This document shows, piece after piece, positions 1-64,000 of a stretch of 64,000 nt of DNA. This DNA is from Acidimicrobiia bacterium (GTDB lineage Bacteria > Actinomycetota > Acidimicrobiia > Acidimicrobiales > MedAcidi-G1), in the NCBI GenBank assembly GCA_012961035.1, contig DUAC01000069.1, forward strand, positions 1 to 64,000, written 5' to 3'. A program made the position numbers and the translations under genes. Positions within the stretch are counted from its first letter, which is position 1. Every line of letters begins with the position of its first letter. The notes under the pieces were generated by a model that saw nothing but the letters and a program-made list of their open reading frames with translations, did no database searches and was not told the DNA's origin.

Positions 1-1
1 C

Positions 2-748
2 CCGTTCGTGGGCGGTGTCACCACCGACCTGTTCGGCTGGAGGTGGAACTTCGCCTACTACGGGATGGCCCTGATCGTGGGAGCGGTGGTGGCCCGGTCC
101 CTCGACGACCCGTGGGAGGTCCAGCAGATCCCGGTGGTGCAACGCCTCAGGGAGGCCTTTGCCGAGGTGTCCATCCCGGCCAATGCCATGGTCATCGGCC
201 TCGGCTCGCTGGCCTTCTTCGTCATGTTCGGCGTGTTCCTCACCCTCATCCCCATCCACCTCCACGAGACCTTCGGCCTCAACCCCACACAGCGCGGCAT
301 GGTCGCAGCGGTACCTGCGGTGACTTCGACGGCCACAGCGCTCGTGGTCACCTGGTTCCGGGTGCGGATGTCCGCCGGTGTGATGGTGGCCATCGGCCTC
401 GGCGTGTTCGGCGCCACGTTCCTGGCCATGGGCCTGGGGTCGCTGTGGCTCCTCGTGGCCGCGGCAGCGGTGTACGGGCTGGCCGAGGGGATCACCATCC
501 CCACCCTCCAGGACATCGTCGCGGAGCGGGCGCCCGAGCACCTCCGCGGGATCATCCTGGCCCTGTGGGTGAGCGGCCTCCGGCTGGGCCAGACAGCCGG
601 TCCGCTGGTGGTCGGGGTGGCGATCGGCTTCTGGTCGACCGGGACGGTCCTGGCGGGAGCCGGCGTGCTGGTGATGGTCGTCGCCGTCGCCGTCGGCACC
701 TCCCGGGTGCTGCCGGACGGACGGCCGTCGCTCGACGCCAGCCTGTAG
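2..748 (+). CDS. MFS transporter, C-terminal part (5' end outside window)
   Basis: Inner-membrane solute transporter of the major facilitator superfamily; substrate not predictable. The reading frame is open from the first bases of the window, so the N-terminal part is missing. The visible protein starts in a GGVTTDLFGWRWNF segment, which resembles the conserved stretch near helices 5-6 of MFS proteins. A cytoplasmic loop and about six hydrophobic helices follow, with a typical inter-helix PEHLRG segment near residue 180. It ends 9 bp before proC. Assignment to MFS is fairly safe; a specific drug or sugar role cannot be told. Confidence 0.75.
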   Translation, partial: PFVGGVTTDLFGWRWNFAYYGMALIVGAVVARSLDDPWEVQQIPVVQRLREAFAEVSIPANAMVIGLGSLAFFVMFGVFLTLIPIHLHETFGLNPTQRGMVAAVPAVTSTATALVVTWFRVRMSAGVMVAIGLGVFGATFLAMGLGSLWLLVAAAAVYGLAEGITIPTLQDIVAERAPEHLRGIILALWVSGLRLGQTAGPLVVGVAIGFWSTGTVLAGAGVLVMVVAVAVGTSRVLPDGRPSLDASL

Positions 749-757
749 GTTCGCTCC

Positions 758-1552
758 GTGGCCACGAGACTCCAGGTGATCGGCGGCGGGAAGATGGGCG
801 AGGCCCTGCTGAGGGGCCTCGTGGCCGACGGCTGGGCGGCGGCCGGGGAACTCCACGTGGTGGAACCCGATGCCGGGCGTCGCGACCTGCTGGCCGAGGC
901 GCTTCCCGGCGTCTCATGTGGAGATGCCGCCCTGGCTGGCGTCGACACCCTCGTCGCCGTCAAGCCCCACGTGGTGGCCGATGTCTGTACCGCTCTCGCC
1001 GCCATCGGCGTGCCCCGCGTCCTGTCCATCGCCGCCGGCGTCCGGACCGCCGCCATGGAGGCCATCCTGGGTGACGACGTACCGGTGGTCCGGGTGATGC
1101 CCAACACGCCGTCCCTCGTCGGCGAGGGAGCCGCCGCAGTCGCCGGAGGGAAGGCCGTCACCGACGACGACCTGGGCTGGGCGTCGGGAATCCTCTCGGC
1201 GGTGGGCGAGGTGGTCGTGGTCGACGAGGACCTGCTGGATGCCGTCACCGGCCTCTCGGGATCCGGTCCCGCCTACGTGTTCCTCCTGGCCGAGGCCCTC
1301 ATGGACGCGGGTGAGGCCGAGGGGCTGCCACGCGATGTGGCGGTGGCCCTCACCGAACAGACCCTGCTGGGCGCCGCCACGCTGCTGCGCCGGTCCGAGG
1401 AGTCCGCATCGAAGCTGCGGGAGAACGTCACCTCGGCGGGCGGCACCACGGCGGCCGGCCTGGCCGTGTTCGAGGCCGGCGACTTCCGATCGATGGTGCG
1501 CGACGTGGTCGCGGCCGCCACGGAGCGCTCACGCCAACTGGGTGCCGGCTGA
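758..1552 (+). CDS. proC: pyrroline-5-carboxylate reductase
   Basis: Cytosolic NAD(P)H-dependent reductase that makes L-proline from 1-pyrroline-5-carboxylate. The 264-residue length is normal for ProC. An N-terminal Rossmann motif GGGKMGEA lies at about residues 9-16, followed by VAVKPHVV, the family signature RVMPNTPSLVGEG, and the substrate-site stretch GLSGSGPAYVFLLAEAL. The C-terminal helical dimerisation domain carries ENVTSAGGTTAAGL. It starts at GTG. The next gene begins 2 bp after its stop, so the two are probably co-transcribed. Confidence 0.95.
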   Translation: MATRLQVIGGGKMGEALLRGLVADGWAAAGELHVVEPDAGRRDLLAEALPGVSCGDAALAGVDTLVAVKPHVVADVCTALAAIGVPRVLSIAAGVRTAAMEAILGDDVPVVRVMPNTPSLVGEGAAAVAGGKAVTDDDLGWASGILSAVGEVVVVDEDLLDAVTGLSGSGPAYVFLLAEALMDAGEAEGLPRDVAVALTEQTLLGAATLLRRSEESASKLRENVTSAGGTTAAGLAVFEAGDFRSMVRDVVAAATERSRQLGAG

Positions 1553-1554
1553 TC

Positions 1555-2439
1555 GTGGGCCGGCGCTACGACACGATCTCGTTCCTGTCCGACTACGGCA
1601 TCGACGACGAGTTCGTGGGCGTCGTCCACTCGGTGGTCCGGAGCATCGCCCCGCACGCACACGTGGTGGACATCACCCACGGGATAGCGGCCCATGACGT
1701 ACGTGCAGGGGGCCTGGCCCTGGCTCGCGCTTCCGGGTACCTCTGCCCGGGCGTCGTGCTGGCCGTGGTCGATCCCGGGGTCGGGACCGATCGCCGAGCG
1801 GTTGCCGTAGAGGTGGGTGACGGGGAGTCGGTGCTGGTCGGCCCCGACAACGGCCTGCTGGCTCCCGCTGTCGCCATGGTGGGCGGCGCGGGTCGGGCCG
1901 TTTCACTGACCGACACCGCCTGGCACCTTCAAGCCCCGGGCTCCACCTTCGATGGGCGTGACGTGTTCGCGCCGGTCTCCGCCCACCTGGCCACCGGCGT
2001 GGACCTGGCCGAGCTGGGCGATCTGATAGAGCCGGCGGGCCTTCTCCCCGGGGTGCTCCCGGTGGCGGCGGTCGAGTCCGACGGCCTGCATGCCGAGGTG
2101 CTCTGGGTGGACCGCTTCGGCAACGTGCAGTTGAACGTGGACCCCACGGAACTCGACGGCCTCGGCGCCGGTGACCGGTTCCGGGTCCGTGTCGCCGACA
2201 GGGTGCTTCCCGCCCGACGGGTCTCGGCCTACGACGACGTGCCGACCGGTGGCCTCGGCGTGCTGGTCGACTCCTTGGGCCTGGTCTCGCTCGTGGCGGC
2301 ACGGGCATCGGCGGCCGCCGACCTGGCCATCGGTGAGGGAGGGGCGGTGGTCCTTACGGCCGCCGACCCGGACGAAGGCGTGAGCACCCGTGTCACGATC
2401 GGCGGACGAACTGCCGCTGACGAATCGGAGGAGACCTGA
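1555..2439 (+). CDS. S-adenosyl-L-methionine hydrolase (DUF62 / SAM hydroxide adenosyltransferase family)
   Basis: Probably hydrolyses S-adenosylmethionine to adenosine and methionine, the activity known for the bacterial and archaeal DUF62 family that is related to fluorinase and chlorinase. Family motifs are clear: FLSDYG near residues 10-15, DITHGI at 39-44, VVDPGVGTDRR at 71-81, GPDNGLL at 96-102 and GRDVFAPVSAH at 134-144. The Asp-Arg-His triad used to activate water is therefore present (Asp73, Arg80 or Arg81, His144). This favours hydrolase over halogenase. The 294-residue protein starts at GTG 3 bp after the proC stop codon and overlaps the next small gene by one base. Physiological role in SAM turnover is inferred. 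Confidence 0.85.
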   Translation: MGRRYDTISFLSDYGIDDEFVGVVHSVVRSIAPHAHVVDITHGIAAHDVRAGGLALARASGYLCPGVVLAVVDPGVGTDRRAVAVEVGDGESVLVGPDNGLLAPAVAMVGGAGRAVSLTDTAWHLQAPGSTFDGRDVFAPVSAHLATGVDLAELGDLIEPAGLLPGVLPVAAVESDGLHAEVLWVDRFGNVQLNVDPTELDGLGAGDRFRVRVADRVLPARRVSAYDDVPTGGLGVLVDSLGLVSLVAARASAAADLAIGEGGAVVLTAADPDEGVSTRVTIGGRTAADESEET

Positions 2440-2528
2440 TGCGCCTCGGAACGACCATCGTCACGGCGATCCTGCTGGCGGCCATCCTGGGCGCGGCCGT
2501 GATCCAGTTCGTCCTGATCGTGGACTGA
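2439..2528 (+). CDS. 29-residue single-helix membrane microprotein, unknown function
   Basis: A very small open reading frame (MRLGTTIVTAILLAAILGAA, then VIQFVLIVD) whose ATG overlaps the TGA of the SAM hydrolase gene as ATGA, the pattern of translational coupling. A GGAGGAG Shine-Dalgarno-like stretch lies just upstream. The product is one hydrophobic helix with a short Asp end. No family is recognised. Its stop lies 12 bp before the end of the convergent gene. Coupling and composition support it being real, but it could be a chance ORF. Confidence 0.5.
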   Translation: MRLGTTIVTAILLAAILGAAVIQFVLIVD

Positions 2529-2540
2529 CCGGGTCGGCCT

Positions 2541-3227
2541 TCAGCCGTCGGATCGGCTCCCGGTGGCGACCAGGGCACCGGCGAAGATCAGCGAGATCCC
2601 GACCAGTAGGGAGACCGCGAACCCGGTCATCTCGTCGAGTACCGAGTTGACCAGCCCACCCCAGCTGAGCACCAGTGCGCCGACCACGATCAGGCCGTTG
2701 CCCAGCGCACCACGCCGTGCGGCCCCCGTGCCGATCCGTAGCAGCCTGACCATCGACCAGGTCGAGCCGAGGATCACGACGAGTGCCCCGATCGACGAGG
2801 CCACCGCCGCCGCCACCCGGGGTCCCGGACCGAACACGTCGCTGCCACGCGGCAGGACGTCGCTGACGAACGCGCCCTGGATCGGCGAGGCGAAGACCAT
2901 GCCGGCGGCGAATGCGCCGAGTAGCACGGTGGCGACGGTGATCCGGTCCGCCGTTCGGCGGTTGAACAGGAGGTACACGGTCCCCAGGGCCAGGATCGGC
3001 ACGTTCAGCACGGCCCCGAACGCGTAGAAGGATCGGAAGGGAGCAGCGGACCAGCCGTTCGAGGCGCCCCACCAGAGGGATGCGGCACCTGCGGCGAACA
3101 GGCCGAGGGATGCCGACCATGCGAGGTCCTGGGGGCGGCGTCGGTCCAGCCAGCGTTCCAGGACCGTGGCGGCGAAGGCCAGCGAGACTAGGGCGGCCGC
3201 CGCGGCCACTGCGATCTGGTGCGTCAC
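2541..3227 (-). CDS. seven-helix membrane protein of unknown function, divergent from rex
   Basis: A 228-residue integral membrane protein with about seven hydrophobic helices and a short Arg-rich loop (ERWLDRRRPQ) after helix 1. I do not recognise the family. The frame stays open for 117 more codons upstream, but that extension is His/Arg-rich, overlaps rex, and looks like a shadow. I therefore chose the GTG beginning VTHQIAVAAAAAL, where the first helix starts. The gene is divergent from rex, and the 124 bp between the two starts contain a Rex-operator-like site, so it may share redox control. Function cannot be assigned. Confidence 0.65.
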   Translation of the reverse strand: MTHQIAVAAAAALVSLAFAATVLERWLDRRRPQDLAWSASLGLFAAGAASLWWGASNGWSAAPFRSFYAFGAVLNVPILALGTVYLLFNRRTADRITVATVLLGAFAAGMVFASPIQGAFVSDVLPRGSDVFGPGPRVAAAVASSIGALVVILGSTWSMVRLLRIGTGAARRGALGNGLIVVGALVLSWGGLVNSVLDEMTGFAVSLLVGISLIFAGALVATGSRSDG

Positions 3228-3315
3228 GGCAGGAACGGTATTGGTCGATCGGCGACCACCGGCGGGGAAGCGGCGGGTGCCCGGGGGTGTCCGCCGATGC
3301 GGACCCGGAAATGCC

Positions 3316-3333
3316 ATGTGAAATGGTGCACAA
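3316..3333. promoter_or_regulatory. putative Rex operator (autoregulatory site)
   Basis: The 18-bp sequence ATGTGAAATGGTGCACAA matches the Rex operator TTGTGAA-N4-TTCACAA at 12 of 14 positions with the correct 4-bp spacer. It lies 18 bp upstream of the rex start. Autoregulation of rex by such a site is established in Streptomyces. It also sits between rex and the divergent membrane-protein gene. Confidence 0.7.
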
Positions 3334-3350
3334 GCGCCTAGTTTGGGGGC

Positions 3351-4031
3351 ATGGCTGATGCCGCAGGTCCGAGGAACGATGAGGCGATTCCGGACGCCAC
3401 CGTCGCACGCCTGCCCATCTACCTGCGTGGCCTCGTCGAGTTGTCGGATGACGGTGTCGGCACGGTGTCTTCGGTGGTCCTCGCCTCCCTGGCCGGTGTG
3501 AACGCCGCCAACGTGAGGAAGGACATGTCCTACCTGCACGCTGATGGCACCCGCGGCGTGGGATACGACGTCGACCATCTCATCGGCGAGATCAGCCTGG
3601 TCCTGGGCGGCGGCGTCCCCAGCCCGGTGGTGATCGTCGGAGTCGGCAACCTGGGCCGGGCACTCAGCCGCTACGACGGGTTCGTGGCCGGGGGCTTCCC
3701 GGTGGCTGGCCTGGTCGACGCCGACCCGGCGGTCGTGGGAAGGAGGGTCGCTGGAAACGTCGTCCGGTCCGTGGAGGACCTGGGGGCCCTCGTCGCCGAG
3801 ACCGGCTGCACGGTCGGAATCGTGGCCACCCCGGCTTCCGCTGCCCAGGCGGCGGTCGACAGCCTGGTGGCATCAGGGGTCACCTCGATCCTGAACTTCG
3901 CGCCGACCGTGGTGACCGTCCCCGAGCGGGTCGACCTCCGCCAGGTGGACCTGGCGACCGAACTCCAGATCCTCGGGTACCACCAGCACCACCGGGCCGT
4001 CGAAGCACGGTCCGGCCGGGCGACCGGCTAG
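3351..4031 (+). CDS. rex: redox-sensing transcriptional repressor Rex
   Basis: Dimeric DNA-binding repressor that senses NADH/NAD+ and controls respiratory genes. The N-terminal winged helix (about residues 15-80) holds IPDATVARLPIYLRGL and the HTH-wing stretch GTRGVGYDV. The Rossmann domain follows with VIVGVGNLGRALSRYDGF (about 94-111) and GFPVAGLVDADP, where NADH binds. The length of 226 residues is typical. It is followed by hemA, hemC and hemD as in the Streptomyces rex-hemACD operon. An operator-like palindrome at 3316-3333 implies autoregulation. Identification is secure. Confidence 0.95.
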   Translation: MADAAGPRNDEAIPDATVARLPIYLRGLVELSDDGVGTVSSVVLASLAGVNAANVRKDMSYLHADGTRGVGYDVDHLIGEISLVLGGGVPSPVVIVGVGNLGRALSRYDGFVAGGFPVAGLVDADPAVVGRRVAGNVVRSVEDLGALVAETGCTVGIVATPASAAQAAVDSLVASGVTSILNFAPTVVTVPERVDLRQVDLATELQILGYHQHHRAVEARSGRATG

Positions 4032-4117
4032 GCGTTGGTCGTGGAGCTGGATATCCCGACGTACCGGGACCAAGGGTTGGAAAGAACCGCCCGCATCGGG
4101 AATGCTGGAGGTCCGGA

Positions 4118-4137
4118 GAGGGGTTTCACCACCCCTC
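4118..4137 (+). other. hairpin in the rex-hemA intergenic region
   Basis: A perfect 7-bp stem, GAGGGGT / ACCCCTC with a 6-base loop, lies between rex and hemA. No U-run follows, so it could be a weak rex terminator or part of the hemA leader. The hemA Shine-Dalgarno AAGGAG at 4190-4195 lies about 50 bp further on. Confidence 0.4.
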
Positions 4138-4204
4138 CCATCCGCCCCGAGACCGACTACCCGTACCCTTGGCCGGGTAGCCGGAGAACAAGGAGTATCG
4201 GCGC

Positions 4205-5464
4205 TTGTCGGTCGTAGTCGTAGGCCTGAACCACCGCACGGTGCCGCTCGACCTGCTCGAGCGCATGACGGTGCCAGAGTCGCGCCTACCCAAGGCGTTG
4301 GCGGACCTCACCTCGCGCGAACACATCACCGAGGCCGTGGTCCTGTCGACCTGCAACCGGATCGAGGTGTACGTATTCGCCGAGAAGTTCCACGGCGCAT
4401 ACCAGGACATCCGCAACTTCTTCGCCGAGGTGTCGCATGTGGCGCCCGAGGAGTTCGCCGACCACCTCACCAGCCTCTACGACGGTGATGCGGCCCGACA
4501 CCTCTTCTCGGTGGCCTCAGGCCTGGACTCGGCCGTGCTGGGCGAGCACGAGATCCTCGGCCAGGTCCGCAAGTCATGGGAGACGGCCTCCACCGAGGGT
4601 GCCGTCGGCCCCGTCCTGAACCCGCTGTTCCGCCACGCCCTCGAGGTCGGCAAGCGGGTCCGCACCGATACGGCCATCTCCCGCAACATCACCTCGGTCT
4701 CACAGGCAGCCGTGGCCATGGCCACCGAGCGCCTTGGTGGCCTGGAGGGTCGACAGGTCCTGATCGTCGGTGCCGGCGAGATGGGCGAGGGACTGGCCCG
4801 CGCCCTCCACGGCGGCGGCGTGGCCGGTATCCGCGTGGCCAACCGCACCTGGGACCGCGCCGTCGAGGTGGCTGGACGCCTGGGTGGCGAACCGGTACGC
4901 CTGGACGACCTGCCCCGCCACCTGGCCGAGGTTGACGTGCTGCTCACCTCGACCGGCGCCTCGGCCGCGATCCTCGAGCACAGCGACCTGGCCTCGGTGG
5001 TCGGCGAACGCCACGGCCGTGAACTCCTCGTGGTCGACATCGCCGTACCCAGGGACGTCGACCCGGCCGCCGGCGAGATCGAAGGCCTGACCCTCCTGGA
5101 CATGGACGACCTCCGGGAGTTCGCAGATGTGGGCATCCGGGAACGCCAGCGCGAGGTGACCGCGGTGCAGGCCATCGTGGACGCTGAGTTGGCTCGCTAC
5201 GTCGACGTGTCGACCGCCCGGTTGGTGGCCCCGCTGGTGGCCAGCCTGAGGGCGCGTGGCGACCTCGTCCGCTCCGGCGAGCTGCAGCGGTTCTCCGCCC
5301 GGCTGGGCAACCTCGACGACCGCCAGCGCGATGCCGTCGAGGCCCTGGCTGCGGGAATCGTGGGCAAGCTCCTGCACGAGCCGACGGTACGAATGAAGGA
5401 TGCCGCCGGCACCGCACGGGGCGAGCGCCTGTCCGAGGCCCTGCGCGACCTCTTCGACCTCTAG
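4205..5464 (+). CDS. hemA: glutamyl-tRNA reductase
   Basis: First committed enzyme of C5-pathway tetrapyrrole synthesis: it reduces glutamyl-tRNA(Glu) to glutamate-1-semialdehyde with NADPH. The N-terminal catalytic domain has GLNHRTVPLDLLERM and the nucleophile Cys50 in LSTCNRIEVYV, then GLDSAVLGEHEILGQV near residue 103. The NADPH domain contains VGAGEMGEGLARAL (about 184-197), and a helical dimerisation domain ends the 419-residue protein. It starts at TTG, supported by AAGGAG nine bases upstream. hemC follows 15 bp after its stop. Rex control is likely by analogy with Streptomyces, although no operator is seen directly before hemA. Confidence 0.96.
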   Translation: MSVVVVGLNHRTVPLDLLERMTVPESRLPKALADLTSREHITEAVVLSTCNRIEVYVFAEKFHGAYQDIRNFFAEVSHVAPEEFADHLTSLYDGDAARHLFSVASGLDSAVLGEHEILGQVRKSWETASTEGAVGPVLNPLFRHALEVGKRVRTDTAISRNITSVSQAAVAMATERLGGLEGRQVLIVGAGEMGEGLARALHGGGVAGIRVANRTWDRAVEVAGRLGGEPVRLDDLPRHLAEVDVLLTSTGASAAILEHSDLASVVGERHGRELLVVDIAVPRDVDPAAGEIEGLTLLDMDDLREFADVGIRERQREVTAVQAIVDAELARYVDVSTARLVAPLVASLRARGDLVRSGELQRFSARLGNLDDRQRDAVEALAAGIVGKLLHEPTVRMKDAAGTARGERLSEALRDLFDL

Positions 5465-5479
5465 GTCGGGGCGACGGCC

Positions 5480-6373
5480 GTGCGGATCCGGGCCGCCACC
5501 CGCGGCAGTGCCCTGGCCCGATGGCAGACCGACCGCCTGATCGGGCTCCTCAACGCCGTCCGCCCCGATGTGGACGTCGAGGTGGTCGTGGTCCAGACCA
5601 CCGGTGACCTGGATCGCACCACGCCGCTGGAGCAGATGGGTGGCCGCGGTGTGTTCGTGAAGGAGGTCCAGGCAGCGGTGCTGGATGGTCGCGCCGACAT
5701 CGCCGTCCACTCCGCCAAGGACCTCCCGGCCCTCACGCCCGAGGGACTGGTCCTGGCCTGCGTACCCGAGCGGGCCGATGCCCGTGACGTCCTGGTCGGG
5801 TGCCGCTGGGCCGACCTGCCCGAGGGTGCGACCGTGGCCACCGGTTCGATCCGTCGCCGGGCACACCTCGCCCACCTCCGGCCGGACGTCGTGTTCGCCG
5901 GGTTGAGGGGCAACATCGGTACCCGTCTGGAGAAGGCGGCCGGGTTCGACGCCATCGTCATGGCCGCCGCCGCCCTGGATCGGCTGGGGATCAGACCCGA
6001 CGTGGCGGACCGCCTCGACCCGTCCGTCCTGCTACCCCAGGTGGGCCAGGGGGCCATGGCCGTGGAGTGCCGTACCGACGACGAAGGGGTCCGCGAAGTG
6101 CTGGCGGCCGTCGAGGATGCCGTGGCGCGCCGCACCGTCGACGCCGAGCGGGCGTTCCTGGCCGAGCTGGGTGCGGGTTGTGACCTCCCGATTGCGGCAT
6201 ACGCGGTCCTGGACGGCGACGAGGTGTGCCTGACCGGTGCGATCTCGTCACCCGACGGCGCCGTGCTCCTGCGCGAGGCGAGGCGATCGGTCGACGGCCC
6301 CACCCTCGGCCGGACGCTGGCCCGGCACCTCCTCGACGAGCGGGGCGGTGCGGCGCTCCTGGAGTCGCAGTGA
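5480..6373 (+). CDS. hemC: porphobilinogen deaminase (hydroxymethylbilane synthase)
   Basis: Polymerises four porphobilinogen units to hydroxymethylbilane. The 297-residue protein has the N-terminal RAATRGSALARWQT, the catalytic-site stretch DIAVHSAKDLPA, the Arg-rich GSIRRRAHLAHLRPD, LPQVGQGAMAVECR, and the dipyrromethane cofactor cysteine (Cys234 in LGAGCDLPIAAYA). It starts at GTG, and its stop codon overlaps the hemD start as GTGA, indicating coupled translation. Confidence 0.96.
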   Translation: MRIRAATRGSALARWQTDRLIGLLNAVRPDVDVEVVVVQTTGDLDRTTPLEQMGGRGVFVKEVQAAVLDGRADIAVHSAKDLPALTPEGLVLACVPERADARDVLVGCRWADLPEGATVATGSIRRRAHLAHLRPDVVFAGLRGNIGTRLEKAAGFDAIVMAAAALDRLGIRPDVADRLDPSVLLPQVGQGAMAVECRTDDEGVREVLAAVEDAVARRTVDAERAFLAELGAGCDLPIAAYAVLDGDEVCLTGAISSPDGAVLLREARRSVDGPTLGRTLARHLLDERGGAALLESQ

Positions 6374-7113
6374 ACCCGCTGGCCGGTCGCACCGTTGTCG
6401 TCACCAGGGCCACCGACCAGGCCGGCAGCCTCGCCGGTGCCCTCACCGACCTGGGCGCCGAGGTCATCGAGCTGCCGGTGGTCGCAATCGTTGAGCCGGC
6501 CGATGGTGGTGCCGCCCTGTCCGCCGCCCTGTCCTCTGCTGACCGGTACGACTGGATCGTCGTGACGTCACCCAACGGTGCCCGGCGGGTCGCCGACCTG
6601 CTGGACGGTTCGACAACGGCCCGCCTCGCCGCCGTGGGGCCCAGGACGGCCGGCCCGCTGCTGGCCTCGGGTCTGGCGGTGGACCTGGTCCCCGGCCGTG
6701 CCGTGGCCGAGGGCCTGCTGGAGGAGTTTCCGGCCCCGCCGGAGTCCGGCGGCCGGATCCTCCTGGCGCGTGCCGAGGTGGCCCGCGACGTGCTGCCCGA
6801 CGGCCTTGCCGCCAGGGGTTGGGCGGTCGACGTCGTCGTGGCCTACCGCAACGTGGCACCCGACGTGGACCCGGCGGTGCTGGACCGTGCCCGGGTGGCC
6901 GATCTGGTCACCTTCACCGCGGAGTCCACGGTCCGTCGCTACCACGACGTGGCCGGGGCCACGCTGCCCGTGGCCGCCGCCTGCATCGGGCCGATCAGCG
7001 CAGCGGCGGCCAGGGAACTGGGATTCGCCACCATCGAAGCCGACCCACACTCGGTCGTCGGCCTCCTGGATGCGGTGGTGGCCTGGGCAGCGGCCTCGCC
7101 GCCCACGACCTGA
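6370..7113 (+). CDS. hemD: uroporphyrinogen-III synthase
   Basis: Closes and inverts ring D of hydroxymethylbilane to give uroporphyrinogen III. The family is weakly conserved, but LAGRTVVVTRATDQAGSLA at the N-terminus, WIVVTSPNGARRV in the first domain and VTFTAESTVRRY in the second are typical. The start is the GTG overlapping the hemC stop, giving 247 residues. Longer in-frame extensions into hemC are rejected because they lie outside the HemD domain. Position between hemC and hemB adds strong support. Confidence 0.9.
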   Translation: MNPLAGRTVVVTRATDQAGSLAGALTDLGAEVIELPVVAIVEPADGGAALSAALSSADRYDWIVVTSPNGARRVADLLDGSTTARLAAVGPRTAGPLLASGLAVDLVPGRAVAEGLLEEFPAPPESGGRILLARAEVARDVLPDGLAARGWAVDVVVAYRNVAPDVDPAVLDRARVADLVTFTAESTVRRYHDVAGATLPVAAACIGPISAAAARELGFATIEADPHSVVGLLDAVVAWAAASPPTT

Positions 7114-7131
7114 CCTCCGTAGGCTCGCCGG

Positions 7132-8115
7132 GTGAGCTTTCCCGTCTCGCGACCCCGTCGCCTGCGCCGCACCGCCGCCCTGCGCCGCCTGGTGGCTGAG
7201 ACCCACCTTTCGGTCGACGACCTGGTCGCACCCCTCTTCGTACGCGAGGGCATCCACGAACCGCAGCCCGTGGCCTCCCTCCCGGGCGTCGTGCAGCACA
7301 CCCGGGCCAGCCTCCGAGCCGAGGTGACAGCGCTGAGGGACCTCGGCGTCCCGGCCGTCATCCTCTTCGGGATCCCCGAGGTGAAGGACGCCACCGGCTC
7401 CGAGGCCTGGAACCCGGACGGCGTCGTCCAGGTGGCCCTGCGGGACCTACGCGACGAGGTGGGCGACGAGATGGTCCTCATGGCCGACCTCTGCGTCGAC
7501 GAGTACACCGACCACGGGCATTGCGGCGTGCTGGACGGCCATGGCTCGGTGGACAACGACGCCACCCTCGAGCTCTACGCCAGGGCCGCCGTGGCCCAGG
7601 CCGGAGCCGGGGCGGACGTGACCGCTCCCTCCGGGATGATGGACGGCCAGGTGGCGGCCATCCGGGGCGCCCTGGACGATTCGGGGCACCTGGACACGGT
7701 GATCCTGGCGTACTCCGCCAAGTACGCCTCGGCCCTCTACGGCCCGTTCCGGGACGCCGTCGACGTCCAGATCGTGGGCGGTGGCGATCGCCGGGGATAC
7801 CAGCAGGACCCACCCAACGCCCGTGAGGCGATCGTCGAGATCATGGCTGACATCGACCAGGGCGCCGACATGGTGATGGTGAAGCCGGCGCTGTCCTACC
7901 TGGACGTCATCGCCGAGGCCCGGGCGGTCGTGGACGTGCCGTTGGCGGCGTACCACGTGAGTGGCGAGTACGCCATGGTGCAGGCTGCAGCGGCAAACGG
8001 CTGGCTGGACGGTGACGCCGTCGGCATGGAGCACCTGCTCTCGATCCGACGTGCCGGTGCCGACTTCATCCTGACGTACCTGGCCCGACGGGCCGCCGAG
8101 ATCCTGCAGGGTTGA
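7132..8115 (+). CDS. hemB: delta-aminolevulinic acid dehydratase (porphobilinogen synthase)
   Basis: Condenses two 5-aminolevulinates to porphobilinogen. The active-site lysines are Lys197 (AYSAKYASALYGPFRDA) and Lys251 (MVMVKPALSYLDV). The metal-site segment reads DLCVDEYTDHGHCG: Cys121 and Cys131 match two of the three zinc cysteines of E. coli HemB, while the middle cysteine is Asp123. The site is therefore intermediate between the zinc and the metal-independent type, and I recall similar sequences in other Actinobacteria. The 327-residue protein starts at GTG; hemL begins 7 bp after its stop. Confidence 0.96.
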   Translation: MSFPVSRPRRLRRTAALRRLVAETHLSVDDLVAPLFVREGIHEPQPVASLPGVVQHTRASLRAEVTALRDLGVPAVILFGIPEVKDATGSEAWNPDGVVQVALRDLRDEVGDEMVLMADLCVDEYTDHGHCGVLDGHGSVDNDATLELYARAAVAQAGAGADVTAPSGMMDGQVAAIRGALDDSGHLDTVILAYSAKYASALYGPFRDAVDVQIVGGGDRRGYQQDPPNAREAIVEIMADIDQGADMVMVKPALSYLDVIAEARAVVDVPLAAYHVSGEYAMVQAAAANGWLDGDAVGMEHLLSIRRAGADFILTYLARRAAEILQG

Positions 8116-8122
8116 GCATCCC

Positions 8123-9397
8123 TTGACCGACGCCAACCGGACGCTCTTCGAACGGGCCCAGCGGGTCATCCCCGGCGGGGTCAACTCGCCCGTGCGGGCC
8201 TTCGGCTCGGTGGGAGGCACGCCCTACTTCGTGGACCGCTCCGACGGCCCGTACGTGTGGGACGCCGACGGTCGCCGCTACATCGACTACGTGCAGTCCT
8301 ATGGGCCGGGGATCCTCGGCCACGCCCATCCGGTGGTGCTGGAGGCCATCTCGGTGGCTGCCTCCCGGGGTACCAGCTTCGGTGCTCCGACGGAGGCCGA
8401 GGTGGTCATGGCCGAGATGGTCGTGGAACGCATCTCCGGCCTCGAATCGGTCCGTTTCGTGTCGTCGGGGACGGAGGCCACCATGTCGGCCATCCGCCTC
8501 GCAAGGGGCGCCACGGGTCGCCCCGGCATCGTGAAGTTCGCCGGCTGCTACCACGGACACGGCGATGCCCTGCTGGCCGCAGGTGGAAGTGGGGTGGCCA
8601 ACCAGGGACTCACCGGGTGCGACGGCGTCACCGCCGGCGCCGTCGCCGACACGATCGTCGCTCCCTACAACGTGGTTCCCGAGTTGGACGAGACCGTGGC
8701 GGCGGTGATCGTGGAGCCGGTGGCGGCCAACATGGGCCTCGTGGCGCCGGCGCCCGGCTTCCTGGAGGGCCTCCGGACCGCCTGTGACGCCTCCGGGTCG
8801 CTTCTCATCTTCGACGAGGTCATAACGGGGTTCCGCCTGGCGCGTGGCGGGGCGGCCGAGCGCTTCGGCGTCACGCCGGACCTCTGGTGCTTCGGCAAGG
8901 TCATCGGTGGCGGCCTGCCGGTCGGGGCCTTCGGCGGTCGCTGGAACGTCATGGAGCACCTGGCCCCGCTGGGCGGTGTGTACCAGGGCGGCACCCTGTC
9001 GGGGAACCCTCTGGCCATGGCCGCCGGCCGTGCCACCCTCGAACTGCTCGACGACGGGGCCTTCGACCGGCTGACCGCCACGGCCGCCCGCCTGGCCGAT
9101 GGGCTGGCCACCGCCTTCAACGACGCGGGGCTGGACGCCGTGCTGCCCAGGGTGGGTTCGCTGCTGGGGTGCTTCTTCGGCGACGTTGCCCCCACCGACT
9201 TCGACGAGGCGAAGGTGCTGGCCGACAACGGCATCTACCCGAAGGTCTTCCACGCCCTCCTGGATCGTGGCGTGGCGCTGGCCCCGGGGGCCTACGAGGC
9301 ACTCTTCCCCAGCCTCGCCCACTCAGACGAGGTCATAGACGAGACGATCTCCATTGCCGTCGAGGCCGCCGCAGCGGTCGTCGCCGGGCTGGGCTGA
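8123..9397 (+). CDS. hemL: glutamate-1-semialdehyde 2,1-aminomutase
   Basis: PLP enzyme converting glutamate-1-semialdehyde to 5-aminolevulinate, the step between HemA and HemB. The 424-residue protein begins FERAQRVIPGGVNSPVRAFG, has the PLP-phosphate region SSGTEATMSAIRLAR, the pyridine-binding DEVITGFR, and the Schiff-base Lys259 in FGKVIGGGLPVGAFGG. The start is TTG. Together with hemA, hemC, hemD and hemB it completes glutamate-to-uroporphyrinogen III synthesis in one operon. Its end is convergent with pgi, 11 bp away. Confidence 0.96.
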   Translation: MTDANRTLFERAQRVIPGGVNSPVRAFGSVGGTPYFVDRSDGPYVWDADGRRYIDYVQSYGPGILGHAHPVVLEAISVAASRGTSFGAPTEAEVVMAEMVVERISGLESVRFVSSGTEATMSAIRLARGATGRPGIVKFAGCYHGHGDALLAAGGSGVANQGLTGCDGVTAGAVADTIVAPYNVVPELDETVAAVIVEPVAANMGLVAPAPGFLEGLRTACDASGSLLIFDEVITGFRLARGGAAERFGVTPDLWCFGKVIGGGLPVGAFGGRWNVMEHLAPLGGVYQGGTLSGNPLAMAAGRATLELLDDGAFDRLTATAARLADGLATAFNDAGLDAVLPRVGSLLGCFFGDVAPTDFDEAKVLADNGIYPKVFHALLDRGVALAPGAYEALFPSLAHSDEVIDETISIAVEAAAAVVAGLG

Positions 9398-9408
9398 CGC
9401 CTCCAGAT

Positions 9409-11016
9409 TCAGGTTCCGCGTAACTCCCTGTAGCGGCGGAGCAGTTCGAGCGTGGATCCGTCGTGGGCTCCACCAGCGGGGTCGGCGGCGATGCGCGATG
9501 CGAGCTCCTTGCCCAGCTCCACCCCCCACTGGTCGAACGGGTCGATGCCCCACACTGCGGCCGCCGTGACCGTCCTGTGCTCGTAGGTGGCCAGCAGTTG
9601 GCCGAGGGCGGAAGGCGTCAGCTCGGGCAGGAGGATGGTGGTCGACGGGCGGTTCCCGGCGAAGGTCCGGTGCGCGACGAGGTCCGGTGGGGTGCCTCCC
9701 GCTGCCGCCTCGGCAGCTGTCCGACCGTGGGCGAGTGCCTCGGCCTGGGCCGCCAGGTTCGCCAGCAGCAGGTCCTGGTGGGCACCGCGGGGGTCCTCCG
9801 CAGGCCTGGCCACGCCGATCAGGTCGCACGGCACCACGTCCGTGCCCTGGTGCAGCAGCTGGAAGAAGGCGTGCTGCCCGTCAGTCCCGGCCGCCCCCCA
9901 CACCACGGCACCGCTGGGGGTGTCCACGGTCCGCCCATCCAGCGTGGTGCCCTTGCCGAGGCTCTCCATGGAGAGTTGCTGCAGGTAGGAGGGAAGCAGC
10001 CTCAGCCGGTGCGCATAGGGGACCACGGCCATGGAGGTACGTCCCATGAGGGACCGGTTCCAGACGTCGATGAGGCCCAGCAGCACGGGTCCGTTGCGCA
10101 GCGTCGGGGCCGTCGCCACGTGTTCGTCCACCAGTCGCATCCCGGCCAGGAGTTCCATGAACGCCGGCGGGCCGATTGCCACCATGACGGCCAGCCCGAC
10201 CGCCGAGGGTAGGGAGAACCGCCCCCCCACCCATTGCGGCAGCCGGAAGGTCAGCTCGGCGTCGATCCCGAAGGCCGCGGCACGCTCCGGGGAGGCGGTG
10301 ACGGCGACGAGGTGGTCCGCCACCCGGTCGTCTCCAAGCCCGTCGGCCAACCAGGAGCGTGCGCTCTCCGCCGCCGTGAGGGTCTCGATGGTGGTGAACG
10401 ACTTGGAGCACACCACGATCAGCGTCTGGGCGGGTACCAACCCATCAAGGGCGGCCACCAGGTCGGCCCCGTCCAGGTTGGAGGAGAACCGCACCGTCAG
10501 GTCGGGTCGGCCCAGGTGCGAGAGGGCCTCGGCTGCCAGCGCGGGCCCCAGGTGGCTGCCGCCTATCCCGAGGCTCACCACAGCGGTGATCGGTCGCCCG
10601 GTGGCCCCTGACCTGCGGCCATCGCGGATGGCGGTGGCCAGGTCGGACATCCGGCCCAGGGTGGCGTGGATCCCCGGCACCACGTCTATGCCGTCCACCC
10701 GGATGACCTCGTGGCGGGGCGCCCGTAGGGCGGTGTGGAGAGCGGGTAGGCCCTCGGTGGCGTTCACGGGCTGGCCGTCCAGCATCTGCTGCAGGTAGGA
10801 GGCCACCGACCGTTCGTCGGCCAGGTCCGCCAGCAGCCCGAGGGTCGTGTCGGTCACCTGTTGGCGGGACGGGTCGATCCAGAGGTCGCCCACCTCGATG
10901 CCCAGGCGGGTGGCGCGGCCCGGGTCCTCGCCCAGCAGCCTTCCGAGTGGAGCGATGCCGTCGTCGCGGTGGCGGGCCAGGGCCATCCAGGCGGCGGTGG
11001 TCGTCGAGCCGGTCAT
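9409..11016 (-). CDS. pgi: glucose-6-phosphate isomerase
   Basis: Cytosolic interconversion of glucose-6-phosphate and fructose-6-phosphate. Recognisable motifs are VSLGIGGSHLGP, CSKSFTTIETLTAAESA (phosphate-binding), GGRFSLPSAVGLAVMVAIG, PSYLQQLSMESLGKG and the C-terminal QWGVELGKELA. Several starts are possible. I chose the ATG at 11016 because GGAG lies about nine bases upstream; the ATG at 11025 is too close to that site. This gives about 535 residues, normal for the shorter bacterial Pgi forms. It follows the reductase gene on the same strand with a 72-bp gap. Confidence 0.94.
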   Translation of the reverse strand: MTGSTTTAAWMALARHRDDGIAPLGRLLGEDPGRATRLGIEVGDLWIDPSRQQVTDTTLGLLADLADERSVASYLQQMLDGQPVNATEGLPALHTALRAPRHEVIRVDGIDVVPGIHATLGRMSDLATAIRDGRRSGATGRPITAVVSLGIGGSHLGPALAAEALSHLGRPDLTVRFSSNLDGADLVAALDGLVPAQTLIVVCSKSFTTIETLTAAESARSWLADGLGDDRVADHLVAVTASPERAAAFGIDAELTFRLPQWVGGRFSLPSAVGLAVMVAIGPPAFMELLAGMRLVDEHVATAPTLRNGPVLLGLIDVWNRSLMGRTSMAVVPYAHRLRLLPSYLQQLSMESLGKGTTLDGRTVDTPSGAVVWGAAGTDGQHAFFQLLHQGTDVVPCDLIGVARPAEDPRGAHQDLLLANLAAQAEALAHGRTAAEAAAGGTPPDLVAHRTFAGNRPSTTILLPELTPSALGQLLATYEHRTVTAAAVWGIDPFDQWGVELGKELASRIAADPAGGAHDGSTLELLRRYRELRGT

Positions 11017-11088
11017 GCCGGTCATTCTCCCCCGGACCGGAGCCGCCCGTCGGTCATCCGGTTCGACCACCGGTCGATGCCGTGGGGT

Positions 11089-12381
11089 TCAGGAGGCGAT
11101 GAGGCGGTCGGGGACCAGGCGGACCATGCCGGCGATCGCCGAGTAGGCCGCCTCGGCGGCGCCCCGGTCCTCGTCCCGTAGGAGGTTGGCCATCACCCGC
11201 AGCGCCCACTCCATGAGGGGTTGGGACCGCATCCCCACCCGCGTCAGCTCCCGGATCAGGGTCGGGTTGCCGATCACCTTCGCGAAGAGGCGGGCCACCT
11301 TGAAGTAGAGCCCGTACTCCTCGTCCAGCAGGTCGGGGTAGCGGGCCAGCACGGCGTCGTCACCCCGGGCGGCGGCTTCCGCGATGAGGCCGGCGGCCAG
11401 GCGACCCGTCTCGTAGGCATAGTCGATTCCCTCGCCGTTGAACGGGTTGACCGCCCCGGCTGCATCCCCGACCACCAGCCAGTTGGGTCCGGCCTTGGGT
11501 CCGACCGAACCGGCCATGGGCAGGCGACCACCGGTCGGCGGTGCGATCGGGCGGGTCGGGTCGATCTGCCAGTGCTCCGGGAGCGTGTGGGCGAACTCCT
11601 CGAACAGGTGGCTGGTGTTGACCTCGCGATAGTCGCGGAAGGTCGAGAGCAGCCCGATGCCCACGTTGATGGTTCCGTTGCCCACCGGGAAGATCCAGCC
11701 GTAGCCGGGCATGGCGTTGCCATTGCGGTCGCGGACGTCCAGCGACGACTCGATCCAGGGGTCGTCGTGGAGGGGGCTCTCGAAGTAGCCACGGATGGCC
11801 ATGCCCATCGGGTACGTACGGTCCCTCGTCGTTCCCAGGACCCGACCGAAGCGGGAGTTGGCCCCGTCTGCGATGACGACGTGCCTGGCCCGGATCTCGT
11901 GCTCGTTGCCGTTGGCCTTGTCCAGCACGACGGCGCCGCCTATCGCCCCTTTCGGCGATCCGGACGGGGGGTCCAGTGGTCGTAGCCCCTCGGTGCCCTG
12001 GAGGAGGGTGGCGCCGGCGCCCACCGCGTGGTCGGCCACGAAGGCGTCCAGGTCGCAGCGCCGGACCACGTAGCCGTACGACGGGTAGACGGGGTGGTCG
12101 GGCCAGGCCATCTCCATGGTGCGCCCGTGGGCGATGGCCCGCAGCCCGTCGAACCGGTGGTAGCCCTCGAGGATGGCGCCAAGCCCCATCTCGTCCAGCT
12201 GGTGGACCGCCCTCGGGGGCAGGCCGTCGCCGCAGGTCTTGTCGCGCGGAAAGGTCTTGCGCTCGATCATGACGGTGTCGAGGCCGGCGGTGGCCGCCCA
12301 GTAGGCGGTGGCTGCTCCGGCGGGGCCTCCACCGATGACCAGGAGGTCGTGTACCCGCTGCTCCGGCGACGTGTCTGTCAT
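11089..12381 (-). CDS. geranylgeranyl reductase-family FAD oxidoreductase (probable menaquinone side-chain reductase)
   Basis: A 430-residue flavoprotein of the geranylgeranyl reductase family. The FAD-binding motif LLVIGGGPAGAATAYWAA (about residues 14-31) is followed by the family-specific KTCGDGLPPRA, YGWIFPVGNGTINVGIGLL, and the second FAD motif VVGDAAGAVNPFNGEGIDYA. Related actinobacterial enzymes (MenJ in mycobacteria) reduce a double bond of the menaquinone isoprenoid tail, and such genes are often near the nuo operon, as here. Archaeal-type lipid reduction or (bacterio)chlorophyll synthesis is unlikely in this context. Menaquinone as substrate is inference. Confidence 0.8.
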   Translation of the reverse strand: MTDTSPEQRVHDLLVIGGGPAGAATAYWAATAGLDTVMIERKTFPRDKTCGDGLPPRAVHQLDEMGLGAILEGYHRFDGLRAIAHGRTMEMAWPDHPVYPSYGYVVRRCDLDAFVADHAVGAGATLLQGTEGLRPLDPPSGSPKGAIGGAVVLDKANGNEHEIRARHVVIADGANSRFGRVLGTTRDRTYPMGMAIRGYFESPLHDDPWIESSLDVRDRNGNAMPGYGWIFPVGNGTINVGIGLLSTFRDYREVNTSHLFEEFAHTLPEHWQIDPTRPIAPPTGGRLPMAGSVGPKAGPNWLVVGDAAGAVNPFNGEGIDYAYETGRLAAGLIAEAAARGDDAVLARYPDLLDEEYGLYFKVARLFAKVIGNPTLIRELTRVGMRSQPLMEWALRVMANLLRDEDRGAAEAAYSAIAGMVRLVPDRLIAS

Positions 12382-12433
12382 GGCTGGTGGCCTGGTCGGT
12401 GGGGTTCCGGTCGGCCCCGTGGGGGCCGTCGGA

Positions 12434-13186
12434 TCAGTGTCCGCCGTCGGCGACGGAATCCAGGAGTTCCTGGATCTCGTCGACGGTGACCGTGGTCGGG
12501 TCGAGGTGGCCCTGCAGGTCCAGCTCGCCGAGGTGGACGGCGTCGTCTATGGCCTGGGCCAGGTCGGCGTCATCGGTGGAACCGCTCAGCCGGGCACGCT
12601 CGTGGAGGACCACGCCGATGATCTCCTCGACGGTCAGGACGTCGCCCCAGGCGGGCATGCCGCCTTCGACGATCCGGCCCCGGGCCTGGTCGCCGTACGG
12701 GTTGCCGAGGCCGACAACGTCGGAGCCGGTGGCCACCCACAGGATGTGGGCTGCTGCGGTCGGGAAGGTGGCGAGCACCTCGCCGTCGGCCAGGGCGTAG
12801 CCGCTACCGCCGCCGCCCGTGGCGCCGTGGCAGCTCGCACAGCGGGCCTCGAAGACGTGGCTTCCCGTGGCCAGGACGCCCGTGGTCTGCTCCGGTGGTC
12901 GTTCCAGCGTGCCCACGTAGGCGATGGCCCAGATGGGGAGCAGCATCAGGGTGCCGGCCGCCCACCAGGGGATCTTCCGGCGGGCGTGCGCTGCCGCCAC
13001 GTAGGGGGCGACGGGTGCCGGTGCGGCGTCGGCGACCGGTGTGGGGGCGGAGGGGGCGGCTGGTGCGGCGGGGGTGGACGCAGCGGCCGGGACGGCATCG
13101 CCGGAACCGGTGTCCGCCTCTTCGCCGGCCGCCTTGGCCTTGGCGGCCTGGGCCCGCTTCAGGAGGTGCTCGGGGATCTCGGTCAA
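12434..13186 (-). CDS. membrane-anchored monoheme cytochrome c with shared N-terminal motif
   Basis: A 250-residue electron carrier. After a conserved N-terminal stretch (TEIPEHLLKRAQAAKAKA) comes a Pro/Ala-rich linker, one transmembrane helix near residues 72-92, and a class I cytochrome c domain with heme motif CASCH at 116-120 and a probable Met ligand in EGGMPAWGD. The start is TTG, supported by GGAG seven bases upstream; the longer open frame has no such site. The N-terminal motif is nearly identical to that of the subunit IV-like protein at 15291. It therefore probably works with the divergent bc complex, passing electrons to an oxidase that is not in this window. Confidence 0.85.
   Translation of the reverse strand: MTEIPEHLLKRAQAAKAKAAGEEADTGSGDAVPAAASTPAAPAAPSAPTPVADAAPAPVAPYVAAAHARRKIPWWAAGTLMLLPIWAIAYVGTLERPPEQTTGVLATGSHVFEARCASCHGATGGGGSGYALADGEVLATFPTAAAHILWVATGSDVVGLGNPYGDQARGRIVEGGMPAWGDVLTVEEIIGVVLHERARLSGSTDDADLAQAIDDAVHLGELDLQGHLDPTTVTVDEIQELLDSVADGGH
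13130..13186 (-). repeat. 57-bp inverted near-repeat, copy 1 (start of the cytochrome c gene)
   Basis: Read on the minus strand, the first 57 bases of the cytochrome c gene match the first 57 bases of the subunit IV-like gene (15291-15347) at 52 positions. Both encode the TEIPEHL-KRA-AAKAKA motif. The sequences diverge straight after it. Confidence 0.8.
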
Positions 13187-13592
13187 CGTGGGCTCCGGAG
13201 GAGTCAGGCGGGGCCGCCGATCGTGGTGGCGGGCCCTCGGACTTGCGGTTGTCCAGCTCTGGGACACCGGCAGGCTAGCGGGCACTGTAGGCCGGCGTGC
13301 GAAGAGCGGACCACCCGGCCCGCCGGGTCCGTGACGTCGTGGATAGTCCCGGATGGTGCGGTCTGACACCACCTGGCGGAGCAACCGGGTTCCCGTGGAT
13401 AGGGCACCTCCGGAGGTGGTGGGTCCCGGGGCCTCCGTGATAGAAACCTGCACCGAAAGCACCGTCGCAACGGCCCGTTCCGGTTCCCGGACCGGGCCAG
13501 CGTGTCGGTGGCCCAGCCGTTAGCATGGTGCGCGCACACCTTGTGCACTGTTTCACTAAGTCCGCCGGAGCCACCTAGGAGGGCAGGGGTCG
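13187..13592. promoter_or_regulatory. divergent intergenic region between cytochrome c and the respiratory supercluster
   Basis: This 406-bp region separates the minus-strand cytochrome c gene from the plus-strand supercluster, so it should carry promoters for both. It contains a perfect 14-bp palindrome CACCTCCGGAGGTG at 13405-13418, a possible -10 element TAGCAT at 13521-13526 with no clear -35, a Rex-operator-like site at 13541-13558, and AGGAGGG at 13577-13583, the ribosome site for the gene at 13593. Open frames crossing it look like shadows. Confidence 0.55.
13541..13558. promoter_or_regulatory. putative Rex operator before the bc/complex I supercluster
   Basis: TTGTGCACTGTTTCACTA matches TTGTGAA-N4-TTCACAA at 12 of 14 positions with the exact 4-bp spacer, the same score as the site before rex. 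It lies just downstream of a possible -10 (TAGCAT at 13521-13526), where binding would block transcription. Rex control of nuo and other respiratory genes is known in Actinobacteria. Confidence 0.6.
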
Positions 13593-14048
13593 ATGGTCGC
13601 GTTCGTGACGTCAATCGTCGTGCTGGTCTTCCTCGTGGGCGGCGCCGACTGGTACCGCAAGCGCACCCCGGCTGACAAGGCCTTCACCTGGGGAGAGGCG
13701 ATGCTCTTCGCCGGGTACGTGTTCTTCATCTTCTGGTGGGTCTACGGAGTGGTGCCGCACCAGTGGCTGACCTGGGCGGACAGCGAGCTGAACTGGCGGC
13801 CCGACCGCTTCCTGGTCGGCCCCCGGCTCCCATGGACAGGCGACCGGGGCATCGTCGAGTGGGGCATCCCGTTCACCCTGACCTATCGGGTGATCCGCGA
13901 CCTGGTTGCAGTCGCCATCTACGGCGTGGCCCTCGGCGGCAACGTAGTCATGTGGCGGCAGTGGCAGAACCGTGGCCAGGAGACCGACGTCCCCGCGCCC
14001 ACCTCCGAGTACGGCCGCCCGCTCGTCACCGAAGGCGTCGGCTCGTGA
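13593..14048 (+). CDS. membrane protein of unknown function, first gene of the bc-complex operon
   Basis: A 151-residue protein with about three transmembrane helices (residues 1-17, 36-56 and 95-115) and a short Pro/Glu C-terminal tail. Motifs such as GGADWYRKRTPADKAFTWGEA and the Trp-rich FFIFWWVYGVVPHQWLTW are not ones I recognise. The ATG has a strong AGGAGGG nine bases upstream, so translation of the operon starts here. Its stop overlaps the ferredoxin start by 4 bp. Its position ahead of ferredoxin and cytochrome b6 suggests an accessory subunit or assembly factor of the bc complex; this is inferred from context only. Confidence 0.75.
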   Translation: MVAFVTSIVVLVFLVGGADWYRKRTPADKAFTWGEAMLFAGYVFFIFWWVYGVVPHQWLTWADSELNWRPDRFLVGPRLPWTGDRGIVEWGIPFTLTYRVIRDLVAVAIYGVALGGNVVMWRQWQNRGQETDVPAPTSEYGRPLVTEGVGS

Positions 14049-14461
14049 GCGTCACCGATGCCAACCCGGAACATCCCACGTTCGTCGACGACTACGTACT
14101 CCGCGAGGTGGATGCCGACTGGATGCAGGCCAACAACCGCGTCAAGCAGTTCATCCACATCGACCAGTCCGAGTGCATCATGTGCGAGGGCTGCGTCGAC
14201 ATCTGCCCGTGGAAGTGCATACACATGGTCTCCCCGGATGCCGTGGCAGAGTCGATCGGGACCGAGCAGCCCGGCACCGACCCCAGTGACCACGTCATCT
14301 TCACCATCGACGACGACGTGTGTACACGCTGTGCCCTCTGCGTCGACCGGTGCCCGACGGGCGTGATAATCCTCGGGAAGTGCACCGATCCGGCCGCCGA
14401 CGGCGACGCGCACCAGCGGACCGCCAGCTACGGCTACGGCTACGGGATGCGGTTGGCCTAG
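14045..14461 (+). CDS. dicluster 4Fe-4S ferredoxin
   Basis: A 138-residue iron-sulfur protein with two 4Fe-4S motifs: Cys44-x2-Cys47-x2-Cys50-x3-Cys54 (CIMCEGCVDIC) and Cys93-x2-Cys96-x2-Cys99-x3-Cys103 (CTRCALCVDRC). The clusters are separated by more residues than in small ferredoxins, and the N-terminus is extended by about 40 residues. No transmembrane helix is seen. It starts at the GTG overlapping the previous stop; a longer upstream frame is a shadow. It sits between an unknown membrane protein and cytochrome b6, so it is either an extra subunit of this bc complex or a soluble donor/acceptor for it or for the second complex I. The role is unproven. Confidence 0.88.
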   Translation: MSVTDANPEHPTFVDDYVLREVDADWMQANNRVKQFIHIDQSECIMCEGCVDICPWKCIHMVSPDAVAESIGTEQPGTDPSDHVIFTIDDDVCTRCALCVDRCPTGVIILGKCTDPAADGDAHQRTASYGYGYGMRLA

Positions 14462-14510
14462 GTGGAACGTATGGAAACTAGAACGATGGCTCCACAGGAG
14501 AACGAACGAC

Positions 14511-15275
14511 GTGGCTGACGACAAGAAATCTGGTGGCATGAGCCAGCTGTCGGAACAGGTCCAGGCCTCGCAGGCCTGGAGTTCCATATTCCGACCGGGT
14601 TCGATATTCCGGAAGGGCTACAGCGACAGTCCCCGCAACCGGTCCTACGTGATCATGAACAGCGTGCTCTACCACCTCCACCCGGTGAAGGTGAAGCGCC
14701 ACGCTGTGAAGGTCAGCTACACCCTCTGCCTGGGTGGTCTCAGCTTCTTCCTGTTCATACACCTCACGGTCACCGGCATCTTCCTGATGTTCTTCTACCG
14801 GCCGACCGCCGCGCAGGCCTGGAATGACATCCAGACCCTGCAGACCGCCGTCGGCTTCGGCCTGCTCGTCAGGAACATGCACAGGTGGGCGGCCCACCTC
14901 ATGGTGCTGTCCGTCTTCCTGCACATGGCACGGGTCTTCTACCACGGGGCCTACAAGCCACCCCGGGAGTTCAACTGGGTCATCGGCGTGATGCTGCTGC
15001 AGTTCACCCTGCTGCTCTCGTTCACCGGATACCTGCTCCCCTGGGACCAGCTGGCCCTGTGGGCGGTGACCGTGGGAACGAACATGATGGGCTTCACCCC
15101 CGTGTTCGGTGAACAGGTCCGGTTCGTGCTGCTCGGCGGCGTCGAGATCGGTACCGACACCCTGCTCCGCTGGTACACCCTCCACGTCCTGATGCTTCCA
15201 TTCGTGCTTGTCATCTTCCTTGCGATCCACTTCTGGCGGGTCCGCAAGGACGGTGGCATCTCCGGACCGTTGTAG
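14511..15275 (+). CDS. qcrB: cytochrome b6-type subunit of a menaquinol:cytochrome c reductase
   Basis: The four-helix heme b subunit of a split Rieske/cytochrome b complex. Ligands are His124 and His138 in helix B (NMHRWAAH...FLHMAR) and His225 and His240 in helix D. The 15-residue offset in helix D is the b6f type, not the 14-residue bc1 type. Cys73, in YTLCLGGLSFF, aligns with the cysteine that attaches heme c(n) covalently in b6f and in Bacillus QcrB. TGYLLPWDQ and the C-terminal RKDGGISGPL also match b6. The 254-residue length fits a b6 subunit. Actinobacteria usually have a long fused QcrB, so this form is unusual. Subunit IV follows 15 bp later. Confidence 0.93.
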   Translation: MADDKKSGGMSQLSEQVQASQAWSSIFRPGSIFRKGYSDSPRNRSYVIMNSVLYHLHPVKVKRHAVKVSYTLCLGGLSFFLFIHLTVTGIFLMFFYRPTAAQAWNDIQTLQTAVGFGLLVRNMHRWAAHLMVLSVFLHMARVFYHGAYKPPREFNWVIGVMLLQFTLLLSFTGYLLPWDQLALWAVTVGTNMMGFTPVFGEQVRFVLLGGVEIGTDTLLRWYTLHVLMLPFVLVIFLAIHFWRVRKDGGISGPL

Positions 15276-15290
15276 GCCGAGGACCCACGC

Positions 15291-15347
15291 ATGACCGAGA
15301 TCCCCGAACACCTCAGGAAGCGGGCCGAGGCCGCCAAGGCCAAGGCG
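15291..15347 (+). repeat. 57-bp inverted near-repeat, copy 2 (start of the subunit IV-like gene)
   Basis: Matches the start of the minus-strand cytochrome c gene (13130-13186) at 52 of 57 bases. The two copies lie in opposite orientation about 2.1 kb apart. Confidence 0.8.
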
Positions 15348-16028
15348 CAGGCCGCCGCGGGCGGCGACACGCCGGCCGGTGACGCTCCTTCAGCCGATTC
15401 CCCGGCAGGCACGGCGCCGGCGGGCGACGAGAAGATCCCCAGCCATCTCCTGGACCGCGGTACCGCCGCAGCCGACATGCCGGCGACCCCGGCCGGGGTA
15501 CCGGCAGTGCCGGTAGGTGGTAGTGGCCCCGACGGCCACAACCAGCGGCTGCTCACCGTCGTCAAGTCGGGCTCGATCCAGGACACGCGAGCCACGCCGG
15601 TCGACAAGGTCCACGTGTGGCCCCACCTCCTCGTGGCCGAGTTCCTCGCGGCCCTGGCCGTCACGCTGTTCACCCTGCTGTTCTCGATCTTCGTCAACGC
15701 ACCGCTGTTGGAGCTGGCCGACTTCAACAAGACGCCGAACCCTTCCAAGGCACCCTGGTACTTCCTGGGCCTGCAGGAACTGCTCACCATGTTCCACCCG
15801 ATGGTGGCCGGCGTGACCATCCCCGGCATCGGGCTGTTCCTCCTGATAATGGCGCCCTACATCGACAAGAACCCGTCGAAGCGACCCGAGGACCGCAAGT
15901 TCGCCATCTCCCTGATGACCGTCCACCTCATGTTCTGGGCGGTGCTGGTCATGATCGGATCCTTCTTCCGGGGCCCAGGATTCAACTTCGTGTTCCCATG
16001 GAACGCCGGCCTCTTCTTCGAGTTGTGA
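15291..16028 (+). CDS. cytochrome b subunit IV-like protein with Pro/Ala-rich N-terminal extension
   Basis: The three-helix C-terminal half of cytochrome b, forming the quinol oxidation (Qo) site with b6. The subunit IV-like core occupies roughly residues 105-245. The Qo motif reads APWY (154-157, in PSKAPWYFLGLQELL) instead of PEWY or PDWY, so the usual acidic residue is absent. About 100 extra N-terminal residues precede the core. They begin with MTEIPEHLRKRAEAAKAKAQ, are Ala/Pro/Gly-rich, and contain a second related motif IPSHLLDRGTAA near 49-60. The first motif is shared with the divergent cytochrome c. The ATG lies 15 bp after the b6 gene. Confidence 0.9.
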   Translation: MTEIPEHLRKRAEAAKAKAQAAAGGDTPAGDAPSADSPAGTAPAGDEKIPSHLLDRGTAAADMPATPAGVPAVPVGGSGPDGHNQRLLTVVKSGSIQDTRATPVDKVHVWPHLLVAEFLAALAVTLFTLLFSIFVNAPLLELADFNKTPNPSKAPWYFLGLQELLTMFHPMVAGVTIPGIGLFLLIMAPYIDKNPSKRPEDRKFAISLMTVHLMFWAVLVMIGSFFRGPGFNFVFPWNAGLFFEL

Positions 16029-16077
16029 TCGCCGTGATCCCCCGTACCGCTTCCCGATCGACCACAGGAGTTGACCA

Positions 16078-16944
16078 GTGGGCGTCGTAATTGCCGTCAT
16101 CCTCCTGGTGGTCCTGGCCGTCGTCGTGATCGTCGGCGCCTCGAAGCGGCGTGATCGGAGCGCTGCCGGGCTGTCCCGTGAGGCCCGTCGCCGTGATATC
16201 GCCAACCCGGCCCTCTCCGGCGGTGGCGAGACGGCTCGTACCGGTCGTGAGGTGGAGGCGGCAGCCGCTGCGGCCCGTGCCGAGGTCGTTCCGGTCCCGT
16301 CGGCGCCACTGGAGCCCTTCGTGGCACCGGATCCGATCGCCGTCGGCGTCAGCCGTCGCCAGTTCTTCAACCGCAGCCTCGTGGGCATGATGGGCTTCGG
16401 CCTCTCCGGCTTCGGCGGTGCGAGCCTCGCCTTCCTCTGGCCCCAGGGCGTGAGCGGCTTCGGTGCCAAGCTGAAGGTCGGCAACCTCGTCGAGCTGCTG
16501 GCCGACATCAATGCCAACAACGGGTTCCTCTACAAGCCCGAGGGCCGGATGTGGCTCACCGCCTATCCGAACGGCTCGGTGGAGAAGGCCCGGGCGATGT
16601 ACTCGGCACCCGAACTGGCCGGCATGACCGCCGGGGTCGAGGGTGGCTTCGACTCGGGCATCATCGCCCTGTACCAGAAGTGCCCCCACCTGGGTTGCCG
16701 GGTCCCCAACTGCGTGTCCTCGCAGTGGTTCGAGTGCCCGTGCCACGGCTCGAAGTACAACCAGGTCGGTGAGAAGCGTGGAGGTCCCGCCCCCCGGGGG
16801 ATGGACCGCTTCGCCATGTCGGTGGTCGACGGCGTCCTGACCGTGGACACCGGGACCATCGTCCAGGGACCGCCCATCGGTACCAACACCACCGGCCAGG
16901 AGGCCGAGGGTCCGAACTGCATTGGTCAGGCTGACGGCCACTAG
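16078..16944 (+). CDS. qcrA: Rieske iron-sulfur subunit of the bc complex
   Basis: Carries the high-potential 2Fe-2S cluster that takes electrons from quinol to cytochrome c. Cluster ligands are Cys202 and His204 (CPHLGC) and Cys220 and His223 (CPCHGS), with the Cys207-Cys222 disulfide pair. Before the Rieske domain come an N-terminal hydrophobic helix (3-20), an Arg/Ala-rich stretch, and a second helix that starts with the Tat-like SRRQFFNRSLVG (92-103). The protein thus seems to have two membrane helices, more than the single one of the simplest Rieske proteins. It starts at GTG, 49 bp after subunit IV. An extra Cys212 lies between the two cluster motifs. Confidence 0.95.
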   Translation: MGVVIAVILLVVLAVVVIVGASKRRDRSAAGLSREARRRDIANPALSGGGETARTGREVEAAAAAARAEVVPVPSAPLEPFVAPDPIAVGVSRRQFFNRSLVGMMGFGLSGFGGASLAFLWPQGVSGFGAKLKVGNLVELLADINANNGFLYKPEGRMWLTAYPNGSVEKARAMYSAPELAGMTAGVEGGFDSGIIALYQKCPHLGCRVPNCVSSQWFECPCHGSKYNQVGEKRGGPAPRGMDRFAMSVVDGVLTVDTGTIVQGPPIGTNTTGQEAEGPNCIGQADGH

Positions 16945-16977
16945 CCGTCCCGCGACCAGGAGAACCCCGAGAACCCG

Positions 16978-18174
16978 ATGACCGCTCTCATCCTCGCAAA
17001 TACCCAACGCACCGTCGGTTGGGTCATCGCGTCCATCGTGCTGGTGGGCATGGGTACCTACATCCTGTTCAGCTTCCGCATCGGCAAGAGGGAGGTCGGT
17101 TCCGAGATCGACCTGGCGCCCAACCGCGTGCCCCATGCTGATGACGACGAGTTGGAGACCCGCTTCCTGGACCGGAACCTGGCCTGGTCGCTGGTGACCC
17201 TGACCATCGTCTCGCTGATCCTGCCCCTCTACTGGCTGATGGAGCCGGCCCGCCAGGACAACGCCGCCCGTGACTGGGTGAGCCGCTTCGAGACGCGTGG
17301 GGCCAGAAACTTCGAGGAGGCCTGCGTGAGCTGCCACGGTCCGGGCGGAACCGGTGGTGTCGCCTCGTACACGATCACCGACGTGGACGGCGGGTTCGTG
17401 GCCCAGGTCGAGTGGAAGGCGCCGGCGCTGACGACCGTGCTGAGCCGATTCGACGAGTCCGAGGTGAGGAACATCCTCAACTACGGCCGTCCGGGAACGC
17501 CCATGCCCGCGTGGGGCCTTCCCGGTGGTGGCCCCTTCACGACGCAGCAGGTACACCAGCTGGTCGTGTACCTGCGGTCGATACAGCTCACGCCCGAGGA
17601 GGCGGCAGACCAGATACTCGGTGGCCTCCGCCCCGGTGTCAGGAAGATCGTGAGGTCAGCCGATCCCGGTCTGGCGGACAGCGCCGACGTGGATGCTGCG
17701 ATCGACGCCTGGTTGGCTGGAGCCGCCGATCCCTCCAGCCCCGACTACCTGGCCTACGGCGAGCTCCTCTTCAACAATCCCGCCGCCCAGGGCGCCAACG
17801 CCTGTGCGCGTTGCCACACCCCCGGCTTCTCCTACGGGGCATCCGACGCTGAGGCGACGGCGGACCTGATGGCCGAATGGCCCGGCCTCGTGGAGGCGGG
17901 TGTCCTCACCGGCTACCAGCCGGCCACGGGCCACGTGGGTCCCAGCCTGAAGGGCATCGAGACGCACTTCCCGACCGCCGGTGGCCAGGAGGGATTCGTC
18001 TCCACGGGTTCGGAGATCGGCACCGGCTACGGCAACGCCCGGTCCGGCACCGGCGGCATGCCCGGCTTCGGCGGTCGCATCGACGAACTCAAGGTGATCG
18101 GAACCGTGGATCGCAGTCGGATCCTCACCCCTGAACAGATCGCCGCCATCGTGGCGTACGAGAGGAGCCTCTGA
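16978..18174 (+). CDS. membrane-bound diheme cytochrome c subunit
   Basis: A 398-residue protein with two N-terminal helices (about 11-32 and 68-88) and two cytochrome c domains with heme motifs CVSCH (116-120) and CARCH (276-280). Possible Met ligands are in GTPMPAWG (176) and GGMPGFGG. It resembles the diheme QcrC of actinobacterial bcc complexes in carrying two c hemes, but its helices are N-terminal and the domain order is its own. It is the likely electron exit subunit of the complex, passing electrons to an oxidase. Its stop overlaps the next gene's ATG. Confidence 0.88.
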   Translation: MTALILANTQRTVGWVIASIVLVGMGTYILFSFRIGKREVGSEIDLAPNRVPHADDDELETRFLDRNLAWSLVTLTIVSLILPLYWLMEPARQDNAARDWVSRFETRGARNFEEACVSCHGPGGTGGVASYTITDVDGGFVAQVEWKAPALTTVLSRFDESEVRNILNYGRPGTPMPAWGLPGGGPFTTQQVHQLVVYLRSIQLTPEEAADQILGGLRPGVRKIVRSADPGLADSADVDAAIDAWLAGAADPSSPDYLAYGELLFNNPAAQGANACARCHTPGFSYGASDAEATADLMAEWPGLVEAGVLTGYQPATGHVGPSLKGIETHFPTAGGQEGFVSTGSEIGTGYGNARSGTGGMPGFGGRIDELKVIGTVDRSRILTPEQIAAIVAYERSL

Positions 18175-19184
18175 TGGGCACCCTGGTCACGCTTGCGGGG
18201 TTGGCCTGGAACCCCGAGATCAGCGGCATCCTCGTCGTAGCCACCGGCTTCGTCGTCCTACTCGGCTCCGTGTGGTTCATAATCGTCACCAACTCGGGGA
18301 TCCGTCTGGCCACGCTGATGGCAGCCGCGGCCCTCATGGGCTGGATGGCCATCCTCGGCAGCGCATGGTGGATGTACGGCTCAGGCTGGAAGGGCGACGA
18401 CCCCAGTTGGAAGACTGTGGACATCAATGTCGGGGACCTGAGGGCCAGTGGCCTGGACTCCGCCCGCCTGCTACCGAACTCCAACGAGATGCCGACCGCC
18501 TACGAGCTCCTCCTGGCATCAGGCGACGTGGTGGCCATTGCCAACTTCGCCACCCTGCCGACCGCTGATGAGAACCCCGACCTGAGCGCCGAGGCCCTTG
18601 TCGAGTTGCGTGCCGATCGCCAGCTCCGCAACGAGACCACCACCCGCTCCGAGCTGGCCGCCGTGGCGCGCAACGTGACCGACGCCGCGGGCCTGCGGAA
18701 CCTGGGTCCGTGGCGCCTCCTGGCGACCACGGAGGCCGGGGACGCCCAGGCCCAGGCTGCCGCTGACGTCATGTCGCATCCGGACCTGGGCTTTGCCAGC
18801 TCGGCCGACTACAAGCTCCTCGACGCCTACACCATGGGCGGCAAGCCCGAGTTGGAGGACGATCCGAACCGTCTCGACCGGATAACCCTCTGGATCACCA
18901 ACACGGCCCGCATCACCCATCCCACCCGCTACACGGTCGTGCAGCTGCAGGGGGTGCTCTACCAGGAGGTGACTCCGGGTGAGGTGCCGCCCCGACCGGT
19001 GGTGGACCCCGAGGAGCCGGTCGTGTCGGTCATCATGGTCAGGGACCTCGGTTGGGTACGACTCCGTCCGGCGCTCGTGACGATCGGATCATTCCTGATA
19101 TTCCTCACCCTCTGCTACTGGCTCCACGTGCGTGACAGGGAGCTCATGTCACGACGTGAGGAGTTCGAGACTGCGAAGGCCTGA
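18174..19184 (+). CDS. membrane protein of unknown function, last gene of the bc module
   Basis: A 336-residue protein with two or three N-terminal helices (about 5-70), a soluble domain of roughly 200 residues, and a C-terminal helix (about 300-320) followed by a charged tail HVRDRELMSRREEFE. No cofactor motif or known domain is recognised. The start ATG overlaps the TGA of the diheme cytochrome gene, so translation is coupled, and nuoA follows 47 bp later. It is a good candidate for an uncharacterised subunit or assembly factor of the bc complex, or a link between it and complex I. This is inferred from position only. Confidence 0.8.
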   Translation: MGTLVTLAGLAWNPEISGILVVATGFVVLLGSVWFIIVTNSGIRLATLMAAAALMGWMAILGSAWWMYGSGWKGDDPSWKTVDINVGDLRASGLDSARLLPNSNEMPTAYELLLASGDVVAIANFATLPTADENPDLSAEALVELRADRQLRNETTTRSELAAVARNVTDAAGLRNLGPWRLLATTEAGDAQAQAAADVMSHPDLGFASSADYKLLDAYTMGGKPELEDDPNRLDRITLWITNTARITHPTRYTVVQLQGVLYQEVTPGEVPPRPVVDPEEPVVSVIMVRDLGWVRLRPALVTIGSFLIFLTLCYWLHVRDRELMSRREEFETAKA

Positions 19185-19231
19185 TCCGGTGACCGGATCC
19201 CCGGCCCACGGCGAAGCCGGAGGAGCCTGAC

Positions 19232-19714
19232 GTGCTGGGCCAGTACCTCCCCATCGTCCTCCTGCTGTTCCTGACGGTCCTGTTCGCCGCCGTCAGCTTC
19301 GTGGCGTCGCGACTGCTGGCGCCACGCAGCCCCAACGACCGGAAGGCCGCCCCCTACGAGTGCGGCATCATCCCCGGCCGGGAGACGCCCGAACGCTTCC
19401 CCGTGCGCTTCTTCCTGGTGGCGATGATCTTCATCGTCTTCGACATCGAGATCATCTTCTTCTACCCGTGGGCCATTGCCCACCGGGGTCTCGGCCTCTC
19501 CGGGCTGGTGGCGGTGCTGCTCTTCTCCGCTGCGGTCTTCGAGTCGTTCGTGTACCTCATCGGCAACGGGGCCCTGGAGTGGGGGCCGGTGAAGCGTGTC
19601 AGGCACGATGCGGCCGTCTCCGCAACCCGTACGACCAGCAGCACGATCCGTCGGGTCGGCGTACGCGTGGTCGGCCTCGAGGGCCGGGACGACGGCAGGG
19701 GGTTCGCAGCCTGA
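19232..19714 (+). CDS. nuoA: NADH-quinone oxidoreductase subunit A (first complex I)
   Basis: Small membrane subunit lining the quinone channel of complex I. It shows [12 protein letters not shown] in the first loop and the conserved [13 protein letters not shown] helix. It has three helices and, at 160 residues, a C-terminal extension of about 40 residues beyond typical NuoA. It starts at GTG with GGAGGAG upstream and opens the 14-gene cluster. Its TGA overlaps the nuoB ATG. Confidence 0.96.
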
Positions 19715-20316
19715 TGGCACGCATTCCGCTGATCGGCGACGTCAGCCACGTCATGAGTGACGGCCTCGAGGGCCTTGAGCACAACTTCGTGACGTCCCGG
19801 ATCGAGGACCTGGTGAAGTGGTCGCGTGCCCGCAGCTGCTGGCCCGCCACCTTCGGCCTGGCCTGCTGCGCGCTCGAGATGATGGCCACCGGGGCAGCCC
19901 ACTACGACCTGGCCCGCTACGGCATGGAGGTGTTCCGTGCCTCGCCGCGCCAGGCCGACCTGATGATCGTGGCCGGCCGCGTCTCCCAGAAGATGGCACC
20001 GATCCTCCGGCAGATCTACGACCAGATGATGGAGCCCAAGTGGGTCATCTCGATGGGCGTATGCGCCTCCAGCGGAGGCATGTTCAACAACTACGCCATC
20101 GTCCAGGGCGTGGACCAGGTCGTGCCGGTCGACGTCTACGCACCCGGTTGTCCGCCCGGCCCGGAGACCCTCATGCACGCCATCCTGACGTTGCACGACA
20201 ACATCCAGAACGGCGAGCTGACCCGACGCCGTACGGAATCCAACGGCGGTGCCGGCATCCAGCTACAGGTACCCGACGTCCAGGGTGAACAGCCGGTGGA
20301 GCTGGGTTCCCGATGA
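19714..20316 (+). CDS. nuoB: NADH-quinone oxidoreductase subunit B (first complex I)
   Basis: Carries the terminal 4Fe-4S cluster N2 that reduces quinone. Ligand cysteines are in [11 protein letters not shown] (tandem Cys), GVCASSGG and [10 protein letters not shown]. The start ATG overlaps the nuoA stop and gives 200 residues; the longer frame upstream is a shadow of nuoA. The C-terminal tail is longer than in compact NuoB proteins. nuoC overlaps by 4 bp. Confidence 0.97.
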
Positions 20317-20864
20317 GCGATCCTGCGGCGGGTGGAGCAGACGTGGAGCCCTCCTCGCCGGATGACACCGCAGCGGAACCGGCTGGTCCGACCGCCTGGG
20401 GCGTCCCGGTGACCGAGTCCTTCGGCCAGATGGTCCTGCACCCACCAGTGGACCGCTGGTACGAGACGGTGTCCGCCTGTCGTGACGACGGCTATGTGAT
20501 GGCCATTGACCTGACGGTCGTGGACTACTCGGCCCACCCGGGCCGGACCGACCTGCCCGAGGGCATCCGACCGGAACGGTTCGAGGTCGTCGCCAGCCTG
20601 CTCTCCCATGCCACCGGTGGACGCGTCAGGCTCCGCACCCAGGTGCCGGAGTCCGATCCGGAGGTGGCGTCGCTCTTCGACCTGTACCCCGGGACGGAGG
20701 CCATGGAACGCGAGGCCTGGGACCTGTTGGGGGTGTCCTTCAGCGGCCATCCCGACCACACCCGGATCCTCATGCCGGAGGACTGGGAGGGCCATCCACT
20801 GCGACGTGACGTGTCCATGGGCCGGATCCCGGTCCAGTTCAGGGACGCGCCCTCAGCCCGATGA
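20313..20864 (+). CDS. nuoC: NADH-quinone oxidoreductase subunit C (first complex I)
   Basis: Peripheral-arm subunit of the 30-kDa family that packs against NuoD. The conserved region [19 protein letters not shown], followed by [20 protein letters not shown], is clear near the C-terminus. The N-terminal 30 residues are low-complexity and acidic. Length 183 residues. The ATG overlaps nuoB and the stop overlaps nuoD by 4 bp. Confidence 0.95.
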
Positions 20865-22198
20865 GCGACGTGGCAGAGCAGGCGACCAGCCCCATGGGCC
20901 CGGGCCGGACCGACCTGGGTCCCTCCGAGCGCGTGTACCGCCGTGACGAGACCAGCGCCGTGCTGCGCCTCAGCGAGGCCGAGGCAGCGGTGCTGGCCGG
21001 CAGTCCCGACGATCCACCGACCGGTGACATCGCCGACCAGCGGATGATCCTCAACATGGGGCCATCCCACCCGTCCACCCACGGGGTGCTCCGGCTCATG
21101 CTGGAGATGGAGGGCGAGGCGATCCTGAGGTGCAAGCCGGTCATCGGCTACCTGCACACCGGCATGGAGAAGACCGCCGAGGACCTCACCTACCTGCAGG
21201 GCCCCACCAACGTCACGCGCATGGACTATGCGGCGCCGCTCTTCTCGGAGCTGGCCTTCTCCATGGCCGTCGAGCAGCTCCTGGAGTTGGACGTACCGCC
21301 ACGCGCCACCTGGATCCGGATGCTCATGTGCGAGCTGAACCGGGTCTCGTCGCACCTGCTGTTCCAGGCCACCAACGGCATGGACCTGGGGGCCGTCTCC
21401 ATGATGATCTACGGCTGGCGGGAACGCGAGGAGGTACTGCGCTTCTTCGAGAAGGTGACCGGCCTTCGGATGAACCACAACTACATCCGGCCCGGTGGCG
21501 TGGCCGCCGACCTGCCCGATGGTTGGCAGGCCGACGTGCGGCGCCTCCTGGAGCTGATACCGCCCCGCCTGGACGAGTACGACAAGCTGTTGACCGGGCA
21601 GCCGATCTTCCGGGGTCGCCTACACGGCGTCGGCGTCATCACCCCGGCCGAGGCCCTCGCCCTGTCCGCCACAGGGCCCATCCTGCGATCCACCGGCTAC
21701 GCCTGGGACCTGCGTCGGGACCAGCCCTACCTGGCCTACGACGAGGTCGAGTTCGACGTCATCGTGGGAACCCACGGCGATTCGTTCGACCGTTACGCCA
21801 TCCGCCAGAACGAGATCAGGGAATCCCTGCGGATTGCCGAACAGATCCTGGACCTCATGCCCGCCGGGGACTACCGGGTGCAGGACAAGAAGGTCACGCC
21901 GCCGCCCAGGGCCCGCATCGACGAGTCGATGGAAGCCCTCATCCACCACTTCAAGATCTTCACCGAGGGCTTCCACGTGCCCCAGGGCGAGACCTATGCG
22001 GCTGTCGAGTCGCCACGTGGCGAGCTGGGCTGCTACCTGGTCTCGGATGGCGGCCCCAAGCCCTACCGAATGCACATTCGTGGCCCCAGCTTCGTGAACC
22101 TCCAGACCCTTCCCCACCTGATGGAGGGTGGCCTGATCGCCGACGGCGTGGCCGTCATCTCCTCGGTGGACCCGATCATGGGCGAGGTCGACCGGTGA
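20861..22198 (+). CDS. nuoD: NADH-quinone oxidoreductase subunit D (first complex I)
   Basis: The 49-kDa subunit, forming the quinone site with NuoB. Key residues are in MGPSHPSTHGVLRL (quinone-site His near 70-74) and IGYLHTGMEKT (Tyr98). The residue after His99 is Thr100; in mitochondrial NDUFS2 and in the second NuoD here this position is Arg. The protein is 445 residues, with a 60-residue N-terminal extension not seen in the second copy. The stop overlaps the nuoE GTG start. Confidence 0.96.
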   Translation: MSDVAEQATSPMGPGRTDLGPSERVYRRDETSAVLRLSEAEAAVLAGSPDDPPTGDIADQRMILNMGPSHPSTHGVLRLMLEMEGEAILRCKPVIGYLHTGMEKTAEDLTYLQGPTNVTRMDYAAPLFSELAFSMAVEQLLELDVPPRATWIRMLMCELNRVSSHLLFQATNGMDLGAVSMMIYGWREREEVLRFFEKVTGLRMNHNYIRPGGVAADLPDGWQADVRRLLELIPPRLDEYDKLLTGQPIFRGRLHGVGVITPAEALALSATGPILRSTGYAWDLRRDQPYLAYDEVEFDVIVGTHGDSFDRYAIRQNEIRESLRIAEQILDLMPAGDYRVQDKKVTPPPRARIDESMEALIHHFKIFTEGFHVPQGETYAAVESPRGELGCYLVSDGGPKPYRMHIRGPSFVNLQTLPHLMEGGLIADGVAVISSVDPIMGEVDR

Positions 22199-22842
22199 CC
22201 TTCTTCAACTCCGACAACGAGCGGCTGGCCCGGGAGGTCATCTCCCGCTACCCGCGTGCGCGCTCGGCCGCCATCCCCCTCCTCCACCTGGCCCAGGAGC
22301 AGGAGGGGTGGGTGACGCCTGCGGCGATGGTCCAGATTGCCGAGCTGACCGGGTCCACGCCGGCCGAGGTGTTGGGTACGGCCAGCTTCTACGAGATGTT
22401 CAAGTTCCATCCGGTCGGGAAGTACGTGGTCAACGTCTGCACCAACGTGTCCTGCCAGCTGCTGGGTGGCGAGGAACTGCTCGAACATGCCGAGGCCAGC
22501 CTCGGCGTGAGGGCCGGTGGGACCAGCCAGGACGGACTCTTCACCCTGGAGGACGTGGAGTGCGTGGCGGCCTGCACCGAGGCGCCCTGTTTCACGGTCA
22601 ACTACCGGTACTTCCACCGGGCGACGACAGGCTCCTTCGACGAGGTGGTCGCCGACATCCGGGCCGGCCGCAGCCCCATCCACCATGGAGCCGCCGGCGA
22701 CGACGGAGAGCTACCGGAGCACGGCACCCTCGGGCGGGTTCGGCAGCACATCCCGGACGACCGACGGGCCGGCGTCGAGGCTCCCGAGGACGTGGTCGGT
22801 GCACCGCTCTGGCTGGCGGCCGACCGGGCGGGGGAGGGGTGA
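22195..22842 (+). CDS. nuoE: NADH-quinone oxidoreductase subunit E (first complex I)
   Basis: The 24-kDa subunit of the NADH module, binding the 2Fe-2S cluster N1a. The cluster motif is CTNVSC followed by ECVAACTEAPC, giving C-x4-C and C-x3-C pairs with normal spacing. The start is the GTG that overlaps the nuoD stop, giving 215 residues including an acidic C-terminal tail of about 50 residues. A much longer open frame upstream is a shadow of nuoD. Confidence 0.95.
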   Translation: MTFFNSDNERLAREVISRYPRARSAAIPLLHLAQEQEGWVTPAAMVQIAELTGSTPAEVLGTASFYEMFKFHPVGKYVVNVCTNVSCQLLGGEELLEHAEASLGVRAGGTSQDGLFTLEDVECVAACTEAPCFTVNYRYFHRATTGSFDEVVADIRAGRSPIHHGAAGDDGELPEHGTLGRVRQHIPDDRRAGVEAPEDVVGAPLWLAADRAGEG

Positions 22843-22844
22843 CG

Positions 22845-24263
22845 ATGGGATCCTCATACGTCCCCCACGCGGCGGGCTACGTCGACAACGGCGGGCCGAA
22901 GCTGGTCACCTCGCGCTTCGGCTACGAGGACTCCCACACGCTCGCCCGTTTCGAGGCCACCGGCGGGTACGTGGGCCTGAAGGCTGCGCTGGCGAAGCGA
23001 CCGGCCGACGTCCACGGTGAGGTCCGCGAAGCGACCCTGCTGGGTCGCGGCGGCGCCGGCTTCCCAGCAGGCGTCAAGTGGGGGTTCTGCCCGGAGGGCG
23101 TCTGGCCCCGGTACCTGGTCGTGAACGGCGACGAGAGCGAACCCGGCACCTACAAGGACCGCCTCCTCATGGAGCGCGACCCCCACCAGCTCATCGAGGG
23201 TTCCCTGATCGCCTGCTACGCCCTCGGCCTGTCGCAGTGCTTCCTGTACGTGCGCGGCGAGATGGCACTCGCCCAGGAGAGGATCGCCACCGCCCTGAAC
23301 GAGGCCTATGCCGCCGGCTACGTGGGGCGCGAGATCCTGGGTTCCGACTTCTCCGTGGACATCGTCCTCCACTGGGGAGCCGGTGCCTACATCGTCGGCG
23401 AGGAGACGGCCCTCATCGAGAGCCTCGAGGGCAACCGTGGAATGCCCCGCCTGAAGCCCCCCTACTTCCCGGCGGCGATCGGCCTGTACGGCAAGCCGAC
23501 CATCGTGAACAACGTCGAGACGCTGGCCAACCTGCCGTGGATCCTCGAGCACGGGGCCGCCGCCTACCGCCGGTACGGCTCAGAGTCCTCTCCCGGGACC
23601 CGGATGTTCGCCGTGTCGGGCCACGTGAAGCGGCCCGGCGTGTACGAGGTGGAACAGGGCGTCACCACGTTCCGCGACCTCTTCTACGGCGAGGACTTCT
23701 GCCAGGGCATCCGCGAGGGACACGAACTGAAGATGTTCATCCCCGGTGGTGGCTCGGCCCCGTGGTTCTTCGAGGAGCACCTGGACGTGCCGCTCGAGGC
23801 CGCCGATGTGGGCGCCGCCGGATCGATGCTGGGTTCTGGTGCCATCATCGTCATGGACGACAGCACCGATGCGGTGAAGGCCTGCCACCGCCTGGTGCGC
23901 TTCTTCGCCAGGGAGTCGTGTGGCAAGTGCTCGCCGTGCCGCGAGGGCACGGGCTGGGAGGAGAAGATCCTCCAGCGGATCCTGGACGGCCACGGGCGAC
24001 CGTCGGACATCGACCTCCTGCTGGACGTGGGCGACAACATCAGCCCCGGGCCCTACCCGGTGGCGGCCCACACCGCCGAGGGCCTCGAGGTCGTGCCCTT
24101 CCCGCCCCGCCAGACCACCATCTGCCCGCTGGGCCCCTCATCGGTGGCGCCCATCGTGTCGACCATCCGCAGGTTCCGTCACGAGTTCGAGGCCAAGATC
24201 ACCCGGGGCGACACGATCCCGGTATCCGCCGCGCCCGTAACCGCAGGGGGGGCCGGGTCATGA
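22845..24263 (+). CDS. nuoF: NADH-quinone oxidoreductase subunit F (first complex I)
   Basis: The NADH- and FMN-binding subunit that admits electrons to complex I. Motifs are LLGRGGAGFPAGVKW (nucleotide site), VVNGDESEPGTYKDR (FMN site), GAGAYIVGEETALIESLEG, and the N3 cluster ESCGKCSPCREGTGW. The ATG at 22845 follows GGAGG by seven bases and gives 472 residues. A GTG at 22839 that overlaps the nuoE stop is an alternative start. There is only one nuoF in the window; the second complex I has none. Confidence 0.96.
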   Translation: MGSSYVPHAAGYVDNGGPKLVTSRFGYEDSHTLARFEATGGYVGLKAALAKRPADVHGEVREATLLGRGGAGFPAGVKWGFCPEGVWPRYLVVNGDESEPGTYKDRLLMERDPHQLIEGSLIACYALGLSQCFLYVRGEMALAQERIATALNEAYAAGYVGREILGSDFSVDIVLHWGAGAYIVGEETALIESLEGNRGMPRLKPPYFPAAIGLYGKPTIVNNVETLANLPWILEHGAAAYRRYGSESSPGTRMFAVSGHVKRPGVYEVEQGVTTFRDLFYGEDFCQGIREGHELKMFIPGGGSAPWFFEEHLDVPLEAADVGAAGSMLGSGAIIVMDDSTDAVKACHRLVRFFARESCGKCSPCREGTGWEEKILQRILDGHGRPSDIDLLLDVGDNISPGPYPVAAHTAEGLEVVPFPPRQTTICPLGPSSVAPIVSTIRRFRHEFEAKITRGDTIPVSAAPVTAGGAGS

Positions 24264-26755
24264 GCCCGCAGGCGGACGGGGACCAGGTGTCCATCGTGGT
24301 CGACGGTGAGACGGTCATGGCCAATCCGGGCGAGCTGCTCATCGATGCCTGTGAACGCACCGGCACCTACATCCCCAGGTTCTGCCACCACACCCGGATG
24401 AGGCCGGTCGGCATGTGCCGCATGTGCCTCGTGGACGTCGACACCGGCCGGGGATCGGCTCTGCAGCCGTCCTGCATGCTGGAGTGCACGCCCGGGATGG
24501 TCGTGGAGACCGAGTCCGACCGGACCCGCAAGGCCCAGGATGGCGTCCTCGAGTTCCTGCTCATCAACCACCCGTTGGACTGCCCGGTCTGCGACAAGGG
24601 CGGCGAGTGCCCGCTCCAGGACCAGACCATGGCCTTCGGTCCCGGCGAGAGCCGGTTCGTCGAGGAGAAGCACCACTTCGAGAAGCCCATAAAGGTGAAC
24701 GACAACGTCAACCTGGACAGGGAAAGGTGCATCCTCTGCGACCGGTGCACACGTTTCGCCGGAGAGGTGGCCGGCGACCAGCTCATCAACTTCATGGCCC
24801 GTGGCGGCCAGACCCAGGTCAACACGTTCCCGGACCTGCCCTTCTCGTCCTACTTCAGTGGCAACACGGTCCAGGTCTGTCCGGTGGGTGCGTTGACCGC
24901 CCTCCCGTACAGGTTCAAGGCCCGCCCGTGGGACCTCGAGGAGGTGGAGTCGACCAGCACCCTGGACAGCGTCGGCAGCCGGATCTCCGTCCAGTCGTCG
25001 CGTAACCGGGTACTCCGCTTCCAGGGAGTGGACGCCGACGCCGTCAACTGGGGCTGGTTGTCCGACAAGGAACGCTTCGTCTTCGAGGCATACGACCATG
25101 AGGACCGGCTGGCCACCCCGCTGCTGCGGGGCGACGCGCTCGGCAACCGCAGCCGGGATGGAGCCGAGTTGGTGGCTGCGCCATGGAGCGAGGCCCTGGA
25201 CGTCGCCGCAGGGGCACTCCGCTCCGCTCCGGCCGACCGGATAGCGGTGGTGGGTGGCGCCCGGCTGACCAACGAGTCCCAGTACGCCTGGGCGAAGCTG
25301 GCCAAGGGCGTCCTGGGAACCGACCACGTGGACTCCCAGTTGGGAGACGGCCTTCCCGCCGACCTGCTCCTGGGGTTGCCCCGGGCGACCATCGACGAGG
25401 CCTGCACCGCCGGTGGCACCATCGTCCTGCTCGGGCCGGATCCCAAGGAGGAACTCGGCGCCCTCTACCTCCGCCTCCGCCACGCGGTCGTCCATGACGG
25501 CGCAACCCTGATCGAGCTGACGCAGCGCCGGACCGGCCTCACCGACCATGCCGCCCACTCGCTGAGGGTGCAGCCCGGGGAGGCCGCCGAGGTCGTGGCG
25601 GCCATGTTCGGGGGCGGGTCATCGGGAGGCGTGCAGGGTCGATCGGCTGGAGACGTGGTTGGCGCAGGCGAGCTCCTCGCCGCGGCGACCGGTCCGATCA
25701 CCGTGCTGCTGGGTCGCCCCTCGTTGGCCGAGGCTGCCGGACCGGTGGTCGACGCCGCCCTTGCGCTCCACGACCACCTTCCCGATGCCCGCTTCCTCTC
25801 CCTGCTGCGGCGGGGCAACGTACACGGCGCCATGGACATGGGCCTGGCGCCGGGCCTCCTCCCGGGCAGGACCACGCTGGCCGACGCAGATCGGTTCGCG
25901 GACGCCTGGCCCGGAGTCCCTGACGCCGTCGGCCGCGACACCCTCGCAACGCTGGAGGCCGCAGCCGACGGCCAGGTCGACGTCCTGGTGCTCCTGGGCG
26001 CAGACCTGCTGGCCGACGTCCCGGACCGCGACCTGGCCCGTAGGGCCCTGGACGGAGCGGGCACCGTGATCGCCATCGACCTGTTCGCCACGGGGACGGT
26101 GGCCAGTGCCGACGTGGTGCTGCCGGCCGCAGGACCTACCGAGGTGGACGGCACCTTCACCAACCTGGAGGGCAGGGTCAGCCGGGTCGTCCGAAAGGTC
26201 ACCTCACCGGGCACGTCGCGCCCCGACTGGATGATCGCCGTGGACCTGGCGGACCGCCTCGGTACCGACCTCGGCTTCATGTCGTCTGAGGACGTGTGGG
26301 CCGAGTTGACCGCCGTCTCGGCGGTCCATGCCGACCTCTCGTCCGAGGCCATCGCCGCCGAGTCGACGGAGGGCGTCCTGGTCATGGGTGGCCTGGCGCT
26401 GGTCCGGCCGGAGCCCACCCTCGTCCCGGCCCGTCAGCCCTCGGCGCTGCGCCTCGTCGCCACGCGGTCCATGTACGACACAGGGGTCCTGGTGGCCCAC
26501 AGCCCCTCCCTCTCAGGCCTGGCGCCCGGTGCCCGCGCAGCGCTGGAGCCCGCCGAGATGCAGCGCCTAGGCATCGTCGACGGCGAGGTGGTCGACCTTG
26601 TGGTCCCGAAGGGGACCATCCAGGTCCCGGTGGTGGCCGATGCCGGTGTGGCCGCCGGGACCGTCCACCTCCTCGTGAACCAGCCGGGTGTCGACGTGGC
26701 TGCTCTGCTCGACGCCGGAGCACCCGTCACCGACGTGAAGCTGGTGAGGCGATGA
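24260..26755 (+). CDS. nuoG: NADH-quinone oxidoreductase subunit G (first complex I)
   Basis: Large 831-residue subunit of the NADH module. The N-terminal ferredoxin domain binds N1b (CHHTRMRPVGMCRMC, then a later Cys). NHPLDCPVCDKGGEC includes the N5 histidine, and CILCDRCTRF with VCPVGALT binds N4. The molybdopterin-like domain follows, but its N7 cysteines are gone: the region reads STLDSVGSRISVQ, and the last site is WLSDKERF with Ser for Cys. This is normal for many complex I enzymes. The remaining 450 residues are a degenerate, cofactor-free domain. The ATG overlaps the nuoF stop. Confidence 0.95.
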   Translation: MSPQADGDQVSIVVDGETVMANPGELLIDACERTGTYIPRFCHHTRMRPVGMCRMCLVDVDTGRGSALQPSCMLECTPGMVVETESDRTRKAQDGVLEFLLINHPLDCPVCDKGGECPLQDQTMAFGPGESRFVEEKHHFEKPIKVNDNVNLDRERCILCDRCTRFAGEVAGDQLINFMARGGQTQVNTFPDLPFSSYFSGNTVQVCPVGALTALPYRFKARPWDLEEVESTSTLDSVGSRISVQSSRNRVLRFQGVDADAVNWGWLSDKERFVFEAYDHEDRLATPLLRGDALGNRSRDGAELVAAPWSEALDVAAGALRSAPADRIAVVGGARLTNESQYAWAKLAKGVLGTDHVDSQLGDGLPADLLLGLPRATIDEACTAGGTIVLLGPDPKEELGALYLRLRHAVVHDGATLIELTQRRTGLTDHAAHSLRVQPGEAAEVVAAMFGGGSSGGVQGRSAGDVVGAGELLAAATGPITVLLGRPSLAEAAGPVVDAALALHDHLPDARFLSLLRRGNVHGAMDMGLAPGLLPGRTTLADADRFADAWPGVPDAVGRDTLATLEAAADGQVDVLVLLGADLLADVPDRDLARRALDGAGTVIAIDLFATGTVASADVVLPAAGPTEVDGTFTNLEGRVSRVVRKVTSPGTSRPDWMIAVDLADRLGTDLGFMSSEDVWAELTAVSAVHADLSSEAIAAESTEGVLVMGGLALVRPEPTLVPARQPSALRLVATRSMYDTGVLVAHSPSLSGLAPGARAALEPAEMQRLGIVDGEVVDLVVPKGTIQVPVVADAGVAAGTVHLLVNQPGVDVAALLDAGAPVTDVKLVRR

Positions 26756-27981
26756 GCCCGGCCACGCTGGCGGCTCCCCTGGTCCTGGCCGCCGACCCCC
26801 TCCTGGACGGCGCCATAGGTCCGGGCATCGTCGGCATCGTGCTCATCAAGGTGGTGATGGCGTTCATCCTGCTGCTGGTGTCGGTGATGCTCATGGTCTG
26901 GTTCGAGCGCAAGCTGGTCGCCGACATGCACAACCGGATCGGACCGGCCGAAGCCGGACCGTTCGGCATCCTCCAGACGCTGGCCGACGGCATCAAGCTG
27001 TTCTTCAAGGAGGACCTGATCCCGGACAGGGCCGATCGGGTGGTCTTCAAGCTGGCTCCGTACCTGTCGCTGGTGCCAGCCTTCCTGGTGTTCTCCATCG
27101 TGCCGATCGGGGGAGACTTCTCCGGCGACGGCACCGTCACCTGGTTCGGCGAGACCACCTACCTGCAGGTCGCCGATCCGCCCGTCGGGGTGCTGTTCTT
27201 CCTGGCCCTCTCGTCCGTCGCCGTCTACGGCGTGATGCTGGCCGGCTGGTCATCGGGTTCCAAGTACCCGTTGCTGGGCTCGGTCCGGGCCTCGGCCCAG
27301 ATGATCAGCTACGAGGCGGCCCTGGGCCTGGCCATAGCGACGGTCTTCCTGACCTCGGGCTCGTTGTCCACCCACGAGATCGTGGCCCGTCAGGTCTCCG
27401 GCAGCTGGAACGTGCTGGCCACCGGCGTGGTCCCGTTCCTGGTCTTCCTGCTGGCCGGGACCGCTGAGTTGAACCGTCCGCCGTTCGACCTGGTGGAGGC
27501 GGAACAGGAGCTCGTCGGCGGATTCCACACCGAGTACAGCTCGCTGCGGTTCTCCCTCTTCTTCCTGGCCGAGTTCATGAACGTGATCACCATGTCGGCC
27601 ATTGCCGTGACCCTCTTCCTGGGTGGCCCCGCCGGCCCGATCCTGACCGACACCCTGGGCTGGGTGTGGCCGGTGTTCTGGTTCAGCCTGAAGGTCTTCG
27701 TCTTCCTCTTCTGCTTCGTCTGGCTTCGGGCCACGTTGCCCCGCCTCCGGTACGACCAGCTCATGGACCTCGGCTGGAAGGTCCTCATCCCGGTGGCCCT
27801 CGGCTGGTTCCTCCTGATCGCCACGATGAACGTGGCTGACGACCTGGGTTGGCCGATGGTGCCGGTGGTGCTGGTCGGCGTGGCCGTCCTGGTGGCCGGA
27901 GCCGCGCTGCTGACCGGTGCCATCCAGAAGGCGCGCGGCGATGCCCTCGCCGACCTGGTCGACGAGGGGGTGGAGGACTGA
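26752..27981 (+). CDS. nuoH: NADH-quinone oxidoreductase subunit H (first complex I)
   Basis: Eight-helix membrane subunit joining the peripheral arm and proton pumps; it forms the quinone entry. Characteristic loops are [40 protein letters not shown] and [20 protein letters not shown] with its conserved glutamates. The 409-residue length reflects extra residues at both ends. The ATG overlaps the nuoG stop, and the stop overlaps the nuoI ATG. Confidence 0.96.
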
Positions 27982-28619
27982 TGGGGTACTTCCAGGGCTT
28001 CGCCGTCACCTTCCGCAAGCTGTTCGAGAAGCGGGTCACCACCTCGTACCCGCGTGAGAAGCGGGCCAAGCCGGACCGCCTCCACGGCCGCCACGTCCTG
28101 AACCGGTACGAGGACGGCATGGAGAAGTGCATCGGATGCGAGCTCTGCGCCGGCGTCTGCCCGGCCAACTGCATCTACGTGAGGGGCGCCGACAACCCGG
28201 AGGACGCCCCGGTGTCTCCGGGCGAGCGGTACGGCTTCGTCTACGAGATCAACTACCTCCGCTGCATCCACTGCGACCTCTGCGTCGAGGCCTGCCCGAC
28301 CGAGGCCATCACCGAGACGAAGCTGTTCGAGTTCTCGTTCACCAACCGGTCCGACGCCATCTACACGAAGGCCGAACTGCTGGTGGATGCCGAGACCGGT
28401 CGCCCCCGCCAACTCCCGTGGGAGGACTGGCGCGAGGGAGAGGACGAGATGACGTCGGCCTGGATGCGGGCCACGTCGCCCAGCGGGGACGTGACCTATT
28501 CGGGTCGGGTGGCCTGGTCGGGCGAACTCGGCTACGGCGTTCGGGCGCCCGAGGTGGGACAGGCCGGCGACGGCGACGCGGATGCTGACGAGGGCGAAGT
28601 CGATGGGGGGTCGGCCTGA
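27981..28619 (+). CDS. nuoI: NADH-quinone oxidoreductase subunit I (first complex I)
   Basis: Carries the 4Fe-4S clusters N6a and N6b. Motifs are [15 protein letters not shown] and [15 protein letters not shown]. An amphipathic N-terminal helix ([16 protein letters not shown]) lies on the membrane. The C-terminus is extended by about 50 residues, ending in an acidic Asp/Glu/Gly tail, for 212 residues in all. The ATG overlaps the nuoH stop; a longer frame upstream is a shadow. Confidence 0.96.
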
Positions 28620-29257
28620 TGGATGCCGCCGTATTCCTGATAAGTGCCGCCATCGTGCTGACCGGCGCCGGCGGCGTGCTGGTGTCCCGCAACCCGGTCC
28701 ACGCTGCGTTGTTCCTGGTGCAGACGCTGTTCGGTGTGGCCGTGCTGTTCGTCCTCCAGGACGCCACCTTCCTGGCTGCCGTCCAGGTCATCGTCTACGC
28801 CGGCGCCGTGGTCATCCTCTTCCTGTTCGTGATCATGCTGCTCGGGGTGGACCGTGCCGAGGACCTGGGTGTGGAGCCGATAGTCGGGCAGCGACCGGTG
28901 GCGGCCATCGTGGGGGCCTCCCTGCTGGGGATGCTCCTGACAGCGCTGCTGGTCTCCGTGGACGGGCCGACCGGTGCCCATGGTGCCAACACCGCGTTGG
29001 GTGATGCGGCCGACAACACGCGCCTCCTCGGAGAAGCGCTCTTCACCGACTACGTCTTCGCCGTGGAGCTGACGGCCATCCTCCTGACCGTGGCGGTCAT
29101 AGGCGCCGTCGTGCTGGCTCGCAGGGTGCGTGGCCCGCTGGCACCCCTTCCCGTCGTCGTGGTCGCCTCGGTGGCCGACGATGGCGAGCAGGGCGATGAC
29201 GGGCCGCCGGACGTGGTCGAGGCGACCGATGCCAGCGACGAAGGGGAGGGCGCGTGA
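28619..29257 (+). CDS. nuoJ: NADH-quinone oxidoreductase subunit J (first complex I)
   Basis: Five-helix membrane subunit. The conserved third helix region QVIVYAGAVVILFLFVIMLL includes the pi-bulge stretch. The C-terminus carries an acidic tail. Length 212 residues. The ATG overlaps the nuoI stop. Confidence 0.94.
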   Translation: MDAAVFLISAAIVLTGAGGVLVSRNPVHAALFLVQTLFGVAVLFVLQDATFLAAVQVIVYAGAVVILFLFVIMLLGVDRAEDLGVEPIVGQRPVAAIVGASLLGMLLTALLVSVDGPTGAHGANTALGDAADNTRLLGEALFTDYVFAVELTAILLTVAVIGAVVLARRVRGPLAPLPVVVVASVADDGEQGDDGPPDVVEATDASDEGEGA

Positions 29258-29562
29258 TGGTCGTGACCACCTCCTGGTACCTGACGCTGGCGGCGATCCT
29301 CTTCTCAATGGGGGCCGTCGGGCTGCTCACCCGTCGCAACCCGCTCATCATGATCATGTGCATCGAGCTGATGCTCAATGCCGTCAACCTCACCTTCGTC
29401 AGCCTCGGTTCCGAACTGGGTGACCTGGGAGGGCAGCTGTCGGTGTTCTTCGTGCTCGTCGTCGCAGCCTCCGAGGTGGTGGTCGGCCTGGCGGTGGTCG
29501 TGGCGATCATGCGCCGCCGACAGGGCGCCACGGTCGACGACCTCTCGGTGCTGGGGGGCTAG
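29257..29562 (+). CDS. nuoK: NADH-quinone oxidoreductase subunit K (first complex I)
   Basis: Small three-helix subunit of about 101 residues, homologous to MrpC, in the proton path. The conserved CIELMLNAVNL (essential Glu in helix 2) and the second Glu in VVAASEVVVGLAVV are present. I chose the ATG at 29257, which overlaps the nuoJ stop and follows GGGGAGGG at a good distance; the GTG at 29254 is also possible. Confidence 0.94.
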   Translation: MVVTTSWYLTLAAILFSMGAVGLLTRRNPLIMIMCIELMLNAVNLTFVSLGSELGDLGGQLSVFFVLVVAASEVVVGLAVVVAIMRRRQGATVDDLSVLGG

Positions 29563-29566
29563 GGCG

Positions 29567-31752
29567 ATGCTCGACCTCGTATGGCTGGTTCCGGCGTTTC
29601 CGCTGGCCGGCTTCCTGATCCTCACGTTCGGCGGTCGCCGCCTGGGTGAACCGACCGCCGGGTGGCTGGCCACCGGCGCCATGGCCGGCTCCTTCCTCGC
29701 CACCGCCGGGGCGTTCTACGACCTGGCCGGTCGCGACGTGCACGACCGCCGGTCCGTCACCACGCTGTTCGAGTGGGTGCCGGCGGGCGACCTGACCGTC
29801 GACGTCGGGTTCCTGGCCGATCCGCTGTCGCTCACCATGTGCCTGTTCGTGACGGGCGTGGGCGCCCTGATCCACCTCTACTCGATCGGCTACATGCACG
29901 GCGATGCCGACTTCCGCCGTTTCTTCGCCTACCTGAACCTGTTCGCCTTCGCCATGCTGATGCTGGTGCTGGGCGACAACCTGCTCCTCACCTTCCTGGG
30001 TTGGGAGGGGGTGGGTGCCTGTTCCTACCTGCTCATCTCGTTCTGGTTCACCGACGAGGCCAACGCCTCGGCAGGCAAGAAGGCCTTCATCACCAACCGG
30101 ATCGGTGACTGGGGCTTCATGCTCGCCATCTTCATGACGTTCGCCACCTTCGGGACGGTCGCCTACGTGGACGTGCTGGACACGACGGCGGCAGGCACGG
30201 TGGCCACCTCCACGGCCACCTTCATCGCCCTGATGCTCTTCGTCGGGGCGATCGGCAAGTCTGCCCAGTTCCCGCTCTTCCTCTGGTTGCCGGACGCCAT
30301 GGCGGGTCCGACCCCCGTGTCCGCGCTCATCCACGCTGCCACCATGGTCACCTCCGGGATCTACCTACTCACCCGGGTGAACCCGATCATCGCGGACGCC
30401 GCCGACTGGGTACCGACGCTCATTGCCTGGACGGGAGCCGGTACGGCACTGTTCGCTGCGACGATCGCCGTTGCGCAACGCGACATCAAGAAGGTGCTTG
30501 CGTACTCGACCATCAGCCAGCTGGGGTACATGTTCCTGGCGGTCGGCTGTGGTGCGTACGTGGCGGCGGTGTTCCACATGATCACCCACGCCTTCTTCAA
30601 GGCCCTCCTGTTCCTGGGCTCAGGCTCGGTCATCCACGGGATGGACGGGGACCAGGACATGGCCCACTACGGCGGCCTCCGTCGCCTCATGCCGGTGACG
30701 GCCGGGACGTTCGTGATCGGGTGGCTGGCCATTGCCGGGGTGCCGCCGTTCGCCGGGTTCTGGTCCAAGGACGAGATCCTGGCCTACGCCTGGAACGAGA
30801 GCCCCCTGCTCTGGGCGGTCGGGCTGGTCACGGCCGTGCTGACCGCCTTCTACATGACACGGCTCGTGATCCTCACCTTCTTCGGGCGCCATCGGTACGC
30901 CGACCCGCGACCCGACGAGGTGGAGGAGGCATGGGCTTCTGCGATCGCCGTCGCCGAGGAGGCCGTGGTGGCTGCTGCCGCTGCCCTGGCTGCCGCCGTT
31001 ACGGCCTCCGAGGCTGCGACCGATGAGCCGGACATGGCCGAGGCCGTGGTGGCGGCGAGGGCGGCCCACGAAGCGGCGGTCCTGGAACGCGACGGAATCG
31101 TGGCCTCAGCCGGGGAGCGCCCCGAACTCCCGGCCCTCGCCCTGTACGGCGCACCCGATATCGGGCCGGTTGCCGACCGGTTGCCCGACCAGGTGGCCAC
31201 GAGGTCCGACCACCACCCGCACGAGTCGCCCTGGACCATGGGACTGCCCCTCGTCGTGCTGGCCGTCCTGTCGGTGCTGGGTGGCCTCATCCAGCTGCCG
31301 TTCTCGGCCGCCACGAAGCGGCTGGAGGGCTGGCTGGAGCCGACCCTGTTCGGCAACGAGGTCCACCTCTCCGTGGGGACCGGCACCCTCTGGGTCCTCG
31401 CCGCCGTTGCCGTGGCAGGCGGCGCCGTCGGCATCCTGGTGGCGGTGGCCGCCTACCTGCAGCGACGGGTCGACCACCGGACCTTCGAGCAGCCCATCCT
31501 CGCCGACGCCTGGCGCTTCGACCGGTTGGTGTCGAACTTCATGGGTGGGCCCGGCCGGGCCGGCTTCGAGGCCACGGCGAACTTCGACTCCACCGTGGTG
31601 GACGGCGCCGTCGAGTCGGTGGCCACCATGGTCAAGGCTGAGGCACGACTGCTGCGACGCTTCCACAACGGCCTGGTGCGCACGTATGCAGCCGGCGTCG
31701 GCGTGGGCGCGGTCGGCCTGGTCGTCTGGTTCCTCTCAAGGACGTCGTTCTG

Positions 31753-31753
<1 letters not shown>
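29567..31753 (+). CDS. nuoL: NADH-quinone oxidoreductase subunit L (first complex I), with Ala-rich loop insertion
   Basis: Distal antiporter-like proton pump with the long lateral helix. Family motifs are GWEGVGACSYLLISFW, FPLFLWLPDAMAGPTPVSAL and FAGFWSKDEIL. The ATG at 29567 gives 728 residues. Odd feature: between FFGRHRYADP (near residue 438) and HPHESPW (near 550) lies about 100 residues, mainly Ala, Val and Glu with helix-forming composition. Related NuoL proteins have only a short loop here. The reading frame and codon usage stay intact, so this is an expansion, not a frameshift. Confidence 0.95.
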
Positions 31754-33347
<1,594 letters not shown>

Positions 33348-33348
<1 letters not shown>

Positions 33349-34829
33349 TGCCGCCCGTGGTAACCCCCGAGGTCATCTGGTGGGCGCTGCTGCCGCTGCT
33401 CGTCCTCTCCGGAGGCGGGTTCCTGCTGCTGACCATCGCATCCCTGGTAAGGCGCCTTCCCGAGGCACTGCCCCAGGCGTGGACCGTGGTCACCGGCCTG
33501 ATCGTGCTCACAGCCACCGTCCCCATGTGGGACAGGGTCCAGTCGGACGGCCCGCGTTCGTTCCTCGGCGGGATGGTGGCGGTGGATGGTTCCACGGTGC
33601 TCGTCACCGCCATCCTCGCCATTGCGGTGGTGGCCACGGCCCTGCTGGCCCGCCCGTACCTCCGGCGCGAGGACCTTCCAGGCGTGGAGTTGTACGTGCT
33701 GCTGCTGATGTCGGCGGCCGGTGGCGTGGTCATGGCGTCGGCCGACGACCTGATCGTCCTGTTCCTGGGCCTGGAGATCCTGTCGATAGCCGTGTACGTG
33801 ATGGCGGCCCTGCACCTCCGGCGGATCGAATCCCAGGAGGCGGCGCTGAAGTACTTCGTGCTGGGAGCCTTCGCCTCGGCCTTTCTCCTGTACGGCATGG
33901 CGCTCATCTACGGAGCCACCGGTTCAACCCGGATGGCACACATCAGCGGGTACCTGGCGTCGACCATCCTGGTCCAGGACGGCATGCTGCTGGCCGGAAT
34001 CGCCCTGCTGCTGGTGGGCCTGGCCTTCAAGGTGGCCGCGGTGCCATTCCACGCCTGGACCCCGGACGTCTACCAGGGGGCACCCAGCCCCGTCGTGGCG
34101 TGGATGGCCGCCGGCGTGAAGACCGCCGGGTTCGCGGCGATGCTGCGGGTGCTGGTCGTGACGCTGGGTACGCACGCCTCGGACTGGCGGCCCGCCGTGG
34201 CGGTGCTGGCCGCTGCCAGCATGGTCGTCGGAGCATGGGTGGCGGTGCTCCAGACCGACGTGAAGCGGATGCTGGCCTACTCCTCGATAGCCCACGCCGG
34301 GTTCATCCTCCTGGGCGTACAGGCGGCCAGCGAAAGGGGCACCGCAGCGGTCTACGTGTACCTGTTCGTCTACACCCTGCTGGCCACGGGAAGCTTCGCG
34401 GTGATCACCACGGTGGGCGGCAGGGGCGACGCCGCCCACGGCCTGGATGCCTACAGGGGCCTGGCACGCCGCCAGCCCGTGCTGGCCGGCGCCTTCACCG
34501 TTCTCCTGCTGGGCCAGGCCGGGATTCCGTTCACCGGTGGCTTCGTGGCCAAGCTGGGCGTGCTGGCCGCAGTGGTCGAGGGGCGTACCTACTGGGTGGC
34601 CATGGTGGCCATGGCCGCCGCAGCCGTGGCGGCCTTCGTCTACCTTCGCATCCTCGTCGCCATGTACCTGGAGGCCCCGGAGTCGGACACCGCCGACCGC
34701 ACCGAGGTGCCCGCCGGCACGAGGGTCGTCATCGGGGTGGCGTGCGCCGGGGTGCTCCTGATCGGGCTCGTCCCGGGACTCCTCCTGGACATCGCCTCCG
34801 ATGCCGTTCCGGTCCTGGTGGGGGGCTGA
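33348..34829 (+). CDS. nuoN: NADH-quinone oxidoreductase subunit N (first complex I)
   Basis: Antiporter-like subunit next to NuoK, 493 residues. Motifs are FLGLEILSIAVYVMAAL, AVPFHAWTPDVYQGAPSPV and MLAYSSIAHAGFILLG. It closes the 14-gene cluster. The ATG overlaps the nuoM stop; 140 bp then separate it from the second nuoA. Confidence 0.95.
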
Positions 34830-34969
34830 GGAATGGCACATGGGAGCGCCGGCGAAGGCAATGGTTCGGTCTTAGTGATTGCGTGGTCGTCCGGTAGCCT
34901 GCCCGGGACGCCCGGCAGGTCAGCTCGTCCGTCGTCCCCCATCCGCTCGACTCGCTAGGTTTTCCACCC
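34830..34969 (+). promoter_or_regulatory. gap between the two complex I clusters
   Basis: The largest gap inside the complex I genes, 140 bp. It holds a hairpin at 34898-34919 (CCTGCCCGGG / CCCGGCAGG with one bulged base, no U-run). Weak promoter candidates are a -10-like TAGCCT at 34895-34900, 17 bp after TTAGTG, and TAGGTT just before the next start. No Rex-like site is seen. It is either a separate promoter for the second cluster or a read-through junction. Confidence 0.4.
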
Positions 34970-35335
34970 GTGTCCGACTTCCTTCGCAGCTGGTTGATGC
35001 TGGTGGTATTCGGCGGCCTCGCCGTGCTGCTGGTCTCGGCCTTCCTGGGCCTCGGCAGCCTGCTGCGGCCGTCTCATGACACCCCGCAGAAGCTGAAGAC
35101 GTACGAGTCCGGCGTGGATCCCTACGGCGACATGTGGAGCCAGTCCAACATCCGCTACTACGTGTTCGCCCTGATGTTCGTGCTGTTCGACGTGGAGGCC
35201 GTCTTCATCTTCCCCTGGGCCACCCGCCTCGAGGTATACGACGTGTTCGGCCTGGTCGAGATGGCCATCTTCATATTCATCCTGGCCCTCGGGCTGTTCT
35301 ACGCCTGGCGCAAGCGCCTGCTGCGGTGGATCTGA
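34970..35335 (+). CDS. nuoA: NADH-quinone oxidoreductase-like subunit A (second complex I)
   Basis: A 121-residue three-helix subunit with LKTYESGVDP in the first loop (Ser replaces the Cys found in the first NuoA) and the conserved LFDVEAVFIFPWA. It is compact, without the C-terminal tail of the first copy. The start is GTG. It opens an 11-gene cluster that lacks nuoEFG. Confidence 0.95.
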   Translation: MSDFLRSWLMLVVFGGLAVLLVSAFLGLGSLLRPSHDTPQKLKTYESGVDPYGDMWSQSNIRYYVFALMFVLFDVEAVFIFPWATRLEVYDVFGLVEMAIFIFILALGLFYAWRKRLLRWI

Positions 35336-35355
35336 GCGGGCAGGAGGCGTAGAAG

Positions 35356-35856
35356 ATGGGTCTGGTGGAGAACGGCAAGCTGCCGAAGCCGCTTACCAAA
35401 TTGCTCAACGTCAGCCGCAAGTACTCGCTCTGGGTATACCAGTGGGGCCTGGCGTGCTGTGCCATCGAGATGGGAGCGGCTTTCGCCTCGCCGCGCTACG
35501 ACGTCATGCGTCTCGGCGTGATCCCATTCCCGGCCAGCCCCCGTCAGGCCGACCTGGTGGTCGTCTCAGGCACGGTGACCGACAAGATGGCTCCCGCCGT
35601 GCGACGCCTCTACGAGCAGATGCCCGAGCCCAAGTACGTGATCTCCATGGGTTCATGTGCGAACTGCGGCGGCCCCTACTGGGACAGCTACTCGGTCACC
35701 AAAGGCGTCGACCAGATCATCCCGGTGGACGTCTACGTGCCCGGCTGCCCGCCACGCCCCGAGGCCCTCCTGGAGGGCATCGTGCTCCTCCAGGAGCGCA
35801 TCGCCACCGAGGACATGGCCGAACGCTGGACGGGTGACCCAATTGTCGTCACCTGA
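35356..35856 (+). CDS. nuoB: NADH-quinone oxidoreductase-like subunit B (second complex I)
   Basis: N2-cluster subunit, 166 residues, with [22 protein letters not shown] and [12 protein letters not shown]. It keeps all four N2 cysteines plus an extra one in SCANCGG. It is clearly divergent from the first NuoB, so this is an old paralogue, not a recent tandem copy. The next gene overlaps its end by 14-23 bp. Confidence 0.96.
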
Positions 35857-36535
35857 GGCAACCGAGGACGTGGACTCCGCTACGGAGGCACCGCCGGTTG
35901 ACGAACGTCGTGATGCGGTTGTCGCAGCCCTGGCCGAGGCGCTCGGCGACGGCCTCGTCGAATCTCATGTAGAGGCCGGCGTCGAGGTATGCGTGAGGGT
36001 CAGCGCCGATGCATGGGTGGATGCCGGCCGGGCGTTGCGGGACCGCTGCGCCATGTCGTACTTCGGCTTCCTCTCGGCCATCGACTGGATGCCGTCGCCC
36101 TACGGGCGTGACATGGATGCCCAGGTGGACCTGGAGCCGTCCGTGGATGCCGAGCCGGCCGCAATGGAGTGGGGCCTCGCCGGTGGTGCCACCCGGTTCC
36201 AGCTCCTGGCCCGGGTGCATGACCCGATCGGCCACCTGGGTGTGACCCTCAAGGCCGACCTGGTCGGGGAGAGGCCTGAGGTGGATTCCTGGATCGGCGT
36301 GTACCCGGGCGCCAACTGGCACGAGCGGGAGGCCTGGGAGATGTTCGGCATCACGTTCCGGGGCCACCCCAACCAGGTGCACCTGTACCTGCCGTCGCAC
36401 TTCGAGGGGAACCCCCTCCGCAAGGACTACCCGCTCCTGGCCCGACGGGTGAAGCCGTGGCCCGGCATCGTGGACGTGGAGCTGATGCCCGGCGGAGACG
36501 GGGACGACGGCGGCGACGAGGGGGAGGGCCCATGA
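35834..36535 (+). CDS. nuoC: NADH-quinone oxidoreductase-like subunit C (second complex I)
   Basis: 30-kDa-type subunit with [19 protein letters not shown] and [17 protein letters not shown], the family signature. The N-terminus (about 30 residues) and the C-terminus ([11 protein letters not shown]) are acidic. The start is uncertain: GTG at 35834 gives 233 residues and a 23-bp overlap with nuoB; TTG at 35843 is the alternative. Neither has a strong ribosome site. Confidence 0.93.
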
Positions 36536-37704
36536 CCGCCGTGGACGACCCCCGCCAGCTCGCCTACATCGCAGGCCAGGCCAGCGACGCCCGGGTGAAC
36601 CTGGAGATCGAGACCGAGGGCATGACCCTCAACATCGGACCTCAGCACCCGGCCACGCACGGCACGCTGCGCATCGTCGTGAAGCTGGACGGCGAGCGGG
36701 TGATGCGCGCCGAGCCGATCATGGGCTACATGCACCGCGGCTACGAGAAGCTGGTCGAGGTCCGCACCTACCCGCAGGTCACGTCGCTCATCAACCGCAT
36801 CGACTGGCTGGGCAGCTTCGCCAACGAGGTGCCGTTCATCCTGGCGGCCGAGCAGATCATGGGCGTGGAGGCACCGCCTCGTGCCCAGTGGATCCGCACC
36901 CTCCTCTTCGAGCTCTCCCGGATCGCCAACGTCGTCCTGTTCCTCGGCGACATGGGAGTCCAGCTGGGCGCCGTAACCCCGGTGTTCTTCGCCTTCCGCG
37001 ACCGCGAGTTCGTGCTGAACCAGATCGAGGCGGTGACCGGCGGTCGGTTCCACCCCAACTTCGACCGCATCGGCGGCCTCAAGGACGACATCCCCAAGGG
37101 ATGGACCGAAGAGACGAAGGGTGTCCTGGGGCGGATCCGGAAGTTCTGCGACGAGATGGAGGACCTCGTCACCGGCAACGAGATCTTCCAGGCCCGGACC
37201 CGTGGGATCGGTGTCATCCCGGCGGACGTGGGCCTCTCCTACGGCCTCTCCGGCGCCAACATCCGCGCCAGCGGCGTCGACTGGGACCTGCGTCGTGACG
37301 GTGGCATCGGCCTCGTCCACGACCAGCTGGACTGGAAGGTCTGGACGCATCCGGACGGCGATTCGTTCGCCCGCTACTGGGTGCGCCTCCAGGAGGTCCG
37401 CGAGGCCTGCAACATGGTCGAGCAGCTGCTGGACGGGATCCCGCCCGGCCCGGTAATGGCCAAGGTGCCACGCATCATCAAGGTCCCGCCGGGTGAGGCC
37501 TACGTGGAGACCGAGAACCCGCTGGGCGTGATGGGCTACTACGTGGTCTCCAAGGGTGACCTGGTCCCCTATCGGGTGAAGATCCGCTCGGCATCGTTCA
37601 ACAACATCTCGATCACGCCCTGGCTGCTCGAGGGCACGTACGTGCCGGATGTCGTCTCGATCCTGGCCAGCCTCTACTTCATCCTCGGGGACATAGACCG
37701 GTGA
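36532..37704 (+). CDS. nuoD: NADH-quinone oxidoreductase-like subunit D (second complex I)
   Basis: Quinone-site subunit, 390 residues, without the N-terminal extension of the first copy. GPQHPATHGTLRI keeps the quinone-site histidines, so the enzyme should reduce quinone and is not a hydrogenase: the NiFe cysteines are absent. IGYMHRG-type motif: GYMHRGYEKL carries Arg69, at the position of the arginine that is dimethylated in bovine NDUFS2; the first NuoD has Thr there. The ATG overlaps the nuoC stop. Confidence 0.96.
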   Translation: MTAVDDPRQLAYIAGQASDARVNLEIETEGMTLNIGPQHPATHGTLRIVVKLDGERVMRAEPIMGYMHRGYEKLVEVRTYPQVTSLINRIDWLGSFANEVPFILAAEQIMGVEAPPRAQWIRTLLFELSRIANVVLFLGDMGVQLGAVTPVFFAFRDREFVLNQIEAVTGGRFHPNFDRIGGLKDDIPKGWTEETKGVLGRIRKFCDEMEDLVTGNEIFQARTRGIGVIPADVGLSYGLSGANIRASGVDWDLRRDGGIGLVHDQLDWKVWTHPDGDSFARYWVRLQEVREACNMVEQLLDGIPPGPVMAKVPRIIKVPPGEAYVETENPLGVMGYYVVSKGDLVPYRVKIRSASFNNISITPWLLEGTYVPDVVSILASLYFILGDIDR

Positions 37705-38741
37705 GCGACCTACTCACGCTCGCCGTCGAGCTGGCCTGGTGGCAACAGACCGGCATCCGCGCGGTGCTGGGGCTGGTGGCCGTGCTGCTCCCCGCCGGGA
37801 CGCTCGTCTACCTCTTCCTGTTCAAGATGATGAGCTTCATGCAGAGCCGCCTGGGCCCCATGGAGGCGGGACCGCACGGATCCCTGCAACTGCTGGCCGA
37901 GGTCGGGAAGTTCCTCCAGAAGGAGGACATCATCCCCGAGAAGGCCGACCGCATCGTCTTCAAGGCCGCGCCGTTCGTGGTGCTCATCTCCACCTTCCTC
38001 CTGGTGCTCGTCATCCCGGCCGGGCCGGACGCCTGGTTCATCGACGTGGACACGGGGATCTTCCTGGCGCTGGCCGTCTCCTCCATCTCGGTGATCGGGA
38101 TCCTGATGGCGGGCTGGGCGTCGTCATCCAAGTACTCGCTGCTGGGTGCCCTGAGGGCGGCCGGCCAGCTGGTGGCCTACGAGCTGCCGCTGCTCCTGGC
38201 GGTGGTCGGCGTGGTCATCCAGGCCGGCACGCTGAACGTCCAGGGCATCGTCATGGCCCAGGCCACCGGTGAGATCTTCGGCTGGGGAGGCATCGGCAAC
38301 CCCTTCATACTCACCCAGTTCCTGGGCTTCGCCATCTTCCTCATCGCCGTCCAGGCCGAGCTCACGCAGCCGCCCTTCGACATGCCGGTGGCCGAGTCGG
38401 AGCTCGTCACCGGGTACCTGACCGAGTACTCGGGCCTGCGCTTCCTGCTCTTCTTCATCGGCGAGTTCGCCACCGCCGGCATCTTCGCCGCCCTGGCAGC
38501 CACCCTGTTCCTGGGCGGCTGGTACGTACCGGGCATCGATCCGACCAGCGACCTGTTCAACGTCATCGGCCCGGCTGTCCTGCTGGGCAAGGTGATCCTG
38601 GTGTCCTTCCTGATCTTCTGGTTCCGGTTCACCTACCCCCGGTTCCGCGAGGACCAGCTGCAACAGCTGGCCTGGAAGGTCCTGATCCCGCTGTCCCTTG
38701 CCAACATCGTCGTCACCGGCGTGCTGAAGGTGGTCTTCTAA
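37701..38741 (+). CDS. nuoH: NADH-quinone oxidoreductase-like subunit H (second complex I)
   Basis: 346-residue eight-helix subunit with [38 protein letters not shown] and [18 protein letters not shown]. It is directly downstream of nuoD: nuoE, nuoF and nuoG, which sit here in the first cluster, are absent. It starts at the GTG overlapping the nuoD stop, and the stop overlaps nuoI. Confidence 0.96.
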
Positions 38742-39250
38742 TGCCAGGAACCCTGAAGATCCCAGGACTGCTGAAGGGCCTCGGGGTGACCTTCTCGACG
38801 ATGGTGCGAACCCTCACGAAGGGGTCCCACACCGTCCAGTACCCGAGGGTCAAGGAAGCTCCCACTCCCCGTGCCCGTGGCGTGATCACGCTCCACGAGG
38901 AGAACTGCACGTCCTGCATGCTCTGCGCCCGCGAGTGCCCGGACTGGTGCATCTACATCGAGGGTCACAAGTACAAGGCACCGCCCCGCCGCCCCGGTGG
39001 CAAGCCGCGCCTGAAGAATGCCCTGGACCGTTTCGACATCGACTTCGCGCTCTGCATGTACTGCGGCATCTGCGTCGACGTCTGCCCGTTCGAGGCACTC
39101 TTCTGGTCGCCCGAGTACGAATACTCGGAGCCGAAGATCGCCGACCTGCTCCACGACAAGACGAAGCTCAGCCAGTGGATGGAGACCGTCCCGGACTTCC
39201 AGGACTACGAGTCGGGCAGCGAAGCCAAGAAGCCGACGGTGCCGCAGTGA
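38741..39250 (+). CDS. nuoI: NADH-quinone oxidoreductase-like subunit I (second complex I)
   Basis: 169-residue dicluster subunit with [15 protein letters not shown] and [15 protein letters not shown] (N6a and N6b). In 11-subunit complexes lacking NuoEFG, electrons are thought to enter at this subunit from ferredoxin or another donor. The segment between the clusters is Lys/Arg-rich ([17 protein letters not shown]), which would suit docking of an acidic ferredoxin; that is inference. Confidence 0.95.
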
Positions 39251-39792
39251 CCGTCCTGGCTGCCCTGGAGGGCATGGATCGCCTATCCAGCGGCGACGTC
39301 CTCGTGGCGCAGAACGTGGCCTTCGCCATCATGGCGATCACGATGGTCGCCAGCGCACTGCGCATGGTGACCACGCGCAACGTGGTCCACGCCGCCCTCT
39401 ATCTCGTGATCGTGCTGGCCGGGGTGGCTGGCATCTTCATCCTGCTTGGCGCCGAGTTCCTGGGCGTGACCCAGATAATGGTCTACATCGGCGCCATCGT
39501 CGTCCTCTTCCTGTTCGGCATCATGCTCACGAAGGGCTCCTTTGGCGACGACGACGGCGTCACCGGCGAGAGGCGCCTGATGGCAGGCCTGGTCGGACTG
39601 CTGGTGTTCGGCGTGATGGCCGCCGCCCTGGTCGAGTCATTCGCCGATGCCGAGCTCTCCCGGTCGGGCCCGTCCACCACGGCCGACATCGCCGACAGCA
39701 TCTTCGGCTACTACATCGTTCCCTTCGAGGCCGTATCCGTCCTGCTGCTGGCTGCCCTGATCGGGGCCATCGTCGTGGCCAGGAAGGACTGA
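39247..39792 (+). CDS. nuoJ: NADH-quinone oxidoreductase-like subunit J (second complex I)
   Basis: Membrane subunit of about 181 residues with [20 protein letters not shown], the conserved third-helix region. The GTG that overlaps the nuoI stop is the preferred start because the rest of the cluster is coupled that way; an ATG at 39274 is possible and would remove nine residues. Confidence 0.93.
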
Positions 39793-39793
39793 C

Positions 39794-40093
39794 ATGCTGC
39801 TTAACCAGTTCCTGCTGCTGTCCGCCGTCCTCTTCTCGATCGGGGTCTACGGGGTCCTCGCACGTCGCAACGGCGTGCTGGTGCTCATGTCCATCGAGCT
39901 GATCCTGAACGCTGTCAACATCAACCTCGTGGCCTTCGCGGCATTCACCGGCACCATCGGCGGCGAGGTGTTCGCCCTCTTCGTCATCGCCGTGGCTGCC
40001 GCCGAGGTTGGTGTGGGGCTGGCCATGGTGCTGCTGCTCTACCGCAGCAGCCGGACCATTGATCTGACCACCGTCGACCGGTTGAGGGGCTGA
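39794..40093 (+). CDS. nuoK: NADH-quinone oxidoreductase-like subunit K (second complex I)
   Basis: 99-residue three-helix subunit with [14 protein letters not shown] (helix 2 Glu) and [12 protein letters not shown] (helix 3 Glu), both needed for proton transfer. It starts 1 bp after the nuoJ stop; nuoL follows 4 bp after its end. Confidence 0.95.
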
Positions 40094-40097
40094 GACG

Positions 40098-42362
40098 ATG
40101 AGCAACCTCCTCATTGCAGCCCTCTCCGCGGATGCCGGCCTCCCCCTGGGGATCACCGAAGGCGGCAGCTGGCTGCTCCGCAACGTCTGGCTGATTCCCC
40201 TCCTGCCGGCGCTGTCGTTCGTCGGGATCCTCACGTTCGGGAAGCGCATGCCCCGTGGCGGCTCCGAGCTGGGCATCGCAGCTGTGGGCATCGCCTTCGT
40301 GCTGGCGCTGCTGACCGGCGTCGCCTGGATGGACCACCGCGACAACTCCCATGATCAGGAAGTCCATGTGGCGGTCGTCCAGTTCGACGACCACGGCGTC
40401 GGGCACGGCGACGGGTCCGAGGAAGGCCACGGTGGCGGTCATCCGTCCCTGGCAGTGCAGCGCACCGCCGTCTGGTTCCAGGCGGGCGGCATGGAGTTCA
40501 CGGTCGGAACCCTGGTCGACGGCCTGGCGGTGATGATGCTCGTCGTGGTGACCCTCGTGTCGTTGCTGGTGCACGTGTATTCCACCGAGTACGTACACGG
40601 CGACCGTCGCTACACCCACTACTTCGCATTCCTGTCGCTGTTCAGCGCCTCGATGCTGCTTCTGGTGGTCTCGGAGAACACCCTTCAGCTGCTCTGCGCC
40701 TGGGAGCTCGTGGGTGTCTGCTCCTTTGTCCTGATCGGACACTGGTGGGAGGAGAAGCCCAACAGCGATGCGGCGTTGAAGGCATTCCTCACCAACCGGG
40801 TGGGGGACATGGGCCTGCTGGTCGGGGTGACGGTGCTGTTCTTCGCAGCCGGCTCGACCCTGCCGGGCCGCTTCGGGTCGTTCTCCATTGCCGAGACGAA
40901 CGCCCTGGCGTCCAGCGGCATGCTGTCCCACACGGCGCTGGTGGTGGCCTCCTGCGGTCTCATGGCGGCCGTGATGTCCAAGTCAGGTCAGTTCTTCCTC
41001 CACACCTGGCTGCCTGACGCCATGGCCGGCCCGACGCCGGTTTCGGCGCTCATCCACGCAGCCACCATGGTCGTGGCCGGCGTCTTCATGATCGCCCGTA
41101 TGTACGGCGTCTTCTTCGAGGGCTTCCAGATCGGTGGCAGCTCGATCAACCTGATGGCCTTCATCGGCGGCCTCACCACCATCGTCGGAGCCTGCATGGC
41201 CTTCGTGCAGCGCGACATCAAGAAGGTGCTGGCCTACTCCACGATCTCGCAGCTGGGCTACATGGTCATGGCACTCGGGGTGGGTGCGTGGACGGCGGCC
41301 GTCTTCCACCTGTTCACCCACGCCTTCTTCAAGGCCTGCCTGTTCCTGGGCGCCGGCTCGGTCGCCCACGCGGTGCACAGCTTCGACATGAAGTCGGACA
41401 TGGGCGGGCTGCGAAAGCACATGCCGCACACCTACCGGACGTTCATGATCGGCACGGTCGCCCTCGCCGGCCTGCCGCCACTGGCGGGGTTCTGGTCCAA
41501 GGACGAGATCCTGGTCGGGACCGGCGGTTGGGGGTTGCTGGGCGGCACCGGCGGCAACGGTGCCTACACGCTGATGCTGGGCATGGGCATGTTGACGGCG
41601 GCGCTGACCGCCGCCTACATGACACGCTGCGTGTACCTGACGTTCTTCGGCGAGTTCCGGGGCCACGGTGAACCCCATGAGTCCGGTCCCCGCATCATCG
41701 TGCCGCTCTGGATCCTGGCGGGTCTGGCGATCGTCGTCGGCTTCCTGAACCTGCCCACCGGCTTCCAGCTGGCCCCCGGGTCGCTCCAGGAACGCTTCGG
41801 CCACTATGTGGAGCCCGTGGCCGGCTACTTCCCGGCCATCACGCATGCCACGCCCAGCTGGTCGTTGGCCATCGTCTCCACGCTGGTGGTCATCCTCGGC
41901 ATCGCAGCCTCCGGCTACTACTACTTCGTGAAGGTGGAGGCGGCCTCGAAGGCGGCCGGCACCAGCCTCACCGAACTTCCCGACGGCCCGACCAGCAGGT
42001 ATCCACTGGCTGCCATGGGCTACAAGCTGCTGGACAACAAGTACTACCTCGACCACCTCTACAGCGGGGTGATCGCCAACGGCACCAAGGGTCCGCTGGC
42101 CCGCCTGGCATACCGGATCAACCAGCAGGTGATCGACAGGACGGTCGACGTCGTGGGTGAGACCGCCGTGAAGGCGGGAACGGTCGTCTACGACAAGATC
42201 GACCAGTTGGTGGTCGACGGGGCGGTCAACGCCTCAGGCCGCGCATCCTCCGGGATGGGCGAGGAACTTCGAAGGGTCAACTCCGGCAAGGTCCAGAGCT
42301 ACGCGGCGATCCTGTTCGCGGCAGCAACGGTCCTGGCCGGACTGCTCATAGTCATCGTCTAG
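40098..42362 (+). CDS. nuoL: NADH-quinone oxidoreductase-like subunit L (second complex I), with His-rich loop
   Basis: 754-residue antiporter-like subunit with CAWELVGVCSFVLIGHWW, FFLHTWLPDAMAGPTPVSAL and LAGFWSKDEILVG. The C-terminus carries the lateral helix region and an extra helix. Odd feature: between the first helices lies an Asp/His/Gly-rich loop (about residues 75-115, including FDDHGVGHGDGSEEGHGGGH) with about ten histidines. It lacks the Ala-rich insertion of the first NuoL. Start ATG 4 bp after nuoK. Confidence 0.95.
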   Translation: MSNLLIAALSADAGLPLGITEGGSWLLRNVWLIPLLPALSFVGILTFGKRMPRGGSELGIAAVGIAFVLALLTGVAWMDHRDNSHDQEVHVAVVQFDDHGVGHGDGSEEGHGGGHPSLAVQRTAVWFQAGGMEFTVGTLVDGLAVMMLVVVTLVSLLVHVYSTEYVHGDRRYTHYFAFLSLFSASMLLLVVSENTLQLLCAWELVGVCSFVLIGHWWEEKPNSDAALKAFLTNRVGDMGLLVGVTVLFFAAGSTLPGRFGSFSIAETNALASSGMLSHTALVVASCGLMAAVMSKSGQFFLHTWLPDAMAGPTPVSALIHAATMVVAGVFMIARMYGVFFEGFQIGGSSINLMAFIGGLTTIVGACMAFVQRDIKKVLAYSTISQLGYMVMALGVGAWTAAVFHLFTHAFFKACLFLGAGSVAHAVHSFDMKSDMGGLRKHMPHTYRTFMIGTVALAGLPPLAGFWSKDEILVGTGGWGLLGGTGGNGAYTLMLGMGMLTAALTAAYMTRCVYLTFFGEFRGHGEPHESGPRIIVPLWILAGLAIVVGFLNLPTGFQLAPGSLQERFGHYVEPVAGYFPAITHATPSWSLAIVSTLVVILGIAASGYYYFVKVEAASKAAGTSLTELPDGPTSRYPLAAMGYKLLDNKYYLDHLYSGVIANGTKGPLARLAYRINQQVIDRTVDVVGETAVKAGTVVYDKIDQLVVDGAVNASGRASSGMGEELRRVNSGKVQSYAAILFAAATVLAGLLIVIV

Positions 42363-42373
42363 GAGACGCCGAC

Positions 42374-44014
42374 ATGGAAAATCTGCTCAACGGCTGGGGT
42401 ACCACCCTCGCCACCTTCTCACCGCTGGTCGGTGTGGCGATCATGATGCTCATCCCCGGGGAGCGTGAGCACCAGCACAAGATGGTCGCGCTCGTGACCT
42501 CCCTGTGGGTGGCGTTCCTGGGCGTGCTGCTCCTCATCTGGTTCGACATGGGCCAGACAGCCCAGTTGCAGTTCGTCGTCGACAAGCCCTGGATCGACGT
42601 CATCTCCAGCAGGTACCTGGTGGGCATCGACGGCATGTCCCTGCCGCTCATCCTGCTGACCATGCTGATCGTGCCGTTGTGCATCGTCTACAGCTGGGAC
42701 CACTTCCCGGATCCGGTCAACCCGAAGGCCTTCCTGATCCTGATCCTGATCCTCGAGACGGGGATGATCGGCACCTTCGTGGCCCAGGACCTGGTGCTCT
42801 TCTTCGTGTTCTTCGAGGTCGTGCTGCTCCCGATGTTCTTCATGATCGCCGTCTGGGGCGGCGAGGACCGGCGCTACGCATCCCTGAAGTTCTTCCTGTA
42901 CACCCTGTTCGGCTCGGCACTCATGCTGGTCAGCTTCCTGGCCCTGTTCTTCCTGACGGGCGCAGACACGTTCTCCTTCGCAGGCCTCTCCGACGCGGTG
43001 GCTGCCGGCGGGGTGTCGCACACCGCCCAACTCTGGATCTTCGGCGGCATGTTCCTGGGCTTCGCCATCAAGGTGCCGATGTTCCCGTTCCACACGTGGC
43101 TGCCCGATGCCCACACCCAGGCCCCCACGGTCGGGTCGGTCATCCTGGCTGCCGTGCTCCTGAAGTTGGGCACCTACGGCTTCGTGCGCATCGCAATCCC
43201 GATCCTGCCTGAGGCTGCGGTGGCATGGGCACCCTGGATCGGCCTCCTGGCGGTCATCGGCATCATCTACGGCGCCCTCGGGTGCCTCGCCCAGACCGAC
43301 ATGAAGCGCCTCATCGCCTTCTCGTCCGTTGCCCACATGGGCTTCGTGATGCTGGGAATCGCCACGCTCACGGACTTCGGAATCAACGCGGCGATCATGG
43401 GGATGGTCGCCCACGGCCTCATCACCGGGATGCTCTTCTTCGTCGCCGGTTCGGTGAAGGAGCGGTTCCACACGCTGGAGATCAACCGGCTCGGTGGCCT
43501 GCTCGTGCAGGCGCCCCGCATGGGCTGGATATTCGGCTTCTGCGTCATGGCCTCGCTGGGCCTTCCCGGCCTGGCCGGCTTCTGGGGCGAGTTCCCGGCG
43601 ATCCTGTCGGCCTACCAGCCGGCCAACGGCGTGCCGGTGGAGATATTCCGGGTCTACATGGTGGTCGCCGCCCTGGGCACGGTGCTGGCGGCCGGCTACC
43701 TGCTCTGGTTGCTGCAGCGTGTCGCCTTCGGCAACCCGACCGAGGAGTTCGCCGAGGCCCCGAACATCACCGACACCACCAAGCACGAGTGGATCGCATG
43801 GGCGCCGCTACTGGCCCTCATCGTGGCTATCGGCATCTACCCGAACCTGGTCTTCCGGGTAACCGACGGGGCGGTGGACGCATCCTTGAACGAGTGCCTG
43901 CGGGTGGACGTGCAGGTCCTGACGGCCGACGAGGTGGCGGCGCTGGGGTGCAGCGACGTCTATGGCCTGGGTGGTGGCTCCGACGCTCCCGTAGAGCACG
44001 CAGTCGGGAACTAG
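42374..44014 (+). CDS. nuoM: NADH-quinone oxidoreductase-like subunit M (second complex I)
   Basis: 546-residue proton-pumping subunit. FFVFFEVVLLPMFFMIAVWG has the essential helix 5 Glu; FPFHTWLPDAHTQAPTVGS and LIAFSSVAHMGFVMLG follow. LPGLAGFWGEFP matches NuoM rather than NuoL or NuoN. The C-terminal 40 residues are polar and include two cysteines of unknown meaning. ATG 11 bp after the nuoL stop. Confidence 0.95.
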   Translation: MENLLNGWGTTLATFSPLVGVAIMMLIPGEREHQHKMVALVTSLWVAFLGVLLLIWFDMGQTAQLQFVVDKPWIDVISSRYLVGIDGMSLPLILLTMLIVPLCIVYSWDHFPDPVNPKAFLILILILETGMIGTFVAQDLVLFFVFFEVVLLPMFFMIAVWGGEDRRYASLKFFLYTLFGSALMLVSFLALFFLTGADTFSFAGLSDAVAAGGVSHTAQLWIFGGMFLGFAIKVPMFPFHTWLPDAHTQAPTVGSVILAAVLLKLGTYGFVRIAIPILPEAAVAWAPWIGLLAVIGIIYGALGCLAQTDMKRLIAFSSVAHMGFVMLGIATLTDFGINAAIMGMVAHGLITGMLFFVAGSVKERFHTLEINRLGGLLVQAPRMGWIFGFCVMASLGLPGLAGFWGEFPAILSAYQPANGVPVEIFRVYMVVAALGTVLAAGYLLWLLQRVAFGNPTEEFAEAPNITDTTKHEWIAWAPLLALIVAIGIYPNLVFRVTDGAVDASLNECLRVDVQVLTADEVAALGCSDVYGLGGGSDAPVEHAVGN

Positions 44015-44017
44015 CCA

Positions 44018-45526
44018 GTGGGCCTCGACCTCCTCACCCTCGCCTTCGAGCGACCGGCAATCGACTGGCACGCCATCGCGCCCGAGCTTGTGCTGCTTAC
44101 GGCCGGGTGCCTGATCACGCTGGTCGACATCGTCTTCCTGGAGAAGGCCCGTCCGTACACCGCGGCGCTGGCCGGCATCGGCCTCCTGGCGACCGCAGTG
44201 CCGCTGCTCACGCTGGCGGTGGACGGCACGGACAGGGTCATGTTCGACGGCGCATACGTGGTCGACGAGTTCTCGCTGGTCATGAAGGCACTGTTCCTCC
44301 TGGCGGGCTACGTCGTAGTCCTGCTCTCGACCAACTACGTGGCCGAAGGCGACTACTGGGAGAACGAGTACTACGGCCTGCTGCTGGCATCGCTCATGGG
44401 CATGGTCATGATGGCCTCGGCGAGGGACCTGGTCTCCATCTTCGTGGCCCTCGAGCTGCTGTCCATCCCGGCGTACCTGCTGGTGGCATGGCGCAAGCGG
44501 GACCTGCATTCCACCGAGGCCGGCCTGAAGTACTACCTGATGGGCGTCTTCGCCTCGGCGGTGATGCTCTACGGGATGTCGCTGCTCTACGGCGTCGCCG
44601 GTTCGACCAGGCTGTCCGACATCGGCGACTCGCTGGCGGGGATGGGGACATCCCCGGCGGTGGTCACGATGGGCATCGTCTTCGTGGTGGCCGGCTTCGC
44701 CTTCAAGGTCTCGGCGGTGCCGTTCCACACCTGGGCTCCCGACGTGTACGAGGGCGCCCCCACCCCGGTGACCGCTTTCCTCTCCGTGGCCTCCAAGGCG
44801 GCGGGCTTCGTGGCCCTCCTGGCGTTCGTGTTCGTGGGCTTCTACGCCCGCAGCGAGGTCTGGGAGCCCCTGTTCTGGATCCTGGCCGCCCTCTCCATGA
44901 CCGTCGGCAACCTGGTGGCGCTGCGCCAGACCAACGTGGTGCGGCTCATGGCCTATTCGGGCATCGCCCAGACCGGCTTCATGATCGCCCCACTGGCCGT
45001 CGCCGGTCACGGTGTGGTCAACGGTGACCAGGCCCTTTCGGCGGTCGTCACCTACCTGGTGATCTACACGGCGATGAACCTGGGTGCCTTCACCGTGGTC
45101 ATTGCGCTGGCCCGGCGTTCCGGGTCGGCCGAGCTGACCTCGTTCAACGGAGCCTTCCAGTTCGCACCCGGCCTGACCGTGGCCATGTCCGTATTCCTGT
45201 TCTCCCTGGCCGGCATTCCGCCGCTGGGCGGATGGTTCGCCAAGTTCGAGGTGTTCCGCGTGCTGGCGACGGCCGGCGAGCCGTGGGGCTACGCACTGGC
45301 GATCGTCGGTGCCGTCAACTCGGTGGTGGCGCTCTACTACTACGCCTCCCTGGCCCGGCGCATGTGGGCCGACGACCCGGTGGACCGCGATCTGGGCCCG
45401 GTGCCGGTCACCCCGTCGCTCATGTCGGCGCTGACGCTGTGTGGCGTCGTCACGCTGGTGTTCGGCGTGGTGCCACAGGTGGTTGCACGTTTCACCGACG
45501 TCAGCCTGCTTGCCCTCGGGGGCTGA
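44018..45526 (+). CDS. nuoN: NADH-quinone oxidoreductase-like subunit N (second complex I)
   Basis: 502-residue antiporter-like subunit with FVALELLSIPAYLLVAW, AVPFHTWAPDVYEGAPTPV and LMAYSGIAQTGFMIAPL. GTG start 3 bp after the nuoM stop. Its end overlaps the likely start of the downstream methyltransferase gene, tying that gene to the complex I operon. Confidence 0.95.
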   Translation: MGLDLLTLAFERPAIDWHAIAPELVLLTAGCLITLVDIVFLEKARPYTAALAGIGLLATAVPLLTLAVDGTDRVMFDGAYVVDEFSLVMKALFLLAGYVVVLLSTNYVAEGDYWENEYYGLLLASLMGMVMMASARDLVSIFVALELLSIPAYLLVAWRKRDLHSTEAGLKYYLMGVFASAVMLYGMSLLYGVAGSTRLSDIGDSLAGMGTSPAVVTMGIVFVVAGFAFKVSAVPFHTWAPDVYEGAPTPVTAFLSVASKAAGFVALLAFVFVGFYARSEVWEPLFWILAALSMTVGNLVALRQTNVVRLMAYSGIAQTGFMIAPLAVAGHGVVNGDQALSAVVTYLVIYTAMNLGAFTVVIALARRSGSAELTSFNGAFQFAPGLTVAMSVFLFSLAGIPPLGGWFAKFEVFRVLATAGEPWGYALAIVGAVNSVVALYYYASLARRMWADDPVDRDLGPVPVTPSLMSALTLCGVVTLVFGVVPQVVARFTDVSLLALGG

Positions 45527-46607
45527 CGTAACGGCTACCCGGACGGTCGGACGCCCGCTGGCCGATCGTCTGGCGGAGCGGATCCGTGCCATGGGTCCGA
45601 TGGCGTTCGAGGCCTGGGTGGAGGCCTGCCTGTACGACCCCGACGGGGGCTTCTACGCCGCCGGTGGTGCAGCCGGCCGACGCGGCGACTTCATCACCTC
45701 ACCCGAGGTGGGCCCCCTGTTCGGAGCGGTCGTCGCCCGCTGGTTGGACGCTTCCTGGGAGGCCCTGGGTGGACCGTCCGGCTTCACGGTGGTCGAGGCG
45801 GCCGCCGGTGTGGGAACCCTGGCACGCAGCGTCCGTGCGGCCCGCCCCGCCTGCCTGGAGGCCGGCCGGTACGTGATGGTGGAACGGTGCGCCGTGTTGC
45901 GCGACGCACAACCGACCGGTGACGGGTTGTCGTCGCTGGCCGGTCTGGAGGACCTGCCGCCCCGGGGCGGCGACGGGCTTGTGGGCGTGGTGATGGCCAA
46001 CGAGCTGCTGGACAACCTGGCGTTCGGCCTGCTGGAGGCCGTGGACGGTGGCTGGTACGAGGTCCTCGTGGAGGTGGCATCCGAGGGCGCGGACCAGCCC
46101 ATGTTCCAGGAGGTGACCGGCGCCGCCGTCCACCCCCCGGTCGACGTGGCGCCACTGCAGGGCTCCCGGATGCCGGTCCAGGCCGGCGCCCGGCGCTGGG
46201 TGGACAGCGCCCTCGGCGTGCTCTCGGCGGGGTCCGTTCTGGTCATCGACTACGCATCCACCACGGCGGCCCTGGCGGCCCGCCCGCCCGGCGAATGGGT
46301 CCGTACGTACCGGGACCACCAGCGGGGGGGACCGGCGGTTTCGGCCCCCGGCGTCCAGGACGTGACCGTGGAGGTGGCGGTCGACCAGCTCCCACCGGGA
46401 GCCGACACCACCACCCAGGCCGCCTTCCTCCGTGCCAACGGCATCCAGGACCTGGTGGCGGAGGGCCGACGCCGCTGGGCCGAGCTGGCAGGGGTCGGCG
46501 ACCTGGAGGCCCTGCGGGCCCGGAGCCGGATAACCGAGGCCGAGGCGCTACTGGACCCTGATGGCCTGGGTGGCTTCACGGTCCTGGAGTGGCGTGTCGG
46601 CTCCTGA
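45510..46607 (+). CDS. MidA/NDUFAF7-family (DUF185) SAM-dependent methyltransferase
   Basis: 365-residue protein of the family whose mitochondrial member NDUFAF7 symmetrically dimethylates an arginine of the complex I subunit NDUFS2 and is needed for complex I assembly. Visible family features are GPMAFEAWVEACLYDPDGGF near the N-terminus, GRRGDFITSPEVGPLFG, the SAM-binding VVEAAAGVGTLARSV, ANELLDNLAFGLLE and LVIDYA. The start is uncertain: TTG at 45510 overlaps nuoN by 17 bp and gives the full family N-terminus; the ATG at 45591 would cut into it. Location right after nuoN strongly supports a complex I role; the target in bacteria is unproven. Confidence 0.87.
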   Translation: MPSGADVTATRTVGRPLADRLAERIRAMGPMAFEAWVEACLYDPDGGFYAAGGAAGRRGDFITSPEVGPLFGAVVARWLDASWEALGGPSGFTVVEAAAGVGTLARSVRAARPACLEAGRYVMVERCAVLRDAQPTGDGLSSLAGLEDLPPRGGDGLVGVVMANELLDNLAFGLLEAVDGGWYEVLVEVASEGADQPMFQEVTGAAVHPPVDVAPLQGSRMPVQAGARRWVDSALGVLSAGSVLVIDYASTTAALAARPPGEWVRTYRDHQRGGPAVSAPGVQDVTVEVAVDQLPPGADTTTQAAFLRANGIQDLVAEGRRRWAELAGVGDLEALRARSRITEAEALLDPDGLGGFTVLEWRVGS

Positions 46608-46632
46608 CCGGCACCGGTCGGCTGACTAGGGT
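46604..46632 (+). promoter_or_regulatory. putative acs promoter
   Basis: A -35-like CTGACC at 46604-46609, a 17-bp spacer, and a -10 TAGGGT at 46627-46632 fit actinobacterial housekeeping promoters. The acs start codon lies about 36 bp further, with AGGGAG at 46656-46661. The upstream end overlaps the methyltransferase stop, so acs is likely a separate transcription unit. Confidence 0.5.
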
Positions 46633-46668
46633 CCGGGCGGCTGACCCGACCCGTCCAGGGAGCGATCG

Positions 46669-48663
<1,995 letters not shown>

Positions 48664-48717
48664 GCCACGCCGACGTTTCCAGGCCCCGACGGCCGGCCGG
48701 CCCTGCCCGGACCGGCG

Positions 48718-49149
48718 GTGCTGGTGGACGTCGACGGCGTCCTGTCGGATGCCTCCGGCCGCCAGCACCTCCTGGCCCGCCAGCCGAGGCCATGGGCGGA
48801 GTTCTTCGAGGCCTCCCTGCATGATCCGCCGATCAGCGAGGGGATCCGCCTCGTGGCCGGTCTGGTGGGCGACCGCGCGATGATCCTCGTGACGGCCCGA
48901 CCGGCCCGGCTGGCCGACACGACCATGGCCTGGATGGAGCGGCACTCGGTGCCATGGGACCTGTTGGTGATGCGTAGTGACGGCGACCACCGCAGTTCAC
49001 CCGAGGCCAAGTCAGATGCCCTGGAGGGCCTGCGGGCCGATGGGTACGAGGTCCAGTTGGCGCTTGACGACGACCCCGGCAACGTACGGATGTACCGGGC
49101 GGCGGGCGTTCCGTCCGTGTACCTGCATTCCGGGTACTACGACCTCTGA
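48718..49149 (+). CDS. HAD-superfamily phosphatase, polynucleotide kinase 3'-phosphatase-like
   Basis: 143-residue stand-alone HAD domain. Motif I is LVDVDGVLSD at the N-terminus, motif II is in VTARPARLADTT, and DDDPGNVRMYRAAGV gives the acidic motif IV. The overall pattern, with WDLLVMRSDGDHRSSPEAK, resembles the phosphatase domain of T4 polynucleotide kinase. A nucleic acid or small-molecule phosphate could be the substrate. There is no in-frame start between the acs stop and GTG 48718, so that start is chosen. It lies 54 bp after acs and may be co-transcribed. Confidence 0.75.
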   Translation: MLVDVDGVLSDASGRQHLLARQPRPWAEFFEASLHDPPISEGIRLVAGLVGDRAMILVTARPARLADTTMAWMERHSVPWDLLVMRSDGDHRSSPEAKSDALEGLRADGYEVQLALDDDPGNVRMYRAAGVPSVYLHSGYYDL

Positions 49150-49243
49150 GCCGCTGCCCGGGCCGCCGGGGGGCGAGGCCAGGCGACGGTCCGGTAGCCG
49201 TACGCTGGGGTGACCCGGCCTTACGAGGAGCCCAACCTTCCCC

Positions 49244-50116
49244 ATGCTGAACACAGCCAAGACCTTCACCCTCCTGGCCCTCCTGGGAGGCCTCTTCATA
49301 GTCGTGGGAGGTGCGATCGGGGGCAACGGCGGGATGGTCTTCGGCCTGGTCCTGGGACTTGTGATGGTGGGCGGTTCCTACTGGTTCAGCGACCGCGTCG
49401 CCATCGCCTCGGCCAAGGCGGTGCCGGCCGATCCTGTCGAGTACCCCATGTACCACCGCATCATGCGGGAGCTCTCGGAGGCGGCGGACCTACCGATGCC
49501 GAGGCTCTACATCACGCCCAACCCGCAGCCGAATGCGTTCGCCACCGGCCGCAATCCCGACCACGCGGCCGTGGCGGTGACCCAGGGGCTGCTCGAGATG
49601 CTGGACATGACCGAGGTCCGGGGGGTGCTGGCCCACGAGCTCATGCACGTCCGCCACCGGGACATCCTCATCGGTTCGGTGGCCGCCACCATCGGCATGG
49701 CCATCACGATGATCGCCCGCATGGCCATGTTCGCGGCCATGTTCGGCGGCGGTGGACGTGACCGGAACCGCAACCCGATGGGCCAGATCGCGTTCGCCAT
49801 CCTCGCTCCGGTGGCGGCCATGATGATCCAGGCGGCGATCAGCCGCAGCCGGGAGTTCCAGGCCGATGCCTCGGCGGCACGCCTGATGGGGGACGGCGAG
49901 CCGTTGGCCCGGGCACTCGAGAAGCTCCAGGTGGCGGCGGGTCGGATCCCGTCCGGTGTCGACCCCAACCAGGCGTCGGCCTACATCGTGGATCCCCTGA
50001 AGGCCCAGGCTTCGGGTCGGGGCGGATCCAGGATGTTCTCCACCCACCCGCCGGCCGAGGAGCGCATCGCCCGCCTGCGCAGCGGGAACTGGGGTCAGGG
50101 TCCGATAGTCGGCTGA
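49244..50116 (+). CDS. htpX: membrane zinc metalloprotease HtpX (M48)
   Basis: 290-residue membrane protease involved in quality control of membrane proteins. Two N-terminal helices (about 7-25 and 29-47) precede the zinc motif HELMH at 131-135, a third helix pair, and the third ligand Glu204 in [22 protein letters not shown] at the C-terminus is typical. The ribosome site is weak (GAGGAG about 15 bases upstream). The gene ends convergent to yajQ. Confidence 0.93.
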
Positions 50117-50130
50117 ATGCCCTCCGGGTG

Positions 50131-50619
50131 TCAGTCCCGGAAGTTGTTGAACTGCAGTGGGATGCCCAGGTCGGCTTCCTTCAGGGCGGCGATGACATCC
50201 TGCAGGGCGTCGCGCTTCTTGGCCGTCACCCTGACCTGTTCTCCCTGTGTCTGGGACTGCACGCCCTTCAGGCCCAGGTCCTTGATGGTCCGGTTGACCG
50301 ACCTGGCCCTGTCGGAGTCGATGCCGGCCTGGAGGCTGGCGAGCTGTCGTGATCGTGCACCGCTGGCCTCCTCGACCTTCCCCCAGTCCAGGGACTTGAG
50401 CGACACCTTGCGTCGCACCAGCTTCTCCTCCAGCACCACCACGAGGGCGGCGAGGCGATCCTCGGTGGAGGACTCCAACTTGATGGCGCCGTCCTGGAGT
50501 TCGACGATGGATTCGGTGCCCTTGAAGTCGAACCTGGTGTTGATCTCGCGGGCGGCCTGGTCAACCGCATTACGGACCTCCTGGAGGTCGATCTCGGACA
50601 CGACGTCGAAGCTGGGCAT
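50131..50619 (-). CDS. yajQ: YajQ family nucleotide-binding protein
   Basis: 162-residue cytosolic protein of the YajQ family, members of which bind nucleotides, including cyclic di-GMP in some bacteria. The N-terminal MPSFDVVSEIDLQEVRNAVD, INTRFDFKGT, VNRTIKDLGLKGVQ and RVTAKKRDALQDVIA segments are diagnostic. Exact role here is not known. It is transcribed towards htpX. Confidence 0.93.
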   Translation of the reverse strand: MPSFDVVSEIDLQEVRNAVDQAAREINTRFDFKGTESIVELQDGAIKLESSTEDRLAALVVVLEEKLVRRKVSLKSLDWGKVEEASGARSRQLASLQAGIDSDRARSVNRTIKDLGLKGVQSQTQGEQVRVTAKKRDALQDVIAALKEADLGIPLQFNNFRD

Positions 50620-50683
50620 GCGCGCACCCTACCGGTAGGAGTTGGCCGGGTCGGTGGTCCGGGTGGGTATCCTCCGGTCTTGA

Positions 50684-50765
50684 GGGTCGGTGCCCGAGTG
50701 GCCAAAGGGAACGGGCTGTAAACCCGTCGGCAACGCCTACGGAGGTTCAAATCCTCCTCGGCCCA
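50684..50765 (+). tRNA. tRNA-Tyr (GTA anticodon)
   Basis: 82-base class II tRNA. Acceptor GGGTCGG pairs with TCGGCCC (two G-U pairs), anticodon stem ACGGG/CCCGT encloses loop CTGTAAA with anticodon GTA at 50718-50720, a long variable arm is present, and the T arm is GGAGG-TTCAAAT-CCTCC. The 3' CCA is not encoded. Confidence 0.93.
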
Positions 50766-50788
50766 CGTGTGATGTCGCGAGGCATCAG

Positions 50789-50820
50789 GAACCCCCCGAA
50801 CCCTCAGGTCCGGGGGGTTC
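50789..50820 (+). terminator. terminator-like hairpin after tRNA-Tyr
   Basis: A perfect 10-bp stem GAACCCCCCG / CGGGGGGTTC with a 12-base loop lies 23 bp after the tRNA. The U-run is poor (TGCATGT). It also lies beyond the end of the minus-strand acetyltransferase gene and may serve both directions. Confidence 0.65.
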
Positions 50821-50865
50821 TGCATGTCCCGGCTGTTGTCCGATCGCCCTACCGGTGGGGGTCGG

Positions 50866-51357
50866 TCAGGTGTCGAATACGAGCTGCATGACGGTGACGT
50901 CCTGCCAGCGTCCGAACTTGCGACCCACCTGACGCTCGACGCCGACCTCGGTGAACCCGTGCTTGGCGTGCAGGGCCATGCTGGCGGTGTTGCCGCCACC
51001 GATCCTGGCTATGACGGAGTGGAATCCGCTCGTCCGGGTCACATCCAGCAGTGCGCCCAGGAGCCTGTCGGCGATGCCCAGACCCCGGTGTCCGGCCTGC
51101 ACGTAGATCGAGTCCTCCACGGTGCTGCGGTAGGCGGCCCGTTCCCTGTACTGGGACAACGATGCGAACCCGGCCACCTCGCCATCCACCTCGGCCACCA
51201 GCACGCTGAACGCCCCGGACCGTTCGGCCAGCCACTCCACCTGGGCCTCCCGGCTCCGCTCGACCAGGTCGAACGTGGCGACGGAGGACATGACCTCATG
51301 GTTGTAGATGGCCCGGATCGCCTCGGCGTCGGCGGGCCCGGCGAGGCGGATCTCCAT
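50866..51357 (-). CDS. GNAT-family N-acetyltransferase (phosphinothricin acetyltransferase-like)
   Basis: 163-residue acetyl-CoA-dependent acetyltransferase. The N-terminus (ADAEAIRAIYNHEVMSSVATFD) resembles the PAT/Bar and YncA/MnaT subgroup, which acetylate amino acids such as methionine sulfoximine, phosphinothricin or methionine sulfone. The acetyl-CoA site is VQAGHRGLGIADRLLGALL. The natural substrate cannot be told. It is a single minus-strand gene in a plus-strand RNA gene block. Confidence 0.85.
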   Translation of the reverse strand: MEIRLAGPADAEAIRAIYNHEVMSSVATFDLVERSREAQVEWLAERSGAFSVLVAEVDGEVAGFASLSQYRERAAYRSTVEDSIYVQAGHRGLGIADRLLGALLDVTRTSGFHSVIARIGGGNTASMALHAKHGFTEVGVERQVGRKFGRWQDVTVMQLVFDT

Positions 51358-51490
51358 GGTTCGACGGTACTCCGCTGCCGTCCACCGTCGTGCTGCCGGA
51401 TCGCCCTGCGACTACGCCTGGCGGGCCGTGGACGGTGGGAAATCCATGATCCCGTGGCATCCTTGTGCCCGGTCATCGCGAGGTGGTCGA

Positions 51491-51563
51491 GCTCCCTTAG
51501 CTCAGTCGGCAGAGCGTCTCCATGGTAAGGAGAAGGTCGACAGTTCGATTCTGTCAGGGAGCT
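51491..51563 (+). tRNA. tRNA-Thr (GGT anticodon)
   Basis: 73-base tRNA: acceptor GCTCCCT/AGGGAGC, anticodon stem TCTCC/GGAGA enclosing ATGGTAA with GGT at 51524-51526, and T arm GACAG-TTCGATT-CTGTC. The discriminator is T, and CCA is not encoded. tRNA-Met starts 4 bp after it. Confidence 0.95.
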
Positions 51564-51567
51564 CGCT

Positions 51568-51641
51568 GGCGACGTAGCTCAGCTGGTGAGAGCGCTCGAC
51601 TCATAATCGAGAGGTCGACAGTTCGAATCTGTCCGTCGCTA
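51568..51641 (+). tRNA. tRNA-Met, elongator (CAT anticodon)
   Basis: 74-base tRNA: acceptor GGCGACG/CGTCGCT with a G-U first pair, anticodon stem CTCGA/TCGAG enclosing CTCATAA with CAT at 51602-51604. The anticodon stem lacks the three G-C pairs of initiator tRNA. The close match to actinobacterial elongator tRNA-Met makes tRNA-Ile2 (modified CAT) unlikely. Confidence 0.9.
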
Positions 51642-51718
51642 CAAGCATCGGTTCGTCGGTGGCGGACGGTGGGAGAGCAGGACCCGCTCCGGCGGGCAGT
51701 CTAAGGAGCGAGGCCGAC

Positions 51719-51880
51719 ATGGCATCCGACAAGCGAGTACAGGTCACCCTGGAGTGCCAGGGCTGCAGGCGCAGGAACTACATCACCACCAAGTCCAAGG
51801 TGAACACCCGCGAGCGCATCGAACTCAAGAAGTTCTGCCGTTGGTGCAGGAGCCACGTGGACCACAAGGAGACGCGCTGA
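51719..51880 (+). CDS. rpmG: 50S ribosomal protein L33
   Basis: 53-residue large-subunit protein beginning MASDKRVQVTLECQGCRRRN. Two zinc-type Cys pairs, CQGC and CRWC, make it the zinc-binding (C+) form. YITTKSKVNTRERIELKKFC is the family core. The ATG follows AAGGAG by about 11 bases. Position between tRNA-Met and tRNA-Trp/secE is conserved in Actinobacteria. Confidence 0.96.
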   Translation: MASDKRVQVTLECQGCRRRNYITTKSKVNTRERIELKKFCRWCRSHVDHKETR

Positions 51881-52018
51881 GCGTCCCCTGCTGCTCGTCC
51901 TACGACCGGCCGGAGGGCCGTGCCGCCGGCCTATTACACCAAGGGATGCCTTGGCGCCGCTGCTAGTCTGCGGCCCTACCGCCCACCGATTCCGACTTCG
52001 GGACGTAGGTCGGGACCC

Positions 52019-52092
52019 AGGGCAGTGGCTCAATTGGCTAGAGCACCGGTCTCCAAAACCGGCGGTTGAGGGTTCGAGTCCCTCCTGCCCTG
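52019..52092 (+). tRNA. tRNA-Trp (CCA anticodon)
   Basis: 74-base tRNA: acceptor AGGGCAG/CTGCCCT, anticodon stem CCGGT/ACCGG enclosing CTCCAAA with CCA at 52053-52055, T arm GAGGG-TTCGAGT-CCCTC, discriminator G. A small hairpin CCAAGG-GATG-CCTTGG at 51939-51954 lies upstream. secE follows within 100 bp, as in other Actinobacteria. Confidence 0.95.
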
Positions 52093-52190
52093 CAAGACCG
52101 GTAATGGTGTCATTCGTTCCGTGGGGCGCGTGTCGTCCCATCCGCTAATAGCCTGACCCACCGTCCGAGTACGCGATCCGAGGCCTGACC

Positions 52191-52487
52191 ATGTCCATGA
52201 ACCGCGAGCAGAAGCGCATGCTGCAGCGCCAGGGAGAGGTCGACGCCGACGGCGAGCCGATCCGCCAGCGTCGCCAGCAGCAGCAGCGTCCTGCCGAGGA
52301 GCGGACCGGGTTCGTCCAGTTCGGTCGGGAGGTCCGGGCCGAACTACGCAAGGTGGCATGGCCTTCGCGTTCCGAGACCGGCAACTACACGACGGTCGTG
52401 ATCATCACAATCATCGTCATCACGCTCGTGGTGGCCAGTCTCGACTGGATCTTTTCCGAATCCGTCCTGGAGTTGTTCGACGTCTGA
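52191..52487 (+). CDS. secE: preprotein translocase subunit SecE
   Basis: 98-residue single-helix subunit of the Sec translocon. The N-terminus is polar and Gln/Arg-rich; the conserved FGREVRAELRKVAWPSRSET precedes one transmembrane helix at about 68-90. The ATG at 52191 (or at 52197) starts it. The stop overlaps the nusG ATG by one base, so the two are translationally coupled. Confidence 0.94.
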   Translation: MSMNREQKRMLQRQGEVDADGEPIRQRRQQQQRPAEERTGFVQFGREVRAELRKVAWPSRSETGNYTTVVIITIIVITLVVASLDWIFSESVLELFDV

Positions 52488-53305
52488 TGAGCACCACCGA
52501 AGAATCCGAGGTCACCACCGATGCGGCCGATGACGCCGCTGACCTCCTGCCCACCGGCACGGTGGTCCAGGCCGAGCCGATCGTGGAGGAACTGCCCGAG
52601 GGCGGCCTGACGTCCGAGGCGGCGGCTGAGATGCTGCCGAGCGGCGATGCCGCTGACGAGCCCTCCGAGCCGGATCCACCCACCGTTGATGTCGAGGTGC
52701 TGGACGAGGACGACCTCTTCGACGTCGACGAGCCGGCCCCGAAGCGCGAGAGCGCGTTCGACCGCCCGGGAAACTGGTACGTGGTCCATACCCAGTCCGG
52801 TTACGAGAAGAAGGTCCGCCAGAACCTCCAGGCCCGCGCCGCCTCGATGCACCTCGAGGACCGGATCCTCGAGGTCGAGATCCCGATGGAGGACGTCGAC
52901 GAGTTCCGGAACGGCAAGAAGGTCACGGTCTCGAAGAAGGTCTTCCCCGGCTACCTGCTGGTGCGCTGCTACCTGGACGACGAGGCATGGGGAGCCATTC
53001 GCGACACGCCCGGCATCGTCAACTTCGTCGGTGCCGGCGGCAAGCCGTCCCGGTTGGGTCGGCGCGAGGTCGAGACCTTCCTCCCCGTTGCCGACGAGAG
53101 CCATGACGTTGTTCCGAAGCGGTCAAAGGCCAGGTTCGGCTACGACGTCGGCGAGACGGTCCGGGTGAAGGAGGGTCCGTTCGCTGACTTCTCCGGTGCC
53201 ATCGTCGAGATAAACGAGGACCAGCTGAAGGTCAAGGTCCTTGTGAACATCTTCGGCCGGGAGACCCCGGTCGAGCTGGAGTTCGCGCAGGTGGCCCAGC
53301 TGTAG
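52487..53305 (+). CDS. nusG: transcription antitermination/pausing factor NusG
   Basis: Binds RNA polymerase and couples it to Rho or to ribosomes. The NGN domain (about 95-190) starts NWYVVHTQSGYEKKVRQNL and includes KKVFPGYLLVRC; the KOW domain is GETVRVKEGPFADFSGAIVE. A strongly acidic N-terminal extension of about 90 residues precedes the NGN domain, as in other actinobacterial NusG, for 272 residues in all. The ATG overlaps the secE stop; longer open frames are shadows. Confidence 0.96.
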   Translation: MSTTEESEVTTDAADDAADLLPTGTVVQAEPIVEELPEGGLTSEAAAEMLPSGDAADEPSEPDPPTVDVEVLDEDDLFDVDEPAPKRESAFDRPGNWYVVHTQSGYEKKVRQNLQARAASMHLEDRILEVEIPMEDVDEFRNGKKVTVSKKVFPGYLLVRCYLDDEAWGAIRDTPGIVNFVGAGGKPSRLGRREVETFLPVADESHDVVPKRSKARFGYDVGETVRVKEGPFADFSGAIVEINEDQLKVKVLVNIFGRETPVELEFAQVAQL

Positions 53306-53455
53306 GGGTGACCGGCACCACCGACGGCACGGGTTGCCGATCGCGGTGTGTCGCACCAGACTTGTACCTTCCCCCGATAGATCCCCGCCGATCGATGTCC
53401 AGGAACAGACGTTCCGGGCCTGATGGCACCGACCACGAGACACGAGTAGAGAACG

Positions 53456-53881
53456 ATGGCTAAGAAGAAGGTCCTCACGGTCGTGAAGATCCAGATCCCT
53501 GCGGGCCAGGCTTCGCCGGCCCCGCCGGTCGGAACCGCCCTGGGCCCGCACGGTGTGGCGATCATGGACTTCTGCAAGGAGTACAACGCCAGGACCGAGG
53601 ACAAGCGCGGCCAGATCGTCCCGGTCGAGATCTCCATATACGAGGACCGGTCCTTCACGTTCGTGACCAGGACCCCTCCCACCTCGTTCCTGATCCGTCA
53701 GGCGGCAGGCCTGGACAAGGCGTCGGACAACCCCGGTCGTGAAGAGGCCGGGTCGATCACCTGGGACCAGGTGACCGAGATCGCCGAGGCCAAGATGCCG
53801 GACCTGAACGCCATCGACATCGAGGGCGCCAGGATGCAGGTGGCGGGAACCGCACGGAGCATGGGCATAGCGGTCGCCTGA
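53456..53881 (+). CDS. rplK: 50S ribosomal protein L11
   Basis: 141-residue protein of the GTPase-associated centre, target of thiopeptides and needed for the stringent response. The N-terminus [20 protein letters not shown] and the C-terminal [20 protein letters not shown] are typical. Start ATG with an upstream GAG-rich site. It follows nusG after 150 bp. Confidence 0.97.
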
Positions 53882-54005
53882 GGGCCGGACTGCACGCAAC
53901 CACAGATCGAATCGAAGGTCGCCACCCGAGGGTGGTTCCGGGACAGGGGAGTACCTCGCCCCGCTGGAGGAAACGACCGAGCCGAGGGAGCCGGGAGTAG
54001 GCGAA

Positions 54006-54701
54006 ATGGGTAGTACGGGCAAGCACTACAAGGATGCGATCACGCGGTACGACCGGAACCAGGCGTATTCGGGTTCCGAGGCACTGGAGTTGGCGGCGTC
54101 GCTGGCTGGTGGGAAGTTCAACGAGGGCATCGACCTGGTCGTCAGGCTGAGCGTGGATCCGCGTAAGGCCGAGGAGATGATCCGTGGCACCGTCGCCCTA
54201 CCGGCCGGAACCGGTCGGGACGTGCGTGTCGCCGTGTTCGCCCAGGGCGAGGCCGCTGCGGCCGCCCGTGAGGCCGGCGCCGACCATGTCGGGGCCGAGG
54301 AACTGGCCGCCGAGGTGGAGGGCGGCATGCTGGACTTCGACGTGGCCATCGCCACGCCGGACATGATGCCGACCGTTGGCAAGTTGGGCCGTTCCCTCGG
54401 CCCGCGGGGCCTGATGCCCAACCCGAAGTCCGGCACCGTGACCGATGACGTCGCCAAGGCCGTCACCGAGTTCAAGGGCGGCAAGGTGGAGTTCCGCACC
54501 GACCGGTACGGCAATGTCCACCTGCCCATCGGGAAGGCGGGCTTCGAGGCCTCCGACCTGGCGGCGAACCTGGCTGCCGCTGTGGAGGAGTTGAATCGCC
54601 TCAAGCCGTCGTCGGCCAAGGGCCGCTACTTCAGGAAGGTGTCGGTCTCCTCCACGATGGGTCCCGGCATCAGGATCGATCCTGGGCGGGTCGACGAGTA
54701 G
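54006..54701 (+). CDS. rplA: 50S ribosomal protein L1
   Basis: 231-residue protein of the L1 stalk and, in many bacteria, translational repressor of the rplK-rplA mRNA. GRSLGPRGLMPNPKSGTVT and GNVHLPIGKAGF are the family signatures. It follows rplK after 124 bp. This gap holds a small CCACC-CGAG-GGTGG hairpin but no clear promoter. Confidence 0.97.
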   Translation: MGSTGKHYKDAITRYDRNQAYSGSEALELAASLAGGKFNEGIDLVVRLSVDPRKAEEMIRGTVALPAGTGRDVRVAVFAQGEAAAAAREAGADHVGAEELAAEVEGGMLDFDVAIATPDMMPTVGKLGRSLGPRGLMPNPKSGTVTDDVAKAVTEFKGGKVEFRTDRYGNVHLPIGKAGFEASDLAANLAAAVEELNRLKPSSAKGRYFRKVSVSSTMGPGIRIDPGRVDE

Positions 54702-54712
54702 TAGAAGGTCGT

Positions 54713-54731
54713 GCGCCCCGGTCGGGGGCGC
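54713..54731 (+). terminator. hairpin after rplA
   Basis: GCGCCCC / GGGGCGC with loop GGTCG, 12 bp after the rplA stop. There is no U-run, so termination would be partial; it may instead fold as part of the rplJ leader. Confidence 0.45.
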
Positions 54732-54799
54732 GGGTGGTGCCGATGGGCGCCGCCGATATCCTGACCAACACAATCGACACGCTCACCGAAGACCTCCGG

Positions 54800-55003
54800 G
54801 TTGCGCCCCGTGCGCAGAACGAGTTCCGGTGCCGTCAGATCCACGGATCACGGCGCAGGTACCGCCCGAGCAGGGGAGTCCTCCTGATCGGAGCCGGGTC
54901 CTCCCGGCCCTGGTCTCCGGTGCGTGTGGCCGGCTTCGGCCGGCGACAGCCATAGAGACCAGCGGCGGCATCCACCGCCTACCGAGAAGACGAATGAGGA
55001 GGT
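54800..55003 (+). ncRNA. probable ribosomal L10 leader upstream of rplJ
   Basis: The 308-bp space between rplA and rplJ has no gene. Its 3' two-thirds is rich in inverted segments and contains AGAGACCAG with a GGCGGC...ACCGCC pair, resembling the L10(L12)4 binding leader found before rplJL in many bacteria. This RNA would let L10 repress its own translation. The exact ends are a guess, and the assignment rests on position and general features. Confidence 0.5.
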
Positions 55004-55009
55004 GTGAGC

Positions 55010-55714
55010 GTGGGGGAGCCCCGAGCTGACAAGGTCGCGGTAGTCGACGAGGTTCGAGAGAAGTTGTCGGCCAGCGATACTGCGATCCTGACCGAGTATC
55101 GAGGTCTTGACGTTCCGGCCATGGCCGAACTTCGCAAGGCACTTCGCGAGGCCGGCGGTGAGTACAAGGTGTACAAGAACACCCTCGTCCGCCTGGCCGT
55201 CGACGAGCTGGGCCTCGAGCTGGAGGACCTGTTGACCGGCCCCACCGCGATCGCCTTCATAGGTGAACGGCCGGATGGTTCGGCCGGTGATCCAGTGTCC
55301 ATCGCCAAGGCCCTGAAGGACTTCGCGAAGGCAAACGAGGCGTTGGTCATCAAGGGTGGCCTGCTGGACGAGAAGCGCCTCACGGTGGAGGAGATCCTGG
55401 CCCTGGCCGAGATCGCCCCCCGCGACGAGTTGCTGGCCATGTTGGCCGGGGCGCTGGCTGCTCCGATGCAGCAGTTCGCCGCACTCCTGAACGCCCTTCC
55501 CCAGAACCTGGCGTATGGGCTGCAGGCCCTGATCGACGAGGGCGGTGCGCCCGGCGCTCCGGCATCCGTCGAGGCGCCCGCTGCCGACGAAGCCGATGCG
55601 GAGGTCGCTGAAGAGGCGCCCGCCGTTGACGAAGCCGATGCGGAGGTCGCTGAAGAGGCGCCCGCCGTTGACGAAGCCACCGACACCGAAAACGACAACG
55701 AGGAAGAGGAGTGA
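55010..55714 (+). CDS. rplJ: 50S ribosomal protein L10, with extended acidic tail
   Basis: Base of the L7/L12 stalk. The core ([44 protein letters not shown]) fills about 165 residues. The GTG at 55010 is preferred because AGGAGG lies seven bases upstream; the GTG at 55004 is too close. The C-terminal tail of about 50 residues is Ala/Glu/Asp-rich and contains a perfect 14-residue duplication ([14 protein letters not shown] twice). Total 234 residues, longer than the usual 165-190. Confidence 0.95.
55589..55672 (+). repeat. perfect 42-bp tandem repeat (two copies) in rplJ
   Basis: Two identical 42-bp units, 55589-55630 and 55631-55672, encode 14 residues each in the acidic tail of L10. The unit is a multiple of three, so copy number can change without a frameshift. 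Confidence 0.93.
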
Positions 55715-55716
55715 CC

Positions 55717-56094
55717 ATGGCGACCAAAGAGGAGATCCTGGACGCGATCGCCGGGATGAGCGTGCTCGAGCTGAGCGAGCTCCTGAAGGACTTCGAGGAG
55801 AAGTTCGGCGTTACCGCAGCGGCCCCGGTGGCCGTCGCAGCCGCCGCTCCCGCCGGTGATGCCGGTGGCGAGGAGGAGGAGCAGACCGCCTTCGACGTCG
55901 TCCTGACCGAGGTCGGCGACAAGAAGATCCAGGTCATCAAGGAGGTGCGTTCGCTCACCAACCTCGGCCTGAAGGACGCCAAGGACCTGGTCGACGGTGC
56001 TCCGCAGACGGTGCTCGAGGGCGCCTCCAAGGAGGATGCCGACAGGGCCAAGGAGTCCCTCGAGGCCGCAGGCGCCAGCGTCGAAGTCAAGTAG
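55717..56094 (+). CDS. rplL: 50S ribosomal protein L7/L12
   Basis: 125-residue stalk protein that recruits translation factors. The N-terminal dimerisation domain ([20 protein letters not shown]), the Ala-rich hinge near residues 35-50, and the C-terminal domain ([33 protein letters not shown]) are all present. The ATG at 55717 follows GGAG by five bases; the GTG at 55711 overlapping the rplJ stop is the alternative. Confidence 0.97.
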
Positions 56095-56123
56095 TCGTCT
56101 CGGCGGCCAGACCGCCGGATGCC

Positions 56124-56163
56124 TGAGACCCCCGGGGTTCGCCCCGGGGGTCTCAGCGTTTTC
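56124..56163 (+). terminator. strong terminator-like hairpin after rplL
   Basis: A perfect 14-bp stem, TGAGACCCCCGGGG / CCCCGGGGGTCTCA, with the stable TTCG tetraloop, followed by GCGTTTTCC. It lies 30 bp after rplL and before rpoB. In related bacteria rplJL transcripts partly read through to rpoBC, so partial termination is plausible. Confidence 0.85.
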
Positions 56164-56186
56164 CTCCCGGTCCTGCGACCGGGAGG
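56163..56186 (+). terminator. second hairpin directly after the rplL terminator
   Basis: CCTCCCGGTC / GACCGGGAGG, a perfect 10-bp stem with a CTGC loop, starts where the U-run of the first hairpin ends. No U-run follows. Together the two stems form a double hairpin. Confidence 0.6.
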
Positions 56187-56452
56187 GGGCCTGCCTGGGT
56201 CCAGGTGGTGGGAAACGGGATCGTGCCGGTTCCATGACGGTCCTTGACCGCGACGCGGTGGACCCCTACCGTTCTGGTCGGACCAACCCTTCGGGGTTCG
56301 TTCGCGCTGCCCTTTGAGGTTGCTCTGGCCTACGCGTGTCCGTTAGGATCCTGCGTTGCCGTGGTTATGCCTGTCGTTCATGTCGTTTTCGTCATGTCCG
56401 TGGTTGTAGCAACGGTTCGCCCTCGTCCGTGACTCTTGGCCAGGAGTTCTAG
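56187..56452 (+). promoter_or_regulatory. rpoB upstream region with two candidate promoters
   Basis: No gene is seen here. Candidate 1: -35 TTGACC at 56244-56249, a 17-bp spacer, -10 TACCGT at 56267-56272. Candidate 2: -35-like TTGCTC at 56320-56325, an 18-bp spacer, -10 TAGGAT at 56344-56349. Both -10 elements fit the actinobacterial TANNNT form. AGGAG lies seven bases before the rpoB GTG. These would let rpoBC be transcribed independently of the ribosomal protein genes. Confidence 0.6.
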
Positions 56453-59400
56453 GTGTCTTCACGCCCCATCGTCCGGGACCGCTACTCGTTCGGCAATCTG
56501 GAGGAAGTACTCCCCCTGCCGCACCTCATCGACATCCAGCGGAAGTCATTCCGTTGGTTCCTCGATGAGGGCATTGCCGACACGTTTCGGGACCTCAGCC
56601 CCATAACCGACTTCAGCGAGACGCTCACGCTCGACCTGGAGTTCGATCCCGACGACGAGGACCTGTGCCCGCCGCCCAAGTTCACGGTGGAGGAGTGCAA
56701 GGAGAAGGACATGACCTTCTCCGCCCCGGTCTTCGTCCGGGCACGCTTCATGAACGCCAACACCGGCGAGATCAAGGAGCAGACGGTCTTCATGGGGGAC
56801 TTCCCGGTGATGACCGAGAAGGGCACCTTCGTGATCAACGGCACCGAGCGTGTCGTCGTATCCCAGCTCGTCCGGTCACCCGGCGTCATCTTCCAGCCCG
56901 GCGACAGGTACCGCCTCCGCAACCTGGCCAAGCACCAGCTGGTGACCGGGACCATCCATCCCTACCGTGGTGAGTGGATCGAGTTCGACGTCGAGCAGAA
57001 GCCCGGCAAGGACGTCACCGCCGGTACCCGGGTGGCCCGCAAGCGTCGCCTCTCGATGTTCACGCTCCTTCGGGCGTTGGGCTACGACGAGGAGAACGAG
57101 CCCGGCTTCCTGGACCGTTTCGTCCGTCACTTCGACTACCTCGAGGGGCAGTGGGAGAAGGACAAGGACATCGCTCCCACCCAGGAGGAGTCCCTCCTGG
57201 AGATCTACAAGCGGGTACGTCCCGGTGAGCCGGCGTCGGTGGAAGCCGCCCGCGCATACCTGCGCAACGCCTTCTTCGAGTCGCGCCGCTACGACCTCTC
57301 CCGGGTCGGTCGCTACAAGCTGAACCGCAAGTTGGGTCCGGAGATCGAGAAGATCGAGAAGCTCTTCGGCATCGAGCTGGAGCGCCCCGACCCCGACTCC
57401 CAGGTACTCACCCGGTCCGAGGTCCTCGCCACCTGCACCTACCTGCTGCACCTCGCCAAGGGCGAGCCCGGCTACCGCCTCGACGACCAGGACCACTTCG
57501 CCAACCGCCGCATCCGGTCGGTGGGCGAACTGATCCAGAACCAGCTCCGAATCGGCCTGTCGCGCATGGAGAGGGTCGTCCGGGAGCGGATGACCACCCA
57601 GGACGTGGAGTCCATCACGCCCACCTCGCTGATCAACATCCGCCCGGTGGTGGCTGCCATCAAGGAGTTCTTCGGCACCAGCCAGCTCTCGCAGTTCATG
57701 GACCAGGTGAACCCGTTGTCAGGTCTCACCCACCGTCGTCGCCTCTCGGCGCTGGGCCCCGGTGGCCTGTCGCGTGAGCGCGCCGGCTTCGAGGTCCGTG
57801 ACGTCCACTTCTCGCACTACGGCCGTATGTGTCCGATCGAGACCCCTGAGGGACCCAACATCGGCCTCATCGGAGGCCTGGCCACCTATGGACGGGTCAA
57901 CCCGTTCGGCTTCATCGAGTCGCCGTACCGGATCGTCACCGATGGCCGGGTCACCGACGAGATCGTCTACCTGGCAGCCGACGAGGAGGAGGAGTACGTG
58001 GTCGCCCAGGCGAACGCTCCCCTCAACCCGGACTCCACCTTCCGCAACGAACGCATCCTCGTGCGTCGCTCACCTCAGGCAGCCTCGCTGCAGGACCTCC
58101 GACTCCAGTTGGAGAGGGACGTGTTCTTCGGTGCCACCACGGAGATCTCGTACGTGCCGCCGGCAGAGGTCCAGCTCATGGACGTCTCGCCCAAGCAGAT
58201 CGTCTCGGTCGCCACGGCGCTGATCCCGTTCCTCGAGCACGACGACGCCAACCGGGCCCTCATGGGCGCCAACATGCAGCGTCAGGCGGTCCCGCTGATC
58301 CAGGCCGAGGCCCCGTACATCGGTACGGGCATCGAGGCCAGCGCGGCCCACGACGCAGCCGACATGCTGCTGGCCCGCGAGGACGGCACGGTCGTGGCCG
58401 TCGACGGCACCTCGGTGACGATGGACTACAAGAAGGCCGGCACGGTCGAGCACCCGTTGCTCAAGTACGTCCGGTCCAACCAGGACACCTGCATCAACCA
58501 GAAGATCAGGGTCGTTCCCGGTCAGAAGGTGAAGGAGGGCCAGCTGCTGGCCGACAGCTCGTCGACTGATGGTGGCGAGCTGGCGCTCGGCAAGAACCTC
58601 CTCGTGGCCTTCATGTCATGGGAGGGCTACAACTTCGAGGACGCCATCATCCTCTCGGAGCGCCTGGTCAAGGACGACGTGCTGACGTCGATCCACATAC
58701 ACGAGCACGACATCGACGCCCGTGACACGAAGCTCGGACCCGAGGAGATCACCCGGGACATCCCGAACCTCCCTGACGAGATCCTGGCCGACCTGGATGA
58801 CCTGGGAATCATCCGCGTGGGCGCAGAGGTCTCGCCCGGCGACGTCCTCGTCGGCAAGGTCACACCCAAGGGCGAGACCGAGTTGACTCCGGAGGAACGC
58901 CTGCTGAGGGCGATCTTCGGTGAGAAGGCCCGTGAGGTGCGTGACACCTCCCTGAAGGTTCCGCACGGTGAGACCGGCAAGGTCATCGACGTCGAGGTGT
59001 TCAACCGCGACGACGGCGACGAGCTGCCGCCCGGCGTCAACCAGCTGGTCCGCGTCTACGTGGCCCAGAAGCGCAAGATCAGCGTGGGCGACAAGTTGGC
59101 CGGCCGTCACGGCAACAAGGGCGTCATCTCCAAGATCCTCCCGATCGAGGACATGCCCTACATGGCTGACGGCACCCCGGTGGACATCCTCCTGAACCCG
59201 CTGGGCGTTCCCTCGCGGATGAACGTGGGACAGGTCCTGGAGGCCCATCTCGGATACTGCGCCCGCTGGGGCTGGGAGATCGGCGACGAGTCAGTCGGCG
59301 ATGAACCGGTCCGCGGCATCGAGAAGAAGACCCGCCCGTCGACCCTTCCGTCGATCCACGTGGCCACGCCCGTCTTCGACGGCGCCCACTGGGACGAGGA

Positions 59401-60034
59401 GGACCGGGCAGGCCGGCACCCCACGATCCAGAAGATCCTCGGCAACATCCGTCCGGAGACGGTCGACGGCGAGCGGCTGGTCCAGTTGGACGGCAAGACC
59501 AACCTCTACAACGGTCGGACCGGCGAGATCTACGACAGCCCGATCATGGTCGGGTACGTCTACATCCTGAAGCTGGCCCACCTGATCGACGACAAGGTCC
59601 ACGCACGCTCCACCGGCCCGTACTCGATGATCACCCAGCAGCCGCTGGGTGGAAAGGCGCAGTTCGGCGGTCAGAGGTTCGGCGAGATGGAGGTCTGGGC
59701 ACTGGAGGCCTACGGAGCCGCCTACTGCCTCCAGGAACTCCTGACCATCAAGTCGGACGACGTCCTCGGACGGGTGAAGCTATACGAGGCCATCGTGAAC
59801 GGCCACAACATCCCCAAGCCGGGCATTCCGGAGAGCTTCAAGGTCCTCATCAAGGAGATGCAGTCCCTCTGCCTGAACGTGGAGGTCCTGGCCGAGAACG
59901 GTCGCGAGATCGAGATGCGCGACTTCGATGAGGACGTATACCGCGCCGCCGAGGAGCTCGGCATTGACCTGTCCCGCCCGGAGCGGGGTTCCGATGAAGA
60001 TGACGAGCGCCGCGCAGCCGGCCTCGTCCACTGA
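56453..60034 (+). CDS. rpoB: DNA-directed RNA polymerase subunit beta
   Basis: 1193-residue catalytic subunit. The rifampicin region reads [20 protein letters not shown] then [11 protein letters not shown]: the common resistance positions Asp516, His526 and Ser531 (E. coli numbering) are wild type, but residue 518 is Val instead of Asn. [17 protein letters not shown] and the C-terminal [20 protein letters not shown] are the active-site and clamp motifs. The start is GTG. rpoC follows 37 bp after the stop. Confidence 0.98.
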
Positions 60035-60071
60035 CCCGCACGCCAGCAAGAACTAGACGCAGGAAGAAACA

Positions 60072-64000
<3,929 letters not shown>

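Follow-up and report, generated by a model that had tools for sequence, protein, structure and literature searches.

A predicted MidA/NDUFAF7-type methyltransferase encoded beside arginine-type NuoD in bacterial complex I gene clusters

What question does the locus raise?

Why should the gene for a predicted protein methyltransferase sit at the very end of a complex I operon, in a bacterium that carries two such operons side by side? The window analysed here, a stretch of 64,000 nucleotides from an Acidimicrobiia bacterium (contig DUAC01000069.1 of assembly GCA_012961035.1), had been read as encoding an assembly methyltransferase dedicated to an 11-subunit complex I and co-encoded with its substrate, the NuoD subunit. 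That original prediction proves to be partly supported: bacterial methylation of this kind was already known, and an arginine in NuoD does not by itself predict MidA.

What does the window encode?

Two complex I clusters lie in tandem (Table 1), cluster 1 (about 19.4-34.8 kb) being upstream of cluster 2 (34970-45526). Cluster 1 has 14 genes, nuoEFG among them, and a Thr-type NuoD1; cluster 2 is nuoABCDHIJKLMN, with all 11 genes present and no nuoEFG, and so encodes an 11-subunit complex I without an NADH module. It is this second cluster that midA closes. The midA reading frame is open throughout (365 aa) and, as first proposed, directly follows the second nuoN and overlaps it, since nuoN2 ends inside the midA frame. 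A start at the TTG at 45510 would make the overlap 17 nt, and the following start codon in frame, ATG 45591, already lies within the conserved domain. Because the midA start is inside nuoN2, translation of the two genes may be coupled. A scan of their junction for a promoter and a terminator found neither, a result that carries no weight either way. Directly 3' of midA, on the same strand, is an AMP-binding gene of acetyl-CoA-synthetase-like type (46669-48663).

Table 1. Features of the two complex I clusters and of midA, in positions of the window
Feature	Position	Strand	Basis or remark
Open frame holding nuoB1, Arg (VAGRVSQK) at the switch position	19360..20316	+	true start further inside
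nuoD1, Thr-type (GYLHTGMEK, Thr100, codon 21158-21160)	20861..22198	+	
nuoA2	34970..35335	+	
nuoB2, N2-cluster subunit, Thr (VSGTVTDK) at the switch position, codon 35572-35574	35356..35856	+	
nuoC2	35843..36535	+	TTG start inferred
nuoD2, Arg-type 49-kDa subunit (GYMHRGYEK)	36532..37704	+	NCBIfam NuoD models; motif pattern match 36724-36750
Arg69 codon (CGC) of NuoD2, proposed methylation target	36736..36738	+	sequence read, position computed
nuoH2	37701..38741	+	
nuoI2	38741..39250	+	
nuoJ2	39253..39792	+	start approximate
nuoK2	39794..40093	+	
nuoL2	40098..42362	+	
nuoM2	42374..44014	+	
nuoN2	44018..45526	+	TIGR01770, 394.7 bits; end overlaps midA start
midA-like gene (PF02636), predicted NDUFAF7/MidA-family protein methyltransferase	45510..46607	+	Pfam, PDB sequence matches, AlphaFold model; TTG start inferred

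Is the product really a MidA-family protein?

The answer is yes. The gene is the one PF02636 match in the whole 2.37-Mb actinobacterial assembly, and its product scores 82.7 bits against that family, for which the Pfam cut-off is 23.3; an NCBIfam search with the same protein gave no match at the threshold used. Its sequence matches in the PDB are 1zkd (a Rhodopseudomonas DUF185 protein), 4f3n (Burkholderia) and 5ztz (Dictyostelium MidA). An AlphaFold model made from 20 sequences (mean pLDDT 87.8, pTM 0.87) finds good matches in MidA-family structures alone (1zkd, 5ztz, 5zu0, 4f3n and 4g67, with query-normalised TM of 0.72-0.77), while the other methyltransferases among the best 50 structure matches reach at most 0.38 on the same scale, as would be expected of a MidA-type fold. 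In a multi-phylum alignment of 20 sequences every fully invariant column is kept in the window protein, which has GD..T, E96 of motif I, G100, NE..D, DY and G..D.T; it differs at the nearly invariant G98 and P171. At SAM motif I it has AAAGVG where GPGRG or GAGxG is usual, and the longer stretch reads EAAAGVGTL against ExGxGxGxL in the family, a deviation common to its near relatives. Family score, PDB relatives and fold match all bear out the MidA/DUF185 assignment made at the outset, and on sequence and model together we place the gene product among the bacterial proteins of the MidA/NDUFAF7 family, as a predicted methyltransferase.

Where is the arginine, and what is known of it?

Near the iron-sulfur cluster N2, a second-sphere arginine is contributed by NDUFS2 in Yarrowia (NDUFS2-R121 with NDUFS7-T122) and by Nqo6 in Thermus (Nqo6-R83, with Thr at the NDUFS2-equivalent position), which amounts to an inter-subunit switch (PMC8042128). 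Our window holds both states of it: NuoD1/NuoB1 are Thr/Arg (HTG, VAGR) and NuoD2/NuoB2 are Arg/Thr (HRG, VSGT), with Arg69 in NuoD2 and Thr100 in NuoD1 exactly where they had been read. Arg69, in HRGYEK, fits the HR[G]xEK motif of an NDUFAF7-type target arginine in the partner 49-kDa subunit and, taken with VSGTVTDK of NuoB2, puts the second complex on the Arg-in-NuoD side of the switch (Arg in HRGxEK, Thr in [AS]GT of NuoB). Since NuoD1 has Thr, only the second complex would offer a substrate to a methyltransferase acting on an arginine of NuoD. The switch is strict beyond the window, too: across 72 loci with both genes, some of which overlap each other, the NuoD/NuoB residues are R/T in 43, T/R in 29 and nothing else.

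Bovine Arg85 is the arginine of HRGTEK (PMC3750175), just where the original prediction had counted it. Less fortunate was the statement that no bacterial case had been described, because the equivalent Arg65 of Paracoccus denitrificans Nqo4 is known to be symmetrically dimethylated (PMC3750175). The E. coli equivalent is unmodified (PMC3750175), so that an HRG motif alone is no mark of methylation. The biochemistry of MidA/NDUFAF7 homologues is treated in PMC3829151 and PMC3750175. In mitochondrial complex I the arginine next to the last iron-sulfur cluster is dimethylated. What this residue itself contributes has yet to be distinguished from the effect of modifying it (PMC8042128). A literature search that left most subscription journals uncovered found nothing on MidA in nuo operons or on lone NuoD in Streptomyces.

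Does MidA keep company with the arginine across genomes?

PF02636 is present in 68 of the 246 Actinomycetota genomes sampled. By DNA pattern alone, MidA occurs in 55/100 genomes with an HRG NuoD, 9/51 with Thr-type only and 4/95 with neither. A tblastn search of the 13 MidA genomes in which the HRG pattern had found nothing showed HRAAEK in six (family f20), HRSLEK in two (f38), HRSVEK in one (f56) and GFHHRGAEK in one; in the other three (G089, G196 and G244) Thr-type NuoD alone was seen. The apparent occurrence of MidA without Arg-type NuoD in f20, f38 and f56 was accordingly discarded, the DNA pattern having been at fault, and pattern and tblastn together place an Arg-type NuoD in 65 of the 68 MidA-positive genomes. 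After this correction MidA is present in 54/57 genomes with HRG[Y/A/H/M/V]EK versus 3/45 Thr-only genomes (Fisher p = 2e-21), a p value that, like others of its kind here, is a guide only and overstates independence, because the genomes are related, the HRG[Y/A/H/M/V] class was drawn up after the data had been seen and the tblastn check for HRA or HRS was made mainly in MidA-positive genomes. In the three core-HRG genomes without MidA (G139, G022 and G221) NuoD lies at a contig end, where the assembly could have dropped an adjacent midA. Counted by family, MidA is found in 25/26 core Arg-type families, and Thr-only genomes are without MidA in 16/18 families, f51 being counted as lacking it though one of its five genomes has it; of the families with both NuoD types, f43, f14 and f19 agree with the trend and f46 does not.

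The idea that HRG suffices to predict MidA had to be given up, since lineages with HRG[F/L/I]EK are mostly without it (MidA in 1/43 such Actinomycetota genomes). In Acidobacteriota, where several HRGFEK or HRGIEK genomes do have MidA, the contrast between Arg and Thr types is 46/47 versus 1/14. The trend is weaker in Chloroflexota, with MidA in 38/59 genomes of any Arg type (and hence missing from 21/59) versus 6/45 Thr-only genomes. Equal frequency of MidA with Thr-type NuoD had been named beforehand as the result that would tell against the original prediction, and the survey came out the other way in these three phyla.

Thr-only genomes with MidA do exist, namely G089, G196 and G244 in Actinomycetota, G293 in the Acidobacteriota survey and six in Chloroflexota. 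No nuo gene was detected near MidA in nine Thr-only genomes (G089, G196, G293, G430, G462, G467, G486, G502 and G510); either the searches overlooked an Arg-type NuoD in them or MidA does something else there. In G244, midA adjoins a lone Thr-type nuoB2 (locus L214, 10433-11818), and no Arg-type NuoD was found in the genome.

Are the two genes physically linked?

Wherever MidA and Arg-type NuoD share a contig in Actinomycetota they are close, all 38 of 38 pairs being 0.4-27 kb apart and 35 of them within 10 kb, for which chance would give about 0.2; the nearest Thr-type NuoD on a MidA contig is 24.5 kb away. This neighbourhood is not due to chance. Among 80 MidA loci from other phyla, MidA is immediately upstream of nuoA in Nitrospira, beside clusters that contain NuoEFG. 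Several cyanobacteria have it close to ndhH, Persephonella and one Chloroflexi genome have it close to nuoD, and in one Magnetococcales genome it follows nuoN. All NuoD motifs read in these loci are of HRG type, and genome-wide patterns agree. The co-encoding of MidA with Arg-type NuoD, originally claimed for the window operon, thus extends to the survey.

Particularly telling are eight genomes in which nuoD2 has moved out of its operon and is found in the neighbourhood of midA. Four come from actinomycete-like families (G023, G192, G082 and G060) and four from f20 (G007, G048, G092 and G037); in each, a lone Arg-type nuoD adjoins midA or lies no more than 8 kb from it (loci L202-L208 and L220), with no other nuo gene detected in the surrounding 12-20 kb. 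A second nuo cluster, located elsewhere in the genome in G023, G048, G059 and G007, has the A, B, C and H-N genes without nuoD (loci L241, L243, L244 and L246), although the G059 contig ends in nuoM. NuoB of the nuoD-less clusters has Thr and would therefore need an Arg-type partner NuoD. That midA occurs with the relocated nuoD is the strongest sign that its partner is NuoD and not complex I in general. In family f19, midA adjoins a nuoC-nuoD pair or nuoD; two short contigs of this family (L215 and L216) show such an arrangement, which is possibly an intermediate layout. One lone nuoD/midA neighbourhood in f20 (L206) also has the selenocysteine genes selA and selB.

What does MidA do here?

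By analogy with its homologues, we think it probable that this MidA/NDUFAF7-type enzyme acts on Arg69 of NuoD2 during assembly, and that the 14-subunit complex manages without it. The SAM chemistry, the choice of Arg69 and the assembly role would be those of the homologues, from which we also infer Arg69 methylation in the window organism. In the 14-subunit complex I of the same genome it is NuoB1 (VAGR) that supplies the N2-side arginine, and NuoD1 has Thr, so that complex would not need MidA.

A reader struck by the aberrant motif I (AAAGVG) of the window protein and its near relatives might prefer to see MidA chiefly as a NuoD2-binding assembly chaperone, with Arg69 methylation absent or incidental in this lineage, and a genetic link to nuoD itself would suit a chaperone well. 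We nevertheless regard this as unlikely, since E96, G100, NE..D, DY and G..D.T are retained here and invariant in 20 sequences from many phyla, and since MidA tracks the arginine and leaves Thr-type NuoD without a partner, a pattern not expected of a chaperone for NuoD in general. It is quite improbable, in our view, that MidA methylates some other target, DNA or another protein, and stands beside nuo genes through inherited history. When expressed in E. coli, Wolbachia MidA is reported to act on DNA, methylating both adenine and cytosine (PMC12455994), and some MidA-positive genomes show Thr-type NuoD alone; against this, adjacency to Arg-type NuoD recurs in differing layouts in at least five phyla and persists where nuoD has left its operon, and inheritance alone is insufficient to explain so repeated a linkage. 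A role for MidA in the 11-subunit complex at large, through another subunit, the quinone site or a lipid, and not in NuoD specifically, is suggested by the way midA closes the 11-gene cluster both in the window and elsewhere in its order, and by the lone nuoB2 next to midA in G244. It is nonetheless very improbable given HRGFEK 11-gene clusters without MidA, Nitrospira clusters that have both nuoEFG and MidA, and split genomes in which midA accompanies nuoD while the other ten genes lie apart from it.

The original prediction of an assembly methyltransferase for the 11-subunit complex I consequently survives in part: family membership and co-encoding with Arg-type NuoD favour it, while dedication to the 11-subunit complex is too narrow, given the Nitrospira loci and the lone nuoD of several Actinomycetota. 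The broader notion that MidA goes with 11-subunit complexes was rejected on the HRGFEK 11-gene clusters. All three such clusters examined in genomes without MidA (L182, L184 and L185) have an M48-family peptidase gene after nuoN.

Why does it matter?

We are evenly balanced on the wider view that MidA is, in bacteria, an ancient maturation factor of those complex I enzymes that carry the N2-side arginine on NuoD, and that nuoD and midA form a jointly selected pair which left the operon together in some Actinomycetota. If this is true, synthesis of methylated NuoD takes place apart from that of the remaining ten subunits, and the origin of the arginine modification is not specifically proteobacterial. 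An organism in which one complex would need the modification and the other takes its arginine from another subunit would provide its own internal control. In addition, the co-occurrence survey predicts from sequence which bacterial complexes I are likely to be methylated and which bear a bare arginine, and so unusually clean a genomic association opens a possible step of arginine methylation in bacterial complex I to direct testing.

How does it compare with known systems?

Human NDUFAF7 and Dictyostelium MidA, arginine methyltransferases of complex I assembly, belong to the same Pfam family as the window protein, share its fold (TM 0.73-0.75 to 5ztz and 5zu0) and have a target loop of the same kind, HRGxEK in the 49-kDa subunit; the window protein differs in being about 20% identical, bacterial and encoded in the operon of its presumed substrate, and its activity is a predicted one. 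In Paracoccus denitrificans the corresponding arginine of Nqo4 is modified, again in a bacterial complex I, although that is an alphaproteobacterial NADH-oxidising enzyme, whereas here we have an 11-subunit complex beside a second complex of Thr type. Finally, the inter-subunit switch defined by Yarrowia and Thermus is reproduced faithfully by NuoD2/NuoB2 (Arg/Thr) and NuoD1/NuoB1 (Thr/Arg), with the difference that a single genome here combines the two states and has MidA with one of them only.
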